A DNA stretch of 64,000 nt from Utricularia gibba (Eukaryota; Streptophyta; Magnoliopsida; Lamiales; Lentibulariaceae): NCBI GenBank assembly GCA_002189035.1, contig NEEC01000015.1, positions 1,054,001 through 1,118,000 of the forward strand. The letters run 5' to 3'. Under the pieces are notes generated by a model. It did not search any database and had not been told where the DNA came from. It saw only the letters and a list, made by a program, of their open reading frames with translations. Positions 1 to 64,000 of this stretch are shown in pieces. Position 1 is the stretch's first letter; each line of letters begins with the position of its first letter. A program made the translations under genes and the position numbers.

Positions 1-958
1 GTTTGTTCTATCAACGTGTTTAAATTCAGAAATGAAGCAGCTTTCCGTTTTTCCTGCAGGCAGTCAGCCTGATTTTTTGGGAGAATTAAGTCCACATTTT
101 AGGGTTGTCGTTTCCTAATGAAGAAAAAAAAAAGCCTGATGACAAGGAATCGCAGTGTAACATGTTAGATATGATGTCCTGAAAAAAATATATGTAACTA
201 ATTAAGAGAAAATTAAAAAAAAAAACAATATCTCAAATTTCAGTCGATATAAATATTTTAATTCTTTAAGTCTTAAAATTTTAAAAAATACATCTCAAAT
301 TATCAAAATCGTGTAACAAAGATCCAAACGGTTTTTATTTTTTAAAAAAAATGAACTGGTATACAGTGTTGTGGATCGATTCTAGTTTCAAACCCAATAA
401 ATTTTCGTGCTAGGTGTTTTCGTATTTGTGTTTAAAATTCAATAAATCAAATAATATCTTTATTAGAGTTATATAACATTTATATATCATATAATTTTAA
501 GTAGTGATAATTATATTGTATCTCGTATGAAGCACCATTATAATGATTTTCTATTAAGGTTAAAATCGATTAATTTTGATAACATGATGAATGAAATATA
601 TAATTTCATTAATTTGGAGGTGAACTATTTATAATAAGATAAATTTAGGTTTTTATGATGTAATTTTAAAAATTGAGAATTAAACTATTTATATCGACTA
701 TAAATTGTAGTGATATTGGAAAATTTCACCAATTAATTAATTAAAATTGTTTTGCCTCTAAGTTATTGATAGTACAATGGGAGTGACTTTGTTTGGTGTG
801 AATTGGTGCATGGGACTTTGGAACCCCTTGTGATTGAGTTGGGTTTGCATCTTGAAGGATTTTATTTCATTTCGAGGTACACACCAAAGCACAAGTGTTA
901 TTCACCACAGTTGAGAAATATACATACTTGTTGAGATGGTAAGGTGAAGAGGTAAAAT
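1..958. other. AT-rich intergenic spacer
   Basis: No coding frame with domain-like content is visible on either strand. The DNA is strongly AT-rich with short A and T runs. It is the downstream flank of the minus-strand VTL gene, so its right end should hold that gene's 3' UTR and poly(A) region. No RNA gene or repeat was recognised. Confidence 0.6.
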
Positions 959-1588
959 TTAGAAGCTCGTGGATCCGACAAGCTTGGTTAGGCCAAAGGT
1001 GATGGCCATGGCCAGCCACCCCCCTACCAAGACCCTCACGGCGGAGCGCACCACCGGGGCCCGACCGAGAGCCGCCCCGGCCCACCCGAACACCACCAAC
1101 GCCACGCTCACCGACGTGACCACCGCGACAACCCTGAGCTTATACTCCTTGATGAAGCAAGCGGCCAACAAGGGCACCATGGCGCCCAGGGAGAAGGAAA
1201 GGGCCGATGCCATGGACGCTTGTATGGGATTGGGTAAAGAGGGGCTGTCTTCCACGTCATTTGCAGCGCCAGCGGCTTTGTTTTCTCTTCGGAGCTGGGC
1301 CAGCTCTATGTCCAGCTGGGAGTAAACGGAGACGAATTCGCCGATGGCCATGGAACAGGCCCCGGCCACCAGGCCGGAGAACCCCGCCAGAATCATCGTC
1401 TTGATGTCGGTCTTGACAGCCCCTACGCCCACCATGAGGGAGGCCGTGGAGAGGATTCCGTCGTTGGCGCCGAGGACGGCGGCACGTAGCCACTGGGAAC
1501 GCTTCGAGTAGTCAAAATCCTCGCCATGCTCGACGTCAGCTGGTGGTATGGTCTGTTGCTCAGGGAGGCTTGATTTTTCGGCATCCAT
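959..1588 (-). CDS. Vacuolar iron transporter homolog (VTL / nodulin-21 type)
   Basis: Intronless, 209 aa, the usual size of plant VTL proteins. The sequence shows a short acidic N-terminus, then a segment around residues 33-60 with the GANDGILSTASLMVGVG signature of the CCC1/VIT family, a second membrane stretch rich in small residues (AGFSGLVAGACSMAIGEFVS), and three hydrophobic segments in the C-terminal half. Members move Fe(II), and in some cases Mn(II), from cytosol into vacuole or, for nodulin-21, across a symbiosome membrane. As in other VTLs, the long cytosolic metal-binding helices of full VIT1 are shortened to a loop of about 35 residues. The family call is firm; the exact paralog (VTL1-5) and metal are not decided by sequence alone. 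Confidence 0.93.
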   Translation of the reverse strand: MDAEKSSLPEQQTIPPADVEHGEDFDYSKRSQWLRAAVLGANDGILSTASLMVGVGAVKTDIKTMILAGFSGLVAGACSMAIGEFVSVYSQLDIELAQLRRENKAAGAANDVEDSPSLPNPIQASMASALSFSLGAMVPLLAACFIKEYKLRVVAVVTSVSVALVVFGWAGAALGRAPVVRSAVRVLVGGWLAMAITFGLTKLVGSTSF

Positions 1589-1665
1589 TGCCGGACAGTG
1601 CCCTGATCCTGCGGCGACGGATCACTGATGTTATCGGTGGTTACCGGAGTTCATCAACCTTCTAG

Positions 1666-1673
1666 TATATATA
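1666..1673 (-). promoter_or_regulatory. TATA box of the VTL gene
   Basis: A TATATATA run, read on the minus strand, lies about 80 bp upstream of the VTL start codon. That fits a short 5' UTR. No iron-responsive element was identified with confidence. Confidence 0.5.
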
Positions 1674-1680
1674 AGAGAAA

Positions 1681-4490
1681 AAAGACCTGTTTTCTAGGCT
1701 TTTACTTCATCATTCCATTTCTTTTTTTATTTTTCAAAAACGCTACCACACAAATATTTGATGGTTCATAAATTTTCGCACCTCTCATTCTTTATCTGTA
1801 TGATGCATGACGCTAGAATCCACTTGCATTGGATTTTCAAGGTCTATTTACAGGTTTTAAATCTGGAAAAGCATTTTGGAAATAGTGATGTGCAACAAGG
1901 AGAGTTAAAGCATGATCATTTTATTTTGAATGTAAAACAAACATCCCAATCAACAAGAAAACACATGAGGCAGAGGGTGTTAGCTACTAGCCACGTCTTC
2001 TGAAACAAAACCACTCTGCAAACAACAAAACCCTAGAAGCTTTTCCGAGCGACCCCAGTTCATGGGATGGCGATTTGGATTGTAACGTCTGCCCATACCG
2101 TACAAGAACAGCTACAGTTCAAAATGGAGGGGATCAAGCACTTGATTGTTAATGGCAGGCGACAGATTCCCGTATTGAATGGTTCATTTTTTTAGAGTGT
2201 GATAGGAAAACTTGATGACCTTTCTAATAGGTGTCTGGGCGAAAACGAAGACTTGGAGTTTGAAGGCTTAGTCTCGTGGGGTGTGTACATTATAACGATA
2301 TGTCTCATATTGAAATTAAGAATTTAATGGATTTGACATTTACACATAAAATTAAAGTATACAATCAATATAAATCATGTTAAAAAAATTAGTATCAATC
2401 AATTAGTAATGATTTATAATTTTTTATATATTTAATTATTTTACTTTTAAATTCGATATTATTTGATCTAATTACAGTTTCTCGACATTAACATAACTTC
2501 CCAGCCCCAAAAACATCCCACACCTTGCATTGCATTGAATACACTATAAAAATAAGATATCGATACTATGGATCTGCTCGGTCTTTTATTTTTATCTGCG
2601 TTTGTTGGAATGAACACTGTGCATCAGGTCGAGTCACAGACAGTAAAAGATTAGGTCATCGAATTTGTTGGGGGTGCGACATTCTGTTACGAGTGAAGCG
2701 ACATGCAATAGCTTGAAAAAGTTGAAAAAGGGAGCGAACTATTATCGAAAACAAGTGGGTTTCTGCTCGATATTCACTAGCACAAAGGCTCTCGACAAAT
2801 GTCGCGGTCCATTTTCGAGGCATGATTGGTTTGTAGAAACAATCATTTTTGCTTTGCTTTCCCATTCTTGACACATACCCATAGCCATCCAAACGAAAAC
2901 CAACCACCGGTTCAAATGATAATGGGGTATGAATTGTTGTAAACCAAACACCAAATACGAGAAAACAATCAAATCCTCCTACACAAACACTGTACTAAAG
3001 GATTTTTTGATCTTCATGATTGAAGAGTCCGGTTGAGAGTACAATCTAGGTCAAACAAGTTTGAATATATATCCCCAAACTCTAATGGACTTCAGACATA
3101 AAAAATGTGGGCTAGGCTTGCCAACACGCGTAGCATTTTAGGATCAGATTTGCACCCCATCTGAACGCGTAGAATTTTAGGTTTCGGGGTCGATCTAATA
3201 AATAGGTATGACTGCTTTTCAAATCCATCAATACAAAAGGAATATCATCCTACATAAATTAGTTGAAATAGATGTAGGATTCCATACGTGTTATCCAATA
3301 CCATATTTTCCAAGTTAACTCAACGAGAGCCAGGAGCTATCTCTCTATGTGTTGTTGTGAGTGCCCGGTGCATGCATCTACTCTCTATCAACTTTACCAC
3401 AGTAGCGACCCGCATAGTGACGTTTATGCATTCTATAATCCACCATTCATCGGGAGGACGGTGAAGGTACGTAGACAATGATAAGACAAGACAGATCCCC
3501 ATTCAAAGAGGTAACTATACGACGTCGTGGGGGTGAGAGGGAAACCATTATCGTGGAGGAGGAATGCCGCAAGTAACATTTGTAGATAGGGTTGAAGATG
3601 GCCCATTTGCTTTTCTTCACTAATTGTAATATCGCCTTCATTTCTATTTCATGTCGTTACATAGATTCCTTTATGATGTTGGGAAACAGAAAGAAACGCA
3701 CACACGTGTTTGGAAAAATAGTTGGAGGAAGGTCGAGGATGAATCGGGCCAAATATAGTTTTGGGTCGGCCCGCGGGATTGATTCATGGACTCCGGCTTG
3801 ATAAGCGGGATTTCCTGTGGCCCAAATCCAATGGGCCACTATTTTTTTTTCCGTGGAACATGCGGTGCATGGGCTGCTGAAAAAGGTAAAAGAAAACCTT
3901 TGAAATATCTAAAATACCCTCCTTATAAATAATTATCTTTAATAAAAAAGATTTTACTCATAGTTTTAGGATAAAATGATTCACAAAAAAAGTAATTTAA
4001 ATTCAATAGGAGAAAATTATTCATTTTTTTTTACATCTTTCTTGCCTTTCTTATTAAAGGTGGCACCCACCCCCCTCCCGCTTGCTGCGCTCTTTTTGTT
4101 TTGCGATTTTAAAAAAGTTGAAAATATTAAACTAAATATGAATTATAGTCATTTTCCAAAACGTTGCAAATATACGAAGCTTAGCTTATTTATCAGGATA
4201 AAATACGAATACTTCACAAGGGTCAGGATTTAATTTTCTTTTTTAATGTTGAGAAAATTGGGCACATGATTGAATTGAAGATGGATGTCGAAATTCACGT
4301 CAGGTTTACACTTGACATCAGCAAACATCACACACACACACACAGACGCGGTGAAGGACAGGCCAAAGGAAAGAGATAGTGCATGGGGCATGCTTTTCTT
4401 TTTTTCATCATTCTCCATGCAGCAAAGGAGGTTTGCAGAGACTAGCACTCGTTTGAACAAACATTGAAGGACCATCTTGGAAACACCGAA
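1681..4490. other. Intergenic spacer without a supported gene
   Basis: Open frames here are under 90 codons, overlap each other on both strands and show no family resemblance. The content is AT-rich, with a short CA microsatellite near 4330-4343 and homopolymer A/T runs. The left end is the VTL promoter flank and the right end is the 3' flank of the extensin-like gene. Confidence 0.5.
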
Positions 4491-4496
4491 ACTAAT

Positions 4497-5654
4497 TCAG
4501 ATGCTGGGGCGGAGGGGAGACACGTATGCGTACCCCGCTGGAGGAGGGGGTGACGTGTATTTGTACGCCGGCGATGGGGATTTAGAAGGGGCATGTCGAT
4601 GGTGCGGCGGATGTACCTTGTGGACTGGCGGCGGAGGGGATTTGGGGAGTGGAGGTGGTGGTGGGGACTTTGAGACAGGTGGGCGTTCGTGGTGAACTGG
4701 CGGCGGAGGGGATTTTGGAACTGGGGATGGTGGTGGCTTCTTGGACACTGGTGGGCGCTCATGGTGAGCTGGCGGCGGAGGGGATTTGGGAACTGGGGAT
4801 GGTGGAGGCTTCTTTGAGACTGATGGGCGTTCATGATGAGCTGGCGGCGGAGGGGATTTGGGAACTGGGGATGGTGGAGGCTTCTTTGAGACTGGTGGGC
4901 GTTCATGGTGAACTGGCGGGGGCGGGAATTTGTGGACAGGGGAGGGTGGCGGTGGAGACCTGTAAGTGTAAGAGGGCGGAGGTGGGGATTTGTGAACTGG
5001 GTGCGGATGTCTTGGAGGTGATTTTAATGCAGGTGGGTGTTCTTTGTGTGCCGGCGGTGGGGGAGGTGGGAAGACAGGCGGAGGCGGGGATTTGCGTACC
5101 GGCGATGGTGGGGCTTTGGAGACAGGAGGCAACGGCGGAGGCGGTTTATGGACAGGCGCTGGAGGGGGAGATTTGTGAACAGGAGGTGGATGCAATGGAG
5201 GTGACTTCAAAACAGGTGGCTTTTCCTTGTGCACCGGCGGTGGAGGAGATTTCTTAACGGGTGAAGGCGGTCCTGGAGATGGGTGCACAGAAGGTGGAGG
5301 TGCTTTATGTGCATGTGGCGGTGGTTTCACCTTCGGTGGCCTCTCTTTGTGTACTGGCGGCGGCGGTGGCGATTTCGGAATCGGAGCCGGATGCACCGGC
5401 GGCTTCACAGACGGTGGGCGTTCAATGTGCCCCGGTGGAGGAGGAGGAGGAGGATACGCCTTTGCCGGGGCCGGTGGCGGTGGGTGCAGATGCGGCTTCT
5501 TCTGCGGTGGAGCATGTTTGGGTTTCAAGTGATGGCGCGTCGGCGGCGGCGGCGACTGGTAGACATACGGCGGAGCCGAGGAGAGCCCATCATTCGCCAC
5601 CACACTCGTACTCAAGAACAGGAAGACGCAAAACAGCAGACAGTGAGAAGCCAT
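4497..5654 (-). CDS. Extensin-like proline-rich cell wall protein
   Basis: About 385 aa, intronless. I start it at the Met of MASHCLLFCVFLFLSTSVVA, a clean secretory signal peptide; an in-frame Met 11 codons upstream would bury it and lies closer to the TATA box. The mature chain is almost entirely Pro-rich, with repeated SPPPP blocks (the Ser-Hyp4 motif for O-arabinosylation in extensins) alternating with VHK/HHERPPVSK spacers. Tyr is rare, appearing in PPYVYQSPPPP, SYTYRSPPPP and YKYTSPPPP, so only a few Tyr cross-link sites are present. The product should be secreted, hydroxylated and deposited in the wall. High Lys/His could give ionic binding to pectin. It is best called a proline-rich/extensin-like protein rather than a classical cross-linking extensin. 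There is no C-terminal lectin, LRR or Ole e 1 domain. Confidence 0.88.
   Translation of the reverse strand: MASHCLLFCVFLFLSTSVVANDGLSSAPPYVYQSPPPPTRHHLKPKHAPPQKKPHLHPPPPAPAKAYPPPPPPPGHIERPPSVKPPVHPAPIPKSPPPPPVHKERPPKVKPPPHAHKAPPPSVHPSPGPPSPVKKSPPPPVHKEKPPVLKSPPLHPPPVHKSPPPAPVHKPPPPLPPVSKAPPSPVRKSPPPPVFPPPPPPAHKEHPPALKSPPRHPHPVHKSPPPPSYTYRSPPPPSPVHKFPPPPVHHERPPVSKKPPPSPVPKSPPPPAHHERPSVSKKPPPSPVPKSPPPPAHHERPPVSKKPPPSPVPKSPPPPVHHERPPVSKSPPPPPLPKSPPPPVHKVHPPHHRHAPSKSPSPAYKYTSPPPPAGYAYVSPLRPSI
4643..4930 (-). repeat. Tandem 72-bp coding repeat in the extensin-like gene
   Basis: Four consecutive 24-residue units of the form [S/F]PPPP[A/V]HHERPxVSKxPPPxPxPK lie near the C-terminus of the extensin-like protein, with only a few substitutions between units. 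The near-identity at DNA level indicates recent unequal exchange or slippage. The fifth, downstream unit has diverged to a His-rich tail. Confidence 0.8.
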
Positions 5655-5696
5655 TCTTCCCCTCCCTACACCTTCCTCTCCAAACACCCACCCCGC

Positions 5697-5702
5697 TTTA
5701 TA
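5697..5702 (-). promoter_or_regulatory. TATA box of the extensin-like gene
   Basis: CTATAAAG on the minus strand lies about 43 bp upstream of the chosen start codon. This spacing leaves only a very short leader and supports the downstream Met (signal-peptide Met) as the start. Confidence 0.55.
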
Positions 5703-5709
5703 GCTACAA

Positions 5710-7500
5710 AAAAAAAGGTCTCGGAGATGACGCTACGTGCCTGGGCACTGAGGCACAATTACATTACGAGATGGTATGAGGAGTATGGGAAGAGACGTGT
5801 CTACGCAAGAATTTGCATGCGCAGAAATGATCACGTGCAGGCTAAATCAAAATCAGGATTCCTGCAACACAAATATAATTACATAAATGTTGTGTCCTGA
5901 AATTGGAAAAGTCAACAGCGACAGAGCAGTTCTGGCACCCACTCAATGCCATGAAAATACGCCAACTTTTGTTATTTTGCTCCCTCTCCAATCATTTCAA
6001 AAAATGATGTCATAAATACAAGCTTTTTTTTTCCAACTTTTATAAAACCTGAATAATTCCTATAGCATATGAGGCATACTGTTGATTTACAAATGGATTG
6101 ATTTTCTAACCACGAGGAATCACTTTAGTCTATTTACACATCATGAAGCATAATTTCACTATAGATTGATTATGTCTAAGATACTATGAAAATCTCAAGA
6201 GTGACATCTTTTTTTATCATAAGCATCAAAGATACATCGGGGGGTGCCTCAGAAACAACAAAAGGCGGCACAGATGATCGGTGACATATGTCCGGAGCGA
6301 GCACCTCCGGTAGAGAGGTGACGGGGGAGGTGTCGGAGAGAAAACTCTGCTATAATGAATGAGATAATTTGTATTATAACAAACAATACTACATTAGAAA
6401 ATAAAAATGAAATATTAATTATATAATATATTATAAATTATTAGTAATAAGTTAAGATTAATTTTTACTAATATTATATACATTTATTGTATATTTGTGT
6501 TTCACATGTTTTCATCAAATCAATAAAATCTTGAAATTCAATAATTCGCTATATCACAAGCTCTTATCTTAGTGTTTGAAAGCGAAAATTTGAGATTTTC
6601 AATCTATAGAAACAACAAACATACATGTGAAATTGAGCAAAATCAGTGAAATACATGTTCGTAATTCATATGTTGTTATAGGAAAAGAAAACATATATAT
6701 TATATTTCATATAAAACATTGACGAAAAGTATTAATGATGAAGTTAGTAGAGATGAAAAAACATGTAATAATGATAAATTTGATGATGATAAAAACAATT
6801 CTCATTAGGAATGATATTCTTGATAAATCACATAATCCTGTAATCATCCTAAAGTAATGTAACTAGCCAAGCCCCCGACTTCTCTGTCATTTCCCCCTTG
6901 CCCTGATTCGTGTGTGTTTACCGCCCTTAACCTAAATTGCTCTTGGGGGTTTTCTTTAACCTCAGCCACAACACCCCATCAATGCCTCTGTGCGCCTCGG
7001 GATTACAAACACGATGGGTCAAAATGTTAGGGTTTGTCAGGATAGCGATGGGGCCCACACCGGCATGGAGAATGGCAGTGTCCCTGCTTTTTTCCTGCCA
7101 CTTGAAAGAAAAAGAGAGAAACAGAGACGACTCGACTCACATTAGGTGCATAATTGGACCCTAGGAGGAAGGCAGCCCAAGTAGGGAGTAGAGTGAAAAA
7201 CAGAAAACGATACACGAAACAGCGTGGTCGGTCTCTATTCTCAGCACATATCTACCCATCACAACTTTTTGTCCACCAACAACCAAATTTCAAAGGAGTC
7301 GAAGCGATACTCTGCGCATATCCACACCAGGTTTCATTTCCCGGTGAGAATCCGAGGTTCAATGTCCCAGTTTGGTAGCATGCGAAGAGTCGCAATTTGT
7401 ATGCGTGACCGCGTGACGGGTTTCCATACGAGTTGGATCCCGGGGGAGTCACCTTTCAAACGGCTGTTGAATACTCATAAAAAAAGGGTAGGAAGGAAGG
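5710..7500. other. Intergenic spacer between divergent genes
   Basis: This is the shared 5' region of the minus-strand extensin-like gene and the plus-strand U-box gene. It is mainly AT-rich, with a more GC-balanced last 700 bp next to the U-box gene. Small open frames there show no domain content. No repeat or RNA gene was recognised. Confidence 0.5.
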
Positions 7501-7513
7501 AGGGATGTATGGT

Positions 7514-7560
7514 TTGACTGGATGACTGCGTTACGGGGCCTTGACTTGGGACCATAAATA
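7514..7560 (+). promoter_or_regulatory. Promoter of the U-box gene: two W-box cores and a TATA-like element
   Basis: Two TTGACT elements (7514-7519 and 7541-7546), the core bound by WRKY factors, precede CATAAATA at 7553-7560, which sits about 30 bp before the ATG. WRKY control would fit the defence and stress role of many plant U-box/ARM ligases, but that is inference. The ATG is so close to the TATA-like element that the 5' UTR must be very short, or the real TSS lies further upstream. Confidence 0.45.
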
Positions 7561-7590
7561 CGCGGATGCCCAGAGCCCTACCGTCGGAGA

Positions 7591-8814
7591 ATGGCACCGG
7601 ATAAGTCAAGAGAACAACTACACCTCGCGATTCCGGCGCAATTCCGCTGCCCGATTTCATTGGATTTGATGAGGTCCCCGGTGAGTCTTTCCACTGGCGT
7701 CACCTACGACCGGAGCTCAATCCAGCGATGGCTCGCCCTCGGCAACAACACTTGTCCCGCGACCATGCAGACTCTGTCGTCGACTCGCACAACCCCTAAT
7801 CTCACCCTTCGCCGCCTCATTGACCTATGGATTTCCCAGGCTGGCACTGTGCCGTCACCGTCGTCACTATTATCGAAACGGGAATTGGCGGAAATCATTG
7901 GCGGTGAATTGGACTCGGAGTCTCTGGCGAAGGTAATTGGTTTCTCAACGGCGTCAGAGGAGAACTTAGCGTTCATTGCTCGGTCGGAGGACGCGGTAGC
8001 GAAATTGGTTTCCTTCTTCCGGAGGTCCGACGAGATCCGAATCCGCGAGCAGATCGTTCAACTGTTCGATTTGATTTCTCATGAAGATGGAGCCACGGAG
8101 AGATTGAATCGCCTGATTTTGACCGGCGACTGCGTCAAAGATCAATTATCCTCATTTGCCGTGGTTCTCCAAAAAGGAACCACCGCGGCGAAGATCCAAT
8201 CGGTCAGAATCCTGGAACAGATCGCAATTAACCCGGAATCGAAGCGCAAAATCGCCGGAACAACGGTGATTCTCACCGGAATCTACGCCCTCGCCGCAAC
8301 AGAAACCGACACGACCGCAATCCAAGCCGCGCTCTCATCCCTAACCGCAGTCTCCGTCACACGAGCAGCGAAAACGGAGCTGATTCGATTGGGAATAGTG
8401 AGAACCGCCACAAGAATCCTCTCCAACTCCTCCATCCGAGGTTTAACCGAGGCGGCCATAGCAACGGTAGAGATTGCAGCCACGTGTACAGAGGGCAGAG
8501 CTGCGATTGCGGCGGACAGCGAATGTGTGGCTGCGATCGTTTCCAGGCTGATGAAGTGTTCCGGTGCAGCGACGGAGCACGGCATAACGGTGCTCTGGAG
8601 CGTGTGCTGCTTGGCACGTGACGCGGTGGCCCAGGAAATAGCCCGTGGTGCCAATGGGTTGACCAAGGTACTACTCGTGATGCAGAGCGATTGCTCCGCA
8701 CGTACAAGACAGATGTGCAACGAGTTAGTGAAGGTGCTAAGAGTGAAGGGCCCTGGCAATCAACCCAATCTGGCCTCGTACGTCTCTAGGACCACACACA
8801 TTACGCCTTATTAA
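7591..8814 (+). CDS. U-box E3 ubiquitin ligase with ARM-type repeats (PUB27/28-like)
   Basis: Intronless, 407 aa. A U-box occupies about residues 14-86 (IPAQFRCPISLDLMRSPVSL, then TGVTYDRSSIQRWL, then NNTCPATMQTL and PNLTLRRLIDLW). The remaining ~310 residues are Ala/Leu-rich helical sequence with repeating pairs typical of degenerate ARM repeats. The U-box recruits an E2 without zinc, and the ARM region binds the substrate, so the product should act as a cytosolic or membrane-associated E3 ligase. The CPATMQ signature and SPVSLSTGVTYDR spacing resemble Arabidopsis PUB27/28 more than CMPG1-type PUB20/21, which carry Cys-Met-Pro-Gly at this point. Family certain, subgroup likely. The substrate cannot be read from sequence. 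Confidence 0.92.
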   Translation: MAPDKSREQLHLAIPAQFRCPISLDLMRSPVSLSTGVTYDRSSIQRWLALGNNTCPATMQTLSSTRTTPNLTLRRLIDLWISQAGTVPSPSSLLSKRELAEIIGGELDSESLAKVIGFSTASEENLAFIARSEDAVAKLVSFFRRSDEIRIREQIVQLFDLISHEDGATERLNRLILTGDCVKDQLSSFAVVLQKGTTAAKIQSVRILEQIAINPESKRKIAGTTVILTGIYALAATETDTTAIQAALSSLTAVSVTRAAKTELIRLGIVRTATRILSNSSIRGLTEAAIATVEIAATCTEGRAAIAADSECVAAIVSRLMKCSGAATEHGITVLWSVCCLARDAVAQEIARGANGLTKVLLVMQSDCSARTRQMCNELVKVLRVKGPGNQPNLASYVSRTTHITPY

Positions 8815-9894
8815 ATTTCGCTGACAAATTTGTTTCATATTCCATCTTTTTTATTTCTCTGATTCCCTTCTGCATTAAAAAAAATACAAATACTAATAAA
8901 AAAACCATACATTAAAAAAATACAAATGTTGAAGTACGACCCGGTCCAAAGTCGGTTGATCTCCGCGTTCAAAACTCTGCCACACATCGTTGACGAGGGG
9001 GGTGACAAGTCACGTAGTGCATGGGGATCAACTTAATGATGCTGACGTGGCGTTATGATCACATGCATCACTTTCCGACCAGATTAAGAAAATTCACGTT
9101 TAAATCACAACACACGTCCACTTTCTCTTGTGGAAAAATCAAGGTGCCGTTTCCAAATCGTTGAAGCTTCAACCAGCTAAAGAGGATTAGCCGAGTAATT
9201 CCATTCGACAACAACTTGTGTTGCCGTACGTGGTGCGAATCTTTTTTATGCTGTCCTTTCTCTGGCGTGTTTGCCACGCGCCTATATTCTAGATGATCCT
9301 ACGACTATTGACAGGGTGAGGAGCATTAAGGGGATTGTGATGCCACGAAGGAGGTTGGCATCATTGCTTCTGGTAGATTGTGAAACGTGAGGTTTGTATG
9401 AAATAAAATAATATAATTCTTTTTCTATATTAGGGTTTGTACTCTCTACCTATGCATGTAGAGTGGGTTGGGTTGCCTTTTGTTTTTTTTTGGTGGTTGA
9501 TTTGTCCCACATCGGTATTTGATAATTTTCGCTCTTAACTCAGATGCCTTATAATGATCAATTGGGCCACCAAATTGGACTCATACGTTTCTAGGCCTTT
9601 CGGCTAAGACCAAGTGTAGTATTTGCTCTTGTCAGTTTAAAATCTGATAGCTGGGCCAAAGGCTCAAATATTAATTTTTTTAGAGGTAAGGCCCAAAAGA
9701 TCAGCCTGCTGGTCTATGGGTCAGCGCGTCTCCTCGGCGTTAGAGTTATTGCTCGGGCCGGGGGCAGCCGTTCCAATGCTAGTAACCAGTGTTTCATTTT
9801 TTGCGCTTTGGTGGGCCAAGACGAGAAGGATCTGAACTGTGGATGTGCAGGTTTTTCTCAAGCCTTTTCTCTCTAAATAATAGATTTTTGGGGG
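8815..9894. other. Intergenic spacer
   Basis: This stretch holds the 3' flank of the U-box gene and the 5' flank of the COG0212 gene. Only short unsupported frames are present. Homopolymer A runs near 8876-8930 and a T run near 9482-9490 are the only obvious structure. Confidence 0.5.
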
Positions 9895-11512
9895 ATGGAT
9901 GTGCTGTATCTCAAGCTTTCTTTTTCATCCTCATTTGCAACAAAATCAAGATGCAGGTTGAGAGTTCCCCAAAATTTTTGTTCGCTTCTTCATTTTGAAT
10001 GTCAGGCGCCGCCGCATCTTGTGAATTGTCGGAGGAAAATCATTAGGAGAAGTCATACGACGGCGGGAAGCGGAAGTAACGCATTTTTCGATGAGGCGGG
10101 TTACGAGTCTGAGCGTCTGCGTTTGGACGCGATCGCCCGAGAGACGATGGCCCAAAAGTCGGAGGTTGAATTGCTGGATGTGGAGGATTCCAAGGCGTGG
10201 AAATGGGTAATTAGGAAGAGGGTTTGGGATTGGATGGAGGCCAGGAACATAGCACAGTTCCCTAGGCCGGTTCACCATCGGATTCCTAATTTTGTTGGAG
10301 CCAACGTTGCTGCTGATAGAGTAAGCTGCAAAAACATCAGTATTCTTCCGTCTGTTTCTTGTTTATCTCTATCCTTGTTAATTGTTTTGGTAGAGGTTTT
10401 CTGCTAACGAGAAAGCTTCTGGCAGTTAAGTGGATTGGAGGTGTTTAAGGGAGCAAGCTGCGTCAAGGTGAATCCAGATACGCCTCAGAAGCAAGTCAGA
10501 TTTCTCACACTCAAAGGTCCATTTTGTTCAATTCTCTTATCTGTTGTGAACCTGGTGGAGAGATACCCTAACTGCATTGTGTTTCTAGTTACCTCAAGAT
10601 GGATAATGATACCGTGCTTTTATTTATTTATTTTTTTTTTTAAATCCCCGGTCTGTTTTATAGGAGGTAAAAAGCTGTTAACTCCTCAGCCGCGCCTGAG
10701 GACTGGGTTTTTCTCTGTACTAGAGGAATCCAAGTTAACTTCTGAAACGATAAAAGAAGCATGCACCTCTGCTGGAGTTGCGAAATTTGGCAGAGCAATC
10801 GGTTTGGATGAGAAGATCAAAGTTGACTTGATTGTCATTGGTTCGGTTGCTGTTGATCCACTGACAGGGGCTAGACTCGGCAAGGGCGAGGTATTACCCA
10901 TTCTTATTTCTTGATGCACTTAACAGAATTGTCTGTTGTGTCCCAGTATGTGATGAAATGAAACCTTTCCCGGTGAAGGGATTCGCAGAACTTGAGTATG
11001 GTATGCTTCGGTATATGGGTGCCATAGATGATTCTACACCAATTGTAACTTCAGGTCAGATTCCGTCCCATCCTCTTGCCGTGCAAGACTTTTGCAGGTG
11101 ATCATAATGCTCTAAAAACACAATCATGTATTCTATCTCATGTTTGCTTCCTCCAATCTCAGTGCATGATGAGCAACTTGTTGATGACATTCCAGTGGAA
11201 AAGTTGCTTGTTCATGATGTCCCTGTAGATATAATATGCACTCCAACACGAGTTATTTTTACCAATACTTCCATTCCAAAGCCTCAAGGTTAGCTGATGC
11301 TGCATCTTCATTTTAAGCTACCGAATGACTGTCAGTCTTCATACCTGTTACCATGATGCACTGCAGGTATATACTGGGAAAAACTGTCTCCAGAAAAGCT
11401 GGGCCAGATTCGAATTCTAAGAGAGCTCAAAGCCAAGATCGAGCAAGAAACAGGGAGCAAGCTCCCCTGTGGCCCTTCTGAGAAGTTGCCTCCAACAGCT
11501 CGAAGAACGTAA
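9895..11512 (+). CDS. COG0212: 5-formyltetrahydrofolate cyclo-ligase-like protein COG0212, chloroplast
   Basis: Six exons: 9895-10320, 10426-10516, 10664-10890, 10979-11054, 11163-11288, 11367-11512. All junctions are GT-AG and the phases agree, giving 363 aa. The first ~55 residues are Ser/Arg-rich with few acids, a plausible plastid transit peptide. The core includes [33 protein letters not shown], the [12 protein letters not shown] strand-turn and [15 protein letters not shown], which carries the Gly-rich phosphate-loop-like element of the 5-FCL / NagB-RpiA fold. It matches the plant paralog of 5-FCL represented by Arabidopsis At1g76730. Published work on COG0212 links it to thiamin metabolism rather than folate salvage, so I do not assign cyclo-ligase activity. 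Length is close to the family norm. Confidence 0.88.
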
Positions 11513-11806
11513 AGAAGCCCTCCCCTCTTTGGTAAACAAACATAATGAATTTTTAGTATGTATATATTCGGAGGCCCATTTGAATATATGAATTAAAGCC
11601 TGGTCCAATCCAACTGAAATGGCCCATTTGAAAGCACGAAATGAAACTGACCCAATCCAGCCGTCGTACTATTTGTGTTTCTTACCTGTAGAAGCTGTAG
11701 CTCATTGTCGTCTTCTACGTCAAACTTCTCGCCTACACTTGTTGCTGGACCAGATCGTGTTGACGCTGGAGATTGCTTGTCTTGGGTATGATTCCAAGTT
11801 GTTAAG

Positions 11807-12436
11807 ATGCGTTTCTTCAAGCATTTGGCAAATATTCTTGGGTTTAGAGATGATGATCAGGAGCATAAACAAGGAGATACCGTTTCCGACGCCGATGCCG
11901 GCGCTTCATTCCCGGCTTCCGATGTAACCGCTGCCGCCACTTCGTATGAGCATTTAAAGCGCAAAGGTTTCAGTGTCCCAGTTCGGGTTTCCGTGGAAAG
12001 GACACCGCCGCATCCTCTGCTAGAGTATTGCCCCGCCGGTGACGGCGGACTTCAGGTTAGTTCGAAATTTCCGGCTGATTCGTCTGTTGAGCCGTTGTTC
12101 AATTTGCTAAGTTTGGATCTGCTAATTCCCCACTTAAATCCTGGGGTTTGTTCGTATTCGAATTGTGACCATCTTGAATTTATCAAAACCCTATTCGATT
12201 TGTGTCCTCAGGGCTTGGGTTGGTACGCGAGGCGCCTGAGAATCGATGAAGATGGGGATGTTGCACACGAGTTCATTGATGAGGTTATTTCATCAGATAC
12301 AGGGCATGATCGGCCATTAACAAAGATGAAACCAAAGTCCATCACTCAGCCTGCAAGAGTACAGCGCCTGGCTCTTTTGCCTAATGGCAAAATTCAACAT
12401 CTGGTGGAGCATGAGGGCAAGCTTCAATGGGCGTAG
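11807..12436 (+). CDS. Small conserved plant protein of unknown function
   Basis: Two exons, 11807-12055 and 12212-12436, give 157 aa starting MRFFKHLANILGF. I do not recognise a named domain. The N-terminal ~50 residues are polar and Ala/Asp-rich (likely disordered). The conserved-looking part is HPLLEYCPAGDGGLQ joined to GLGWYARRLRIDEDGDVAHEFIDEV and a basic tail ending in EHEGKLQWA. The separating 156-nt segment has a good donor (CAG/gttagt) and acceptor (cctcag/GG), but is a multiple of three and has no stop, so its retention gives a 209-aa protein. I favour splicing because that segment is T-rich and reads unlike the flanking protein. No signal peptide or membrane segment is apparent. 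Confidence 0.7.
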   Translation: MRFFKHLANILGFRDDDQEHKQGDTVSDADAGASFPASDVTAAATSYEHLKRKGFSVPVRVSVERTPPHPLLEYCPAGDGGLQVSSKFPADSSVEPLFNLLSLDLLIPHLNPGVCSYSNCDHLEFIKTLFDLCPQGLGWYARRLRIDEDGDVAHEFIDEVISSDTGHDRPLTKMKPKSITQPARVQRLALLPNGKIQHLVEHEGKLQWA

Positions 12437-13497
12437 GTGAAAGCTGAGAGACAGCATCATTCTTGTCACAGAGGAGAAACCGGTACCATTTCTGCCCTTC
12501 GAATTACTTCCTACGTCTAAAGTTCCTTTGTCCATAAGAAGAATGAGGGAGGAGCATGATTTGAGCCCCTTGTGCTATGGAACACATTCCTATGTTTGAA
12601 ATTTGCAACTTTGAAACACATGTTATCAGCAGAGGTTTGATTATAAGTTCAGAAACATCTGCTTATGAAACGATGAGCTCATGAACATCTTACATTTTGG
12701 ATTCATGTGGACTATCTCATGTTCAAGATGAGTGTCTGTGTTTCTTTCTCTCATGTGTTTCCTGGCCTATATTCCATCTAAATATATGTGTTGTATTGAT
12801 AATCAATTCATCTTCCCTGCAACCTGTGCATCCAACCGTTCAATGAACTCCCTCAAGGCTTTCCATTACTGTTCTTCTCGCCCTCACTGTCTTCTGTTAC
12901 AGAGACATACATCCTCGGCCTTGATGAGAAGAATTGGATAACTTCATTCCTTGTGCCATTGGACATTTTGTTGGAGTTCTTTAAATTTAGGGATGGGTAC
13001 CGATCCGACCCGCGCGGGTACGGGTCTGACCCGGTATGTCAGTCAACGGTCAATGACCCCTTTGGAGCGTTAACTAAAATAATATTTTAAATATATGAAC
13101 ACAAAAAAAGGAAATCCCTGATTTATTTAACAAGAACCGTTAATTCCGTACACATTGCTCTAAACCCTAATATGGAAGTAGCAACTAGCAACTGCTTTCA
13201 AGCCAAATGGTGAAGAAGAAAGGTGTTTGACCGATCTTCACACATTTTGCTCATCTGAAACCACCTCTCTTCTATTCATCAAACGGCGCAATAAAATATT
13301 GCTCGGAATCCAGCTCGTCAGATCGGGAATCCCGGAACAGCGCTGTCGTTATCCGTTTTTTTCTGGAGTTCCATTGCGGCGTTTCGCGAGATCGCGCGCG
13401 TCGGAGTTTGCAAGTCCAATTTTTCGCATTTGACGAACAATGAAATGAGTGTGAAGCTGATTTGTTGCATTTTAAAGCACGATAGGGGAAGTTCTAA
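12437..13497. other. Intergenic spacer with a GC-rich quasi-palindrome
   Basis: This is the 3' flank of the small unknown gene, then an AT-rich middle, then the leader of the carboxypeptidase gene. At about 12995-13034 alternating GACCCG / CGGGT words make an imperfect GC-rich inverted repeat in otherwise AT-rich DNA. No gene-like frame is supported. Confidence 0.45.
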
Positions 13498-16075
13498 ATG
13501 GGATTTCGTGGAGGCTTCGATCCCCCAACGATTCTTGTGATTTTCGCGTTGCTGTTTTTGTTTTGCGATTGCTTCTGCTACGCCCATGGAGAATCTAACG
13601 GCACCCAGTCTGCTGTGACACCTATTAACCACGATCTCTATCATACATGGTTATTCTTAATTGTTTTGGTTATCTTTTGTAGTTGTTTTTCTTATGTCAC
13701 GGGTGTCGAATATTCACAAGCTTGAATCGTGGCGTGAAATGGGATTTTTGTTTTCTGTACTGATGAAGTTTAAGGATTTTTCTGTTATTTTGGTTTTCAC
13801 TACATCTCATTTTGCTGGTTCATTCACTTAAATGGAGCACAGACCTGATCTCATGAGGATTTAATTTTTTACTTAGGGAAGCGTTAGTTGAAGAAATTGA
13901 GTCATTGGTTCATCGCCATCCAGAGAGACTATCAGTGGGTATCCTGTTCTTATTGTATTTCTTTTTATGTTTAGACAATACTGATGCTTGTTTTACTGAC
14001 TATTTGTCTTTTTTTGATCAGTTGGAGAAGATTTCAAATAAGAATCTCGGTTATGAGGCTGAGATGAATGTAATTACTTACTGTAGAAACCAGAAAGACT
14101 GTGATGGCCGAGAAAAACTTCGAATCCTTCTTGTAAGTGTTTCTTCAGTTTTCTTCTTCTGCACTGTTAATTGTATGCAGTCATGGCGGGGTTTATTTCA
14201 CCCAAGTGTCTTAAAATGAAGGTGAAATATCAGGATACTCTTTTATATCTCCTAGTTCTTTACTCTGTTAATACTGGTGTTTTTGACAGATGATTCCTTG
14301 TATTCCAGAGTTTCGGACAGCATGCTAGGGAACTTATCACAACTGAGCTGGCATTGCGGCTTCTTTCTGTTCTCAGTGAGGAGGAATTTTTGCCAGATGT
14401 TAATCGCTCTACTTTTTATAGTTCACTTGATCGGCTCGTTATAAAGGTAAACATATGCACGATGACATCTTTTTGAATCTGTTAGAACAAGGCATATGCT
14501 ATTTCGAATATTGATCCCTGTGTGCTGTATATTATACCGCAGATTGTCCCAGTGGAGAATTTGAATGGTCGAAAGGTTGTTGAAGAAGGGCAACTTTGTG
14601 AAAGAAGAAATGGTATTGAGTAGTACCATTGTTTTTCATCATAGATTTGACATCGATTCTTGGAAAGAAACAGTTTTAGTTTGGGTTTGTTACAGGAAGA
14701 GGAGTGGACCTGAACAGGAATTGGGGTGTGGACTGGGGCAAAAAGGAGAAGGTATGCCTGAAAAAAAAACATTTGAAAAGGAATGCTGCTTGTTTATTGT
14801 TTAATTCTTCCCTTGCGAGATGCTATTTATGACAACAAATAAGCAGTTATGAATAACTGGATGTTCCATGAGGAACCTGATTGTTCTTAAGAAAATCCTG
14901 GCTCCTTGTTATCCATTGGATCCTGTAGGCGCTAAGACTTTCAGTTCATCTACCAGGATTATGATCCAAATGAAGAAAATCCTGGCTCCTCTCCATTCAG
15001 CGAACCGGAGACTCAAATTATGCGCAAATTGTCAATATCATTTGAACCACATATTTGGGTCAATGTACACTCAGGGATGGAGGTAAGGCTTCAAAGTTCA
15101 ACCCTCCCCCTAGCTATGATGAAGCTTGCGCAAATATTGGATTCTGTACTTGTCGTTGATGAACTTTATTTGCGTTTTTAGGCATTGTTTATGCCATACG
15201 ATCACAAGAACACGACCCCAGATGGAACACCATCTCGTATCATGAGATCGATGCTTGAAAAATTGAACCATTTACACCTCAATAATCATTGCTTGGTTGG
15301 TTCCGGGGGAGGCTCTGTTGGGTTTGTATACCCTCAACACAACAGTTATTTGTACTTACCATGAGCCTGCCATGTCTCCAGCCTATTTCAATGTCATTTG
15401 TTTTTTTTATCATGTGTAGGTATTTAGCGCATGGGACAGCAACAGACTACATGTATGATGTTGCGAGAATTCCTATGGCTTTTACCTTTGAGGTTGTCAA
15501 TCAGCAATACTCCATTGTTCTCTCCCTTTTTGTTTTGATATAGTTTTTAGCATCCTAGCCTACTTGTGATCTGCAGATTTACGGGGATTCAAAAGCATCT
15601 TCAAAGGACTGCTTCAAAATGTTCAATCCTGTGGATATCACTACATTCAATGTACGCCACACCGTCTAATCCATAGATCAGTAAGATCCATCAACACTTA
15701 ACAGCCTTTGTGTGTTAAACTGCGCAGAGGGTTGTGAATGAGTGGTCTAGTGCATTTCTGGACATGTTCAGCATGGGGACTCAGTGCATAGATGAGCTCG
15801 AGTCCAGGAGCACCAATGAGTCCTCCTCCTCATCATCGATTGATGCTGGCGGCTTCCACAACTGGGTATCAATAGATGACTATCTAAATGGATATCTAAT
15901 GCAGAGAAGAAGTAGATACGGGAAGAAGATTGAAGTTCTTGACCTTGGACTGCAGGAAATCAGGGCCTATTTCAGATTGTTCATGTTGTCTTCTGTCCTC
16001 CTCATATTCATGTTCTGCTCCAGAATTAGTAAGAACAATAGGACCAGGCCACTCGTCGCCATCACCAACCGCTGA
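13498..16075 (+). CDS. M14 zinc carboxypeptidase, secreted or membrane-anchored (At5g42320-like)
   Basis: Eleven exons: 13498-13649, 13877-13934, 14022-14132, 14309-14446, 14543-14612, 14696-14751, 14957-15082, 15182-15321, 15420-15492, 15577-15651, 15728-16075, encoding 448 aa. An N-terminal hydrophobic stretch (ILVIFALLFLFCDCFCYAHG) is a signal peptide. Metallocarboxypeptidase landmarks are all present: HARE (zinc ligands His112 and Glu115), DLNRNW (~181-186; the Arg/Asn pair that binds substrate carboxylate), zinc His233 in WVNVHSGME, and the catalytic Glu, likely Glu308, in FTFE. After YGDSKASSKDCFKMFNP comes a C-terminal ~115 residues ending in a hydrophobic helix (LFMLSSVLLIFMF) before a basic tail, so a type I membrane protein is likely. 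The enzyme should trim C-terminal residues of peptides in the endomembrane or apoplast. Exon 2 ends at an A/gtgggt donor, the least certain junction. Confidence 0.9.
14889..14990 (+). repeat. 18-bp direct repeat across intron 6 and exon 7 of the carboxypeptidase
   Basis: The words aagaaaatcctggctcct occur at 14889-14906 inside intron 6 and again, perfectly, at 14973-14990 in exon 7 where they encode part of the EENPGS segment. The copies are 84 bp apart. This looks like a small local duplication of coding sequence into the intron, or the reverse. Confidence 0.75.
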
Positions 16076-16735
16076 GCTCCTTCTCACCGTGATTCAGGAT
16101 CCTCCCATCATAGCCATTGTTTGTCTGTTGTCACTCACTCACCATGTACATTCCCTTCCTTTATACTGAAAGCTTTGAGAGAGACAGCACACACAACGTT
16201 TAATGATCATGTTTTGTTGTTTGGTTTTAGCTGAAAATGTTGAAAGCTGTCAATCGATTTGTTTTGTTTTGTTTTTTCATTTATCCGGATTGTTCATGTC
16301 TTAAAAATAAAATAGTTTTTAGATAATTAAATTTCAAATAAATAAATAAATAGAGATCACGTATATATCAATTGAATCTTGTTAAAATGAAATGTTCTCT
16401 GGATTGATTTAGCATATTTGAAGTTTAAGTAAATAATAAACATGAATTATATTAAAAAATATTAAATACAATCTATTATTATTGATTTATAATTTATTAT
16501 GTATTTAATTATTTTATTTTTATTTTCAAATATGAGATTATTTGTTATAATACTTACATTCAAGTCAAATTAATATATAATCCATAATATATTTTTTTAT
16601 TATAGATGGTACTTAAATATAAATCCATTTAATTTTTATGATTTAAATATAATATATGTCCTTGTGTTTTTTTGTGGTTGGGCATCTAAATGAGTATGAG
16701 TAAGCTGGAGCTCTGTTTTTTCAGTTACTAGTCAT
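16076..16735. other. AT-rich spacer
   Basis: This is the 3' flank of the carboxypeptidase gene followed by about 400 bp of very AT-rich DNA. No frames, RNA or repeats are supported. Its right edge is where the similarity to the second receiver-GARP copy begins. Confidence 0.5.
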
Positions 16736-16752
16736 CTATGGGTCTTCTTGTT

Positions 16753-16760
16753 TATATAAG
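16753..16760 (+). promoter_or_regulatory. TATA box of receiver-GARP gene copy 1
   Basis: TATATAAG lies 46 bp before the first ATG, in a context conserved in copy 2 at 18960-18967. The conservation of this element along with the exons suggests both promoters were functional at the time of duplication. Confidence 0.55.
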
Positions 16761-16805
16761 GAGACCTCTGTCCATAAGGCTCTTTTTCCAGGTTTGGATT
16801 ACCCC

Positions 16806-18180
16806 ATGGATGTTCAGCGGTCGGGCGTTTACCAAGGTGCTGTGGAAGGTTTCATCTGGTTATTAAGAGTTCAAGATTATGTTGCTTGTTATGATGGTTA
16901 CGCAGATTCTTTATATTTCTAGTGATGCCGTGTAGTTCGCTGACGGCGGCGTTGGCGTCCCTGCCAGATGAAATCGATCAAGTAGTCGTCTTGGTATCTG
17001 TTGACGGCGAATTCAAGAAAATCGAAAAGGAGGCCGCGCCGGACAATGTTCCCGTTCTAGGTGGGCGCTCGCTCTAATGCCGTTTCCAAGAATCTTTCAT
17101 TATTCCCGATTTGCTGTTCCTATTTTCTTGTTATGCAGTGGTTTTATGTGAGCGGCGTGCGCTTTGTTTCTGCTACGACATACCCATACCAATGCCCGAG
17201 GTGTGCAGCGTGATGAACCAATATGTCAGGGACATCGAAGGCGCACCCTTCAACACACCGACTGGAACAAGTCAGAGACGAAGCTTTGAGAGCACAAACA
17301 GAGAAGTTGAGAGCGTTGATGGTTCATATAAGAAGAAAAAGGAAAGGGTTTCCTGGAACGAGGAACTTCATGGGAAGTTCGTCAAGGCCGTGGAGAAATT
17401 TGGAATCGGTACCAACTCCTTACATTATCTGCGTTGATTCGCCCAGGCTAACCAGAAGTATGCAGTCTGTTGACACGTACGTTTCTTCATTGATTCAGGT
17501 ACTACGCCTAAGAGAATCCTGGAATTTATGGCGGATCCACGGTTAAAACGAAGGCATGTGGCAAGCCATTTGCAGGTGAGGCCTCTTTGCCTCGTCCCTT
17601 GTATCTGATATGCTCTTAGTTTGTTTGTTTCTGTGACTCTTTTGTTCGTTTTTTGACGTCTCAGAAATATCGGAAACAGATAGGATATACTAATGCTTCT
17701 CAATCCTTAGATGATCAGCAACAGGATGCTCCTCCAATCAACCCAGATGAGCCATCACAATCCTTGGATGATCAGCAACAGGATGCTCCTCCAATCAACC
17801 TAAATGAGCCATCACAATCCTTAGATGATCAGCAACAGTATGCTCCTCCAATCAACCTAAATGAGCCATCACAATCCTTAGATGATCAGCAACAGTATGC
17901 TCCTCCAATCAACCTAAATGAGCCATCACAATCCTTGGATGATCAGCAACAGGATGCTCCTCCAATCAACCCAGATGAGCAACCACAATCCTTGGATGAT
18001 CAGCAACAGGATGCTCCTCCAATCAACCCAGATGAGCGATCGCAATCCTTAGATGATCAGCAACAGGATGCTCCTCCAATCAACCTAAATGAGCCATCAC
18101 AATGCTTAGATGATCAGCAACAGGATGCTCTTTCAATCGACCCAGATGAGCCATCACAATCCTCTGATGATGAAGAATGA
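16806..18180 (+). CDS. B-type response-regulator-like protein, degenerate receiver plus GARP domain, copy 1
   Basis: Model of five exons: 16806-16836, 16923-17060, 17139-17408, 17499-17575, 17665-18180, about 343 aa, starting MDVQRSGVYQ. An alternative start is ATG 16925. The N-terminal ~90 residues align in order with a type-B ARR receiver (ALASLPDEIDQVVVLVSV, then DGEFKKIE, then VPVL, then PIPMPEVCSVMNQYVR), but the stretch that normally holds the phospho-accepting Asp (DVHMPDM) is missing and the Lys-Pro motif is lost. A GARP/B-motif follows: RVSWNEELHGKFVKAVEKFG joined across an intron to TTPKRILEFMADPRLKRRHV and SHLQKYR. The C-terminus is an array of 19-residue repeats and an acidic SSDDEE end. 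It probably binds DNA as a phosphorylation-independent regulator. Normal ARR-B proteins are 550-700 aa, so this is a short derivative. Confidence 0.75.
17698..18177 (+). repeat. 57-bp coding minisatellite (8.4 units) in receiver-GARP copy 1
   Basis: Eight full units plus a partial ninth encode the consensus SQSLDDQQQDAPPINPDEP. Units differ at a few sites (NPDEP versus NLNEP, D versus Y after QQQ), and two adjacent units are identical. The period is exactly 19 codons, so the number of units can change without a frameshift. The product is acidic and Gln/Pro-rich, a composition common in transcriptional activation domains. Confidence 0.95.
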
Positions 18181-18435
18181 ACTGCTACTCGAAACAGCAA
18201 GGTTTAGCCGAATCCTTTCGAGCCGGGTTTGTATATCTCCTCAAATCAGTCGGATGAGGGATTTCAAAGCAATGACTCGGGAGTGTCGGGGTACCTTTTT
18301 GGCTTGTTTCCGGTGTTCCCCCTCCAGCGTAAACGTTTCAGTTCAAGGTAGGCAGCATTTTCTCGAGATCCCCTCCCCTTTCATGCGCCGCCTCCAAATA
18401 AATAACACCCACGTTGGATTTCATCGAATCTTCGT

Positions 18436-18941
18436 GCTGCCACTAATTTATTGCTCGTGATCTCGAAATGGAAAAGCAGAAGAACCCAGAAAGGCATTCG
18501 ATTACAGAGGCGAGCTTTTCATTGACGGGCGCCATGAATGATTCTAAGCACACCTCAATTTCAAATACAAAATAATTAAATTAAATCGATTATTATTAAT
18601 TTATAATTTCTTATATAATTAATTACGATGATTTAAATATTCAACTTTAAATCAAACTAATATTTGATTCAACTAAAACTTAATTTTTTGTAATAATAAA
18701 TAATACTTAAAATATAAATCGTTCTAATTCTTATCGTATAAATATAATATATTTCATTTTTTTTAACTTTAATTCAGGTGAAACGGTAACATTCCAACCG
18801 ACAAATATGGGATTTTGTTCATGCTTGAGTAACCTAGATTCAGAGTCTTCACGAAACTGATTTTTACAAACAAAAAGTTTTGAATACACAAAAGCGTTCT
18901 TGTTCTTCTACTTCTCTTCCCTCGGAATCTGAATTCTCCAA
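18436..18941. other. Spacer between tandem copies
   Basis: AT-rich DNA with no gene-like frame. It is not clearly shared with the flank of copy 2, so the duplication junction should lie near its edges. Confidence 0.5.
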
Positions 18942-18959
18942 CATATGGGTCTTCTTGTT

Positions 18960-18967
18960 TATATAAG
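18960..18967 (+). promoter_or_regulatory. TATA box of receiver-GARP gene copy 2
   Basis: TATATAAG lies 46 bp before the copy 2 ATG, at the same distance and context as in copy 1. Confidence 0.5.
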
Positions 18968-19012
18968 GAGTCCTCCATCCATAAGGCTCTTTTTCCAGGT
19001 TTGGATAACCCC

Positions 19013-19963
19013 ATGGATGTTCTGCGGTCGGGCGTTTACCAAGGTGCTGTGGAAGGTTTCATCTGTTTATTAAGAGTTCAAGATTATGTTGCTTGTTTTG
19101 ATGGTTACGCAGGTTCTTTATATTTCTAGTGATGCCGTGTAGTTCGCTGACGGCGGCGTTGGCGTCCCTGCGTGATGAAATCGATCAAGTAATCGTGTTG
19201 CTATCTGTTGACGGCGAATTCAAGAAAATCGAAAAGGAGGCTGCGCCGGACAATGTTCCCGTTCTAGGTGGGTGCTCGCTCTAATGCCGTTTCCAAGAAT
19301 CTTTCATTATTCCCGATTTGCTGTTCCTATTTTCTTGTTATGCAGTGGTTGTAGGTCAGCGGCGTGCGCTTTGTTTCTGCTACGATATAGGCTTACCAAT
19401 GCCCGAGTTGTGCAGCGTGATGAACCAATATATCAGGGAGGAGAAAACGGGGGACATCGAAGGCGCACCCTCCAACCCACCGACTGGAACAAGTCAGAGA
19501 CGAAGCTTTGAGAGCACAAACAGAGAAGTTGAGAGCGTTGATGGTTCACATAAGAAGAAAAGGCTTTTCTGGAACGAGGAACTTCATGGGAAGTTCGTCA
19601 AAGCCGTGGAGAAACTTGGAATCGGTACCAAATCCTTACATTATCTGCGTAGATTCGCCCAGGCTTACCGAAAATATGCAGTCCATTGAAACGTACGTTT
19701 CTTCATTGATTTAGGTACTACGCCTAAGAAAATCCTGGAATTTATGGCGGATCCACGGGTAAAACGAAGGCAAGTGGCAAGCCATTTGCAGGTGAGGCCT
19801 CTTTGCCTCATCCCTTGTATCTGATATGCTCTGAGTTTGTTTCTGTGACTCTTTTGGTCGTTTTTTGACGTCTCAGACATATCGGAAACAGATAGGATAC
19901 ACTACTGCTTCACAATCCTTAGATGGATCAACAACAGAATGCTCCTCCAATCAACCCATATGA
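19013..19963 (+). CDS. B-type response-regulator-like protein, copy 2, frameshifted tail
   Basis: Five exons parallel to copy 1: 19013-19043, 19130-19267, 19346-19624, 19715-19791, 19877-19963, about 203 aa. The degenerate receiver region and GARP domain (RLFWNEELHGKFVKAVEKLG, then TTPKKILEFMADPRVKRRQV) are intact. The GARP end reads HLQTYR instead of HLQKYR, changing a usually conserved Lys. In the last exon a single extra G (TTAGATGGATCA here, TTAGATGATCA in copy 1) shifts the frame, so the protein ends GSTTECSSNQPI and lacks the acidic repeat tail. The old frame remains readable downstream to an equivalent end at about 19994. It may be a DNA-binding-only variant that competes with copy 1, or an early pseudogene. 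Confidence 0.68.
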
Positions 19964-20290
19964 GCCATCACAATTCTTCGATGATGAAGAATGAACTGCT
20001 ACTCGAATCAGCAAGGTTGAGCCGAATCCTTTCGAGCCGGGTTTGTATATCTCCTCAAATCAGTTGGTGCATGCATGATGAGGGTTTTCAAAGCAATGAC
20101 TCTGAGGATTATCAGGGCACCTTTCTGGCTTGTTTCTGCTGTTCCCCCTGTGAGGAAGGCTCCAGTGTAAACGTTTCAGTTCAGGGTAGGCAGCATTTTT
20201 TCCCTTCTGTTGAGCTTCTGGGCAACTCCTTTGGTTACAAAAAGCACTCATTCGTTGAATCCCAACACCCACGTTGAATCTCCCATCCTT

Positions 20291-21270
20291 ATCGATGGTA
20301 ACTACTCCTTTTGACGGGGAATCAGGTAATACTGAAGTGTTCTGATTAATTTCTTGGCTAATCGAATATTCATTCTGATTGATGTATTGAGAGAATCATG
20401 TGACGCTTCATGTTCTATTTAATGAGAATTGAAGACAAATGGTTTGAATTAATCATATCATATAATTTGAATTAAACCATAAGGGTTAGATGCATTAAAT
20501 GGATCATATAGTATAAGAGTAAGCATGATCATGATATTTAATATTAGAGTTAAAATCGAATACATAATAATGATTGTACAAGAGGGTGTTTATATTAAAT
20601 ATATAATAAAATAAGAATATAAAGTTAGAGATCTAATAATGATCATATATTAATTATGGAAATAAGATGAAATGTAATTAAATAGATATATTATTTTAAT
20701 CTTGTACAATCCTTTTTTTTTTACTTAAAAAAATATAAAATCATAATATTTAGTATGATAAAATATTATGAATTGTTATATTGGCTTGATTTCTAAATAG
20801 GGCAGATCACTTCCCTCTTCATGCACTCCCTCCAAATGATAAGACCCATGTTGCACACTATATATCATGTACTATATTATATATATATATATATAATACT
20901 ATGAATTGTCAACCTTCTCACATATATCATGTTATATGGCTATATTTCTAAATGGGGCAGATTACTCCAAATAACAAGACCCACCATGTATTTGGTCTTC
21001 ATGTATTAGGTGTCAACCAACTGCAACCTTTTTTTTATTTCAATTAAAATGTCCGTTGCAGTGGAGCGATCGGCGTTCCAGATTTCTTCATCGAGAAAGA
21101 AGCATGCCGGCTAACGTCCGATGGTCGCCGAGAATCACCTTCTCTGGATATTTTTCCGATTATTATGCCAAAAAATAAATGAATAAACAAAGTCAACCGT
21201 CTTTCAAGATCGGGCCATCGCTTGGTGCTTAGGACGTCTCTCCCCATTAAACCTCAGTAACATCTACCGT
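20291..21270. other. Spacer with a short AT microsatellite
   Basis: AT-rich DNA; an (AT)n run lies at about 20879-20895. No gene-like frame. The last 200 bp form the presumptive promoter and leader of the next gene. Confidence 0.5.
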
Positions 21271-21277
21271 TGTAGCC

Positions 21278-21388
21278 ATGAAGGATTTCTTCATAGCTAA
21301 TAAATACCTTCCTTCTTCACCCCTCGTGCGGAAACGGGTGGAGCTCGGATCCTCCTCTGATGATGAGGACGCCGGCGGCGATACGTGA
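21278..21388 (+). other. Upstream ORF overlapping the DUF7796 gene start
   Basis: ATG 21278 opens a 36-residue frame (MKDFFIANKYLPSSPLVRKR, then VELGSSSDDEDAGGDT) ending 26 bp inside the downstream coding region, in another frame. It has basic and acidic blocks that look protein-like rather than random. It is either a translation-inhibiting uORF or the ancestral N-terminus separated by a frameshift. I cannot decide between them from one sequence. Confidence 0.45.
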
Positions 21389-23200
21389 TCCCGATTTGCG
21401 GGCTCAACTCACCATCCTCATCGTCACCGTATTTTTATGTATGGCCTTCATTTCCTACTCCTTTTCTTCTTCGATCTCCTTAAGGTTCCCTTCCTCCAAC
21501 AGCGGAGCAAAGGGGACGGCTGCCGCGGCTAGAATAGCGGTGTGTCTTGTCGGGGGAGTGCGGAGATTCGAACTGACGGGGCCGTCGATCGTCGATCGCC
21601 TCCTCCGCGTTTATCCGAATACCGATCTTTTTCTTCACTCTCCTTTGGATTCCAATTCGTACAAGCTACTTTTACTTAACGAAGCGCCGGAGATTGCCGC
21701 GGTGAAGATATTTAAGCAGCAGCCGTTACTCGAAACGCCGGCTGCCGGCCGAGTTCTCACCTCCGGCGGCTCGCCTAACGGTGTTCAGGTGATCTTCTGA
21801 TACCCTCATCACATGAAATATGTGCCTTTTAGATTTTTTTTAAAAAATTCCTGAATAATGTTATGAAATTAAAAGTGAATTTTTATCTCTCATTGTCATT
21901 TTCTTTCACATATATTAAAATAAAAAAATTAAAAGATGATCTAATTTCTAAATCAATTCCTTTTTTATCTCACAAGCATGTGTCAACTTTTATCAGTTGA
22001 CTGATTTGATACTTTAACTACTACCCTAAGTGTAAGAGACGGTTTAGATCATCTTCAAAAAAATACGATATAAAATAATAGATGTATTTTGCTACAAAAT
22101 AATAAATTAGTTTGCATTAATATATTAATTGTGTCTATATAAAAAATTTAGATAAAATAAGGAAAATACATAAAATTAATCGGAAAAGAGAGAAAACCCC
22201 CAAAAAAACCCTAGTATCGTAAAACTAGAGGAAGATGAAATATGGCAAGAAAAATTGAATGAAAGGATAAAGTAAATTCGAGAGGCATTATCGGGACTTA
22301 TTTTATTAATATACAGAATAATCTTTTGTATTCAAATATTAATTTTTCATTTTAAAAATAATTATATTCTATAAAACTGTGATTTGACTGGCACTGGGAT
22401 TGCAGGGCTTGTTGCAGTACTTCAGCCTGGTGGAAGGGTGTTTAACGATGATCAAGGCTCACCAGGAAAAGCACAACTTCACCTACGATTGGATAATTCG
22501 AACTCGGGTCGACGGGTACTGGTCGGAGCCATTAGAGATCCAAAGCTTCGATCGCGGCAAGTACACGGTTCCGATCGGCTCCTCTTACGGCGGCTTGAAT
22601 GACCGGTTTGGTGCAGGGGACTACAACACCTCGCTGATTGCCTTGTCCCGGCTGTCTTCCATTCCTGAACTTGATGCCACCGGTGTGACGGGGCTCAACT
22701 CCGAGGGTGCTTTCAAGGCCCAGCTCACCATCCATAAGGTTCAGTTTGCGACGGCAAGTGTTCCCTTCTGTATCGTATCAGATCGGAAGTATGAGTTCCC
22801 GCCGTCGGAATACGGGGTGCCGGTGGTCTCCATGTCGACCCACGGTCCACTTAGTGGCGCCAAATGCCGGCCGTGCAGCGCCGCGTGCGCAGATGATCCA
22901 TGCGTCAGGCGTGTGATGGGTGGGTTGCACGAGTGGTGGAGCTGGACGGAATGGCGTTCGAATAAGCTTGAGCTCTGTGATGCGCATGGCGAGTGGGAGC
23001 AGGGGTGGGAGACGCTGTTCGATAGGGTGGCGGGGGGGCGATATTCGTCCATTAGAAAAAGGTTTTGGGCTTTGGATATGGGCCGATGCATCCAAGAATT
23101 TGAGAAAATGAGAAAGAGATCGGGCTACTGGGATGGGCCCACTGCTCAGGAAATTTGCCAATTGGGCCTTGAGACGCGGTCACACCTGGGGCCCACATGA
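21360..23200 (+). CDS. DUF7796-type type II membrane protein
   Basis: Two exons, 21360-21788 and 22406-23200, giving 407 aa. A single membrane helix (LTILIVTVFLCMAFISYSF, ~17-36) follows a short basic N-terminus, so this should be a type II Golgi or ER membrane protein. The lumenal part has RIAVCLVGGVRRFELTGPSI, a VYPNTDLFLHSP strand, GLLQYFSLVEGCLTMIKAHQ, YDWIIRTRVDGYW and GGLNDRFGAGDYN, a pattern reminiscent of a nucleotide-sugar-binding fold; the Cys-rich stretch CRPCSAACADDPCVRR and the LELCDAHGEWEQGWETLFDR block follow. It matches the Arabidopsis At2g04280/At4g12700 family, whose activity I do not know. A glycosyltransferase-like role is inference only. Start chosen as MMRTPA; see the upstream ORF for an alternative. 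Confidence 0.82.
21789..22405 (+). other. Intron of the DUF7796 gene
   Basis: 617-bp GT-AG intron, AT-rich and stop-dense in all frames, with nothing recognisable inside. Confidence 0.7.
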
Positions 23201-25060
23201 TTCCCCTAAACCACGTACACACTACTTTAGGTTTGACTAACTTTTTTTTTTTTTCTAGAAGGAAGTAAATTTAAAAAAATTAATATTTTTGTTGAAAAAA
23301 GTGATTTGGAAAAAAATAAAAATGTTACAATTTTTTTTAAATCACTCTTCTTTGCTTCTTTGCCCCTCCTTTCCTCATAGTCGAGGGCTGTGCTTGTGAA
23401 GTGTTTCTTTGTCCCCTCAATGCCTTTTAAACCCTCTTGCAAGTAGATCGTATTGGCCTCTTATCAAGGTTATAGGCGAGAGTTGTGCTTGTGGGTGTTT
23501 CTCTGACCCCCTAATGCCTGTAAAACCCTCTTGCAACTAGTTCATATTGGCCTCTCATGAGGCTTATAATCGAGGGTTGTGCTTGTGGGTATTTCTTCCC
23601 CCCCCCCCCCCCTAAATGACTTCAAACCCAGTTGCGACTTGTTCATATTGGCTTCTCATCAGGCTTGATATTTAGGGGTGTGACTCGACTTCTTGTCTGG
23701 CTACTCACATGTATTTGCCTACACGCTGTCAGGGTCGCCTCCCAGATCTTCGCCTAGACACATCTACATGAAAAGATGTTAGAACGCATACTGACAAGAC
23801 AGAATCGCAAGCTCAGGACATGATCGCCACCTCACGGGGTTTTCTTGGTTTCCAAACTCTCATCAAATAGAAACACTGCCAAGCCCTACGCAGCATGCGC
23901 TGGTTTTCTTGGTTTCCAACTCAACGCAATCGCACATGCAGCCCCTTCGAAACCCGAATTCTGTCTGCACTTCCGCAAGCATCCAAACCAACCTAGTCAA
24001 CCAGTTTTATCAAGAACATTCTAGTTAGCGCTGTCCGTTTGTGCATTTATTAAGGATGTGCTACATTTCAACCATGAAAAATGAATGCGATGTTGAATTC
24101 ATTCATAATCTTCTCAATCGTGGTGCCTTCATGGCCACACTCTACAGTCGTGTATGATCTTCCCAAGCATATCGACTGGAAGGTTCCAAGATCTGCTGAA
24201 TCCACCAAAAAAGCAAGAAACGGGGGTCGTCATCATCAGAGATTGGGATAGAGCAACCACCCGCATCAAGTTGATGATCGAAAGTGATGATGGGGGTGTG
24301 AATTAATTAATTCTTGGAAGATTAGCAGAATGGAATAACCGATGATGCGCCAGCCCAAGGATCCGGACTTGGGATCATGTAATCGGAGTCGACAGCTACG
24401 CCACGACGCTGAACTCTCCTTTGTAATTAAGACGTGGGCCGAGCGCCCTTGACAATTCTCACTCACACGGACCAATAAAAAATAGGTGGAGTTTGGGGGT
24501 CGAATTTAATTTATAATCAATATAAATAATTTAAATCTTAAATTTTAAAATTACCTCATATGCTCCTAAACTTATTTTTTAAAATAGTTTGTTCTCAAAT
24601 TTATGAAATTACTTATCTAATTACTCATGTTATCAAAACTAATCAATTTTGATATTAGCGTTATTATAATGATATATCATACATAATGTAAACGTAATAT
24701 AATTATCGTTACTTGGAATTATATAATTTGCGAATGTGATATAACACCAACAAAAATATCATTTCATTTGCAAAACTCCATACACAATGCAAAAGGCCCT
24801 AGATTAAAAATCATCAAATGATCCAAATTGATTTTGGATTAAAAATCATTGTGAGGTAGGGGATTGAAATTAATTAAGTTTGGCATTGCCACCCACACGT
24901 GGTGTCGATGGGGCCCAGTAAATTCTTTTTTTGCCCTAAAAAACTCGAATTTATGTTTGAGTTCCCTCGCCACGTAATCCAAAGCTGTTAATTTATTCGT
25001 GGATCCGGCCCCTACAGTCCACTTGTATGCGCCACTAATGGGCCCCACGAAGCACAGTAC
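23201..25060. other. Intergenic spacer
   Basis: Contains the 94-bp tandem repeat described separately and otherwise unremarkable DNA. Small frames on both strands near 24266-24475 and 24839-25204 carry no recognised domain. The right end is the DUF241 gene promoter. Confidence 0.5.
23380..23674 (+). repeat. Degenerate tandem repeat, three units of about 95 bp
   Basis: Units start near 23380, 23475 and 23569. Each contains tcgagggYtgtgcttgtg, a pyrimidine stretch, a taaaccctcttgca word and atattggcctctcat. They differ by about 15-20 percent. The third has a run of 15 C at 23598-23612. There is no coding frame across them. Confidence 0.8.
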
Positions 25061-25068
25061 ATCCATGG

Positions 25069-25076
25069 TATATATA
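25069..25076 (+). promoter_or_regulatory. TATA box of the DUF241 gene
   Basis: TATATATA lies about 40 bp before the ATG at 25110, leaving a very short leader. Confidence 0.5.
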
Positions 25077-25109
25077 GTAGCTTCACGGGTTGTCTTCTTT
25101 CGTACCAAA

Positions 25110-26006
25110 ATGGCAACGAAAATGGTGAAGAAGTTCCGTCGAACAGTGTCGTTTCCGAATCCTCCGCCTCCGGCGGGATCCTCACCGGCACACCGGGAGA
25201 GCATTCACGTTCGATCTTCGAGTCTTACTTGCCGTTTTTGTCCTATTCTTTCGCGACTCAGGGGCGAGATCGCGGATCTGAGGAGTTGGGAAACCGGCTG
25301 CAGAACCTCTACTTGGATCTGTGACGGCTTGAGCCGCCTTAAAGCCGTCCATGAGACTCTCGACTACATCCTCCATCTACCTAAGACGCGCGACGCCCTC
25401 CGCGGTGCGTACGCTGGCGTGACGGAGAAGCTTCTGGAAGACCTCCTCCTATTCATCGACGTGTACGGAAAATTCCAGGCTCTGATTCAGAGTATGAAGG
25501 AAGAGCAATCCGCCGCGCAGATTGCCGTCAGAAGAAAAGACGATGCCAAAGCCGCCTCGTGCTGGAAGAATCTGAACAAAATCGTCAAGGAAATCAGGAG
25601 ACTAAACTCGAATTTCTCATCGATCGAAAAATCGGCGTCCACAGCAGCCGGATCGGCGGATTCCAATGCGGTGGAACTCATCGACGCGATTAACGATGTG
25701 ATTAGGGTGACTGCGTCGACGTCGGCGACAATCTTCGCTAGGATCTCGAATTCGTGGGCGTTCCGAAGCCAACCGTCGATTCTGCTGAACCTGATGACGA
25801 AATCGAAGCAGGAGGAAGGAATCTGGGACTTTCAGGGAGTCAATCTGGAAAATCCGAGCAAGAAAACACTTCAAGAAGTGACAATGGCGTCGAAGAAGAT
25901 GCAAGAAATGGAAGATCTGATGGAGAAGATTGAATCATGCAGCGATAGAGCGTTTCGGAGTTTGATCAAGTCTAGGGTTTCTCTACTCAATGTCCTCACA
26001 CAATAG
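25110..26006 (+). CDS. DUF241 / BPS1-like domain protein
   Basis: Intronless, 298 aa. The start is the ATG just after the TATA box. A longer frame upstream runs through the promoter and is discarded. Features typical of the family are a basic N-terminus with FRRTVSFP, HVRSSSLTCR, Leu-rich helices (WICDGLSRLKAVHETLDYIL), an LLEDLLLFIDVYGKFQ block, a predicted helical middle and a C-terminal coiled coil (MASKKMQEMEDLMEKIESCS) ending in RAFRSLIKSRVSLLNVLTQ. Function is not established for this subgroup. It is distantly related to BYPASS1 and probably a cytosolic helical-bundle protein. It lies directly upstream of the PPR gene, the same pairing as At2g17680/At2g17670 as I recall it. Confidence 0.87.
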   Translation: MATKMVKKFRRTVSFPNPPPPAGSSPAHRESIHVRSSSLTCRFCPILSRLRGEIADLRSWETGCRTSTWICDGLSRLKAVHETLDYILHLPKTRDALRGAYAGVTEKLLEDLLLFIDVYGKFQALIQSMKEEQSAAQIAVRRKDDAKAASCWKNLNKIVKEIRRLNSNFSSIEKSASTAAGSADSNAVELIDAINDVIRVTASTSATIFARISNSWAFRSQPSILLNLMTKSKQEEGIWDFQGVNLENPSKKTLQEVTMASKKMQEMEDLMEKIESCSDRAFRSLIKSRVSLLNVLTQ

Positions 26007-26359
26007 CCATCGTACTTCGCATTTTACACGCACACACAAAAAAAAAAAATTGTATATCTTGTTACATATGGATTGAGAGTGTATAGACGAATAAGCTTGG
26101 GTTTGAGTGGGGCCCATGGAGACAGGTTTGAGCCTTCTACGAGGAGCCCAACAACCTATTACACAGTATTGTGAATCCAGGGCCTTAGTCTAGGCTCAAT
26201 ATGAATGGGCTAAGTATCTATGGGCTTGAAAATGAAGGTGAACTCTTCTTCTGTGCTGTACAACTAGCGTGACTGTTCTTGAACCTCTGAAAACCCCTAA
26301 TTCAGCAGCGTTCATTTTTGTTGTTTCAGAGAACACCGCGGCGGTTGCACAAGCCGGAA

Positions 26360-27775
26360 ATGGGGAAAATTCCGCAGTATTTCAGAAACATAGCAGCGAC
26401 ATCCTCCCTGACGTCACTAATGAAACCAGAGACCACCGTTGTTCAGTCAGAAACCGAGCACAAGATTCCGTACTTGCGATCGCGGAATAAAGATTCCGTG
26501 CGTAAACCCACCAGGAAGGCTTATTCGAATCCGGAGGTGAACGCTCTGTCTATTGTTTTCGATTCACCAAGTCTCTCTGAAGCTAAAACCACCTTCAATT
26601 CGCTCGTTTCCTCTGGCAGAGACATTCCTTCTGATCCCAATTTCTTTAATAGGATTCTTCACTCGTTTTCCTCTGTTTCGGCTCTCCAAGATTCCGTTTT
26701 GTTCCTCAGTCATATGATTAAAAAGTACCCAGCTTTCTGCCCCAACCATTTTACGTATCACATTCTTCTCAAGCAATCGTGTTCGATACCCGATGAACAG
26801 TCTCTATCGCCTGTCATCGGCATTCTAAATTTTATGAAGGATTCTGGATTTCCACCAAATGTGGTTTCTTTGGATATTGCAGTTAGAGCTCTATGTGAAT
26901 GTGGAGGTGAAGACCGTGCAGTTGAGCTGGTTAAGGAGCTTTCAGCTTCGAACGTGCTGCCAGATGCGTATACTTACAATTTTTTGGTTAGACAGTTGGT
27001 TAAGAATAGGTCTATAAGCACTGCGGACTCCTTTATAAGGGATATGAAAGACTTTGGTATCAAACCTGATATTGTGACTTTCACTATCATGATTGATAAT
27101 GTCTGTAACTCAAAAAACTTGAGGGAAGCAACGAGGTTATTGAGTGTGCTGCGTCTGAAGGAGGGTTTGAAACCTGATGCCTGCGTATACAATATGATTA
27201 TGAAGGGGTATTGCTCCTTGAATCAAGGAGGTGAGGTTTTGGGAGTATATAAGAGAATGCAGGACGAACAAGTCGAACCCGATCGCATCACCTATAATAC
27301 CTTGATCTATGGGTTGGCTTTATCTGGAAGGATTAACGATGCTTTGAAGTACCTAAGAGTTATGAGGGAAAAGGGACATTCTCCGGATGCAATCACTTAC
27401 ACTTCATTGATGAATGGGATGTGTAGGAAGGGTGATGCATTAGGGGCAATGGCATTGTTGGAGGAGATGAAAAAGGAGTGTGACCCAAATTCGTGTACAT
27501 ACAACACACTCCTTTATGGGCTGTGTAAAGCCAGACTGTTAGATGAAGCACTTAAGTTTTATAATGTTATGAAGACCAATGCTATTACGCTGGAAACAGG
27601 GACATATGGATCCCTTTTAAGAACCTTATGTAGGAACGGCAGAGTTGCTGATGCTTATGAAGTTTTCGATTATGCTGTTGAGACCAAGAGCTTTCCAGTT
27701 TTTGCTGCTTATTCTACCCTGGAAAGCACACTTAAGTGGCTGAGAAATGCGAGAGAACGAGGTATTGTGGCCTAA
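26360..27775 (+). CDS. Pentatricopeptide repeat protein (At2g17670-like)
   Basis: Intronless, 471 aa, starting MGKIPQYFRN. P-type PPR arrays run from about residue 95 to 455, with repeated TYNFL, TFTIMIDNVC, VYNMIMKGYC, TYNTLIYGLA, TYTSLMNGMC and TYNTLLYGLC helix starts separated by ~35 residues; there is no E, DYW or SMR domain. P-type PPR proteins bind organellar RNA in a sequence-specific way and affect its stability or splicing. The Ser/Arg-rich leader of about 60 residues is compatible with mitochondrial or plastid import. The IDNVCNSKNLREA and GMCRKG blocks and the ending (EVFDYAVETKS, then YSTLESTLKWL) match At2g17670. The RNA target is unknown. Confidence 0.93.
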   Translation: MGKIPQYFRNIAATSSLTSLMKPETTVVQSETEHKIPYLRSRNKDSVRKPTRKAYSNPEVNALSIVFDSPSLSEAKTTFNSLVSSGRDIPSDPNFFNRILHSFSSVSALQDSVLFLSHMIKKYPAFCPNHFTYHILLKQSCSIPDEQSLSPVIGILNFMKDSGFPPNVVSLDIAVRALCECGGEDRAVELVKELSASNVLPDAYTYNFLVRQLVKNRSISTADSFIRDMKDFGIKPDIVTFTIMIDNVCNSKNLREATRLLSVLRLKEGLKPDACVYNMIMKGYCSLNQGGEVLGVYKRMQDEQVEPDRITYNTLIYGLALSGRINDALKYLRVMREKGHSPDAITYTSLMNGMCRKGDALGAMALLEEMKKECDPNSCTYNTLLYGLCKARLLDEALKFYNVMKTNAITLETGTYGSLLRTLCRNGRVADAYEVFDYAVETKSFPVFAAYSTLESTLKWLRNARERGIVA

Positions 27776-29417
27776 CTTTTATATTTAGTTCATGTTGAAA
27801 TCTGCTGTATATTGATTTTTGAAGAAGAAAAAAAAGCGCACATCATTAATCTTTCACCCCAGATTTCAAATCTGGTCGTGCCATTTCCTTTTTCATGTGA
27901 CGACATGGTAGTTAGTGAAGTAGCCATTGCAAAGATCAACTTGGTTTGAATGCAGGATACTCTCTACTTCCTGGTCTAAGTTGACAGCCTTACTTCAGGT
28001 TAATTTGCTAATCAATGAACTTGGAAGTTTCTAGTTCCCTCAAAAGTGACCAATATTAGATCCTTAGAATTCACAAGTCAGGATCAAGTAGTGAAAAGGA
28101 TCCTTCTTAAAGCATGTTTGACAAATCCCCAGTTTCATAATGCACATTTCTGGTCACTTTCGTGTTGAAATCCTTCCTTCAGGTTGCTTGACACGCACTG
28201 CCCATCAATAAATGCTTCTAGTTGCCTCAAAATCCAGCTTAGTGTGCTACTTGTTTGGCTTCCTTTTATTATGATCTCCTTTAATTGCCTCAAGCTTTGC
28301 ACACTCGGTTTCTTCACGCTACTGCAATTTTGAGTTCCTGATCTGTGATGCCATTGTAGCTCTCATTGAGTGAAGCTTTTTAGGGGCAAATTTGCAATTT
28401 CACCACTTGAGATAAAGTTCATCAATTTAAATCAACCAAAGTTTAAGATAAATATTTTTATTTTATATTTAAAAATATTTTGAAGCAAAGTTGGAGGGAT
28501 ATCATTGGCACACAAGTTTTTATGAATATTTTATTTAATATGAGTATTTAATAAGAATTTTTAAATGAAAATAATAGTTTAATTCAAAACTGATTTCAAC
28601 TCATTCGTACGTTATGAAAATAAGGAAAATTATATTTTTTATATTAAATTTTCGGAATGATTTATTTAACATATTTTAAATTTCATTTATCAAACATATT
28701 TTATATTTAAATTCATAAATTATATTTTATTTCAAATTATATAAATAAAATTCCAAACAGCTTCCTTGATGAATATGACTCTTCCAAAGTTGTGAGCCTT
28801 TTTTCTCGTACCGGAGGGGGCCTACCCAACATCCCCAAGTCTCGTACCTTCCGATGACCGGGTTGTGACGCTGCGCATTGCAACAGGGAGGAAGCAGTGC
28901 CTCCGATTGTTAAGGGTATTGATAACCGTCACATTGGACCGAGGAGAAAAAGAGAAAGGGGTCATGTGGGAGGCATAATTACGCTGAACCTGTGTTTGTT
29001 CCGGTCGGCCGGACAGGGTACTGTCGCCGCCGTCAACGTTACTCCACCTAAATTACCTTTAGGAGTTGCCGTATGTCATTCTTATAAATGATCATTAATA
29101 GAACTAGCCCACCATCAGAATCTGAATTGATTTCTGGTATCTTTCTTATATATTGTTTTCAATAAATTCTCACTCGTTTAGGAATGGTGAATTATTTAGG
29201 CGGTGGGGGTGATCGGGAATTGTTGAAGAAACAGTGTATCTCCATTTTTGCTACATACTTTATATATGGAGACCACGCCCCCATACGCCTCTGACACTCA
29301 CTGGTTTTTCCACCTCCGCTTTCTGTGCATTCCAGCTTTCTACTTGCAACAAACTGGTAAGTGGTAGCTGTGTGTCGCCAGAAAAACATCTCTTTCTCCT
29401 TTCTCACACAACAGAGG
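27776..29417. other. Intergenic spacer
   Basis: The left 600 bp has two weakly similar stretches (cctta/tccttcaggtt ... tctagtt[c/g]cctcaaaa at ~27990-28050 and ~28170-28230), suggesting an old local duplication. The middle is AT-rich and the right part is the SKS5 promoter and leader. No supported gene. Confidence 0.45.
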
Positions 29418-31882
29418 ATGGCACCACCACCACTCGTAGTACCGGTATTTTTGGCATTTCTTGTGGCAGCGGCGGTTGCCGAGAGCCCCTACAGATTGTT
29501 CTCCTGGAACGTCACCTACGGCACGATTTACCCTCTTGGGGTCGCTCAACGGGTACCCTGTGGCATCTGTGTTTGATATGTTTGTATGCAGGATCTTGTG
29601 CAGCGGCGGTGGGTGGACTGATTTGAGTATCTGTTTTACAGGGGATTTTGATCAATGGGAGGTTTCCGGGCCCGGAGATTCACTCCGTCACCAACGACAA
29701 TATTATTGTCAATGTAATCAACAGCCTTGATGAGCCTTTCCTCATCCACTGGTAACCACCAACCCTGTGATGCGATATACGATAGAATAGGCGCAATGTG
29801 AATCATTCTTTTACATCTTTGTAGTTTTGGTTCTTCTTGCCGGTTTCTTGAATTCAAATAGAAGAGAGACAGGGTTCGAGAAAGTTCATATCTTTGATGA
29901 AGGAACTTTGTCATTTGGTGGGAGGCTAACTCCTACGCCAGGGGGGGACTGAGCTAAATGTGTGATTCTTGTTGTGTTGAGTACAGGTCTGGAGTACAGA
30001 ACAGAAAGAATTCATTTGAGGATGGTGTGTACGGTACAACTTGTCCGATCCCCCCTGGCAAGAACTTCACCTACATTCTGCAAATGAAGGATCAGATTGG
30101 GAGCTTCTTCTACTTCCCATCGTTGGGTTTTCAGAAGGCCGCCGGCGGCATTGGCGGAATCCGGATCCTCAGCCGACACGTGATCCCAGTCCCCTTTGAT
30201 CCTCCAGCTGCGGATTATTTCCTGCTTGTTGGAGACTGGTACAAGTCCAATCACACGGTATACATAGAAATGCTGTTGAGAGACTTATTCTTTGTGCAGG
30301 GTATATTTCCGTCTGGTGTTCTAATTTTGCTGCTATGGCTTGTAACTTAAAGGACTTGAGAGCCATTCTTGATGGGGGCAGGCAACTGCCATTTCCTGAT
30401 GGACTCCTCATCAATGGCCGTGGTCCAAATGGAACTTCAGTCAGAGTTCAACAAGGTAGATCTGCATCTTCTAACCTGAGCAACATGAGGAATGGCTGAT
30501 TCATGGTTGTTCTTTCCTCAGGGAAGACGTACAGGCTGAGAATCTGCAACGTTGGGTTGCAGAATTCGCTCAACTTCCGGATTCAGGGGCACAGGATGAA
30601 AGTAGTGGAGATTGAGGGAACTCATACCTTGCAAATCAGCTACTCATCTCTGGATATTCATCTTGGCCAATGCATTTCGGTGCTTGTAACTGCTGATCAG
30701 CCGCCTCGAGCTTATTACATTGTTGTTTCCACACGGTTTACTTCTCAGATTCTCACCACCACTGCGTTTCTTCGTTACATGGAGTCCAGTAGGCCTCCAC
30801 TAGGCCCTCTTCCCGGCGGTCCGACGACTCAAATCGATTGGTCCTTGAAGCAGGCCCGTTCCTTCAGGTACTCTGAATCGGCATCTGTACTGAATCAAGA
30901 TTGAAACTTTTTATCCCGACATTCTTGATGCTTCTGAACCCAGGACGAATCTTACAGCCAGTGGACCGAGGCCGAATCCTCAAGGATCATACCACTACGG
31001 CACGATCAACCCTTCGAGAATCATCAGGCTGCGTAGCTCCGCCGGCCTGGTAAACGGGAAGCAGCGATATGCAATAAACAGCGTCTCTTTTGTCCAAGCC
31101 GACACCCCCTTGAAACTGGCCGATTACTTCAAGATCAGCGGCGTCTACCGTATTGGGAGCATGCCGTATGCACCCTCCGGACGAGCAATATACCTGGATA
31201 CATCAGTACTTCAGACCAACTACCGAGCCTTCATCGAGATCGTCTTCGAGAATCCAGAGGACATCATCCAGAGCTACCATTTCAACGGCTACTCCTTCTG
31301 GGTTGTAGGGTAAGCAATCCCTCACCAAACCATATCATCCTGCACAGTTCCTCAACACAAAACTTTTCTTCACAGAATGGATGGTCTCCCGTGGAATGCT
31401 ACAAGCAAGGGCCAGTACAATCTCCGCGACGCCGTATCCCGCAGCACAGTCCAAGTAAGCAATTAAACTACCACTCTTCTAACCCCCCAAAACAGAATCT
31501 GAGAGCATCCGATCAACTACAGGTTTATCCGAGATCATGGACAGCAATCTACGTCGCGCTGGATAATGTGGGAATGTGGAACTTGAGATCAGAAACGTGG
31601 AGCAGACAGTATCTGGGGCAGCAGTTTTATCTCAAAGTCCACACATCTTCCACATCCCACAGAGACGAATACCCCATCCCGAAAAATGCCCTTCTCTGTG
31701 GCCGGGCTGCCGGAAAACGTACTCGCCCCTCTACCCATTTCATCCATAGGCGTTCCGACAAAGCCCTGCGAACGCCGGTGCTAATAAATGGCCTTAGCTT
31801 ACGCTCCTCCATTCTCCTCCTCTTTCCACAAGTGCTGTTTGCTGTGAAATGGAATATGGCAATTACTTTTTCATTTATTTAA
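29418..31882 (+). CDS. SKS5: SKU5-similar multicopper-oxidase-like protein (SKS5-like)
   Basis: Eight exons: 29418-29552, 29642-29751, 29987-30257, 30353-30455, 30522-30867, 30944-31309, 31376-31454, 31523-31882; 589 aa. A signal peptide (MAPPPLVVPVFLAFLVAAAV) is followed by three cupredoxin-like domains: FSWNVTYGTIYPLG and GILINGRFPGPEI; YRLRICNVGLQNSLNFRIQG; and YHFNGYSFWVVGMDGLPW. The histidine clusters of true laccases and ascorbate oxidases are absent, as in other SKS proteins. Several N-glycosylation sites are visible (NVT, NHT, NGT, NLT, NAT). It should be apoplastic and linked to directional growth or wall remodelling by family analogy. The C-terminus goes past the usual GRAxGxxTRP end by about 45 residues with a hydrophobic patch (see findings). 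It lies immediately upstream of ECH2, as SKS5 does in Arabidopsis. Confidence 0.9.
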
Positions 31883-32304
31883 ATAAGCTGATTATTTCAT
31901 TTCTTTATTCGTTTTTTACATTTACTTTCAAATGGTTTAAAATAAAATAAAAAATTGCGTAATTACAAAATTTTAAAACTCATGAATTTATTCATCACAA
32001 ATATAAATCATCACATACCCACAAAATTTTTAAAAATACTTTAAAAGATAATTACAACTAATTGAATTCCATTCAATTTATAATAAAAATAATTCAATCA
32101 AAATCAATGATTAGAATAAAAAATTGATTCAATCGTTTTTGAAACAACATTAAAAAAAAAAAAATCCAATTTTATTGCAAAATAAGGATATTTATTGTCT
32201 AATAAAATCTAAAAAAAAGATGCAGTTTACGTAGACGCAGCAGACTCGTCGACTTCGAGTCTTCGACTTTCGGCATCCGTTTTCGGCTCTTGTAGTTTCA
32301 TTTC
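31883..32304. other. Spacer between SKS5 and ECH2
   Basis: Short AT-rich gap holding the SKS5 3' end and the ECH2 leader. No other feature seen. Confidence 0.5.
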
Positions 32305-34145
32305 ATGGCCACTGCAACTTCTCTGGATCCTGACCTCATAATTCACCACGAATTCCCCACGGTAACTTCGATTGCTTTTTCATGGCTTGACGGATTTGTG
32401 TTTAATTTTTGAATTTCATGGATTGGTGGATTGAGCGCATCAGTCTACCTATACTTACACCGAGAGGTCAGAATTTGAGTTTTCTGCTACAAAAATATAG
32501 TCTTGGTATGTAATGACTGAATCTAGTGACGAACAGGGATGTTGCTATTTATGCACTGGGTATTGGAGCTTGTTCGATTGATCCCCTGGATGCTAAGGAG
32601 CTGAAATATGTGTACCATGAAGATGGGCAGCAATTCATCCAGGTATTCATTTGGGAATTTATTTAGTAAACATGGTTTGTTCATGCCTGCTTGGTTTCAA
32701 AATAATTGTCATGATTGCCGTTGTCGAGAAAGTGCTGATCATTATTTTTTCTTGCACTCTTCAAATCCTGTTGCAGGTGCTACCAACATTTGCAGCCTTG
32801 TTTGTTTTGAATGTTCTGTCTGAGCTCTCAAGTATTCCAAGTTTTGAGTAAGTGCTATTGTTTTTGAGTGACTCTGAGGTGTTTGATGAATTGATCTTAA
32901 TTAGGAACTTTAATCACCACCCATTTTGACCGATGTTGTTTTCCAGATATGATCCCCGTCTACTGTTGCATGGGCAACAGTATATTGAGATCTTGAAACC
33001 CCTTCCGACAAGCGGCTGTGTAATGTTCATCATCATTAACTGCTACCATATATGCCACCGTTTTCTGCTCTTTTGAAATGCTAAGTTTGTTAGCAACCTT
33101 TTTTATGCAGCTATTAAACAAGTCGACCATCTCTGGTTTACATGATAAGGGTCTGTTTTAAGGTGTATAGCAATCTAAGCGATGTTGCTTTGATGACCGG
33201 TGAGATCATTTTAAATGGTTTTCTCAGGTAAAGCAGCCGTTCTAGAGGTGGAGACCCTAACATATGAGAAAGAGTCTGGTGATTTGCTCTGCTGCAACAG
33301 GTGAAACTCCATAATCAAGCCATTTTTGCTTCTCTACTCCCATTGCTTCTGTAGTAAACAGGTCTTTCCACCATAGGATGACTGCTTATCTGAGGGGTGC
33401 TGGTGGATTCTCAAAATCATCCAAGCCATTCTCATACTCCAAATACCCCCCTGATGCCACAGCTGTCCCCAAAATCCCTGAATCGAAAGTATTTGCCGTA
33501 TACGAAGAATCCACACAGCCATCGCAGGTTACCATACTGCAATTCCCCACTTGCCTCCACCTTCTGGTTTTTGTTTCATACGATTTCCCATGGCGCAGGC
33601 GCTGCTTTACAGGCTCTCTGGTGATTATAACCCTTTACATTCAGATCCAGTGATTGCAGGAGTTGCAGGGTAGTAGACAACTGCTTCCTCTCCTAAATGG
33701 CTATATCCACCATGCTTCCGTTACCTTGCTGTCTCCATGAAAGCCTTTTCTGATATGATTTAAGCACTAAATCATTCCACATGTAGATTTTCCCGTCCGA
33801 TACTACATGGACTATGCACTCTGGGGTTTGCGGTTAGAGCCATCATCAAGATCATCTGTCGAGGGGATCACAATATGATCAAGAACATAACCGGGAGGTT
33901 TCTGCTGCATGTGTTCCCTGGCGAAACACTCATCACAGAAATGTGGGTTGAAGAAATGCGGTATGGCTTCTACTCAGTGACCATATTTGGCATCCCACAT
34001 GATAAAGACTTGTGTTTTTTTTTTTTTCCTTTTGTTCACGAAGTTCAAAACTTGCAGGGTGATTTATCAGGTGAAGGTAAAAGAAAGAAACAGAGCGGTT
34101 CTTTCTGGAGTCGTCACTCTTTCTCAACTTACCAGTGCCCAGTAA
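32305..34145 (+). CDS. ECH2: Peroxisomal enoyl-CoA hydratase 2 (MaoC-type)
   Basis: Eleven exons: 32305-32361, 32444-32466, 32537-32642, 32777-32847, 32947-33019, 33111-33150, 33228-33300, 33377-33527, 33599-33669, 33787-33960, 34058-34145; 308 aa, matching the ~309 aa of Arabidopsis ECH2. It has two hot-dog folds. The hydratase 2 motif YRLSGDYNPLHSDP (catalytic Asp207 and His212) is intact. The enzyme interconverts 2-trans-enoyl-CoA and (R)-3-hydroxyacyl-CoA and supports breakdown of fatty acids with cis double bonds at even positions, and of indole-butyric acid, in peroxisomes. Exon 2 is only 23 nt (STYTYTER) but is required by phase and by homologs. The C-terminal tripeptide reads SAQ, not a canonical PTS1. 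The gene is convergent with POP on the other strand. Confidence 0.93.
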
Positions 34146-34956
34146 TACTTGCTTCCATCCAAGACTTGTTTATACTCGGCGTGCATTCCCAATAAGGAAG
34201 GCTTGTTAAGTTTGTTTATGATACCCGACACACATATATTGAAAAAATATGAACATATTTGAATTTTGAAATAGTTTCTGTTTCAAAAAAAATATAATCT
34301 ATAAATGATTTTTAATTTAAAAACATTCAAATTATTAATGTAAATTTTATTAAAAATAGAATTAAACATATATTACAACAATTTAATAGATGTGTTATTT
34401 AATACATGAGTGATTTATAAAACAGTTGTATAAGTTATCCAATTATATATTTTAAAATAATTATCTATTTTAATTATGTTTATCAAATACAATAATATAT
34501 CAAACACATATTTGTAAAATCTGTATATCAAATATATTTTAATTATCAATACAATTATTTAAATATAAATAAATGCAAATATACATATTAATTAAATTAC
34601 TTTACCAAAATACACTCTTGTTTTTTTTATGATATTTAACAATATCATAATATCAATTTTTCACATTTAATCATACTTCTGCACATTCAAAATCAGAGAT
34701 TTTGAGTAAGAATGGAATAAGAAATATTTATAAATAAAATAATTATCATAATCTTGAAACTTTTTTCTTAAAAGTGAATAACATAAAAATTAGATGTCTA
34801 ATTAGATAATATCATAAAGGATAAAGTGGATCATAACATTTGGTATCAATTTCATATGTTTAAATTAAGTTAATGTGTGGAAATAAGGATACAGAAGTCT
34901 TTTTTTGTTACACATTTCATTACATGATGGACATGGACCACATGAAAAACTAAGTG
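34146..34956. other. AT-rich convergent intergenic region
   Basis: 3' flanks of ECH2 (+) and prolyl oligopeptidase (-). Very AT-rich with no coding potential. The last 60 bp before 34957 are the POP 3' UTR. Confidence 0.55.
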
Positions 34957-37900
34957 CTACTCGATCCATGGTGCACCAACCACCTTAGCCATGAAAGCAT
35001 ATCTATCTGCAGCTTCATCTATCTGAAGAGAAGACATTCATAAACCAGGCTCAGGAGATGTAACAGTGATTCAATGGCTACACTAACAAAGTAGACTGTC
35101 ATTCATTCAGGGGGTTTACCATTTTCTGTGTGGGCATTCCAGCCCCATGCCCAGCTTTCTGCTCTATTCGCCCGATTATGGGGTTCGTTTGAGGGCTGTT
35201 CTCCACGCTCGTGCACAGAACATGCTGCAGGGTCTGCAGCAGCAAAATGGTGAGATTCTGATATGACGTACAAAACAGGAGACATGGTCAATTCTGCTGG
35301 AGAAACGAACTCCTACCGCCAATAGCTTGAGTGAGTGCAGAGGCACGACACGGTCATCGTGGTCTGCAGTCAACAGCATGGTGGATGGATACTGGATTCC
35401 GACGTTCGACGGCGTATCCCAAGGTCTCCGGACGTTATGCAGGGGAGAGTACCTGAACAAGTGAGGAAACCGCATATAAATGATATTTGGATGGATATGC
35501 CCCATGAGAAAGGGGTGTGAATGAAGGTAAAGAAGGTTCATACTTGAAAAGCCAACTAAACTCTTCTTCTTTATCAGAACAACCATAGTCTGATGTCCAT
35601 GCATGGCCTGATTTTCCAGAGGATACAGTATAAGGAAAGATGACTAAGGAAACAATATTTGTTTCGTAAAAGGAGCTTTTTGTACCAATGGTAAACTTGT
35701 GAAACCTTAGCATGTCCATAACGCCAACATGAGCAAGAGCACAGCCAAAAAGATCAGGCCTCTGAAATAGCATGCCATCGGGATATCTCATTTGGATGGT
35801 TTAGAAGTAAGGGATCCATCTGATTTCATGCAAGATAAAGATACCTGATTGATGCAAGCGCCAACGAGAAGCCCACCATTGCTTCCACCTTCGATGCACA
35901 ACTTGTTAGGCTGAGTGTATCCAGCAGAGATTAGATAATCAGCAGCTGATATAAAATCATCAAAGCAGTTCTGTTTATTTGCAAGAGCACCAGCTTTATG
36001 CCATTCTTCCCCATACTCACCACCTCCACGTATGTTTGCAATGCAGAGAACTACACCTAGGTGCTTAGCGATTAAAACACGGCTAGCAGCAAAGTACGGT
36101 GTAATACTGATATTAAATCCACCGTATCCGTACAACAGGCAGGGATGTGAGCCATCCAGAGTGAGGCCCTTTTTGGCCACTATGAAAACTGGGATTTTGG
36201 TACCATCTTTACTGGGAACAAAAACCTGGAAATATGCAAATAGTGAGTGAGGCACCAAAGGCTGGTGACTAAATGATCAAGTTAGTTGATAGGCAAATAA
36301 TATATGTTACGGTTGACGCCAGCAATAATGTAGAACTGAGTAAATTGCATTTTTACCTGAGTAGCTTCAAACTGGGTCCTGTCAAATCCAGGGACAGCTA
36401 TTTCGCGAAAGATTCTCATATCTGGGTCCTTTCCCTCTAAGTTGCACACATATATGATGCCTGGGACAAGAAAGCTTTTAAACTCAATAAAGACAGTGCT
36501 GTCTTTCCTACGGGCAGAAACTTGGGACACTGTTCCAATATCGAGCGGCAGATGTTGTAGAAGTGTTCCAGTATGTAAGTCTCTTAAATGCAAAACGTTT
36601 TTCACGTCATTCAAATAACTAACTATGATCTGGTTTTTGTTTACTGCAACTGCTGACTCCAGGACATCTTTTGAATCTTCTTGAAGTAGCTCAACCCAAG
36701 CTGTAGGTTCCTTCAAATCAATCCGAACAAGCTTATATCTTGGAGCTTCCTTGTTAGAGTGAAACGTGAAAACTGTGTCATCATTGGCAACATAGGTATA
36801 GGAAGCTTCAAAATTGTCAATAAGCTTGACAAAGGGGAGCAAATCTTTGCTTCCCTTATAGCCTTCAAGTCCATTTTGGAGCAGTGATAAGTCACAGTAG
36901 TAAAGCTTGTTGACTGGATCACAGTCTTGATTAGTATACAACAGAAGATACTGCATGATCAAAAAAAATATTAGACACATTAATTAAGGAAAAAACACAA
37001 CAGAGTACTTCAAAACACTCTAAAACACACAGAAATTTTCTGTGTGCAATTCTCTTTAACCAGAAAATGAAGCATCACAGAAATCAATACCTTTCCATCC
37101 TCCGTAACTGAAGTAGTATGTGTGTGCCTGGGATTTTCAGGATCACTCCAACATAATATGTCCTCAGTTTGATCATTTCCAAGGAAGTGATAGTAGACCT
37201 CATGGTTTAGATTGGAATGGGTCTCTGTTCCCGCATCCACCTCCCCTCCAGGCCTAATACCAAGAATGGAAAAAACGGAAACAACTTAGGGAAATAATTC
37301 AGAAAACTAATACAGAAAAAAAGAAAAGAAACTTCCATTCCCTTGGAAATATTAACTTTCAGACTCAGTAATGGGAGCAATAAAATCTAGCAAGGGTAAA
37401 ATCTTGGTTGTGATGAATAATTCTACAAAAATCGTTTTATCACTTCAAATGAAACTTACGCGAGAGCAGGGTAACGGCTGTAGAAGAAGCCCTTGCTATC
37501 ATGAGTCCAACTAATGCTTGAAAATTTAACCTGGTAAATACAAAATTATGTCATTCTGAAGGTCACTCAGATTATGATATCACAAAATTACAAATGGAAA
37601 ACACGTCTCATGAAAGCATGAAAAAACTACTGCATGAATTAAAAATATTACCCATGAAACAGTATCTGGCTCGATGACCATATCGTCAACCCTCATAACC
37701 TTGACAGTGACCCAATCACTCCCACTAGCACTAGTACCGTATGCCAAATACTTGGCATCCTCACTAACGCCGTATATACTTAATGCCACGGTTCCATCTT
37801 CACTTAATGTATTAGGATCAAGCAAAACCTCAGCTTTCCCCTCTAAAGTATCCTGTGATATATTCTCAACTTTTTAGGTAACAAAAGGTGTCGAGAGAAA

Positions 37901-38637
37901 ATCGGAATAAAAAAGATAAAGCACCTGAACATATAGCACGCTTTGTGGCTGCAAGCCAGTATTATGGAAGTGAAAGTACTTTTCGCCAGCCCTGAATGGG
38001 GCACTGTACTTCGGAAAGTCATACAATTTAGTAAGATTTTCACGAAGCTTCTCTCTGGTTTCGCATGATTTAAGAATGGACTCTGTCAATTTCATCTGCT
38101 TTTCGACGAATTCATTTGTCTCTTTTGAATCAGGGTCCTCGAGCCTAAAGCCAGCGATTCAAATCCATCACATGATTCCCTCAACGCATCATAAAGCAAA
38201 AAAAAAAAAAAAGGATATTCCGCATAAGCAAGTGGAACACATCAAATACATAAAGTCCACTTCCACCCACAAAGAAAATCAATCAGAATGAATATTCGAT
38301 CAGCCAAAGAAAACTATCGATTCCCCATCAAAAGGAGCAATTACCATCGATACGGATCGGGGACCATCACCCCATGATAATTTTCCACTACAGACTCGTC
38401 CCTCCGAGTAACTGGGTACTCCAGAAGCTTGCCATAAGCGGAAAGCGAACCCATGCTACGAAGGCGATGGTTTCCGGGTACGCCTTCTCTCAAAAGAATC
38501 TGTGTGCGGAAACGCCGCAATGAACGACAGAACTTAATGGCGCCCGACAATGAAAAGCCTCGCGGCAAGGCTACGGAACCTTGCTGACAAATGGGGAGGA
38601 GATTCCTCCGCAAATGACAAGTAGATGCAAACACCAT
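34957..38637 (-). CDS. Prolyl oligopeptidase (prolyl endopeptidase, S9A)
   Basis: Twelve exons, in order of transcription: 38345-38637, 37925-38144, 37652-37852, 37460-37530, 37091-37253, 36357-36950, 35845-36225, 35686-35761, 35544-35607, 35317-35452, 35120-35233, 34957-35022; 792 aa. The Ser-hydrolase triad is clear: Ser629 in GGSNGG, Asp in ADHDDRV (about 718-721), and His762 in KAGHGAG. The N-terminal peptidase part ([19 protein letters not shown], then DPYRWLEDPD) is followed by the beta-propeller that gates access to short peptides, and then the alpha/beta hydrolase domain ([24 protein letters not shown]). It cleaves after proline in peptides under about 30 residues. About 61 residues precede the common start [14 protein letters not shown]; they are basic and Ser-rich, so either an organellar transit peptide or a dual-start gene. 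Confidence 0.94.
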
Positions 38638-38654
38638 GACGCCACTCTCCAATT

Positions 38655-40225
38655 CGGGCTAACGCTATAAGCCGTTGTAAGCCCAGTTATCTCAATAAGC
38701 CCACACAGACTTTTCATGCAATTAAACTTCGAGATTAATTCGTATTAAATAATACATAATAATTAGAGATTTAGTGATAATTGATATTAATGAATTAGGT
38801 ACTTATATAATTTTATATTTAATACTAGAATCACAATATTCATATCCTACCTAATTTAAAAATAGTTTTCTTTTAACACCCATTTTTATTTTATTATTTT
38901 TTAAAAATAATAATAACTTTTTATTTCAAAACTCTACGAAATTATATCTAATGCTAAGTGTGTGGTAAAAAAAAAAGTATTTTCTTTAAATTATTAATAT
39001 ATTAATAATTATATCAATCATTAATTTTCATAAAAAAATTTAGAACAGTTTTATTAAGCGAGCCATAATCAGTTTTTTTCTTGAATAACATTTTTTAATT
39101 ACACTTAGAGTTTTAGATCTTCCATTTTATACAAAATAACTTCATTCATATTTATGGTGTATTATATCAATTTTGATATTATGTGAATATAAGCAACTTT
39201 GAGATCAAATGAATAAAGTCATTTTTAAAATTTTAAAATTAAATTATTATATTCAAAAAATAAACAAAATCAATTAAATTGTGTAAAAAAAGTATTACTT
39301 CGATTACTTTAATTCTTTACTTCCATGCAAACTGATTTATTTAAATGTAAATATCACTCTTCTTTGAGTTAATTCTAAAATTTACCTATTAACTAAGCTA
39401 ATTTTTTATACCATATTTATCAAAATTTAAATAAATGAAACCCCTTATACAACAATTTCATAAACTAAATACTACCTAAAGTTGAATTTTGTTTATTCTT
39501 GATTTGTAGTTAACTGTTATAAAACAAAATATTCTTATAATTAAAAACCCAAAACATCAGCAAAGGCAATGAGTGAGTTGAGTCAGTGACTGGATTGGTG
39601 GTAGTTTCAAGAAAAGAAGGTCATGATTAAGATTCTGAATATCCCCTCTTTTTTTAAATTTTATTTCAGCTTTATTACAACTGAGTGAGTCTCCCCAGTC
39701 AACGTCATACCCTGACCAAAACTGTCAATTCCAGGATCTTTTTCCAGCTATTTCTCATTTTTACTTATTATTATCATTGTATGAATTTGGTGTTTTTTAT
39801 TTGGATTTTTAAACTTCATTTTTCATATATTTACCGTATTTTTTCTGATGCATGGAGGAGGTATTATTAATATTTCTATTTGCAAATTGCACCTCAATCT
39901 TTGAAAAGCTGCGGGAGGCGCCCACCCCCAAAACATCAATGCTTGCTGCCTGTCAGGACTTCAATAATGACTCTAAGTAGCCGACTGCCGGAACTTCTCA
40001 CATATAGATATTACAATATATTTATACTCATGCTCCCGAAAATAAATAAAAGAATTATAAAAAAACAGATTTCCGTACAAGATATGGAACCCCTCCGTAG
40101 CTGTCTCCATACCCTGCTTCAGATCCCCGTTCTTTCGAATGGAGGAAGACGATGGTGAGCTGTGTGTGCTTGAGATTACACATTACCTTTAGGGGAGGAG
40201 GGGATTCGGCCTGGCTTCAGGGGAG
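38655..40225. other. Intergenic spacer
   Basis: 5' flank of the minus-strand POP gene, then AT-rich DNA without coding potential. Short frames near 39685-40158 lack any domain. The right edge is the 3' flank of pri-miR394. Confidence 0.5.
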
Positions 40226-40230
40226 TTTGG

Positions 40231-40385
40231 CAAAGGGAAGCTTACAAGGCTCAGTTGGCAGCATGCCCACCTCCATCGCAGGGTGACAGAGAGCTCAACA
40301 GAAACGAACACAAAGACGGCGGCGCGGTGCTGTTGCGGAGGAGGAGGTGGACAGAATGCCAATGAGCTCTGCAAGAACAAACCCT
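40231..40385 (-). ncRNA. MIR394: MIR394 primary transcript hairpin
   Basis: The minus strand carries TTGGCATTCTGTCCACCTCC at 40343-40362, identical to the conserved plant miR394. About 70 nt downstream the 3' arm at 40252-40272 reads AGGTGGGCATGCTGCC and continues AACTG, the expected miR394* type. The arms pair over roughly 26 positions with two mismatches, two G-U pairs and one bulge, and the pairing extends below the duplex (GAGCTC against GAGCC). The 5'-arm location of the mature miRNA is as in other MIR394 genes. miR394 represses the F-box gene LCR, which affects shoot meristem maintenance and leaf curling. No protein-coding frame beginning with ATG overlaps the hairpin. Confidence 0.95.
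40343..40362 (-). ncRNA. miR394: Mature miR394
   Basis: 20-nt 5'-arm product; exact match to the conserved plant miR394, beginning with U as usual for AGO1 loading. It pairs with the star strand at 40252-40272 with 2-nt 3' overhangs expected from DCL1 cutting. Confidence 0.95.
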
Positions 40386-40478
40386 CCCTTTGACAAAACC
40401 CACCAGAAAAAAGAAACGCACAAGAAAACAAGAGAGCAAATGCTTGCAGCGGAGAAGGAAGAGTGTGGTGTGTGCGTG

Positions 40479-40486
40479 TATTTATG
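40479..40486 (-). promoter_or_regulatory. TATA-like box of the MIR394 gene
   Basis: CATAAATA on the minus strand lies about 120 nt upstream of the mature miR394 5' end, which places a TSS near 40450 and a short 5' leader. No other promoter motif is confidently called. Confidence 0.4.
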
Positions 40487-40639
40487 GAGTGGAGATGAAG
40501 GGAGTAAATGAGGGCTCCTTTGAGAGAAGAGAAGAGAAGAAGGAAGCCATCGAGATAATTCCCATTTCTTTTTTTTTAAGAAAAAAAGATTTGGAAAAAA
40601 ACATCATTCAGCCTTTGAAATAAATCATCATTAATGATG

Positions 40640-43600
40640 ATAATTGAGATATCATCATTAAGTCTTTGAACTTTACACATAAATCATGTCCTTTAAATAA
40701 AAATTAATCATATCAGAATAAATTTTGGTCTCCAAAGATCGGACACACATATGAGTGTGCCTGCCTCCAATTTTGGTTTATAAAAAGTTGTATTTTAATA
40801 TTGCATTTATCAACTATTCTTGAAAATGGTGCGCACTTGCTTGTTGTGAATCATTTGTAACTGCTTTTTCCACATGACTACGTCATGGATACGTTCCAAC
40901 TAGAGACCCCATGTTACAAGTGTATCAATCTTAGGCAATTAAGATTTGGGACTTGCTACCACCTAATCTACGTATTAGGTACAATGCGGCTACCCATCGA
41001 ACGGATACCATAGTGTATGTTAAAATGTAACTCAATTTTATTGATCCCGAATTCATCATACTATATTTTACGATATAAAACTCGAAAATATCGTTTCGAG
41101 TTCAAATCCTTATGTCCATAACAAATTGAGTACGGGTTATTGGATTATGTTGAATAGCCTCGGATTGCGTTGTTTGCGTTGAATTATAGAATTTATAATG
41201 TGATTTTGGGTGTAAATACGTAGCAAGTAGCATATGGAATAATCACGTGTAGAGTATACCATTATCTCACTTAAATGACGGAGTAAATGCGATCTACCAT
41301 TGGTTGCTTAGTACGAGCTTAAAAAAACAATTTTATTATTTAGGAAATTATTATTTTTTTAAAAAATAATATTTGATAATTCTCACGTGTTTAGAGAAGG
41401 GGAATAAATTATATTTTACTTCTTTGTTTTTCGGAAATAAAAATAGGAAACTTTATCCAAATTAATTATTACCCACACGCCTTCCTTACAAACACCCAAT
41501 CTGTCTCAACGATGAGTCGAGAATCCCATGAAGTGTAATAAATGTGGGTCAACTCTGCGCAGTCCCGAAACACACAGACACACCATTACTGAGTGTTTAA
41601 TAAATTATTTCATATTTATGGTATGGAAATTTTGAATTTATTGGAAATGTGGGCAACTGGGGGTGGCATTAAATTTTAAATATTTATTGCTGGAAAGCTA
41701 CTTCCCAACTGCATCTCCATCAATTCTACCCAACGCCACACGGCGGCTATGGGGGTTGCCCCCCTGTCCCCTCATTTATAAAATTGACCCCTCCAACCTT
41801 ATATTTCGCACATTTAGTCAGAACAATTTATATATAAGGTTGTAATTTTTTTCACATAATATATGATGCATTATGAAGTCCTGCACCGAGGAAGGATGAA
41901 AAGTACTTGGGTGAATCTCATATTGATTGCACACACAGAAAAAAGATGAGATTGAATAGAATAATTATGCAAATTTTATACCAGATTTTTTTTCAAACAT
42001 GATGTATAATTATTGATATGAATTCCAAGGTTAATTATGTTTGCCTTAAAGTAAATTGAGGCTGAGTGACCTTCTAGAAATGTGAGTCAAATGTAATAAT
42101 ATTATAAAATCGTGAGAATTGATTGTTTAAAACAAATAATATCGTATAATATAAACGTTGATGGTTAGGGCGATATCCACTTTTCTAAATCATCCCTTCT
42201 ACTTTAGGACGTGTTTTTTTTTTCTATTTTTATTAGAATATAAAGCAATATTTCTTATTTTTTGATAAAAATAGAAAAGATTGTAGTCATGAAAGTGGTT
42301 AAAACTTAAATTTATATATTCAAACATAATATTATAAATATCGTATAATTTATATAAATTGAATTAGATAAGTTACACAATGTATTTAGTTAATAGAATA
42401 AATTTATGAATTCTAAATTGATATTTTTTTTATAGACAAAATATTTGTAATCAGATTATGTTCTTTATAAAAAATGTTGTTTTAATACAATAAATGGAAT
42501 TTTATGAATTTATTATCGTATAAAACTAAATCAATGAAATAAAGCATGTGAAAAATTTTGTATTAATTACACCCCATTTTTATACCTACCAATTAATGCA
42601 ATTTTTTAAAATGAAAACGTAGCTTATTTTTATTATAAATTTATGAAAAAATACACATTAATGCTGACCCTCATTTTGTCGGCTGGCGAGTTTAAATAAT
42701 GAAATTATAATGTTTTTGGGTTGTATTTAAGTTATTTAAATTGATTTCCGTAAATAATAATTAGAAATTGAATGAAATAAATATTTCAGAATAATAAATA
42801 AATAATATCATTTTAAAGATAAACGGAATTTTTATGAATTCTTATTTGAATTTCATGGCATTTTTAAATATTTTAAAAGAAGTTTCGATTTTGTATTATT
42901 TTTATAGAGGGATAATGGAGTATAATGTATAAAATAGTCTGCATTTGTATCAATATCGATTTTAATTGGGCTTTTCCTTCAGACAAGAGATGGGCTACTT
43001 CAGTGAAGAAGGAATTCGGGCCTGGACCCATCACCATCTGCCCAGCCCAAGGAGTTCATCTATATAAGCAAAACCTTTTTTACTGGGCAGGCCGCAGAGG
43101 CCCAAACATGAAATCCCATCCCAAGACAAAAACCTTAAACCCGAATATTGTTCAATTTGAACATTAAATTTTTACAATTTTACGTTATCCCCATCTTTGT
43201 ATCCATAGTTTTAGAGGTGATCATACATTATAATTACTATTAGAAAAGTTTCGCTATTTTTTTATGAAAAAGCTTTATACAAAATAATGTGATCCCAAAA
43301 TAGTGTGGGACTTCCAAGTGCGACGAAAGGGTCGGAAAACGAGGGATAAATGGACCTGTTCCGATCGACCGGACTCTGAGTCCGATCCCGGTCCAATACA
43401 ACAGTTCCATGGTATATGAAAGCCATGCTTAGTATGTGGAGACGCAGCATGCGATTCTGTGTCTGAACGAAAATCCCCAACTTTGATATCCTCCAACGCG
43501 CCCTCTCATCTGCGATGCGGGTTTAATGGCGCATCGAACTGTGGGCAATGCGTAAAGCTTGCGAATGGGTTGGAGCATTTATTAGACGACTGGGGTTTGG

Positions 43601-45580
43601 AACATGGGGACGTTTGTGTAGTACGAAAACCCATACATGACAAGGGAACATTCAAGACTTGGTCGTCATTACAAGGCATGGTGCGTTGCGGGAGCATTCA
43701 TTGTGGGGAATCTTGGTCTGCGCTCTGCACCCTGCTACTGTAGTGCTTCTGCTTCTCCCCCTAAACCCACCAAACCCTAGCCCTCCCCACTTGGATCAAG
43801 AAGATGATTGCACCAACCTCGTTGTTGCCCCAGTATTTCAAACTCACCCCATTTCGCAGGTAGCCAAGGAATGGCGTCGCAGACCGATCAGGGCTAATCT
43901 TCGAACACGAAAATGGGTTTGCAATCGCTGCACAAACAACGTCTGCAGAGATTCCCTTTTGTTCAGGGTAAGCATAGCATTTATGTGCCTCATTTACTCT
44001 CCCAACTAACCAACCCCTCTTCTCCCAGACTTGCTTTTTTTCCATTGTCGCCCATCCAAAGGCTGCATGGGACCTCCATTCCCCCCTTTTTTTCTTCGAT
44101 TTTAATTACGGGGAATTCGATACAAAAAAAAAAGAAATGTTTGTCGGTGATGCACATCTTGGGAAATGGAGAGATTTTGATCCCCAACACCAGCTGATCT
44201 GTAGAGCAGAGGCATCTTGATCGTAAACCCTAATGGGTCCGTCCTCATGAACCCTAATCCATCCATTCAACACCAAACATGGCAAGGTGTATTTGGTTCT
44301 CATAAAATAGAAACTAAATATATGTCGTTTTTTTAAAAATAAAAGCATTTACGGATTTATATATTTTTTGAAATAAATAACCGTACCATTTATTAATTAT
44401 TATCATAGACTTTTAATATCAATCATGAATTCAAGTTGAATGTATCAGAGCAAATAATAAATATTATATCTAAATCAAATATATAAGATACTATAAATCA
44501 TTAATAGTTAATTAGATTCAATCTTTTTAAATATTATTTATTTAATTTTTATATATTTAAAATTTAAATACGTGTTTTACCTATATATCTAATCTTTTAT
44601 TTCAACAAACTATAGGATTGATTCTTAATCACATAAATACCATTAAACAATTCCCAATGAGACTCTACTAATCTTTTTATGAAAGAAAAAAGTTGTTCAA
44701 ACTGAAACCATATTATATCAATTGGACGTGGGCGGCTAATGCATCCGTCATTAACATTGCGTCATGACCTAATTTCCATGGGGAATGTTCTTGTGTTTAT
44801 GTTTCTCTATTACACCATATGTTAGAAAAGCCATCATGGATTATAAATTGAAAGTGAGCTATGGTGGGAACGTGGGTTGGTAGTAGTAACTCTTACAAGG
44901 CGTTACGCTCTCATTGAATTTCGACATCAGATGAACAATTACAACTACACAGCTCACAACTATACTGCTACATTTTTAATTCGTTGTACGGACCCAGAAG
45001 TAAATGTACTGTAGTTGAACTGCTTATTCGTGTGCGAGATTAGTGAATAGTTTACGGTGTGTTTAAATGTTAATATGCTGTTAATCTCTACTGTCCCGAC
45101 AGCAGCAGCTGTTGCAGCTTTTTTTTTTCAAGCATGTGTCCATTTGGCAGCTTACATGTCAATAGCCTCAGCGCTGTTTCAAGTTTTAGGTTCAGGATTT
45201 CCAGCTTCTTGTTCCTGAGGTTAGCCTACCTCCGTTTCATTCCCCCAATCTTATATTGATTGGCTTCTTATTAGCAGAAAAGCTTCTACAGTATCATCAT
45301 TGCAACTCGTATCAGTTAGTGCACCATAATCAGTTTTCCAAGTTCAAAGCTTGTTCTTGTGATCCCGTGCTTGTCCCTTCTTTACAGAAAAGCTTCTCAT
45401 CTCTCTCTTGTCGGCTTTATGGACTTCCCTTCTTTACAGAAATGTGTTTGGGTTCGCCCATGAGCAGCTATCTGGGGAAGAAGATGAATACTGTAACATT
45501 TTTTCAAAAAGGCGTTGAGGTGCATACAACAAGCATTCAACAGAATGGAGAAACTCATACCAAACAGCGGCAGCCACTTG
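40640..45580. other. Gene-poor AT-rich spacer between MIR394 and MIR171
   Basis: Nearly 5 kb with no supported protein-coding gene. The left 2.3 kb is AT-rich. The 43.0-44.2 kb part is more GC-balanced, contains many short overlapping frames on both strands and one putative donor (TTGTTCAGG/gtaagc near 43970), so an unannotated non-coding transcript is possible. The region 45105-45135 has a T run. I see no transposon protein or terminal repeats. Confidence 0.4.
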
Positions 45581-45600
45581 TGTCTTCGAGTCAGATTTGA
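45442..45600 (+). CDS. Possible short ORF or terminal exon of unknown gene
   Basis: A 52-codon frame starting at an ATG two bases after a good acceptor (cttctttacag). The encoded peptide (MCLGSPMSSYLGKKMNTVTF, then a polar Gln/Thr-rich tail ending in SSSQI) has a coding-like composition, but no homolog is known to me. It ends just before the antisense MIR171 hairpin. It could be the 3' exon of a transcript starting near 43.9 kb, or chance. Confidence 0.18.
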   Translation: MCLGSPMSSYLGKKMNTVTFFQKGVEVHTTSIQQNGETHTKQRQPLVSSSQI

Positions 45601-45705
45601 AAGAATCAGTAGGATATTGGCACGGCTCAATCAAAACTCCTCCATGATAACAAGCCAGTAGGTCTGAGTGAGTCGAGCCAACATCTGAATGACCATTTCA
45701 ATGCT
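45590..45705 (-). ncRNA. MIR171: MIR171 primary transcript hairpin
   Basis: On the minus strand the 3' arm at 45613-45633 contains TGATTGAGCCGTGCCAAT followed by ATC, the conserved miR171 sequence. The 5' arm at 45666-45686 holds AGATGTTGGCTCGACTC plus ACTC, an expected miR171*. The arms pair over about 21 positions with three mismatches around the duplex centre and a G-U pair, and the lower stem (GAAATGGTCA against TACTGATTCTTTC) continues. The loop is about 30 nt. The 3'-arm location of the mature miRNA is normal for MIR171. Targets are SCL6/HAM GRAS genes in meristem and branching control. Confidence 0.95.
45613..45633 (-). ncRNA. miR171: Mature miR171
   Basis: 21-nt 3'-arm product with 5' U, matching the GCCGTGCC variant of miR171; a different family form carries GCCGCGCC. 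Star strand at 45666-45686. Confidence 0.93.
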
Positions 45706-45913
45706 CTCCTTCTTCTTCCTTCTGCTGCTGCTGTGAAATGAGGGAGGAACAAGGAGGGATGGGAGACAGGAAAGGAAGCAGACTTGATCAAGTTTAAATA
45801 AGTAGAAGAAAAGGGAAGAAGCAAGCAGCAAGGCCATTAATGGGAACGGATGGCCAACCCCATAAAGCGGAGCCACAGTGTCGCTGATTGCAATCAATAT
45901 GGTACTTGGAATT

Positions 45914-45922
45914 GTATATATG
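45914..45922 (-). promoter_or_regulatory. TATA box of the MIR171 gene
   Basis: A TATATAC run on the minus strand lies about 230 nt upstream of the star arm, giving a pri-miRNA leader of about 200 nt. Neighbouring sequence between them (45690-45900) has small open frames, none supported. Confidence 0.4.
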
Positions 45923-45929
45923 TACTTCA

Positions 45930-46657
45930 CATTGTGGATGGGTAATTTACATAAGTGTCATACTCCCAGTTTATCACACAAAAAATTTTAATTAAGATGA
46001 TCACTTTTTTCATACACTTCATCAAGAATATCCACATTGTAATAAACTGTAAAATTCCAACTTAAGAAAACTTCTGATCCTGGATAAATTATATTAAACA
46101 CAATCTTGGTTACTGCATTGGGTAAGGCCCAAATCTATTATTGGGCTGTAAAAGAGCCCACATCCGCCATGGTGACGGTTGACCCGACCGGCCCAACCGG
46201 ACGAACGAATCGTTTCTACTCGGGGTTTTTCCGGCTATGCTGCTGACGAATCGGTCGGCACTCGACGTCGTTTCGGGGCCGTTGATTTGAAGAACAGTAC
46301 AGTCTCCACACCGAAGATCGCCGGACTTATGAATAGAAGTTAGAAATATCGGCCGTACTGTTGCAGATTTTTGTGTTTTCAAAGGAATTTTGGGCTGAAC
46401 CCAAGAGCCCAGTTGCCGTCAGTTGGGTTCAGAGGGGGGGGGGGGGGGGAATTAGGGTTCGTATTCGTCTCCGGGAAAACAGGATGTGGACGGTTCGATG
46501 GGCGGGATCGCCATAGCCGGGATTCATGGTGTCGGTTATGTTTGTTTCTATAATGCTCGTTCCCAGATATGGGCAGCTGGTTGTTTGGATTTCGCAGAAG
46601 GAAATAATATATTGGAGAAAAAACCTAAACGGAGAAGGATAAGGGCACAAGTGTCAT
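45930..46657. other. Spacer between MIR171 and LARP1-type gene
   Basis: Shared 5' region of two divergent genes. It contains a run of 16 G at 46434-46449. A 65-codon frame starting at 46486 lies upstream of the LARP TATA box and is not supported as a gene. Confidence 0.45.
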
Positions 46658-46665
46658 TATATATA
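46658..46665 (+). promoter_or_regulatory. TATA box of the LARP1-type gene
   Basis: TATATATA lies about 320 bp before the ATG at 46983, giving a leader of about 290 nt, rich in T and C. No uORF ATG of note was followed up. Confidence 0.5.
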
Positions 46666-46982
46666 GCCATGGTCTCTCTTTAGGAAAGTTCTTAACCCCA
46701 CCGATTCTTTGAGAATTTTCACACCGGTAGGCAATTTTTCTGATCGCGGCGGGTTCGGCTTCGGCAGTTACCGGTGGTGGATATAAGCGGCGCGATCCTG
46801 CATTTTCTGTATATCTTTTTTCTATAACGATTGTGTTGTATAGGAGGTGTTTCTTTGGCTATCTTTTGTATTCGCCGCGCGGATTGAGAAGCGGCCTGTC
46901 GACGCGACGGAGGGACACGTTGCTGGAGTTTTCGGCGTATTGGTTTTGAATTAATCCCCAATCTATTCGTTCCTGATCTTCG

Positions 46983-49583
46983 ATGTCTCCGCCGCCGGAA
47001 GCCACTGTCCCTTCGGAGGATTTTGATAATGGGGCCTCGGTAACCGAGGTGCAGTCCGAAAACTCGGACGTTAACAACGATACTAATGCAGGTCCTCCCA
47101 GGAGAACCGCGTGGAATAGACCATCGAATGGAGTGGTTGAAGCGGGTTCTGTAATGGGTGGCGCCGTTTCCTGGCCCGCTCTCTCTGAGTCGACGAGACC
47201 TGTTACTAGATCATCACCGGATGTTTCGAGACCATTGGGTAATGGATCAACCACATCTTCTCAGGTTAAGACTGCCGCTGATTGCGATTTGTTTAATTTG
47301 TTGTTTTCTTTTGTGTCGATTTCGAATAAGGGTTTCTGGTGAACGCGTTTGTTTTAGTTATTGTTTGGAAATTGTGATTGCAATTAGGCTTTTTGACTTT
47401 TGGGGTTCTGCTGCTTGAAACACGAAAACATCTTGCTTCATGAAAGTGCCTGTTTCTTAAGACGTGTCAAATTTGTGTTTTTTTTATTTTTTTATAATAC
47501 TCTAGTTTGCTTTTAAACTGTTGAAGATGGACGTGAATGCCTAAAACTAGTAAGCAGCAGAGGCATTGGGATCTTTGAATGTATCATGAAAGCTGGTCCT
47601 TTGTCATTCTGTATCTGCCTAGCACTAGTCTCATAGGCTTCTTGCTGTCTCTTCTTTCATTCAACATCCTAAAAGTGTGCTGAAGTTATTTTCAGGCTCC
47701 TGCAGTGTCACCTTCGTCTCAAAGGCAGGCTAATACCAACAGCCAGTCAAATTTTGGCCCCAACCATCACAGGCAGAGGTCAAGGATCCGGAACGGTGCT
47801 GCAGGTGGGGGTGGCAACAATGGAGGCAATTCCTCAGCAAATGGACCTCCCCATAATAACCCTAATCGACCTCTAACTCCAGTACCACCCAACTTTTCTA
47901 CCTTTTTTGTACCGTACCAGTTTGTTCAACCCGCACTTGATACATCTGCGTCTGGGATTAGACCAGTAAGAGCTTTTGGTGGCACTCAATCCCAAACTGG
48001 CAGTGACCATTCTTCTAACCGTAATTCTTCAAGACGGGTAAATTATGGGTCTCAACCTCATGCTGAAGGTCAATACCATAACAATCATGGTGGAAGGCGT
48101 GATCAGGATCGTAGAGATGTTCATGTTATTCCACCATACATAACTCCTCCAATGAGATTTCTTCCACCACCAATGCCTCCAGCAGGTCCTTTTGTCCCAC
48201 CACCTCCACCACCCCCTATGGCAATTTTCCCACCAATGGGCTTTGGTAAGTCTGGTTAAACTTGTAGCTTCATCAAAGCTGATCATTCTTTCTTACTTTC
48301 TAGTTCATATTTAATTTTTCAGATATGAGTTCTACTATGATGTATCCTCCCACGATGTCTCCTGATTCATTTGGACCTTTTCCGATGATGCCACCTCCTT
48401 TCCCTTTTTATATACCTTCCTTTGCTGAGAATCCGTTGACAGGCATGATCGTCAGGCAAATAGACTACTATTTCAGGTAAACCTTGATTGGATTTTTTGT
48501 TCACATCCTTACTTGGACTTTTCACGTCTTTGACATTTCTCAAAATATTTTTACTTCATTTTTTATTGCCTCTAATCCACGATTTTCTTATATGGAATGA
48601 ATGGTCTCTTGTATGGTTCAGTGATGATAATTTGATCAAAGATAACTTCTTGAGGGCAAATATGGATGAAAATGGTTGGGTACCCATTACTCTGGTTGCT
48701 TCATTTCCTCGAGTAAGTTTCATTATTATTGCAAGTAATGTTTTTTAATGTAGTTTTCTTTCAATATAATCAAACACTATGGTCAGTACGATGCTTTAAT
48801 CAATCTTCATTCAAGGTAGATCACTCCTACATGCCCACCGATGATTTTAAATTAATTCCCCTTTTTTTCTGAAACAAATGTGTTTTAATTCGTATAAAAA
48901 AAGGAATGCTATTGCATGTCTTAAAAATCTGACTGTGGCGTTTCCATCTGGTAAATGCATCTGTACAGTATGCACATATGGATGCCAAAAATTTTTGTTT
49001 TCAAGGACCCATGCATGCTTTTTGATCTTTTATATGACAGGCTTGATGCATTTGCTCAACAATGTTCAAATTTGTTTCTCATCGGATTCATTGGTGTGCA
49101 TGTGAAATTCGATTTTTGATTTTCCATTTCCAGGTTCAAAGGCTAACAAAGGATATTCCTACGATTTTGGAGTCCTTGCGATACTCTACTGTTGTGGAAG
49201 TGCAGGTGAGGGCTTCCAAAACTTATACTAACATTTGGTTGCACTTTTTATGGGAGTAATGATGTGGCTTTTGAACTCGTACATATGTATTTTCATTGTT
49301 TGCACATAATTTGTAGGGAGAGAAGTTGAGGCGACATAATGACTGGAAAAAATGGCTATTCCCTGGCCATCCGAGCAGTAATCATAGTACTAGCTCGGAG
49401 GATGCCCTTGCAGCGTCATTGCAGGGGGTTTCACTCAATTCGGCCGGTGAGGAGGGGATGCCAAGAGAAGACAGCAGCGCTACTCACACTCCTTCTGATT
49501 CCTCCCTCCGGTCGGAGCTCATCAATGGAGGAGATAACAGCGCTGCTGCCTCTGTTCAAGAGGCTGACACTGCTGAAGCGTGA
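46983..49583 (+). CDS. La-related protein 1 type RNA-binding protein (LARP1b/c-like)
   Basis: Six exons: 46983-47264, 47696-48245, 48323-48476, 48622-48712, 49134-49205, 49317-49583; 471 aa. The N-terminal half is low-complexity: Ser/Gly/Asn/Pro-rich with RRTAWNRP, an Asn/Gly block and Pro runs. The La motif lies at about 311-390: [40 protein letters not shown] and [20 protein letters not shown], ending [14 protein letters not shown]. No DM15 repeats follow, as in plant LARP1b/1c and unlike LARP1a. These proteins bind mRNA 5' or poly(A) regions and act in stability or translation; LARP1c affects leaf senescence in Arabidopsis. The protein should be cytosolic, with the disordered half mediating contacts. 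Confidence 0.93.
47265..47695 (+). other. First intron of the LARP1-type gene
   Basis: 431-bp GT-AG intron, T-rich, stop-dense; first introns of this size often influence expression but nothing specific is seen. Confidence 0.65.
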
Positions 49584-50397
49584 AGCATGTTTTCCCCACA
49601 GGTGCACCACCCTTTTCCAGAACATGGGAGCTGTGTGTCCACGATGCATCGGAGGGGTGAGATATGATGGCTATTTACACTCCATTGAGTTCGAAAAGAA
49701 AAGCAAAAAAAAAAGATGGAATTTTGTGCTGCTGATTCTGTTGGCTCTCTGGGATCGTGACTTTCAGAGACGCTGTGGGAGTTGTGGTGTTTGTCGCTCA
49801 AATTTTGTTTTATTCTATTTGTTGTTATGTCTTCGCCAGTCGCATGAATTGGTGGATGGGTATGATTATTATTATTATTTTTTTTTCATTTTTTGCTTGC
49901 AATCTAATCACACGGGCCACATGGGTGGCCCAACGGGCTGGAAGCCCATGATGAATCGGCGCCTCAATGGATATGAAATATAGCATTAGAACAGAATTAG
50001 GGTTTTCATTTGATAAATGGGGCCCACATTTAGGAGGAATTATGTTTGGGCCTCGTGGCACACAGGCCCATTATGGCAGCCAGCCTGTTTCCAGCTCGCA
50101 AGAAAAGGGCGAATCTGTAATTTGGGATTCGCTGTGTGCCGCTTATATATACCCCTTCCCTCCTCATTATTCTGATGTTCGTCTCTCATTTTTTAGGGAT
50201 CTCACGATTTGCTTTCTTGTTTTTCTTCTGTGTTCTCGAAACCCTATCCTGAAGGCGGCGACAATTTTTAGATCCAGTTTTACGTAGATCCTATTGCCGG
50301 CGGTGTTCTTGTGAACCTCAGGCAAAACCCTAATTAGGCGTAGATAGTTCCTTGATTTTTTTGTTTATATTATTGTTTTCCCCATTGGATCTGGAAG
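49584..50397. other. Spacer and leader before the KKDK-rich gene
   Basis: 3' UTR of LARP, an ATT microsatellite near 49864-49880, then the promoter: TTATATATA at 50143-50151 and a 250-nt pyrimidine-rich leader to the ATG at 50398. No additional gene. Confidence 0.55.
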
Positions 50398-52121
50398 ATG
50401 TCTCGGTGTTTTCCGTTCCCGCCTCCTGGTTATACGCTAAGCCGATACAGCGAGGCCGCCTTGATCGAATCGATTAAGGTTTGTTTAACCGAGCACCATG
50501 ATTGGTTTATGCACGCGCATGAGTCCTCGCGATTTGCCTATTTGGGTTTAGTGGGTTCTTTTGTTTGTGGTCACGGCACTTGAATCTATAATGAGAAGAA
50601 ATCTTACATTAGTGTGCTTAGGTTATCTGGGATCTTAATTATGTTTCTTCCCATGACTATTCTTTTGCGTCCGTAGGAGATCTGGGTGTTCTCCACCATC
50701 ACTATCCAATAGAATGCAAAACATGAAATCGAAAATTGTTTCTGTTGATTGTTACAAGCTAGTGTTTAGCAGCATGTGCTTGCTAGATTTCCAACGGAGC
50801 AATCTTGAGAATCTGCACGATATAAACTTGCCTCAAAAGCAGATTTCACTCAATTTACACGTTGTGCTTATCTTCTTGGTGGTGTTACCCGTATGTAACT
50901 TGTTTTCTATATGTAATATTGTTTGCGATTTGTGGGGTGTGATTCCCATAGTCGTCCACCCTCAAAACTGTTAGGATTTGAAATTTTTTAGGATTAATGG
51001 ACATGCTAATTTGTATTGCACGACCTGTGGGTGAAAAGTTTGTGATTTCACAAGGTCCGGTAGTCTTACATGAGTTGGTTCTGTATTTCTTGTTCACTAA
51101 AGCTCCAAAAAGAAAGGGAGAATGATCAGCGGACAAAGGATAGGAAAAGTGAGAAGAGAGATAAGAGGAAGGAGAAGAAAGACAAGAAAGTCACTCAGGG
51201 ACAGATGAACGGTGAACCATGGCATGGTATGAAGGAGAAGCTACTTGATGATGTGTTCAAGGGGGAAACTGAATCTTTAGATCGGAGCGGGGTGACTGTG
51301 GAACTGAATCAGCCTGAGAGGTTCCATGTTCCAACTTCTTCTTCAGAGAGCACAGAGAATAGCAACAATAGGAAGAGGCCCATATCGCCTCTTCCCTCCA
51401 AACCTCAAGCATCTGGTAAGATGGTGTTGGTGGAATACAGGCGTTCCATTTTGTTCATAGGATTGTTCACATGACACTTACACTGTAACTGACTGCCTTA
51501 GCAGGTAAGAAGATTATCAGGATACCCCTGACAAAGAAGCGCAGTTTGTCTGATTCTCCAACCAATGAAGAGCAGCCATGCTCAACGTCGGGGAGGCTTG
51601 CAGAGCCATCTCCCGATCAACATGTACGGAATCCAAACATCAACTTGAGGGAAGACACATCCGGAGCAGCCACAATTTCTCAAAGACTGCATTTCAAGAC
51701 GCTAGGAGGGCGGAGATCCGATGCAGTGAAAACCACACCTGGTGCAACTGCAATTTCCCAGAATTTAGATTTGAAGGCGGAAGGAGACCAAAGATCCTCT
51801 ATATTATACCAGGCGGAGGCATCCGTTGCGGTGAAAACCACATCTGGATCGGTTTTACAGGACAAAGCCACAAGAAAAAAGCAAAAGGCCTATACGAAGT
51901 ATGCCAAGCTCATCGGAAACTGGGTTCCACCTCCATTGGAAGATCCTTCTGTTGATGATTTGGACTGGCTCCTCAATTCAAAGAAGGAAGAATGCCACCA
52001 ACCACAGAAAAGACAGAAGCCAACCCTAACCTGCTCCAGCAGTGCCCCGGTGGCGTGGCCTCGCGCGCATTACTTGCCGGAGGTCGACTTGTATATGTTA
52101 CCGTACACGGTTCCTTTCTGA
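50398..52121 (+). CDS. Conserved plant protein of unknown function, Lys/Glu-rich (cylicin-like)
   Basis: Three exons: 50398-50478, 51103-51415, 51505-52121; 336 aa. The N-terminus MSRCFPFPPPGYTLSRYSEA plus LIESIK is characteristic of this plant family. A densely charged helical segment follows (LQKERENDQRTKDRKSEKRD, RKEKKDKKV), then Ser/Pro/Thr-rich linkers, KKRS-type basic clusters and the conserved C-terminal block KKQKAYTKYAKLIGNWVPPP, then VDDLDWLL, and VAWPRAHYLPEVDLYMLPYT. Nuclear localisation is likely from the basic clusters. The C-terminal block resembles a peptide motif rather than an enzyme. I do not know its function. A gene of this kind lies beside VPS35A in Arabidopsis as I recall (At2g17787), which fits the VPS35 gene that follows. 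Confidence 0.83.
50479..51102 (+). other. First intron of the Lys/Glu-rich gene
   Basis: 624-bp GT-AG intron, no recognisable content. Confidence 0.6.
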
Positions 52122-52522
52122 GGTCTGGATCCAGAAGATCGATCGGCAACTTCGATTCTTGGAGAAAAAACTCTGCAACAAATTTTGTCGACAGCGCAGT
52201 GGAGTTTTGTTTGGAACTTTCTGGAGTTTTTAGTATCCAGATTTATTGACATATAAACCATGGAAATTAATGAAAAACAAACTTTAAATTTGATATTTTT
52301 AATTAAAAATGTTATTACAAAATAACACATTATAATAGAAGAGCACAAAAATGCCGAGCGCCTTTCGGCTTGGGATTTCAGCGGTAAATACAGTAGAAAA
52401 TGGAAAATTACGTGCTCGAAATGACTGTGATTCATCTATGGGTTGACTGTGATCGTGGAAGTTCGATAGACAATTCCGAGATTGGGGAGGATCTCTGAGG
52501 CACAACGGCGATAGTAAACGGA
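52122..52522. other. Short spacer
   Basis: 3' UTR of the Lys/Glu-rich gene and the 5' leader of VPS35. AT-rich except for the last 100 bp. No feature seen. Confidence 0.5.
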
Positions 52523-55500
52523 ATGGAGGACGAGGATAAATGGCTGGCTGAAGGCATCGCCGGAATACAGCACAACGCCTTGTACTTGCATCGTGCTTTG
52601 GTATTGTCATTTATTCTGATCGGATCCTTCTCGTTTCTGAAAATTATCAGTTGTTGGTTGCTCAATTGAATTCGGGGGACTAGGCTGAATGCGATCGGGG
52701 TTTTTGTGAATTCAGGACTCGGATAATCTTCGGGATGCACTGAAATATGCGGCGCTGTTGTTGTCTGAGCTTCGGACATCCAGACTCTCGCCGCACAAAT
52801 ATTATGAGCTCTGTATGGTTCTTGTATTCTGTATGCGGTTGATCATTTGGGCTAATCTTTTGGTAACTTGGGTATCTGTGTCTGGATTATAGATATGCGC
52901 GCATTTGATGAATTGAGGCGGCTGGAGATGTTTTTCAAGGAAGAAGATCGGCATGGCTGTTCGATAGTTGACCTATGCGAATTGGTTCAGCATGCGGGAA
53001 ACGTTTTGCCCAGATTGTATGTTTATCAGATTCTGCAGCTTCCAGCTTTTTTGCACTCGAGATCAACGTAGACTTTGCATTGCCTGCCTGTACACATGCA
53101 GATATCTTTTGTGCACTGTTGGGTCAGTTTATATAAAGTCGAAGGAGGCCCTTGCAAAGGATGTCCTCAAAGACCTTGTAGAAATGTGTCGCGCTGTCCA
53201 GCATCCAGTACGTGGGCTCTTTTTGAGGAGTTATCTTGCTCAAGTTAGCAGAGATAAATTACCCGATATTGGTTCAGAATATGAAGGGTATGTCCTTCTA
53301 GCTATTGTTTGAATTGATTATGGGGAAGTTTAAAGAGAGAACATAGGATTTATATAAAATAGCGTTCTGTTCCTAATACCCCTGATATTTCTCTATCTTA
53401 ATAGATTCTTCTCTTGTTTATGCAAAAGAGTTTGTCTTAGTCTCATCTTTCTTTATGATACTGATATGCCCTCATTAAAAGTTTAGTCTGTTATTTTCCT
53501 GTTCATATGTAATTTTAAGAAAGAGATGGAATGCATGTGAATTTTTTATGTAGATTGAAACTCTATCCATGTTTATTTCAAACAGTTTTGACACTGTACA
53601 GCTATTGATCATATAGTATCATGTAATGGTAAATGCCTTTCTCGTTTGTTCTCATTTATGAACTTGTTGATTATGCCTTGATCCGTTGCATTTCATTTTG
53701 GTCTCCAGTTAGTTAGCTATCTGGTTTGTTTATAGTGAAGGTGACACTGTCATGGATGCTGTAGAATTTGTGCTGCAGAATTTCACAGAAATGAATAAGC
53801 TGTGGGTCCGAATGCAGCAGCACCAGGTCTGTATTAATCTTGATAATTTTTTTCAGCCTTTGTGGATGCTGTAATGTATCAAAACTATTGAGAATTAATA
53901 TTTGTGATCACATAGGCTGCCAAGCTGATCCTGTATTCTTGATTTTCTGAATTCTTCAGGGACCATTTGTGGAGAAACAGAAGCTTGAAAAAGAAAGAAA
54001 TGAATTGCGCGATCTTGTATGTCAGTTATATCATGCATCTAGTGTAACCATTTCATCTCCTAAACTTCATTTTGAATGTGATTTTCTGCCTATTAGGTCG
54101 GGAAAAATCTGCATGTTATCAGTCAAATAGAGGGCGTTGACCTTAGCATATACCGTGATGCAGTTCTCCCCAAGGTCCTGGAGCAGGTCAGTTATCTTGT
54201 TTACGGTTGTAAGTTCTCCCTTGTTTCTTCGCCCAATTCATTCTTTCTTTCTGTATATAGATCGTTAATTGTAAGGATGAGCTTGCCCAGAATTATTTGA
54301 TGGACTGCATGATTCAAGTTTTTCCTGATGAGTACCACTTGCAGACGCTTGAGACATTATTGGGTGCCTGTCCTCAACTTCTGGTAAGTTGTTGAATATT
54401 ATTCCCTTTTTTCCATTATCATGCATGGTTCTTTTACTGCTACAGAATAATGCATAGCCCAGTAATTTGCACGGGTGACCCATCTAACTCCATATCTACT
54501 AATTTCTTCATTTCCTAGAAATGATGCTTATGTAGAGGCCTCAATATCATTATTAATATTATTATTTTTATTGGTGTATTAATATGACTAGGACTTTTCC
54601 TTGAGAACATAGCAGCGAATCTGGCATGTCTGAATATCTGATATGAATCTGTTGGGTTTTCAGCCAAGTGTAAACTTGCAAACAGTGTTGTCACAGCTGA
54701 TGGAAAGGTTATCAAATTATGCGTCCTCCAATCCTGAGGTATGAAACTCGAATATTCCGCAACAAATACTTGTCAAACGGTTATGTGGCTTTGAGCTTTT
54801 TCTTCTCCATAGCTGCTGCCCGAATTTTTACAAGTTGAAGCATTCTCGAAGCTGAGTAATGCAATTGGGAAGGTATGCTGGATTCCTGAACTGATCCATT
54901 TATTTATGTTGGTCACTATCATCTAATACTAGAAATCCCTTTATAGGTTATTGAAGCACAAGTTGATATGTCAATAGTTGGAACTTTTACTCTATATGTG
55001 TCTCTTCTGACTTTCACTCTTCGTGTTCATCCTGATCGACTGGATTATGTAGATCAAGTGCTGGTATGCCTTCTTTTTACATGGATATTTCATTTCATTC
55101 ATTTTAACAGTGCTAAACTTATTTTTGGTCATTCATTTTCTTATTTTGTGACAGGGATCTTGTGTCAAAAGATTATATGGGAAACCAAAGGCCGAAGTTA
55201 GTAAAGCTACGAAGCAGCTCGTTGCCCTTCTAAGTGCGCCACTGGATAAATATGATGATATTGTCACAGCTCTTACTCTCTCTAATTATCCCCGTGTCAT
55301 GGATCATCTTGATTCTGGTCCTAACAAAGTTATGGCGATGGTAATCATTAAAAGCATTATGAAAAATAAAACATGTGTTTCAACTTCTGAGAAGGTATAT
55401 TGGCAGCTTGAATTTTGGTACTCTTTGCTTGTCGTGTGACTTGAACATGATATATCTAACCTAGGTTTGCAGGTTGAAGTACTGTTTGAACTGATCAAAA

Positions 55501-57681
55501 GCCTGATAAAGGATTTGGATGGGGCTTCCCTGGAAGAGGTAATCAGGAGATTTCATCGAGGAGGATTATTTGTGAACGACTTTTTTCCATTCTAGGTAAT
55601 TCTCTACCTCTGAAATCTCTATCCTCTATTCTTATGACAGATCGATGATGAGGATTTCAATGAAGAGCAAAATTCTGTTGCTTGCCTCATGCACATGCTG
55701 TATAACGATGATCCAGAAGAGATGTTGAAAGTAATAACCTGTTAATTGTTTGTGCTCTAACATCCAATGGATGCAATCTAATCATTTAACGAACAGATTA
55801 TATGTACAGTGTGGAAGCATGTGGCTGTTGGAGGTCCAAAACGCCTTCCTTTCACAGTGCCACCTCTTGTTTTCTCTGCACTCAAGGTGTTTTTTCTTCT
55901 TTATTTGTGCATTGCTATGCTTGAACTTTTGAGGGGAAAAAAACTTTAAATCTGTTCACATCCGGATGTAGCTGGTTCGTAGACTACATAGCCAAGATGG
56001 TGATATGGCTGGTGAGGAATCTCCTGCTACACCAAAAAAAATATTTCAACTTCTGGCTCAGGTAAATATCAGTAGAGATCTGGAATGTTCAGAAATATTA
56101 TTTTAGGCTTCAGCACTTGGCACCACGAAGCAGGGTTCTGATTACTGAAGTATCATGTTTGTTCAGTGTATCCCCTATTTAAGATAGATCTGCAATACAT
56201 TGGATTAATTTTTGATATTCCGGATTGACACATTTTCAACTCAGATGATTATTTTCATACGGTAGTTTGAGAAAAAGTTGGGAATCTGCCACATTGGATT
56301 TATAATAGTTTTAGACAGTCGCTTTATGCATTTCCCCATTCTCGAAGAACACTGCTGTTTCATTGTAGATAATCGATGCATTATCAGCTGTTCCAGCTCC
56401 TGAATTGACTCTGCGGCTTTACCTGCAATGTGCCGAGGTAATCCATGAAACTATTATAGGACAGATGGAACACTCTTGGGCTGAAAAATCTCTTGCTTAT
56501 TCATTGTGTTAGATGAGACAGTGCTTTGAGTTCAATAAAGTCGTTTTGTTTGTCTAATTACTTACGGAAGTTTCTGACCAGGCAGCCAATGATTGTGAGC
56601 TCGAGCCAGTGGCCTACAACTTATTTACACAAGCCTTTGTGCTGTATGAGGAAGAAATTGCGGTATTGATCACGTTGTGCGCTAGCAAACTCGCAGTGTG
56701 TCATGGCTTGATGATTTCATGTTGTCTTTTCCACTTGGAAGGATTCTAAAGCTCAGGTGCTAGCGATCCACCTAATTATTGGTACGCTTCAGAGAATGCA
56801 TGTATTCGGTGTTGAGAACAGAGACACCTTGACGCATAAAGCCACAGGGGTAACTATCACACCACCCTGTATTGGCTTTCATGATGATTGACATTCCTCT
56901 TGATTTCATCCCGTTTCATCTTCTGTAGTACTCCGCAAAACTATTGAAGAAGCCAGATCAGTGCAGAGCTGTTTATGCATGTTCACATCTTTTCTGGGTT
57001 GACGATCAAGACAGCAAAAAGGACGGAGAAAGGTGAGGAACCATGGCAATGGTCTTTCCTAGTAATATTGTTTTTCTTTGTATATCCAACAGACACTGCC
57101 ATGTTTGAAAACTAGATTTTCATTGAATCCATCGTAACACGAGAAGAGTATGAAAATTTTTTGACAACTTCTCAGCAAGCCTTGCATCTGCAAAGAGATT
57201 CTTCTGTCATAACAAATGTAGAATGAAAGCTTGATCTTCCTTTTTCGCAGGGTGCTGCTGTGCTTGAAGCGATCATTGAGGATTGCCAATGCTGCACAGC
57301 AGATGTCCAGTGCCACAAGGGGCGTCAGCGGACCTGTAACTCTCTTCGTTGAAATACTGAACAAGTTGGTGACTCCTAGTTTTCGATTTTTATTTCTTTC
57401 CATGACTTTTCTGTACATTTCACTTGATTCTTCTCCTACATTTCCCCTGTGACACGTGCAGGTACATTTACTTCTTCGAGAAGGGAAACCCACAGATAAG
57501 CCCCTCAGCGATTCAAGACCTGATTGAGCTAATAAAAAACGAGCTCCAAAGCGATGGCATGACCTCAGCCTCCAGTCCCCCTGCGTCTGATCCCTTCTTC
57601 ACGAGCACTTTGCGTTACATTCAGTTCCAGAAACAGAAAGGAGGCGCCATGGGCGAGAAATATGATCCTATCAAGCTCTGA
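52523..57681 (+). CDS. VPS35: Vacuolar protein sorting-associated protein 35 (retromer core subunit)
   Basis: Twenty-two exons, 789 aa, close to the 787-790 aa of Arabidopsis VPS35A/B. Exons: 52523-52600, 52716-52812, 52893-53016, 53102-53287, 53736-53826, 53960-54016, 54097-54186, 54261-54383, 54664-54738, 54813-54872, 54947-55063, 55155-55394, 55473-55538, 55641-55730, 55797-55886, 55972-56061, 56369-56437, 56582-56662, 56742-56849, 56929-57032, 57251-57364, 57462-57681. The PRLYL motif at 98-102, which contacts VPS26, is intact. The rest is an alpha-solenoid to the C-terminal [20 protein letters not shown], where VPS29 binds. VPS35 with VPS26 and VPS29 forms the retromer that retrieves vacuolar sorting receptors and PIN proteins from prevacuolar compartments. 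All junctions are GT-AG and phase-consistent. Confidence 0.96.
53288..53735 (+). other. Large intron 4 of VPS35
   Basis: 448-bp GT-AG intron, T-rich, no coding or RNA gene seen. Confidence 0.65.
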
Positions 57682-58443
57682 TCCTTCTGTGAATATGGTA
57701 TGCTGGTTTACTCTCCTTGTGATTTGCACACAGGAAACGAAGAACCTCCAACGGTTCATGTATAAACACTCATCACTGTAACCTCGAGTTACCATCTTCA
57801 TGATCATGTTCATGTGTTTACTGGGGTTGCGGAATGACAAAACCGTCATGGTCAGGCTCGGGTCGGCTAGCATAAGGTATGTGTCTGAGTTCATATATGT
57901 GTTATTATGTTTCTGAAGTAAAACAAGCGTAACATAGAAAATGTATCAGGATTTTTTCTTTAATCCAGTCTAGAGATTTTTTGAGGCAGTTTTTTTTAAA
58001 AAAGGATTTATTTAGTATTTAGATCCAATTAAATTTGAATTTGTTATTTCTTAGATTAAATCCAATTTTTTTATAAAAAAATGGAAATTTGGAAGATTTA
58101 AGGTAAGAACTAAGAATTACAATTGTATAATTATTTTAATAAATTTAATTAAAAATAATTAAATCGATTTACTGTATAATAAAAATATTTAATCAAGATT
58201 CATAGTTAATTCAAAAAAGATATTAAATTCCTTTTTTAAAACATTGGTTACAGCCTACAGGGAGAGGGAAGAATTTGAAAGGCAAGAGCATGTGGGCTTG
58301 CCAGTCTAAAGTTGGCCCAATTCACCTTTGGAAGGTTCATTAAGGAGCACCCAATTTCGTTTCGGAGCCCTAGAATTGAATTTCTTCTGGGATTCTTCTT
58401 CTATTCCGTAGTGATTGAAGGAGTATTCTGCGAATTGGGTGGA
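57682..58443. other. Spacer between VPS35 and Tls1-like gene
   Basis: 3' flank of VPS35, an AT-rich part with short A/T runs, then the leader of the next gene. No gene or repeat is supported. Confidence 0.5.
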
Positions 58444-59196
58444 ATGAAAACCAAGAATTTTCGGAAAAGGAGTTCGGATGTTGAAGTTGAGGGTGAAGAC
58501 GAAGAGAAAGCATCGATTTTGAGCTTGGAGGAGGTGAAATTTCTCCAGAAACAAAGGGAAAAGAAGTCAGGGATTCCGGCAATCCTCGTCTCGCCGCACT
58601 CCGCCTCAGATGCTTCTGGAGGCGCCGCCGTGACCAGCCCCTCAGGATTGGCTCGTAAGGTTAAAGACAAGGGCGAAGGCGATGCCGAGAAAGACGATTT
58701 GGTTTTGCAGGACACTTTTGCTCAAGAAACCGCAGTAGTTGTGGAGGATCCCAATATGTTGAAGTACATTGAGCAAGAGTTAGCCCGTAAAAGAGGCAAA
58801 AATCTTGCTATTTCCGATGAACAAGTTGAGAACGACATCAAGCATGCGGAGGATGAACTATACAATATCCCAGAGCATCTGAAAGTGAAGCGGAAGCGAG
58901 GCTCCGGGGAAAACACGACGCAGTGGACTACTGGGATTGCTGAGATACAGCTTCCGATTGAGTACAAGCTGAGAAATATCGAAGAAACTGAGGCTGCTAA
59001 GAAGCTTTTGCAAGAGAAAAGAATGATGGGCCGTGGGAAAGGTGATGCCTCTGGGAAATCCGGGAACGAGGATAAGAATGCGGAGGAATATGGTTCCGAG
59101 ACTAGACATTCCGGTAATAGAAGACAAGCTGCAACGGATGAATTCATGCTTGAAAGATTCAGGAAAAGAGAAAGGATGAGGCACACTAGGAGGTAA
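58444..59196 (+). CDS. C9orf78/HCA59 (Tls1) family spliceosome-associated protein
   Basis: Intronless, 250 aa, starting MKTKNFRKRSSD. An N-terminal extension in the same frame runs into the leader and has no ATG, so I exclude it. Shows the Hep_59 domain: LSLEEVKFLQKQREKKSGIP near the N-terminus, DTFAQETAVVVEDPNMLKYI and EQELARKRG in the middle, and ELYNIPEHLKVKRKRGSGEN, then TTQWTTGIAEIQLPIEYKLR at 170-215. The tail is basic and ends RFRKRERMRHTRR. Human C9orf78 and fission yeast Tls1 bind the helicase Brr2 and influence splice-site choice. Likely nuclear and low abundance. Confidence 0.9.
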   Translation: MKTKNFRKRSSDVEVEGEDEEKASILSLEEVKFLQKQREKKSGIPAILVSPHSASDASGGAAVTSPSGLARKVKDKGEGDAEKDDLVLQDTFAQETAVVVEDPNMLKYIEQELARKRGKNLAISDEQVENDIKHAEDELYNIPEHLKVKRKRGSGENTTQWTTGIAEIQLPIEYKLRNIEETEAAKKLLQEKRMMGRGKGDASGKSGNEDKNAEEYGSETRHSGNRRQAATDEFMLERFRKRERMRHTRR

Positions 59197-60088
59197 CTAA
59201 CTATCTTTCTTCCCCTTCCGCCACTCACTGCACAAAAAACAATGTTCTACCCTCTTACTCTGTGAGAAAAATAGAAGCTTCAAGCATCTGTCTTGTTACT
59301 TGTAGATGAACAAGACAGTTGATCAGAGTTCGTAGATCAAGCAGGGGAAGAGCTCTAGGCATCCACCCCATGAATGCGTTGTAAGTTGTTGTTGCATTGA
59401 TCTCCCATCTTGGATCGAAGAGGCAGTGAACATCAGTGACATTCCCTGTCTAGATCACATATAATTCCTGTTATCCCCACTCTATTCTTCCACACAATGT
59501 GCCTGCCCATGCTTGTTCTCTTAATGCACCCCGCCACCTCGAAATGCTATGCCATGCTTAGAGAATAATGCCCAGATCTTGTTGCACGAGACAGTTAAGT
59601 GTTGCTTTAAGACAGCCAGCAGATTGAGAGTTCTTGTTTCGTTGTCAGGTAGTCAATGGGTCCCCAATCTTCCAAAAAAGACCTCTTCTTGGACGCCATG
59701 AGAGGTCCGAGTTCGTCAAGGAAGAGGTCTTCTCATGTACACCAATTTCCACACTCCATTCAATTACCACAGCAACAGCACACGGCAGATTCTTAATAAA
59801 TAAATAAATTTTAGAATAAAATAATTAGGTATTGCCACGTAGCTATCGTGGTGGGGCCATATGGTCCCCCTTGTCATTTACTCTCCCTTCGCTGTCCGTC
59901 TGGATCTTTCATCCCCTTTTCCTTCTATTTACACCTCTCAACATTAATCACCACTCCAGTAGTTGAGACTCGAAGTGGGCCCTCACCGCGGCCCAACTCC
60001 TCCCACCCGGACGCGCTCCCTACGCTGCTTCCCCTACCTATCAAAAAAAAAAAAATCCGTAAAAAAATTATTTAACATTTTATATATT

Positions 60089-60095
<7 letters not shown>

Positions 60096-60134
<39 letters not shown>
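60096..60134. repeat. (AT)n microsatellite
   Basis: Pure alternating AT of about 38 bp within a larger AT-rich zone; likely length-variable between individuals. Confidence 0.9.
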
Positions 60135-60137
<3 letters not shown>

Positions 60138-60379
60138 CATATATTTGTATATTTTTTAACATTAAAAAAATTATTGAATGTTTTAACTATGGTTAAAGCG
60201 CGTACGGTAAAATATTTTATTAATGAATATATTTATATTTATTTATATTTAGATAAATATGTATTATGTAATTATAATTAAAATATTTAATTTTTAGGAA
60301 TATTTTAAGTATTAAATGCATTATCAAATATAAATTTTTTAAAGATGATATTAGAATATTAATATGTTTAAGTATAATG

Positions 60380-60382
<3 letters not shown>

Positions 60383-60422
<40 letters not shown>
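60383..60422. repeat. (AT)n microsatellite
   Basis: Second alternating AT run of about 38 bp, 250 bp from the previous one. Confidence 0.9.
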
Positions 60423-60424
<2 letters not shown>

Positions 60425-61274
60425 CGTTTAATATATAATAATAGAATTTTAATTATTTGAGTGATATAGATATAATTAAACCTTCTTCCCTCTCTTCATT
60501 TTTATATATTATTCACATACTCAAAAAATGAATATATAAATAATATAATTATACAAGATTGACATATATGTGATAATTAATCAAATAATGATTTATATGT
60601 AAAGATTTATATTCTTTGATATACATATAGACAGTAGACTTTTATAATAAAAAAAGGTTGCAAGTTGAGAGGTGGGCTGGAATTATTGGAGTGGAAGAGG
60701 AGCCATGTGTTATGGGAGACGACAATGGTGAATAATTTGAGTAGCGAAGCGGAGGGTGAGGCGTTACCTGGGCGTTACGGCCGTTTGCCGACAAGGCATC
60801 ATGCATACGGATATAGTTATAGAGGCGTTTCTGCGCGGGGACGCGGCGTTAAATGCATGGAAAAGGCCGTTATCTGTGGATCCCAAATGGGGTATCGTTG
60901 AATGCGAGGAGGATTGGCAGCAAGAGTGCCAGAGAGCGAGAGAGAGAGAGAGAGGGAACATTTATGTTGTCTTCTATTGCTCTTCCTTACGGAGACGATG
61001 CTTTCTGGGTTGGGTTTCCCATGACTGAGGGGGGCGATCTTCTTCACTCTTTCCGAACTCTCTCTGTCTCTGTCTTCGCGGCTCACTCTCCGCCGTATTG
61101 TCGCTCTCCTCTGGTTTCAGGGTGTTGGATTTTTTTTGATATCTGGGCCGTTTGATGTTTTGATTTAGGATTCGGTTTCTGGTTCGTGCGTTTTTCCCAC
61201 TTCGTGATATGTTATAAATGTTTGTGATTCCGGTTTCGCTTAGGAATTGGTGGTGACTTGGTAGAGGATTGGAG

Positions 61275-63920
61275 ATGGGTCTTATAAGTACGATTTTGGG
61301 ATTTTTTGGGTTTGGTGTCGGGATTGCTATTGGCCTTACTGTTGGGTACTTTCTGTTCGTCTACTTTCAGCCGACAGACGTACAGGTGGGTTAAAACATT
61401 TCTGTGCTCAATTCTTTGATGTTGGGATAAGTATTGATGTTCCAAGTGGGCTTCTTGTTGCAATTCGAATGTTCAGGATCCTGAAATTCGTCCATTAGTA
61501 GAGAAAGATGCCACTAGTCTGCAACAACTTCTCCCAGAAATACCTCTTTGGATCAAGAATCCTGACTATGACCGCGTAAGTTGAACTTACTTAGTTGCCG
61601 CAATTCTGGAGGTTTTATGTGGAACTGGACATAAGCAAGAGATTGGATATTTTGCACAAAACAATTACCAGAATCTCTTTTCAGGTTGATTGGCTGAACA
61701 GATTCATTGAACATATGTGGCCTTATTTGAATAAGGTATGTTTAAGGAGCTTGCTGCTTTGGTTGTAAGGTACAGTTGTGTCTCTAACTAAGTTTTGGGG
61801 TTGCTCAATGATCAGGCCATTTGCGCAATGGCAAAGAAAATAGCAGAGCCAATTGTTGCTGAGCAAATTCCCAAGTACAAAATTGATTCTGTAGATTTTG
61901 AAGCCTTAACACTTGGTAGCCTACCACCCACATTTGAAGGTTTTCTCAGATCCCCACTTAGTATTTCTTTCATTTGCAAGAAAGCAGTTGCCTTCTGCTC
62001 ATCTGACTTATGATGCAGGAATCAAAGTTTACAACACTGAAGAAAAGGAACTGATCATGGAACTGGGCTTGAAGTGGGCAGCCAATCCTAATATCTTAGT
62101 TGCTGCCAAGGCATTCGGCCTAAAAGCCACCGTTCAGGTACTCACTGTCCCAGATTCTTGTCGAAGTCAGAAACCACTTTTCGTCCTTTTCCTTTGCTCC
62201 TTCGTTGAATACCTAGCACTGAACTGATGCATGGTTTCGAGTACTTTTTTCAGGTGGTTGATTTGCAAGTGTTTGCTTCTCCACGTATCACGCTAAAGCC
62301 TCTAGTCTCTAGCTTCCCCTGTTTCGCCAATATCCATGTATCTCTTATGCAAAGGGTGAGTGAACGTTCTGTATATCTTTTCTGAAAACCAAAATCCCAT
62401 ATCGAAATCTATTATACATCATTTATCTTGGGAATGGCTTTCTTCATTTCATCTTCTCTCATGTAGCCCCATGTGGACTTCGGTGTTAAGCTGCTAGGTG
62501 CTGATGCGATGTCAGTTCCTGGGGTTTACAGATTTGTGCAGGTGATTCTAAATAGCCGTTGCACATTCTCGATAATGAAATCTATAGCTTCAATCGTTAT
62601 TTTGCATTGTCTGTTCACCAGGAAACCATAAAAGATCAGGTTGCAAACATGTATCTATGGCCAAAAAGACTTGAAGTTCAAGTACTGGATCCATCACAGT
62701 AAGTTCTTTACAGAGCTTTCTTTACTCGATGAAGAAAGCATGTGTTGCGTTTCTGATCAAGTTTTTGGGTTATCTTTGGCTCAGGGCGATGAAGAAACCA
62801 GTCGGGCTTCTGAATGTCACTGTTGTTAGAGCGACAAAGCTCAAGAAGAAGGATCTTCTGGGAGCATCAGATCCTTATGTGAAGCTGAAGATGAGCGACG
62901 ACAAACTCCCGGCCAAGAAAACAAGCATTAAACATAAGAACCTGAATCCGGAATGGAATGAGGAGTTCACCTTCGTCGTCAAGGACCCTGAAACGCAGCT
63001 CCTTGAGTTCTCTGTGTATGACTGGGAGCAGGTTCGTTTTCCACTGATTGATTGCTTCCTTCTTACATTAGAGATGCTGATGCTTTTGTTCCGTTGTTCA
63101 GGTCGGAAACCATGACAAGATGGGATTGAATGTTGTTCCACTCAAGGACTTGACTCCTGAGGAACCAAAAGTCCTCACGCTCGATCTTCTCAAGAACCTG
63201 AATCCAGACGACGTACAAAATGAGAAATCAAGAGGCCAACTTGTACTCGAAGTTAACTACAAACCTTTCAAGGGCGACGAGGTGCCTAGCAACGTGGAAG
63301 ATTCAAATGTTGTCCAAAAAGCTCCAGAAGGAACGCCGGAGGGCGGTGGTTTGCTTGTGATCACTGTCCATGAAGCTCAAGATTTGGAAGGCAAACACCA
63401 TACCAATCCATCTGTGCGGCTACTCTTCCGTGGCGAGGAACGGAAAACAAAGGTGTGGGATTCGTAGATATAACATCATTTCTTGCTCCATGTTTCAGGT
63501 AATGATACATGGCTTCCTGAAATGCAGGTAGTGAAAAAGAACAGGGATCCCAGATGGGAAGAGGAGTTCCAGTTCATGCTCGAGGAACCACCCATAAATG
63601 ACAGAGTCCATGTGGACGTAGTCAGTACTTCCAAGCGAATGGGCTTGCTACACCCCAAGGTACCTACCCAAGTTACACTCACTCGTTTCCTCTGCACAAG
63701 AACACAGTTCCAATGTCAATATCCATCTGCATACCTTGATTCGGGATGGCTGTTTTGCCATTGGCTTGATTGGTGTATTTTGTTATAGGAAACTCTGGGG
63801 TATGTGGATATCTATCTATCAGATGTGGTGACCAACAAACGCATAAACGAGAGGTACCATTTGATCGACTCGAAGAACGGCCGTATTCAGATTGAGATGG
63901 AATGGAGAACCGCATCTTGA
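61275..63920 (+). CDS. SYT2: Synaptotagmin 2 (SMP and double C2 domain membrane tether)
   Basis: Twelve exons: 61275-61385, 61477-61575, 61685-61735, 61816-61939, 62019-62137, 62254-62355, 62467-62541, 62622-62698, 62785-63031, 63102-63452, 63528-63659, 63789-63920; 539 aa. An N-terminal membrane anchor (GFFGFGVGIAIGLTVGYFLF) precedes the SMP lipid-transfer domain (~65-255, including WLNRFIEHMWPYLNKAIC and NPNILVAAKAFGLKATVQ), then C2A (MKKPVGLLNVTVVRATKLKK, ~263-370) and C2B (GGLLVITVHEAQDLEGKHH, ~430-535). C2A keeps ASDPYVK and VYDWEQ but C2B replaces several Ca ligands (HTNPSV), so calcium binding is likely C2A only. The sequence is closer to Arabidopsis SYT2 than SYT1 (STDVQ-like start, NPSVRLLFRGEERKTK). 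It acts at Golgi or ER-plasma membrane contact sites. Confidence 0.95.
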
Positions 63921-64000
63921 ACAAGCAACTCTGAACTCTCCCTCTCTTTTTCCCTCTTTAATCTGCAGTTGAAACATAGCAATTGTCATGAAATACCTTT

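Follow-up and report, generated by a model that had tools for sequence, protein, structure and literature searches.

The canonical type-B response regulators ARR1, ARR2, ARR10 and ARR12 carry a receiver followed by a GARP DNA-binding domain. Many type-B regulators of legumes lack the phospho-accepting Asp and have spread through tandem duplication; this Asp is mostly replaced by Glu or Asn, as in MtRRB proteins, some C-terminal regions are short, and some members, such as MtRR31 and MtRR32, consist of the receiver only (PMC6518804). In Arabidopsis, the receivers of ARR18 and ARR23 are truncated (PMC3866579). Furthermore, ARR1-deltaDDK, an engineered ARR1 from which the receiver was deleted, shows constitutive activity (PMC5913131), and the residues through which ARR2 is predicted to contact DNA, including the Lys of SHLQKYR, have been described (PMC10454580). 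A search of one literature collection for type-B regulators in Utricularia or Lentibulariaceae returned no paper. In view of the legume and Arabidopsis forms, a first, sequence-only reading of the locus reported here, which saw in it a little-described gene family, had put the case too strongly.

The window, i.e. the whole stretch of 64,000 nucleotides of Utricularia gibba DNA that was analysed (G000:C412:1054001-1118000), contains two direct copies at positions 16737-17772 and 18944-19985, which are 92% identical across 1052 columns. The presence of the gene pair is confirmed: as had been claimed, two truncated type-B response-regulator genes are arranged head to tail (Table 1). When spliced at GT-AG sites, copy 1 is open over 343 aa; copy 2 gives a protein of 203 aa, with exons 1-4 open and exon 5 frameshifted. 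As had been announced, the proteins are shortened. Within exons 1-4, the copies differ by indels of 15 and 6 nt, both divisible by three. In each copy a TATATAA element, TATA-box-like and with a putative promoter role, lies about 50 nt upstream of the ATG, and the surrounding 70 nt are 93% identical between the copies.

Table 1. Features of the two genes, in window positions.
Feature	Positions	Strand	Remarks
TATA-box-like TATATAA, copy 1	16753..16759	+	sequence only
Copy 1 exon 1	16806..16836	+	only 10 codons, MDVQRSGVYQ; 3' end at the conserved type-B intron site, phase 1
Copy 1 exon 2	16923..17060	+	mid-receiver; 46 codons vs 51 in canonical genes; phospho-Asp block absent
Copy 1 exon 3	17139..17408	+	degenerate receiver end (no Lys-Pro), linker, first half of GARP
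Copy 1 exon 4	17499..17575	+	GARP recognition part, TPKRILEFM...VASHLQ
Copy 1 exon 5	17665..18180	+	KYRKQ, then in-frame 19-aa repeats (SQSLDDQQQDAPPINPDEP); stop TGA
57-nt tandem repeat array, copy 1 exon 5	17701..18171	+	8.3 copies
TATA-box-like TATATAA, copy 2	18960..18966	+	assigned from the letters alone
Copy 2 exon 1	19013..19043	+	MDVLRSGVYQ
Copy 2 exon 2	19130..19267	+	degenerate receiver without phospho-Asp block
Copy 2 exon 3	19346..19624	+	receiver end, linker, first half of GARP
Copy 2 exon 4	19715..19791	+	GARP recognition part
Copy 2 exon 5	19877..19963	+	out of the copy 1 frame past ~19925; premature stop; contact Lys of SHLQKYR replaced by Thr

The flanks 5' of the two copies (16453-16669 and 18566-18764) were just 69% alike, as compared with 92-95% for the transcribed tract. 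Because of this difference, gene conversion may have homogenised the transcribed tract of the pair. Such an event would make the comparison of the two copies a recent one, yet it should not raise dN/dS to 1.

The descent of the pair was examined with an intron reference set from the same genome, made up of the canonical type-B genes L039, L040, L047 and L060-L066 and of the divergent gene L067. In this set, the first intron follows ...xYQ (or YK, YE), the second LPVI and the fourth SHLQ, and the third precedes the PKKIL block; the phases, in order, are 1, 1, 1 and 0. Both window genes are interrupted at the same four sites and in the same phases, with one codon less at the third.

The receiver check by profile HMM, which had been proposed with the sequence-only reading, gave a mixed answer. 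Neither window protein matched Pfam PF00072, and a genome-wide PF00072 scan was without match at the locus. With a profile derived from the genome's own receivers, the two proteins obtained weak scores of 5.5 and 9.3 bits, each equalled by few of 2000 shuffles, and the paralog L022 obtained a clear score of 13.2 bits, the best of its 2000 shuffles being at most 6.1 bits. A free receiver-profile search is too weak to decide the matter for copies 1 and 2, and homology was judged through the intron positions and an exon-anchored alignment. Anchored at the exon ends, exon 2 aligned with canonical exon 2 with z values of 6.2 for copy 1, 6.8 for copy 2 and 7.1 for L022, scores which none of 4000 shuffles reached in any of the three cases. 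At the start of exon 3 the anchored signal was weaker for the window copies (15 and 82 of 4000 shuffles reached the score); L022 retains KPV there, and its score was reached by none of 4000. By their introns, their GARP domain and the receiver homology of exon 2, the window genes are members of the type-B response-regulator family by descent, as had been supposed.

The optimal alignment of exon 2 leaves a gap of 5-6 residues over DVNMPD, the block of the phospho-accepting Asp, and the degenerate receiver end in exon 3 is without the Lys of the Lys-Pro. Both losses had been recognised at the outset, but the real loss is larger: the acidic Asp pair has disappeared too, together with strand 1 and helix 1. 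Exon 1 of canonical genes codes for several tens of residues, VLVVDDD among them, as against 10 in the window genes, and no VLVVDDD-like segment was found in the in-frame sequence 5' of the copy 1 start (16704-16805). Since the phospho-Asp block is missing within a single continuous exon, no intron hides it. All of the DD-D-K catalytic residues, by which an authentic, phosphorelay-competent type-B receiver is recognised, are absent. The window genes thus fall under the definition of the non-canonical RRBs, i.e. type-B kin without the phospho-Asp (PMC6518804). Given the conserved DD-D-K mechanism, we infer that a phosphorelay-competent receiver cannot be encoded.

The DNA-binding half is much better recognised. 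Both window proteins matched TIGR01557 (myb_SHAQKYF), with E values of 2e-19 and 7e-18, and their best relatives of solved structure were ARR1 and ARR10, the likeness being confined to the GARP domain. In copy 1 the core GARP residues survive (W, SHLQKYR, PKxILxxM); when compared with ARR2, the W and the S-H-Q-K-R contacts are retained, and the equivalents of I269 and R272 are substituted. In copy 2, the residue equivalent to K266, the predicted DNA-contact Lys of SHLQKYR, reads as Thr. The long C-terminal activation region (200-500 residues), another mark of authentic type-B regulators, is absent from both copies: the C-terminus of copy 1 consists of about 160 residues of 19-aa repeats encoded by the 57-nt array, and that of copy 2 of about 25 residues, the 57-nt repeats being nearly absent.

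Whole-genome searches of the 100-Mb assembly found only four copies, namely the window pair, L021 (contig C304) and L022 (C412:1217.6-1218.3 kb). In L021, exons 3 and 4 carry at least two frameshifts of one base each. In L022, some 0.7 kb of DNA interrupts exon 3, and a 47-nt remnant of the exon lies beyond the insert. Two of the four copies are therefore disrupted, one by frameshifts and the other by inserted DNA; the one-base frameshifts in L021 and in copy 2 could be assembly errors. L021 also carries a 57-nt coding repeat array (1190-1926), with 12.6 copies against 8.3 in copy 1. The insert of L022 is partly organelle-like, this part being 91% identical to contig C516 (L077/L078). This contig measures 172 kb, and the match to the insert is repeated in it at a distance of 150,029 nt, the pattern expected of a circular organelle genome that has not been closed; its size suggests a plastid origin.

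The dN/dS ratio of the tandem pair was 0.96, with a 95% interval (0.40-2.64) that is wide owing to few synonymous changes, and that obtained against L021 was 1.09 (0.66-1.86). A value of 0.2 was rejected in both comparisons (P 7e-5 and 6e-14, respectively), and the same method gave 0.09-0.10 for three canonical type-B pairs. For the GARP part of the tandem pair alone, the ratio was 0.85. At 0.96 and 1.09, these ratios give no sign of purifying selection on the window proteins. In addition, introns 1, 2 and 4 are conserved about as well as the exons and intron 3 somewhat less, so that overall the introns have changed no faster than the exons. The sequence-only reading had pictured a transcription factor freed from the phosphorelay which had kept its DNA binding. 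The GARP domain is indeed retained, but the picture of a maintained factor finds no support in the dN/dS near 1, the conservation of the introns, the disruption of two of the four copies and the Lys to Thr change of copy 2.

Because the genes change as freely as non-coding DNA, a relic is more likely than a new type of regulator, and we consider that the pair is probably a tandemly duplicated relic, in decay, of a type-B cytokinin response regulator. In its ancestor the receiver would have lost its function; a coding start now placed late, at the end of exon 1, would have removed strand 1, the acidic Asp pair and helix 1, about five codons of exon 2 with the phospho-accepting Asp would have been deleted, and the Lys-Pro would have decayed, the GARP domain being presumably the part retained longest. 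The copies would now drift under little or no constraint at the protein level, half of those in the genome being already broken, and the pair most likely does little. If copy 1 is transcribed, its protein would stand outside the phosphorelay, unphosphorylated in vivo, with a GARP domain partly intact and no activation region of the usual length. Such a course of losses, with decay as the main fate, has to be weighed against the open frame of copy 1 over 343 codons with every splice site intact, the survival of the GARP core residues, and the in-exon indels between the copies, which keep to multiples of three in exons 1-4.

A rival explanation is a functional GARP factor independent of the phosphorelay: copy 1, perhaps together with copy 2, would bind the targets of type-B regulators with no need of cytokinin input, and dN/dS near 1 would result from rapid or positive selection and not from drift. 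As ARR1 is unmasked when its receiver is removed, and as the window genes have no long activation region, such a protein would activate weakly and constitutively, or else compete with the canonical type-B regulators. The GARP match (2e-19), the open frame and splice sites of copy 1, its retained W and S-H-Q-K-R contacts (PMC10454580) and the constitutive activity of ARR1-deltaDDK (PMC5913131) all speak for it. However, even the GARP part of the pair evolves at a ratio of 0.85, the introns are conserved about like the exons, half of the four copies are broken, and the equivalents of I269 and R272 (copy 1) and of K266 (copy 2) are changed; we regard this explanation as possible, though rather unlikely. 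In copy 1, if transcribed, DNA would be bound through the GARP domain without hormone control, as by receiver-deleted ARR1; lacking the long activation region, however, the protein would compete more than activate. A narrower proposal, that of a lineage-specific, fast-evolving, phosphorelay-free GARP factor which has its own C-terminal domain made of repeats and occupies cytokinin-response sites in competition with canonical type-B regulators, seems to us distinctly improbable.

Two other explanations concern the gene model itself. As the model was drawn from genomic sequence, unusual splicing is conceivable, and the true transcript might use other exons and contain a normal receiver. Against this, the Asp block is missing inside a continuous exon, the stretch at 16704-16805 offers no first strand, and the genome scan found no receiver match at the locus; we give this very little credence. 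Slightly less still is given to an N-terminal segment unrelated to the receiver, which a GARP gene would have gained as foreign exons. The missing PF00072 match and the low profile scores of copies 1 and 2 would fit such an origin, but introns 1 and 2 have the positions and phases of canonical receivers, the anchored exon 2 stands at z 6-7, and L022 both retains KPV and outscores all its receiver-profile shuffles. By the intron and alignment tests, a non-receiver N-terminus is largely refuted.

In the pair, one small plant genome shows how the input module of a hormone-signalling transcription factor can be lost from a gene whose intron skeleton and DNA-binding domain can still be recognised. 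As a probable relic, the pair chiefly helps to correct annotation, domain searches detecting only its Myb/GARP domain; were it functional, the receiver-deleted ARR1 would have in it a natural counterpart. Elsewhere in the window, a 72-nt tandem repeat (4620-4949, 4.6 copies) is possibly coding, since its period is divisible by three, and a 94-nt tandem repeat (23377-23597, 2.3 copies) lies directly 3' of an open frame of 270 aa (22388-23200).

When compared with canonical type-B regulators, the window genes share the order of receiver and GARP domain and the GARP core, and with those of their own genome all four intron positions and phases. They differ in lacking the DD pair, the phospho-Asp, the Lys and the long activation region, in an exon 1 of 10 codons, and in a dN/dS near 1 instead of 0.1. 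Within the genome, L067 (G000:C375:2243 kb, 900-2500) also has an altered receiver, in which the phospho-Asp is replaced by Asn (VIANVQ) and DD by DH, and its GARP domain, with CFPKEILEKMNVPGLTRMQVASHLQ, has in common with the window genes the start WxEELHxKFVxA. Unlike theirs, its receiver is of full length (PF00072, 28.0 bits) and keeps the Lys-Pro. In a GARP tree the window genes joined L067 with weak support (60/24) and on long branches, a placement that is unreliable. ARR1-deltaDDK resembles them in having a GARP domain without a working receiver, but it retains the activation region. ARR18 and ARR23, of another lineage, are likewise type-B regulators with a shortened receiver, a likeness drawn from their published description. 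The legume non-canonical RRBs share with the pair type-B descent, the lack of the phospho-Asp, tandem expansion and, for some, a short C-terminal region, and L022 resembles their receiver-only forms. In legumes the phospho-Asp is mostly substituted, whereas in the window genes its block is deleted and the receiver truncated; they are a further, more eroded member of the accepted Asp-less type-B class.
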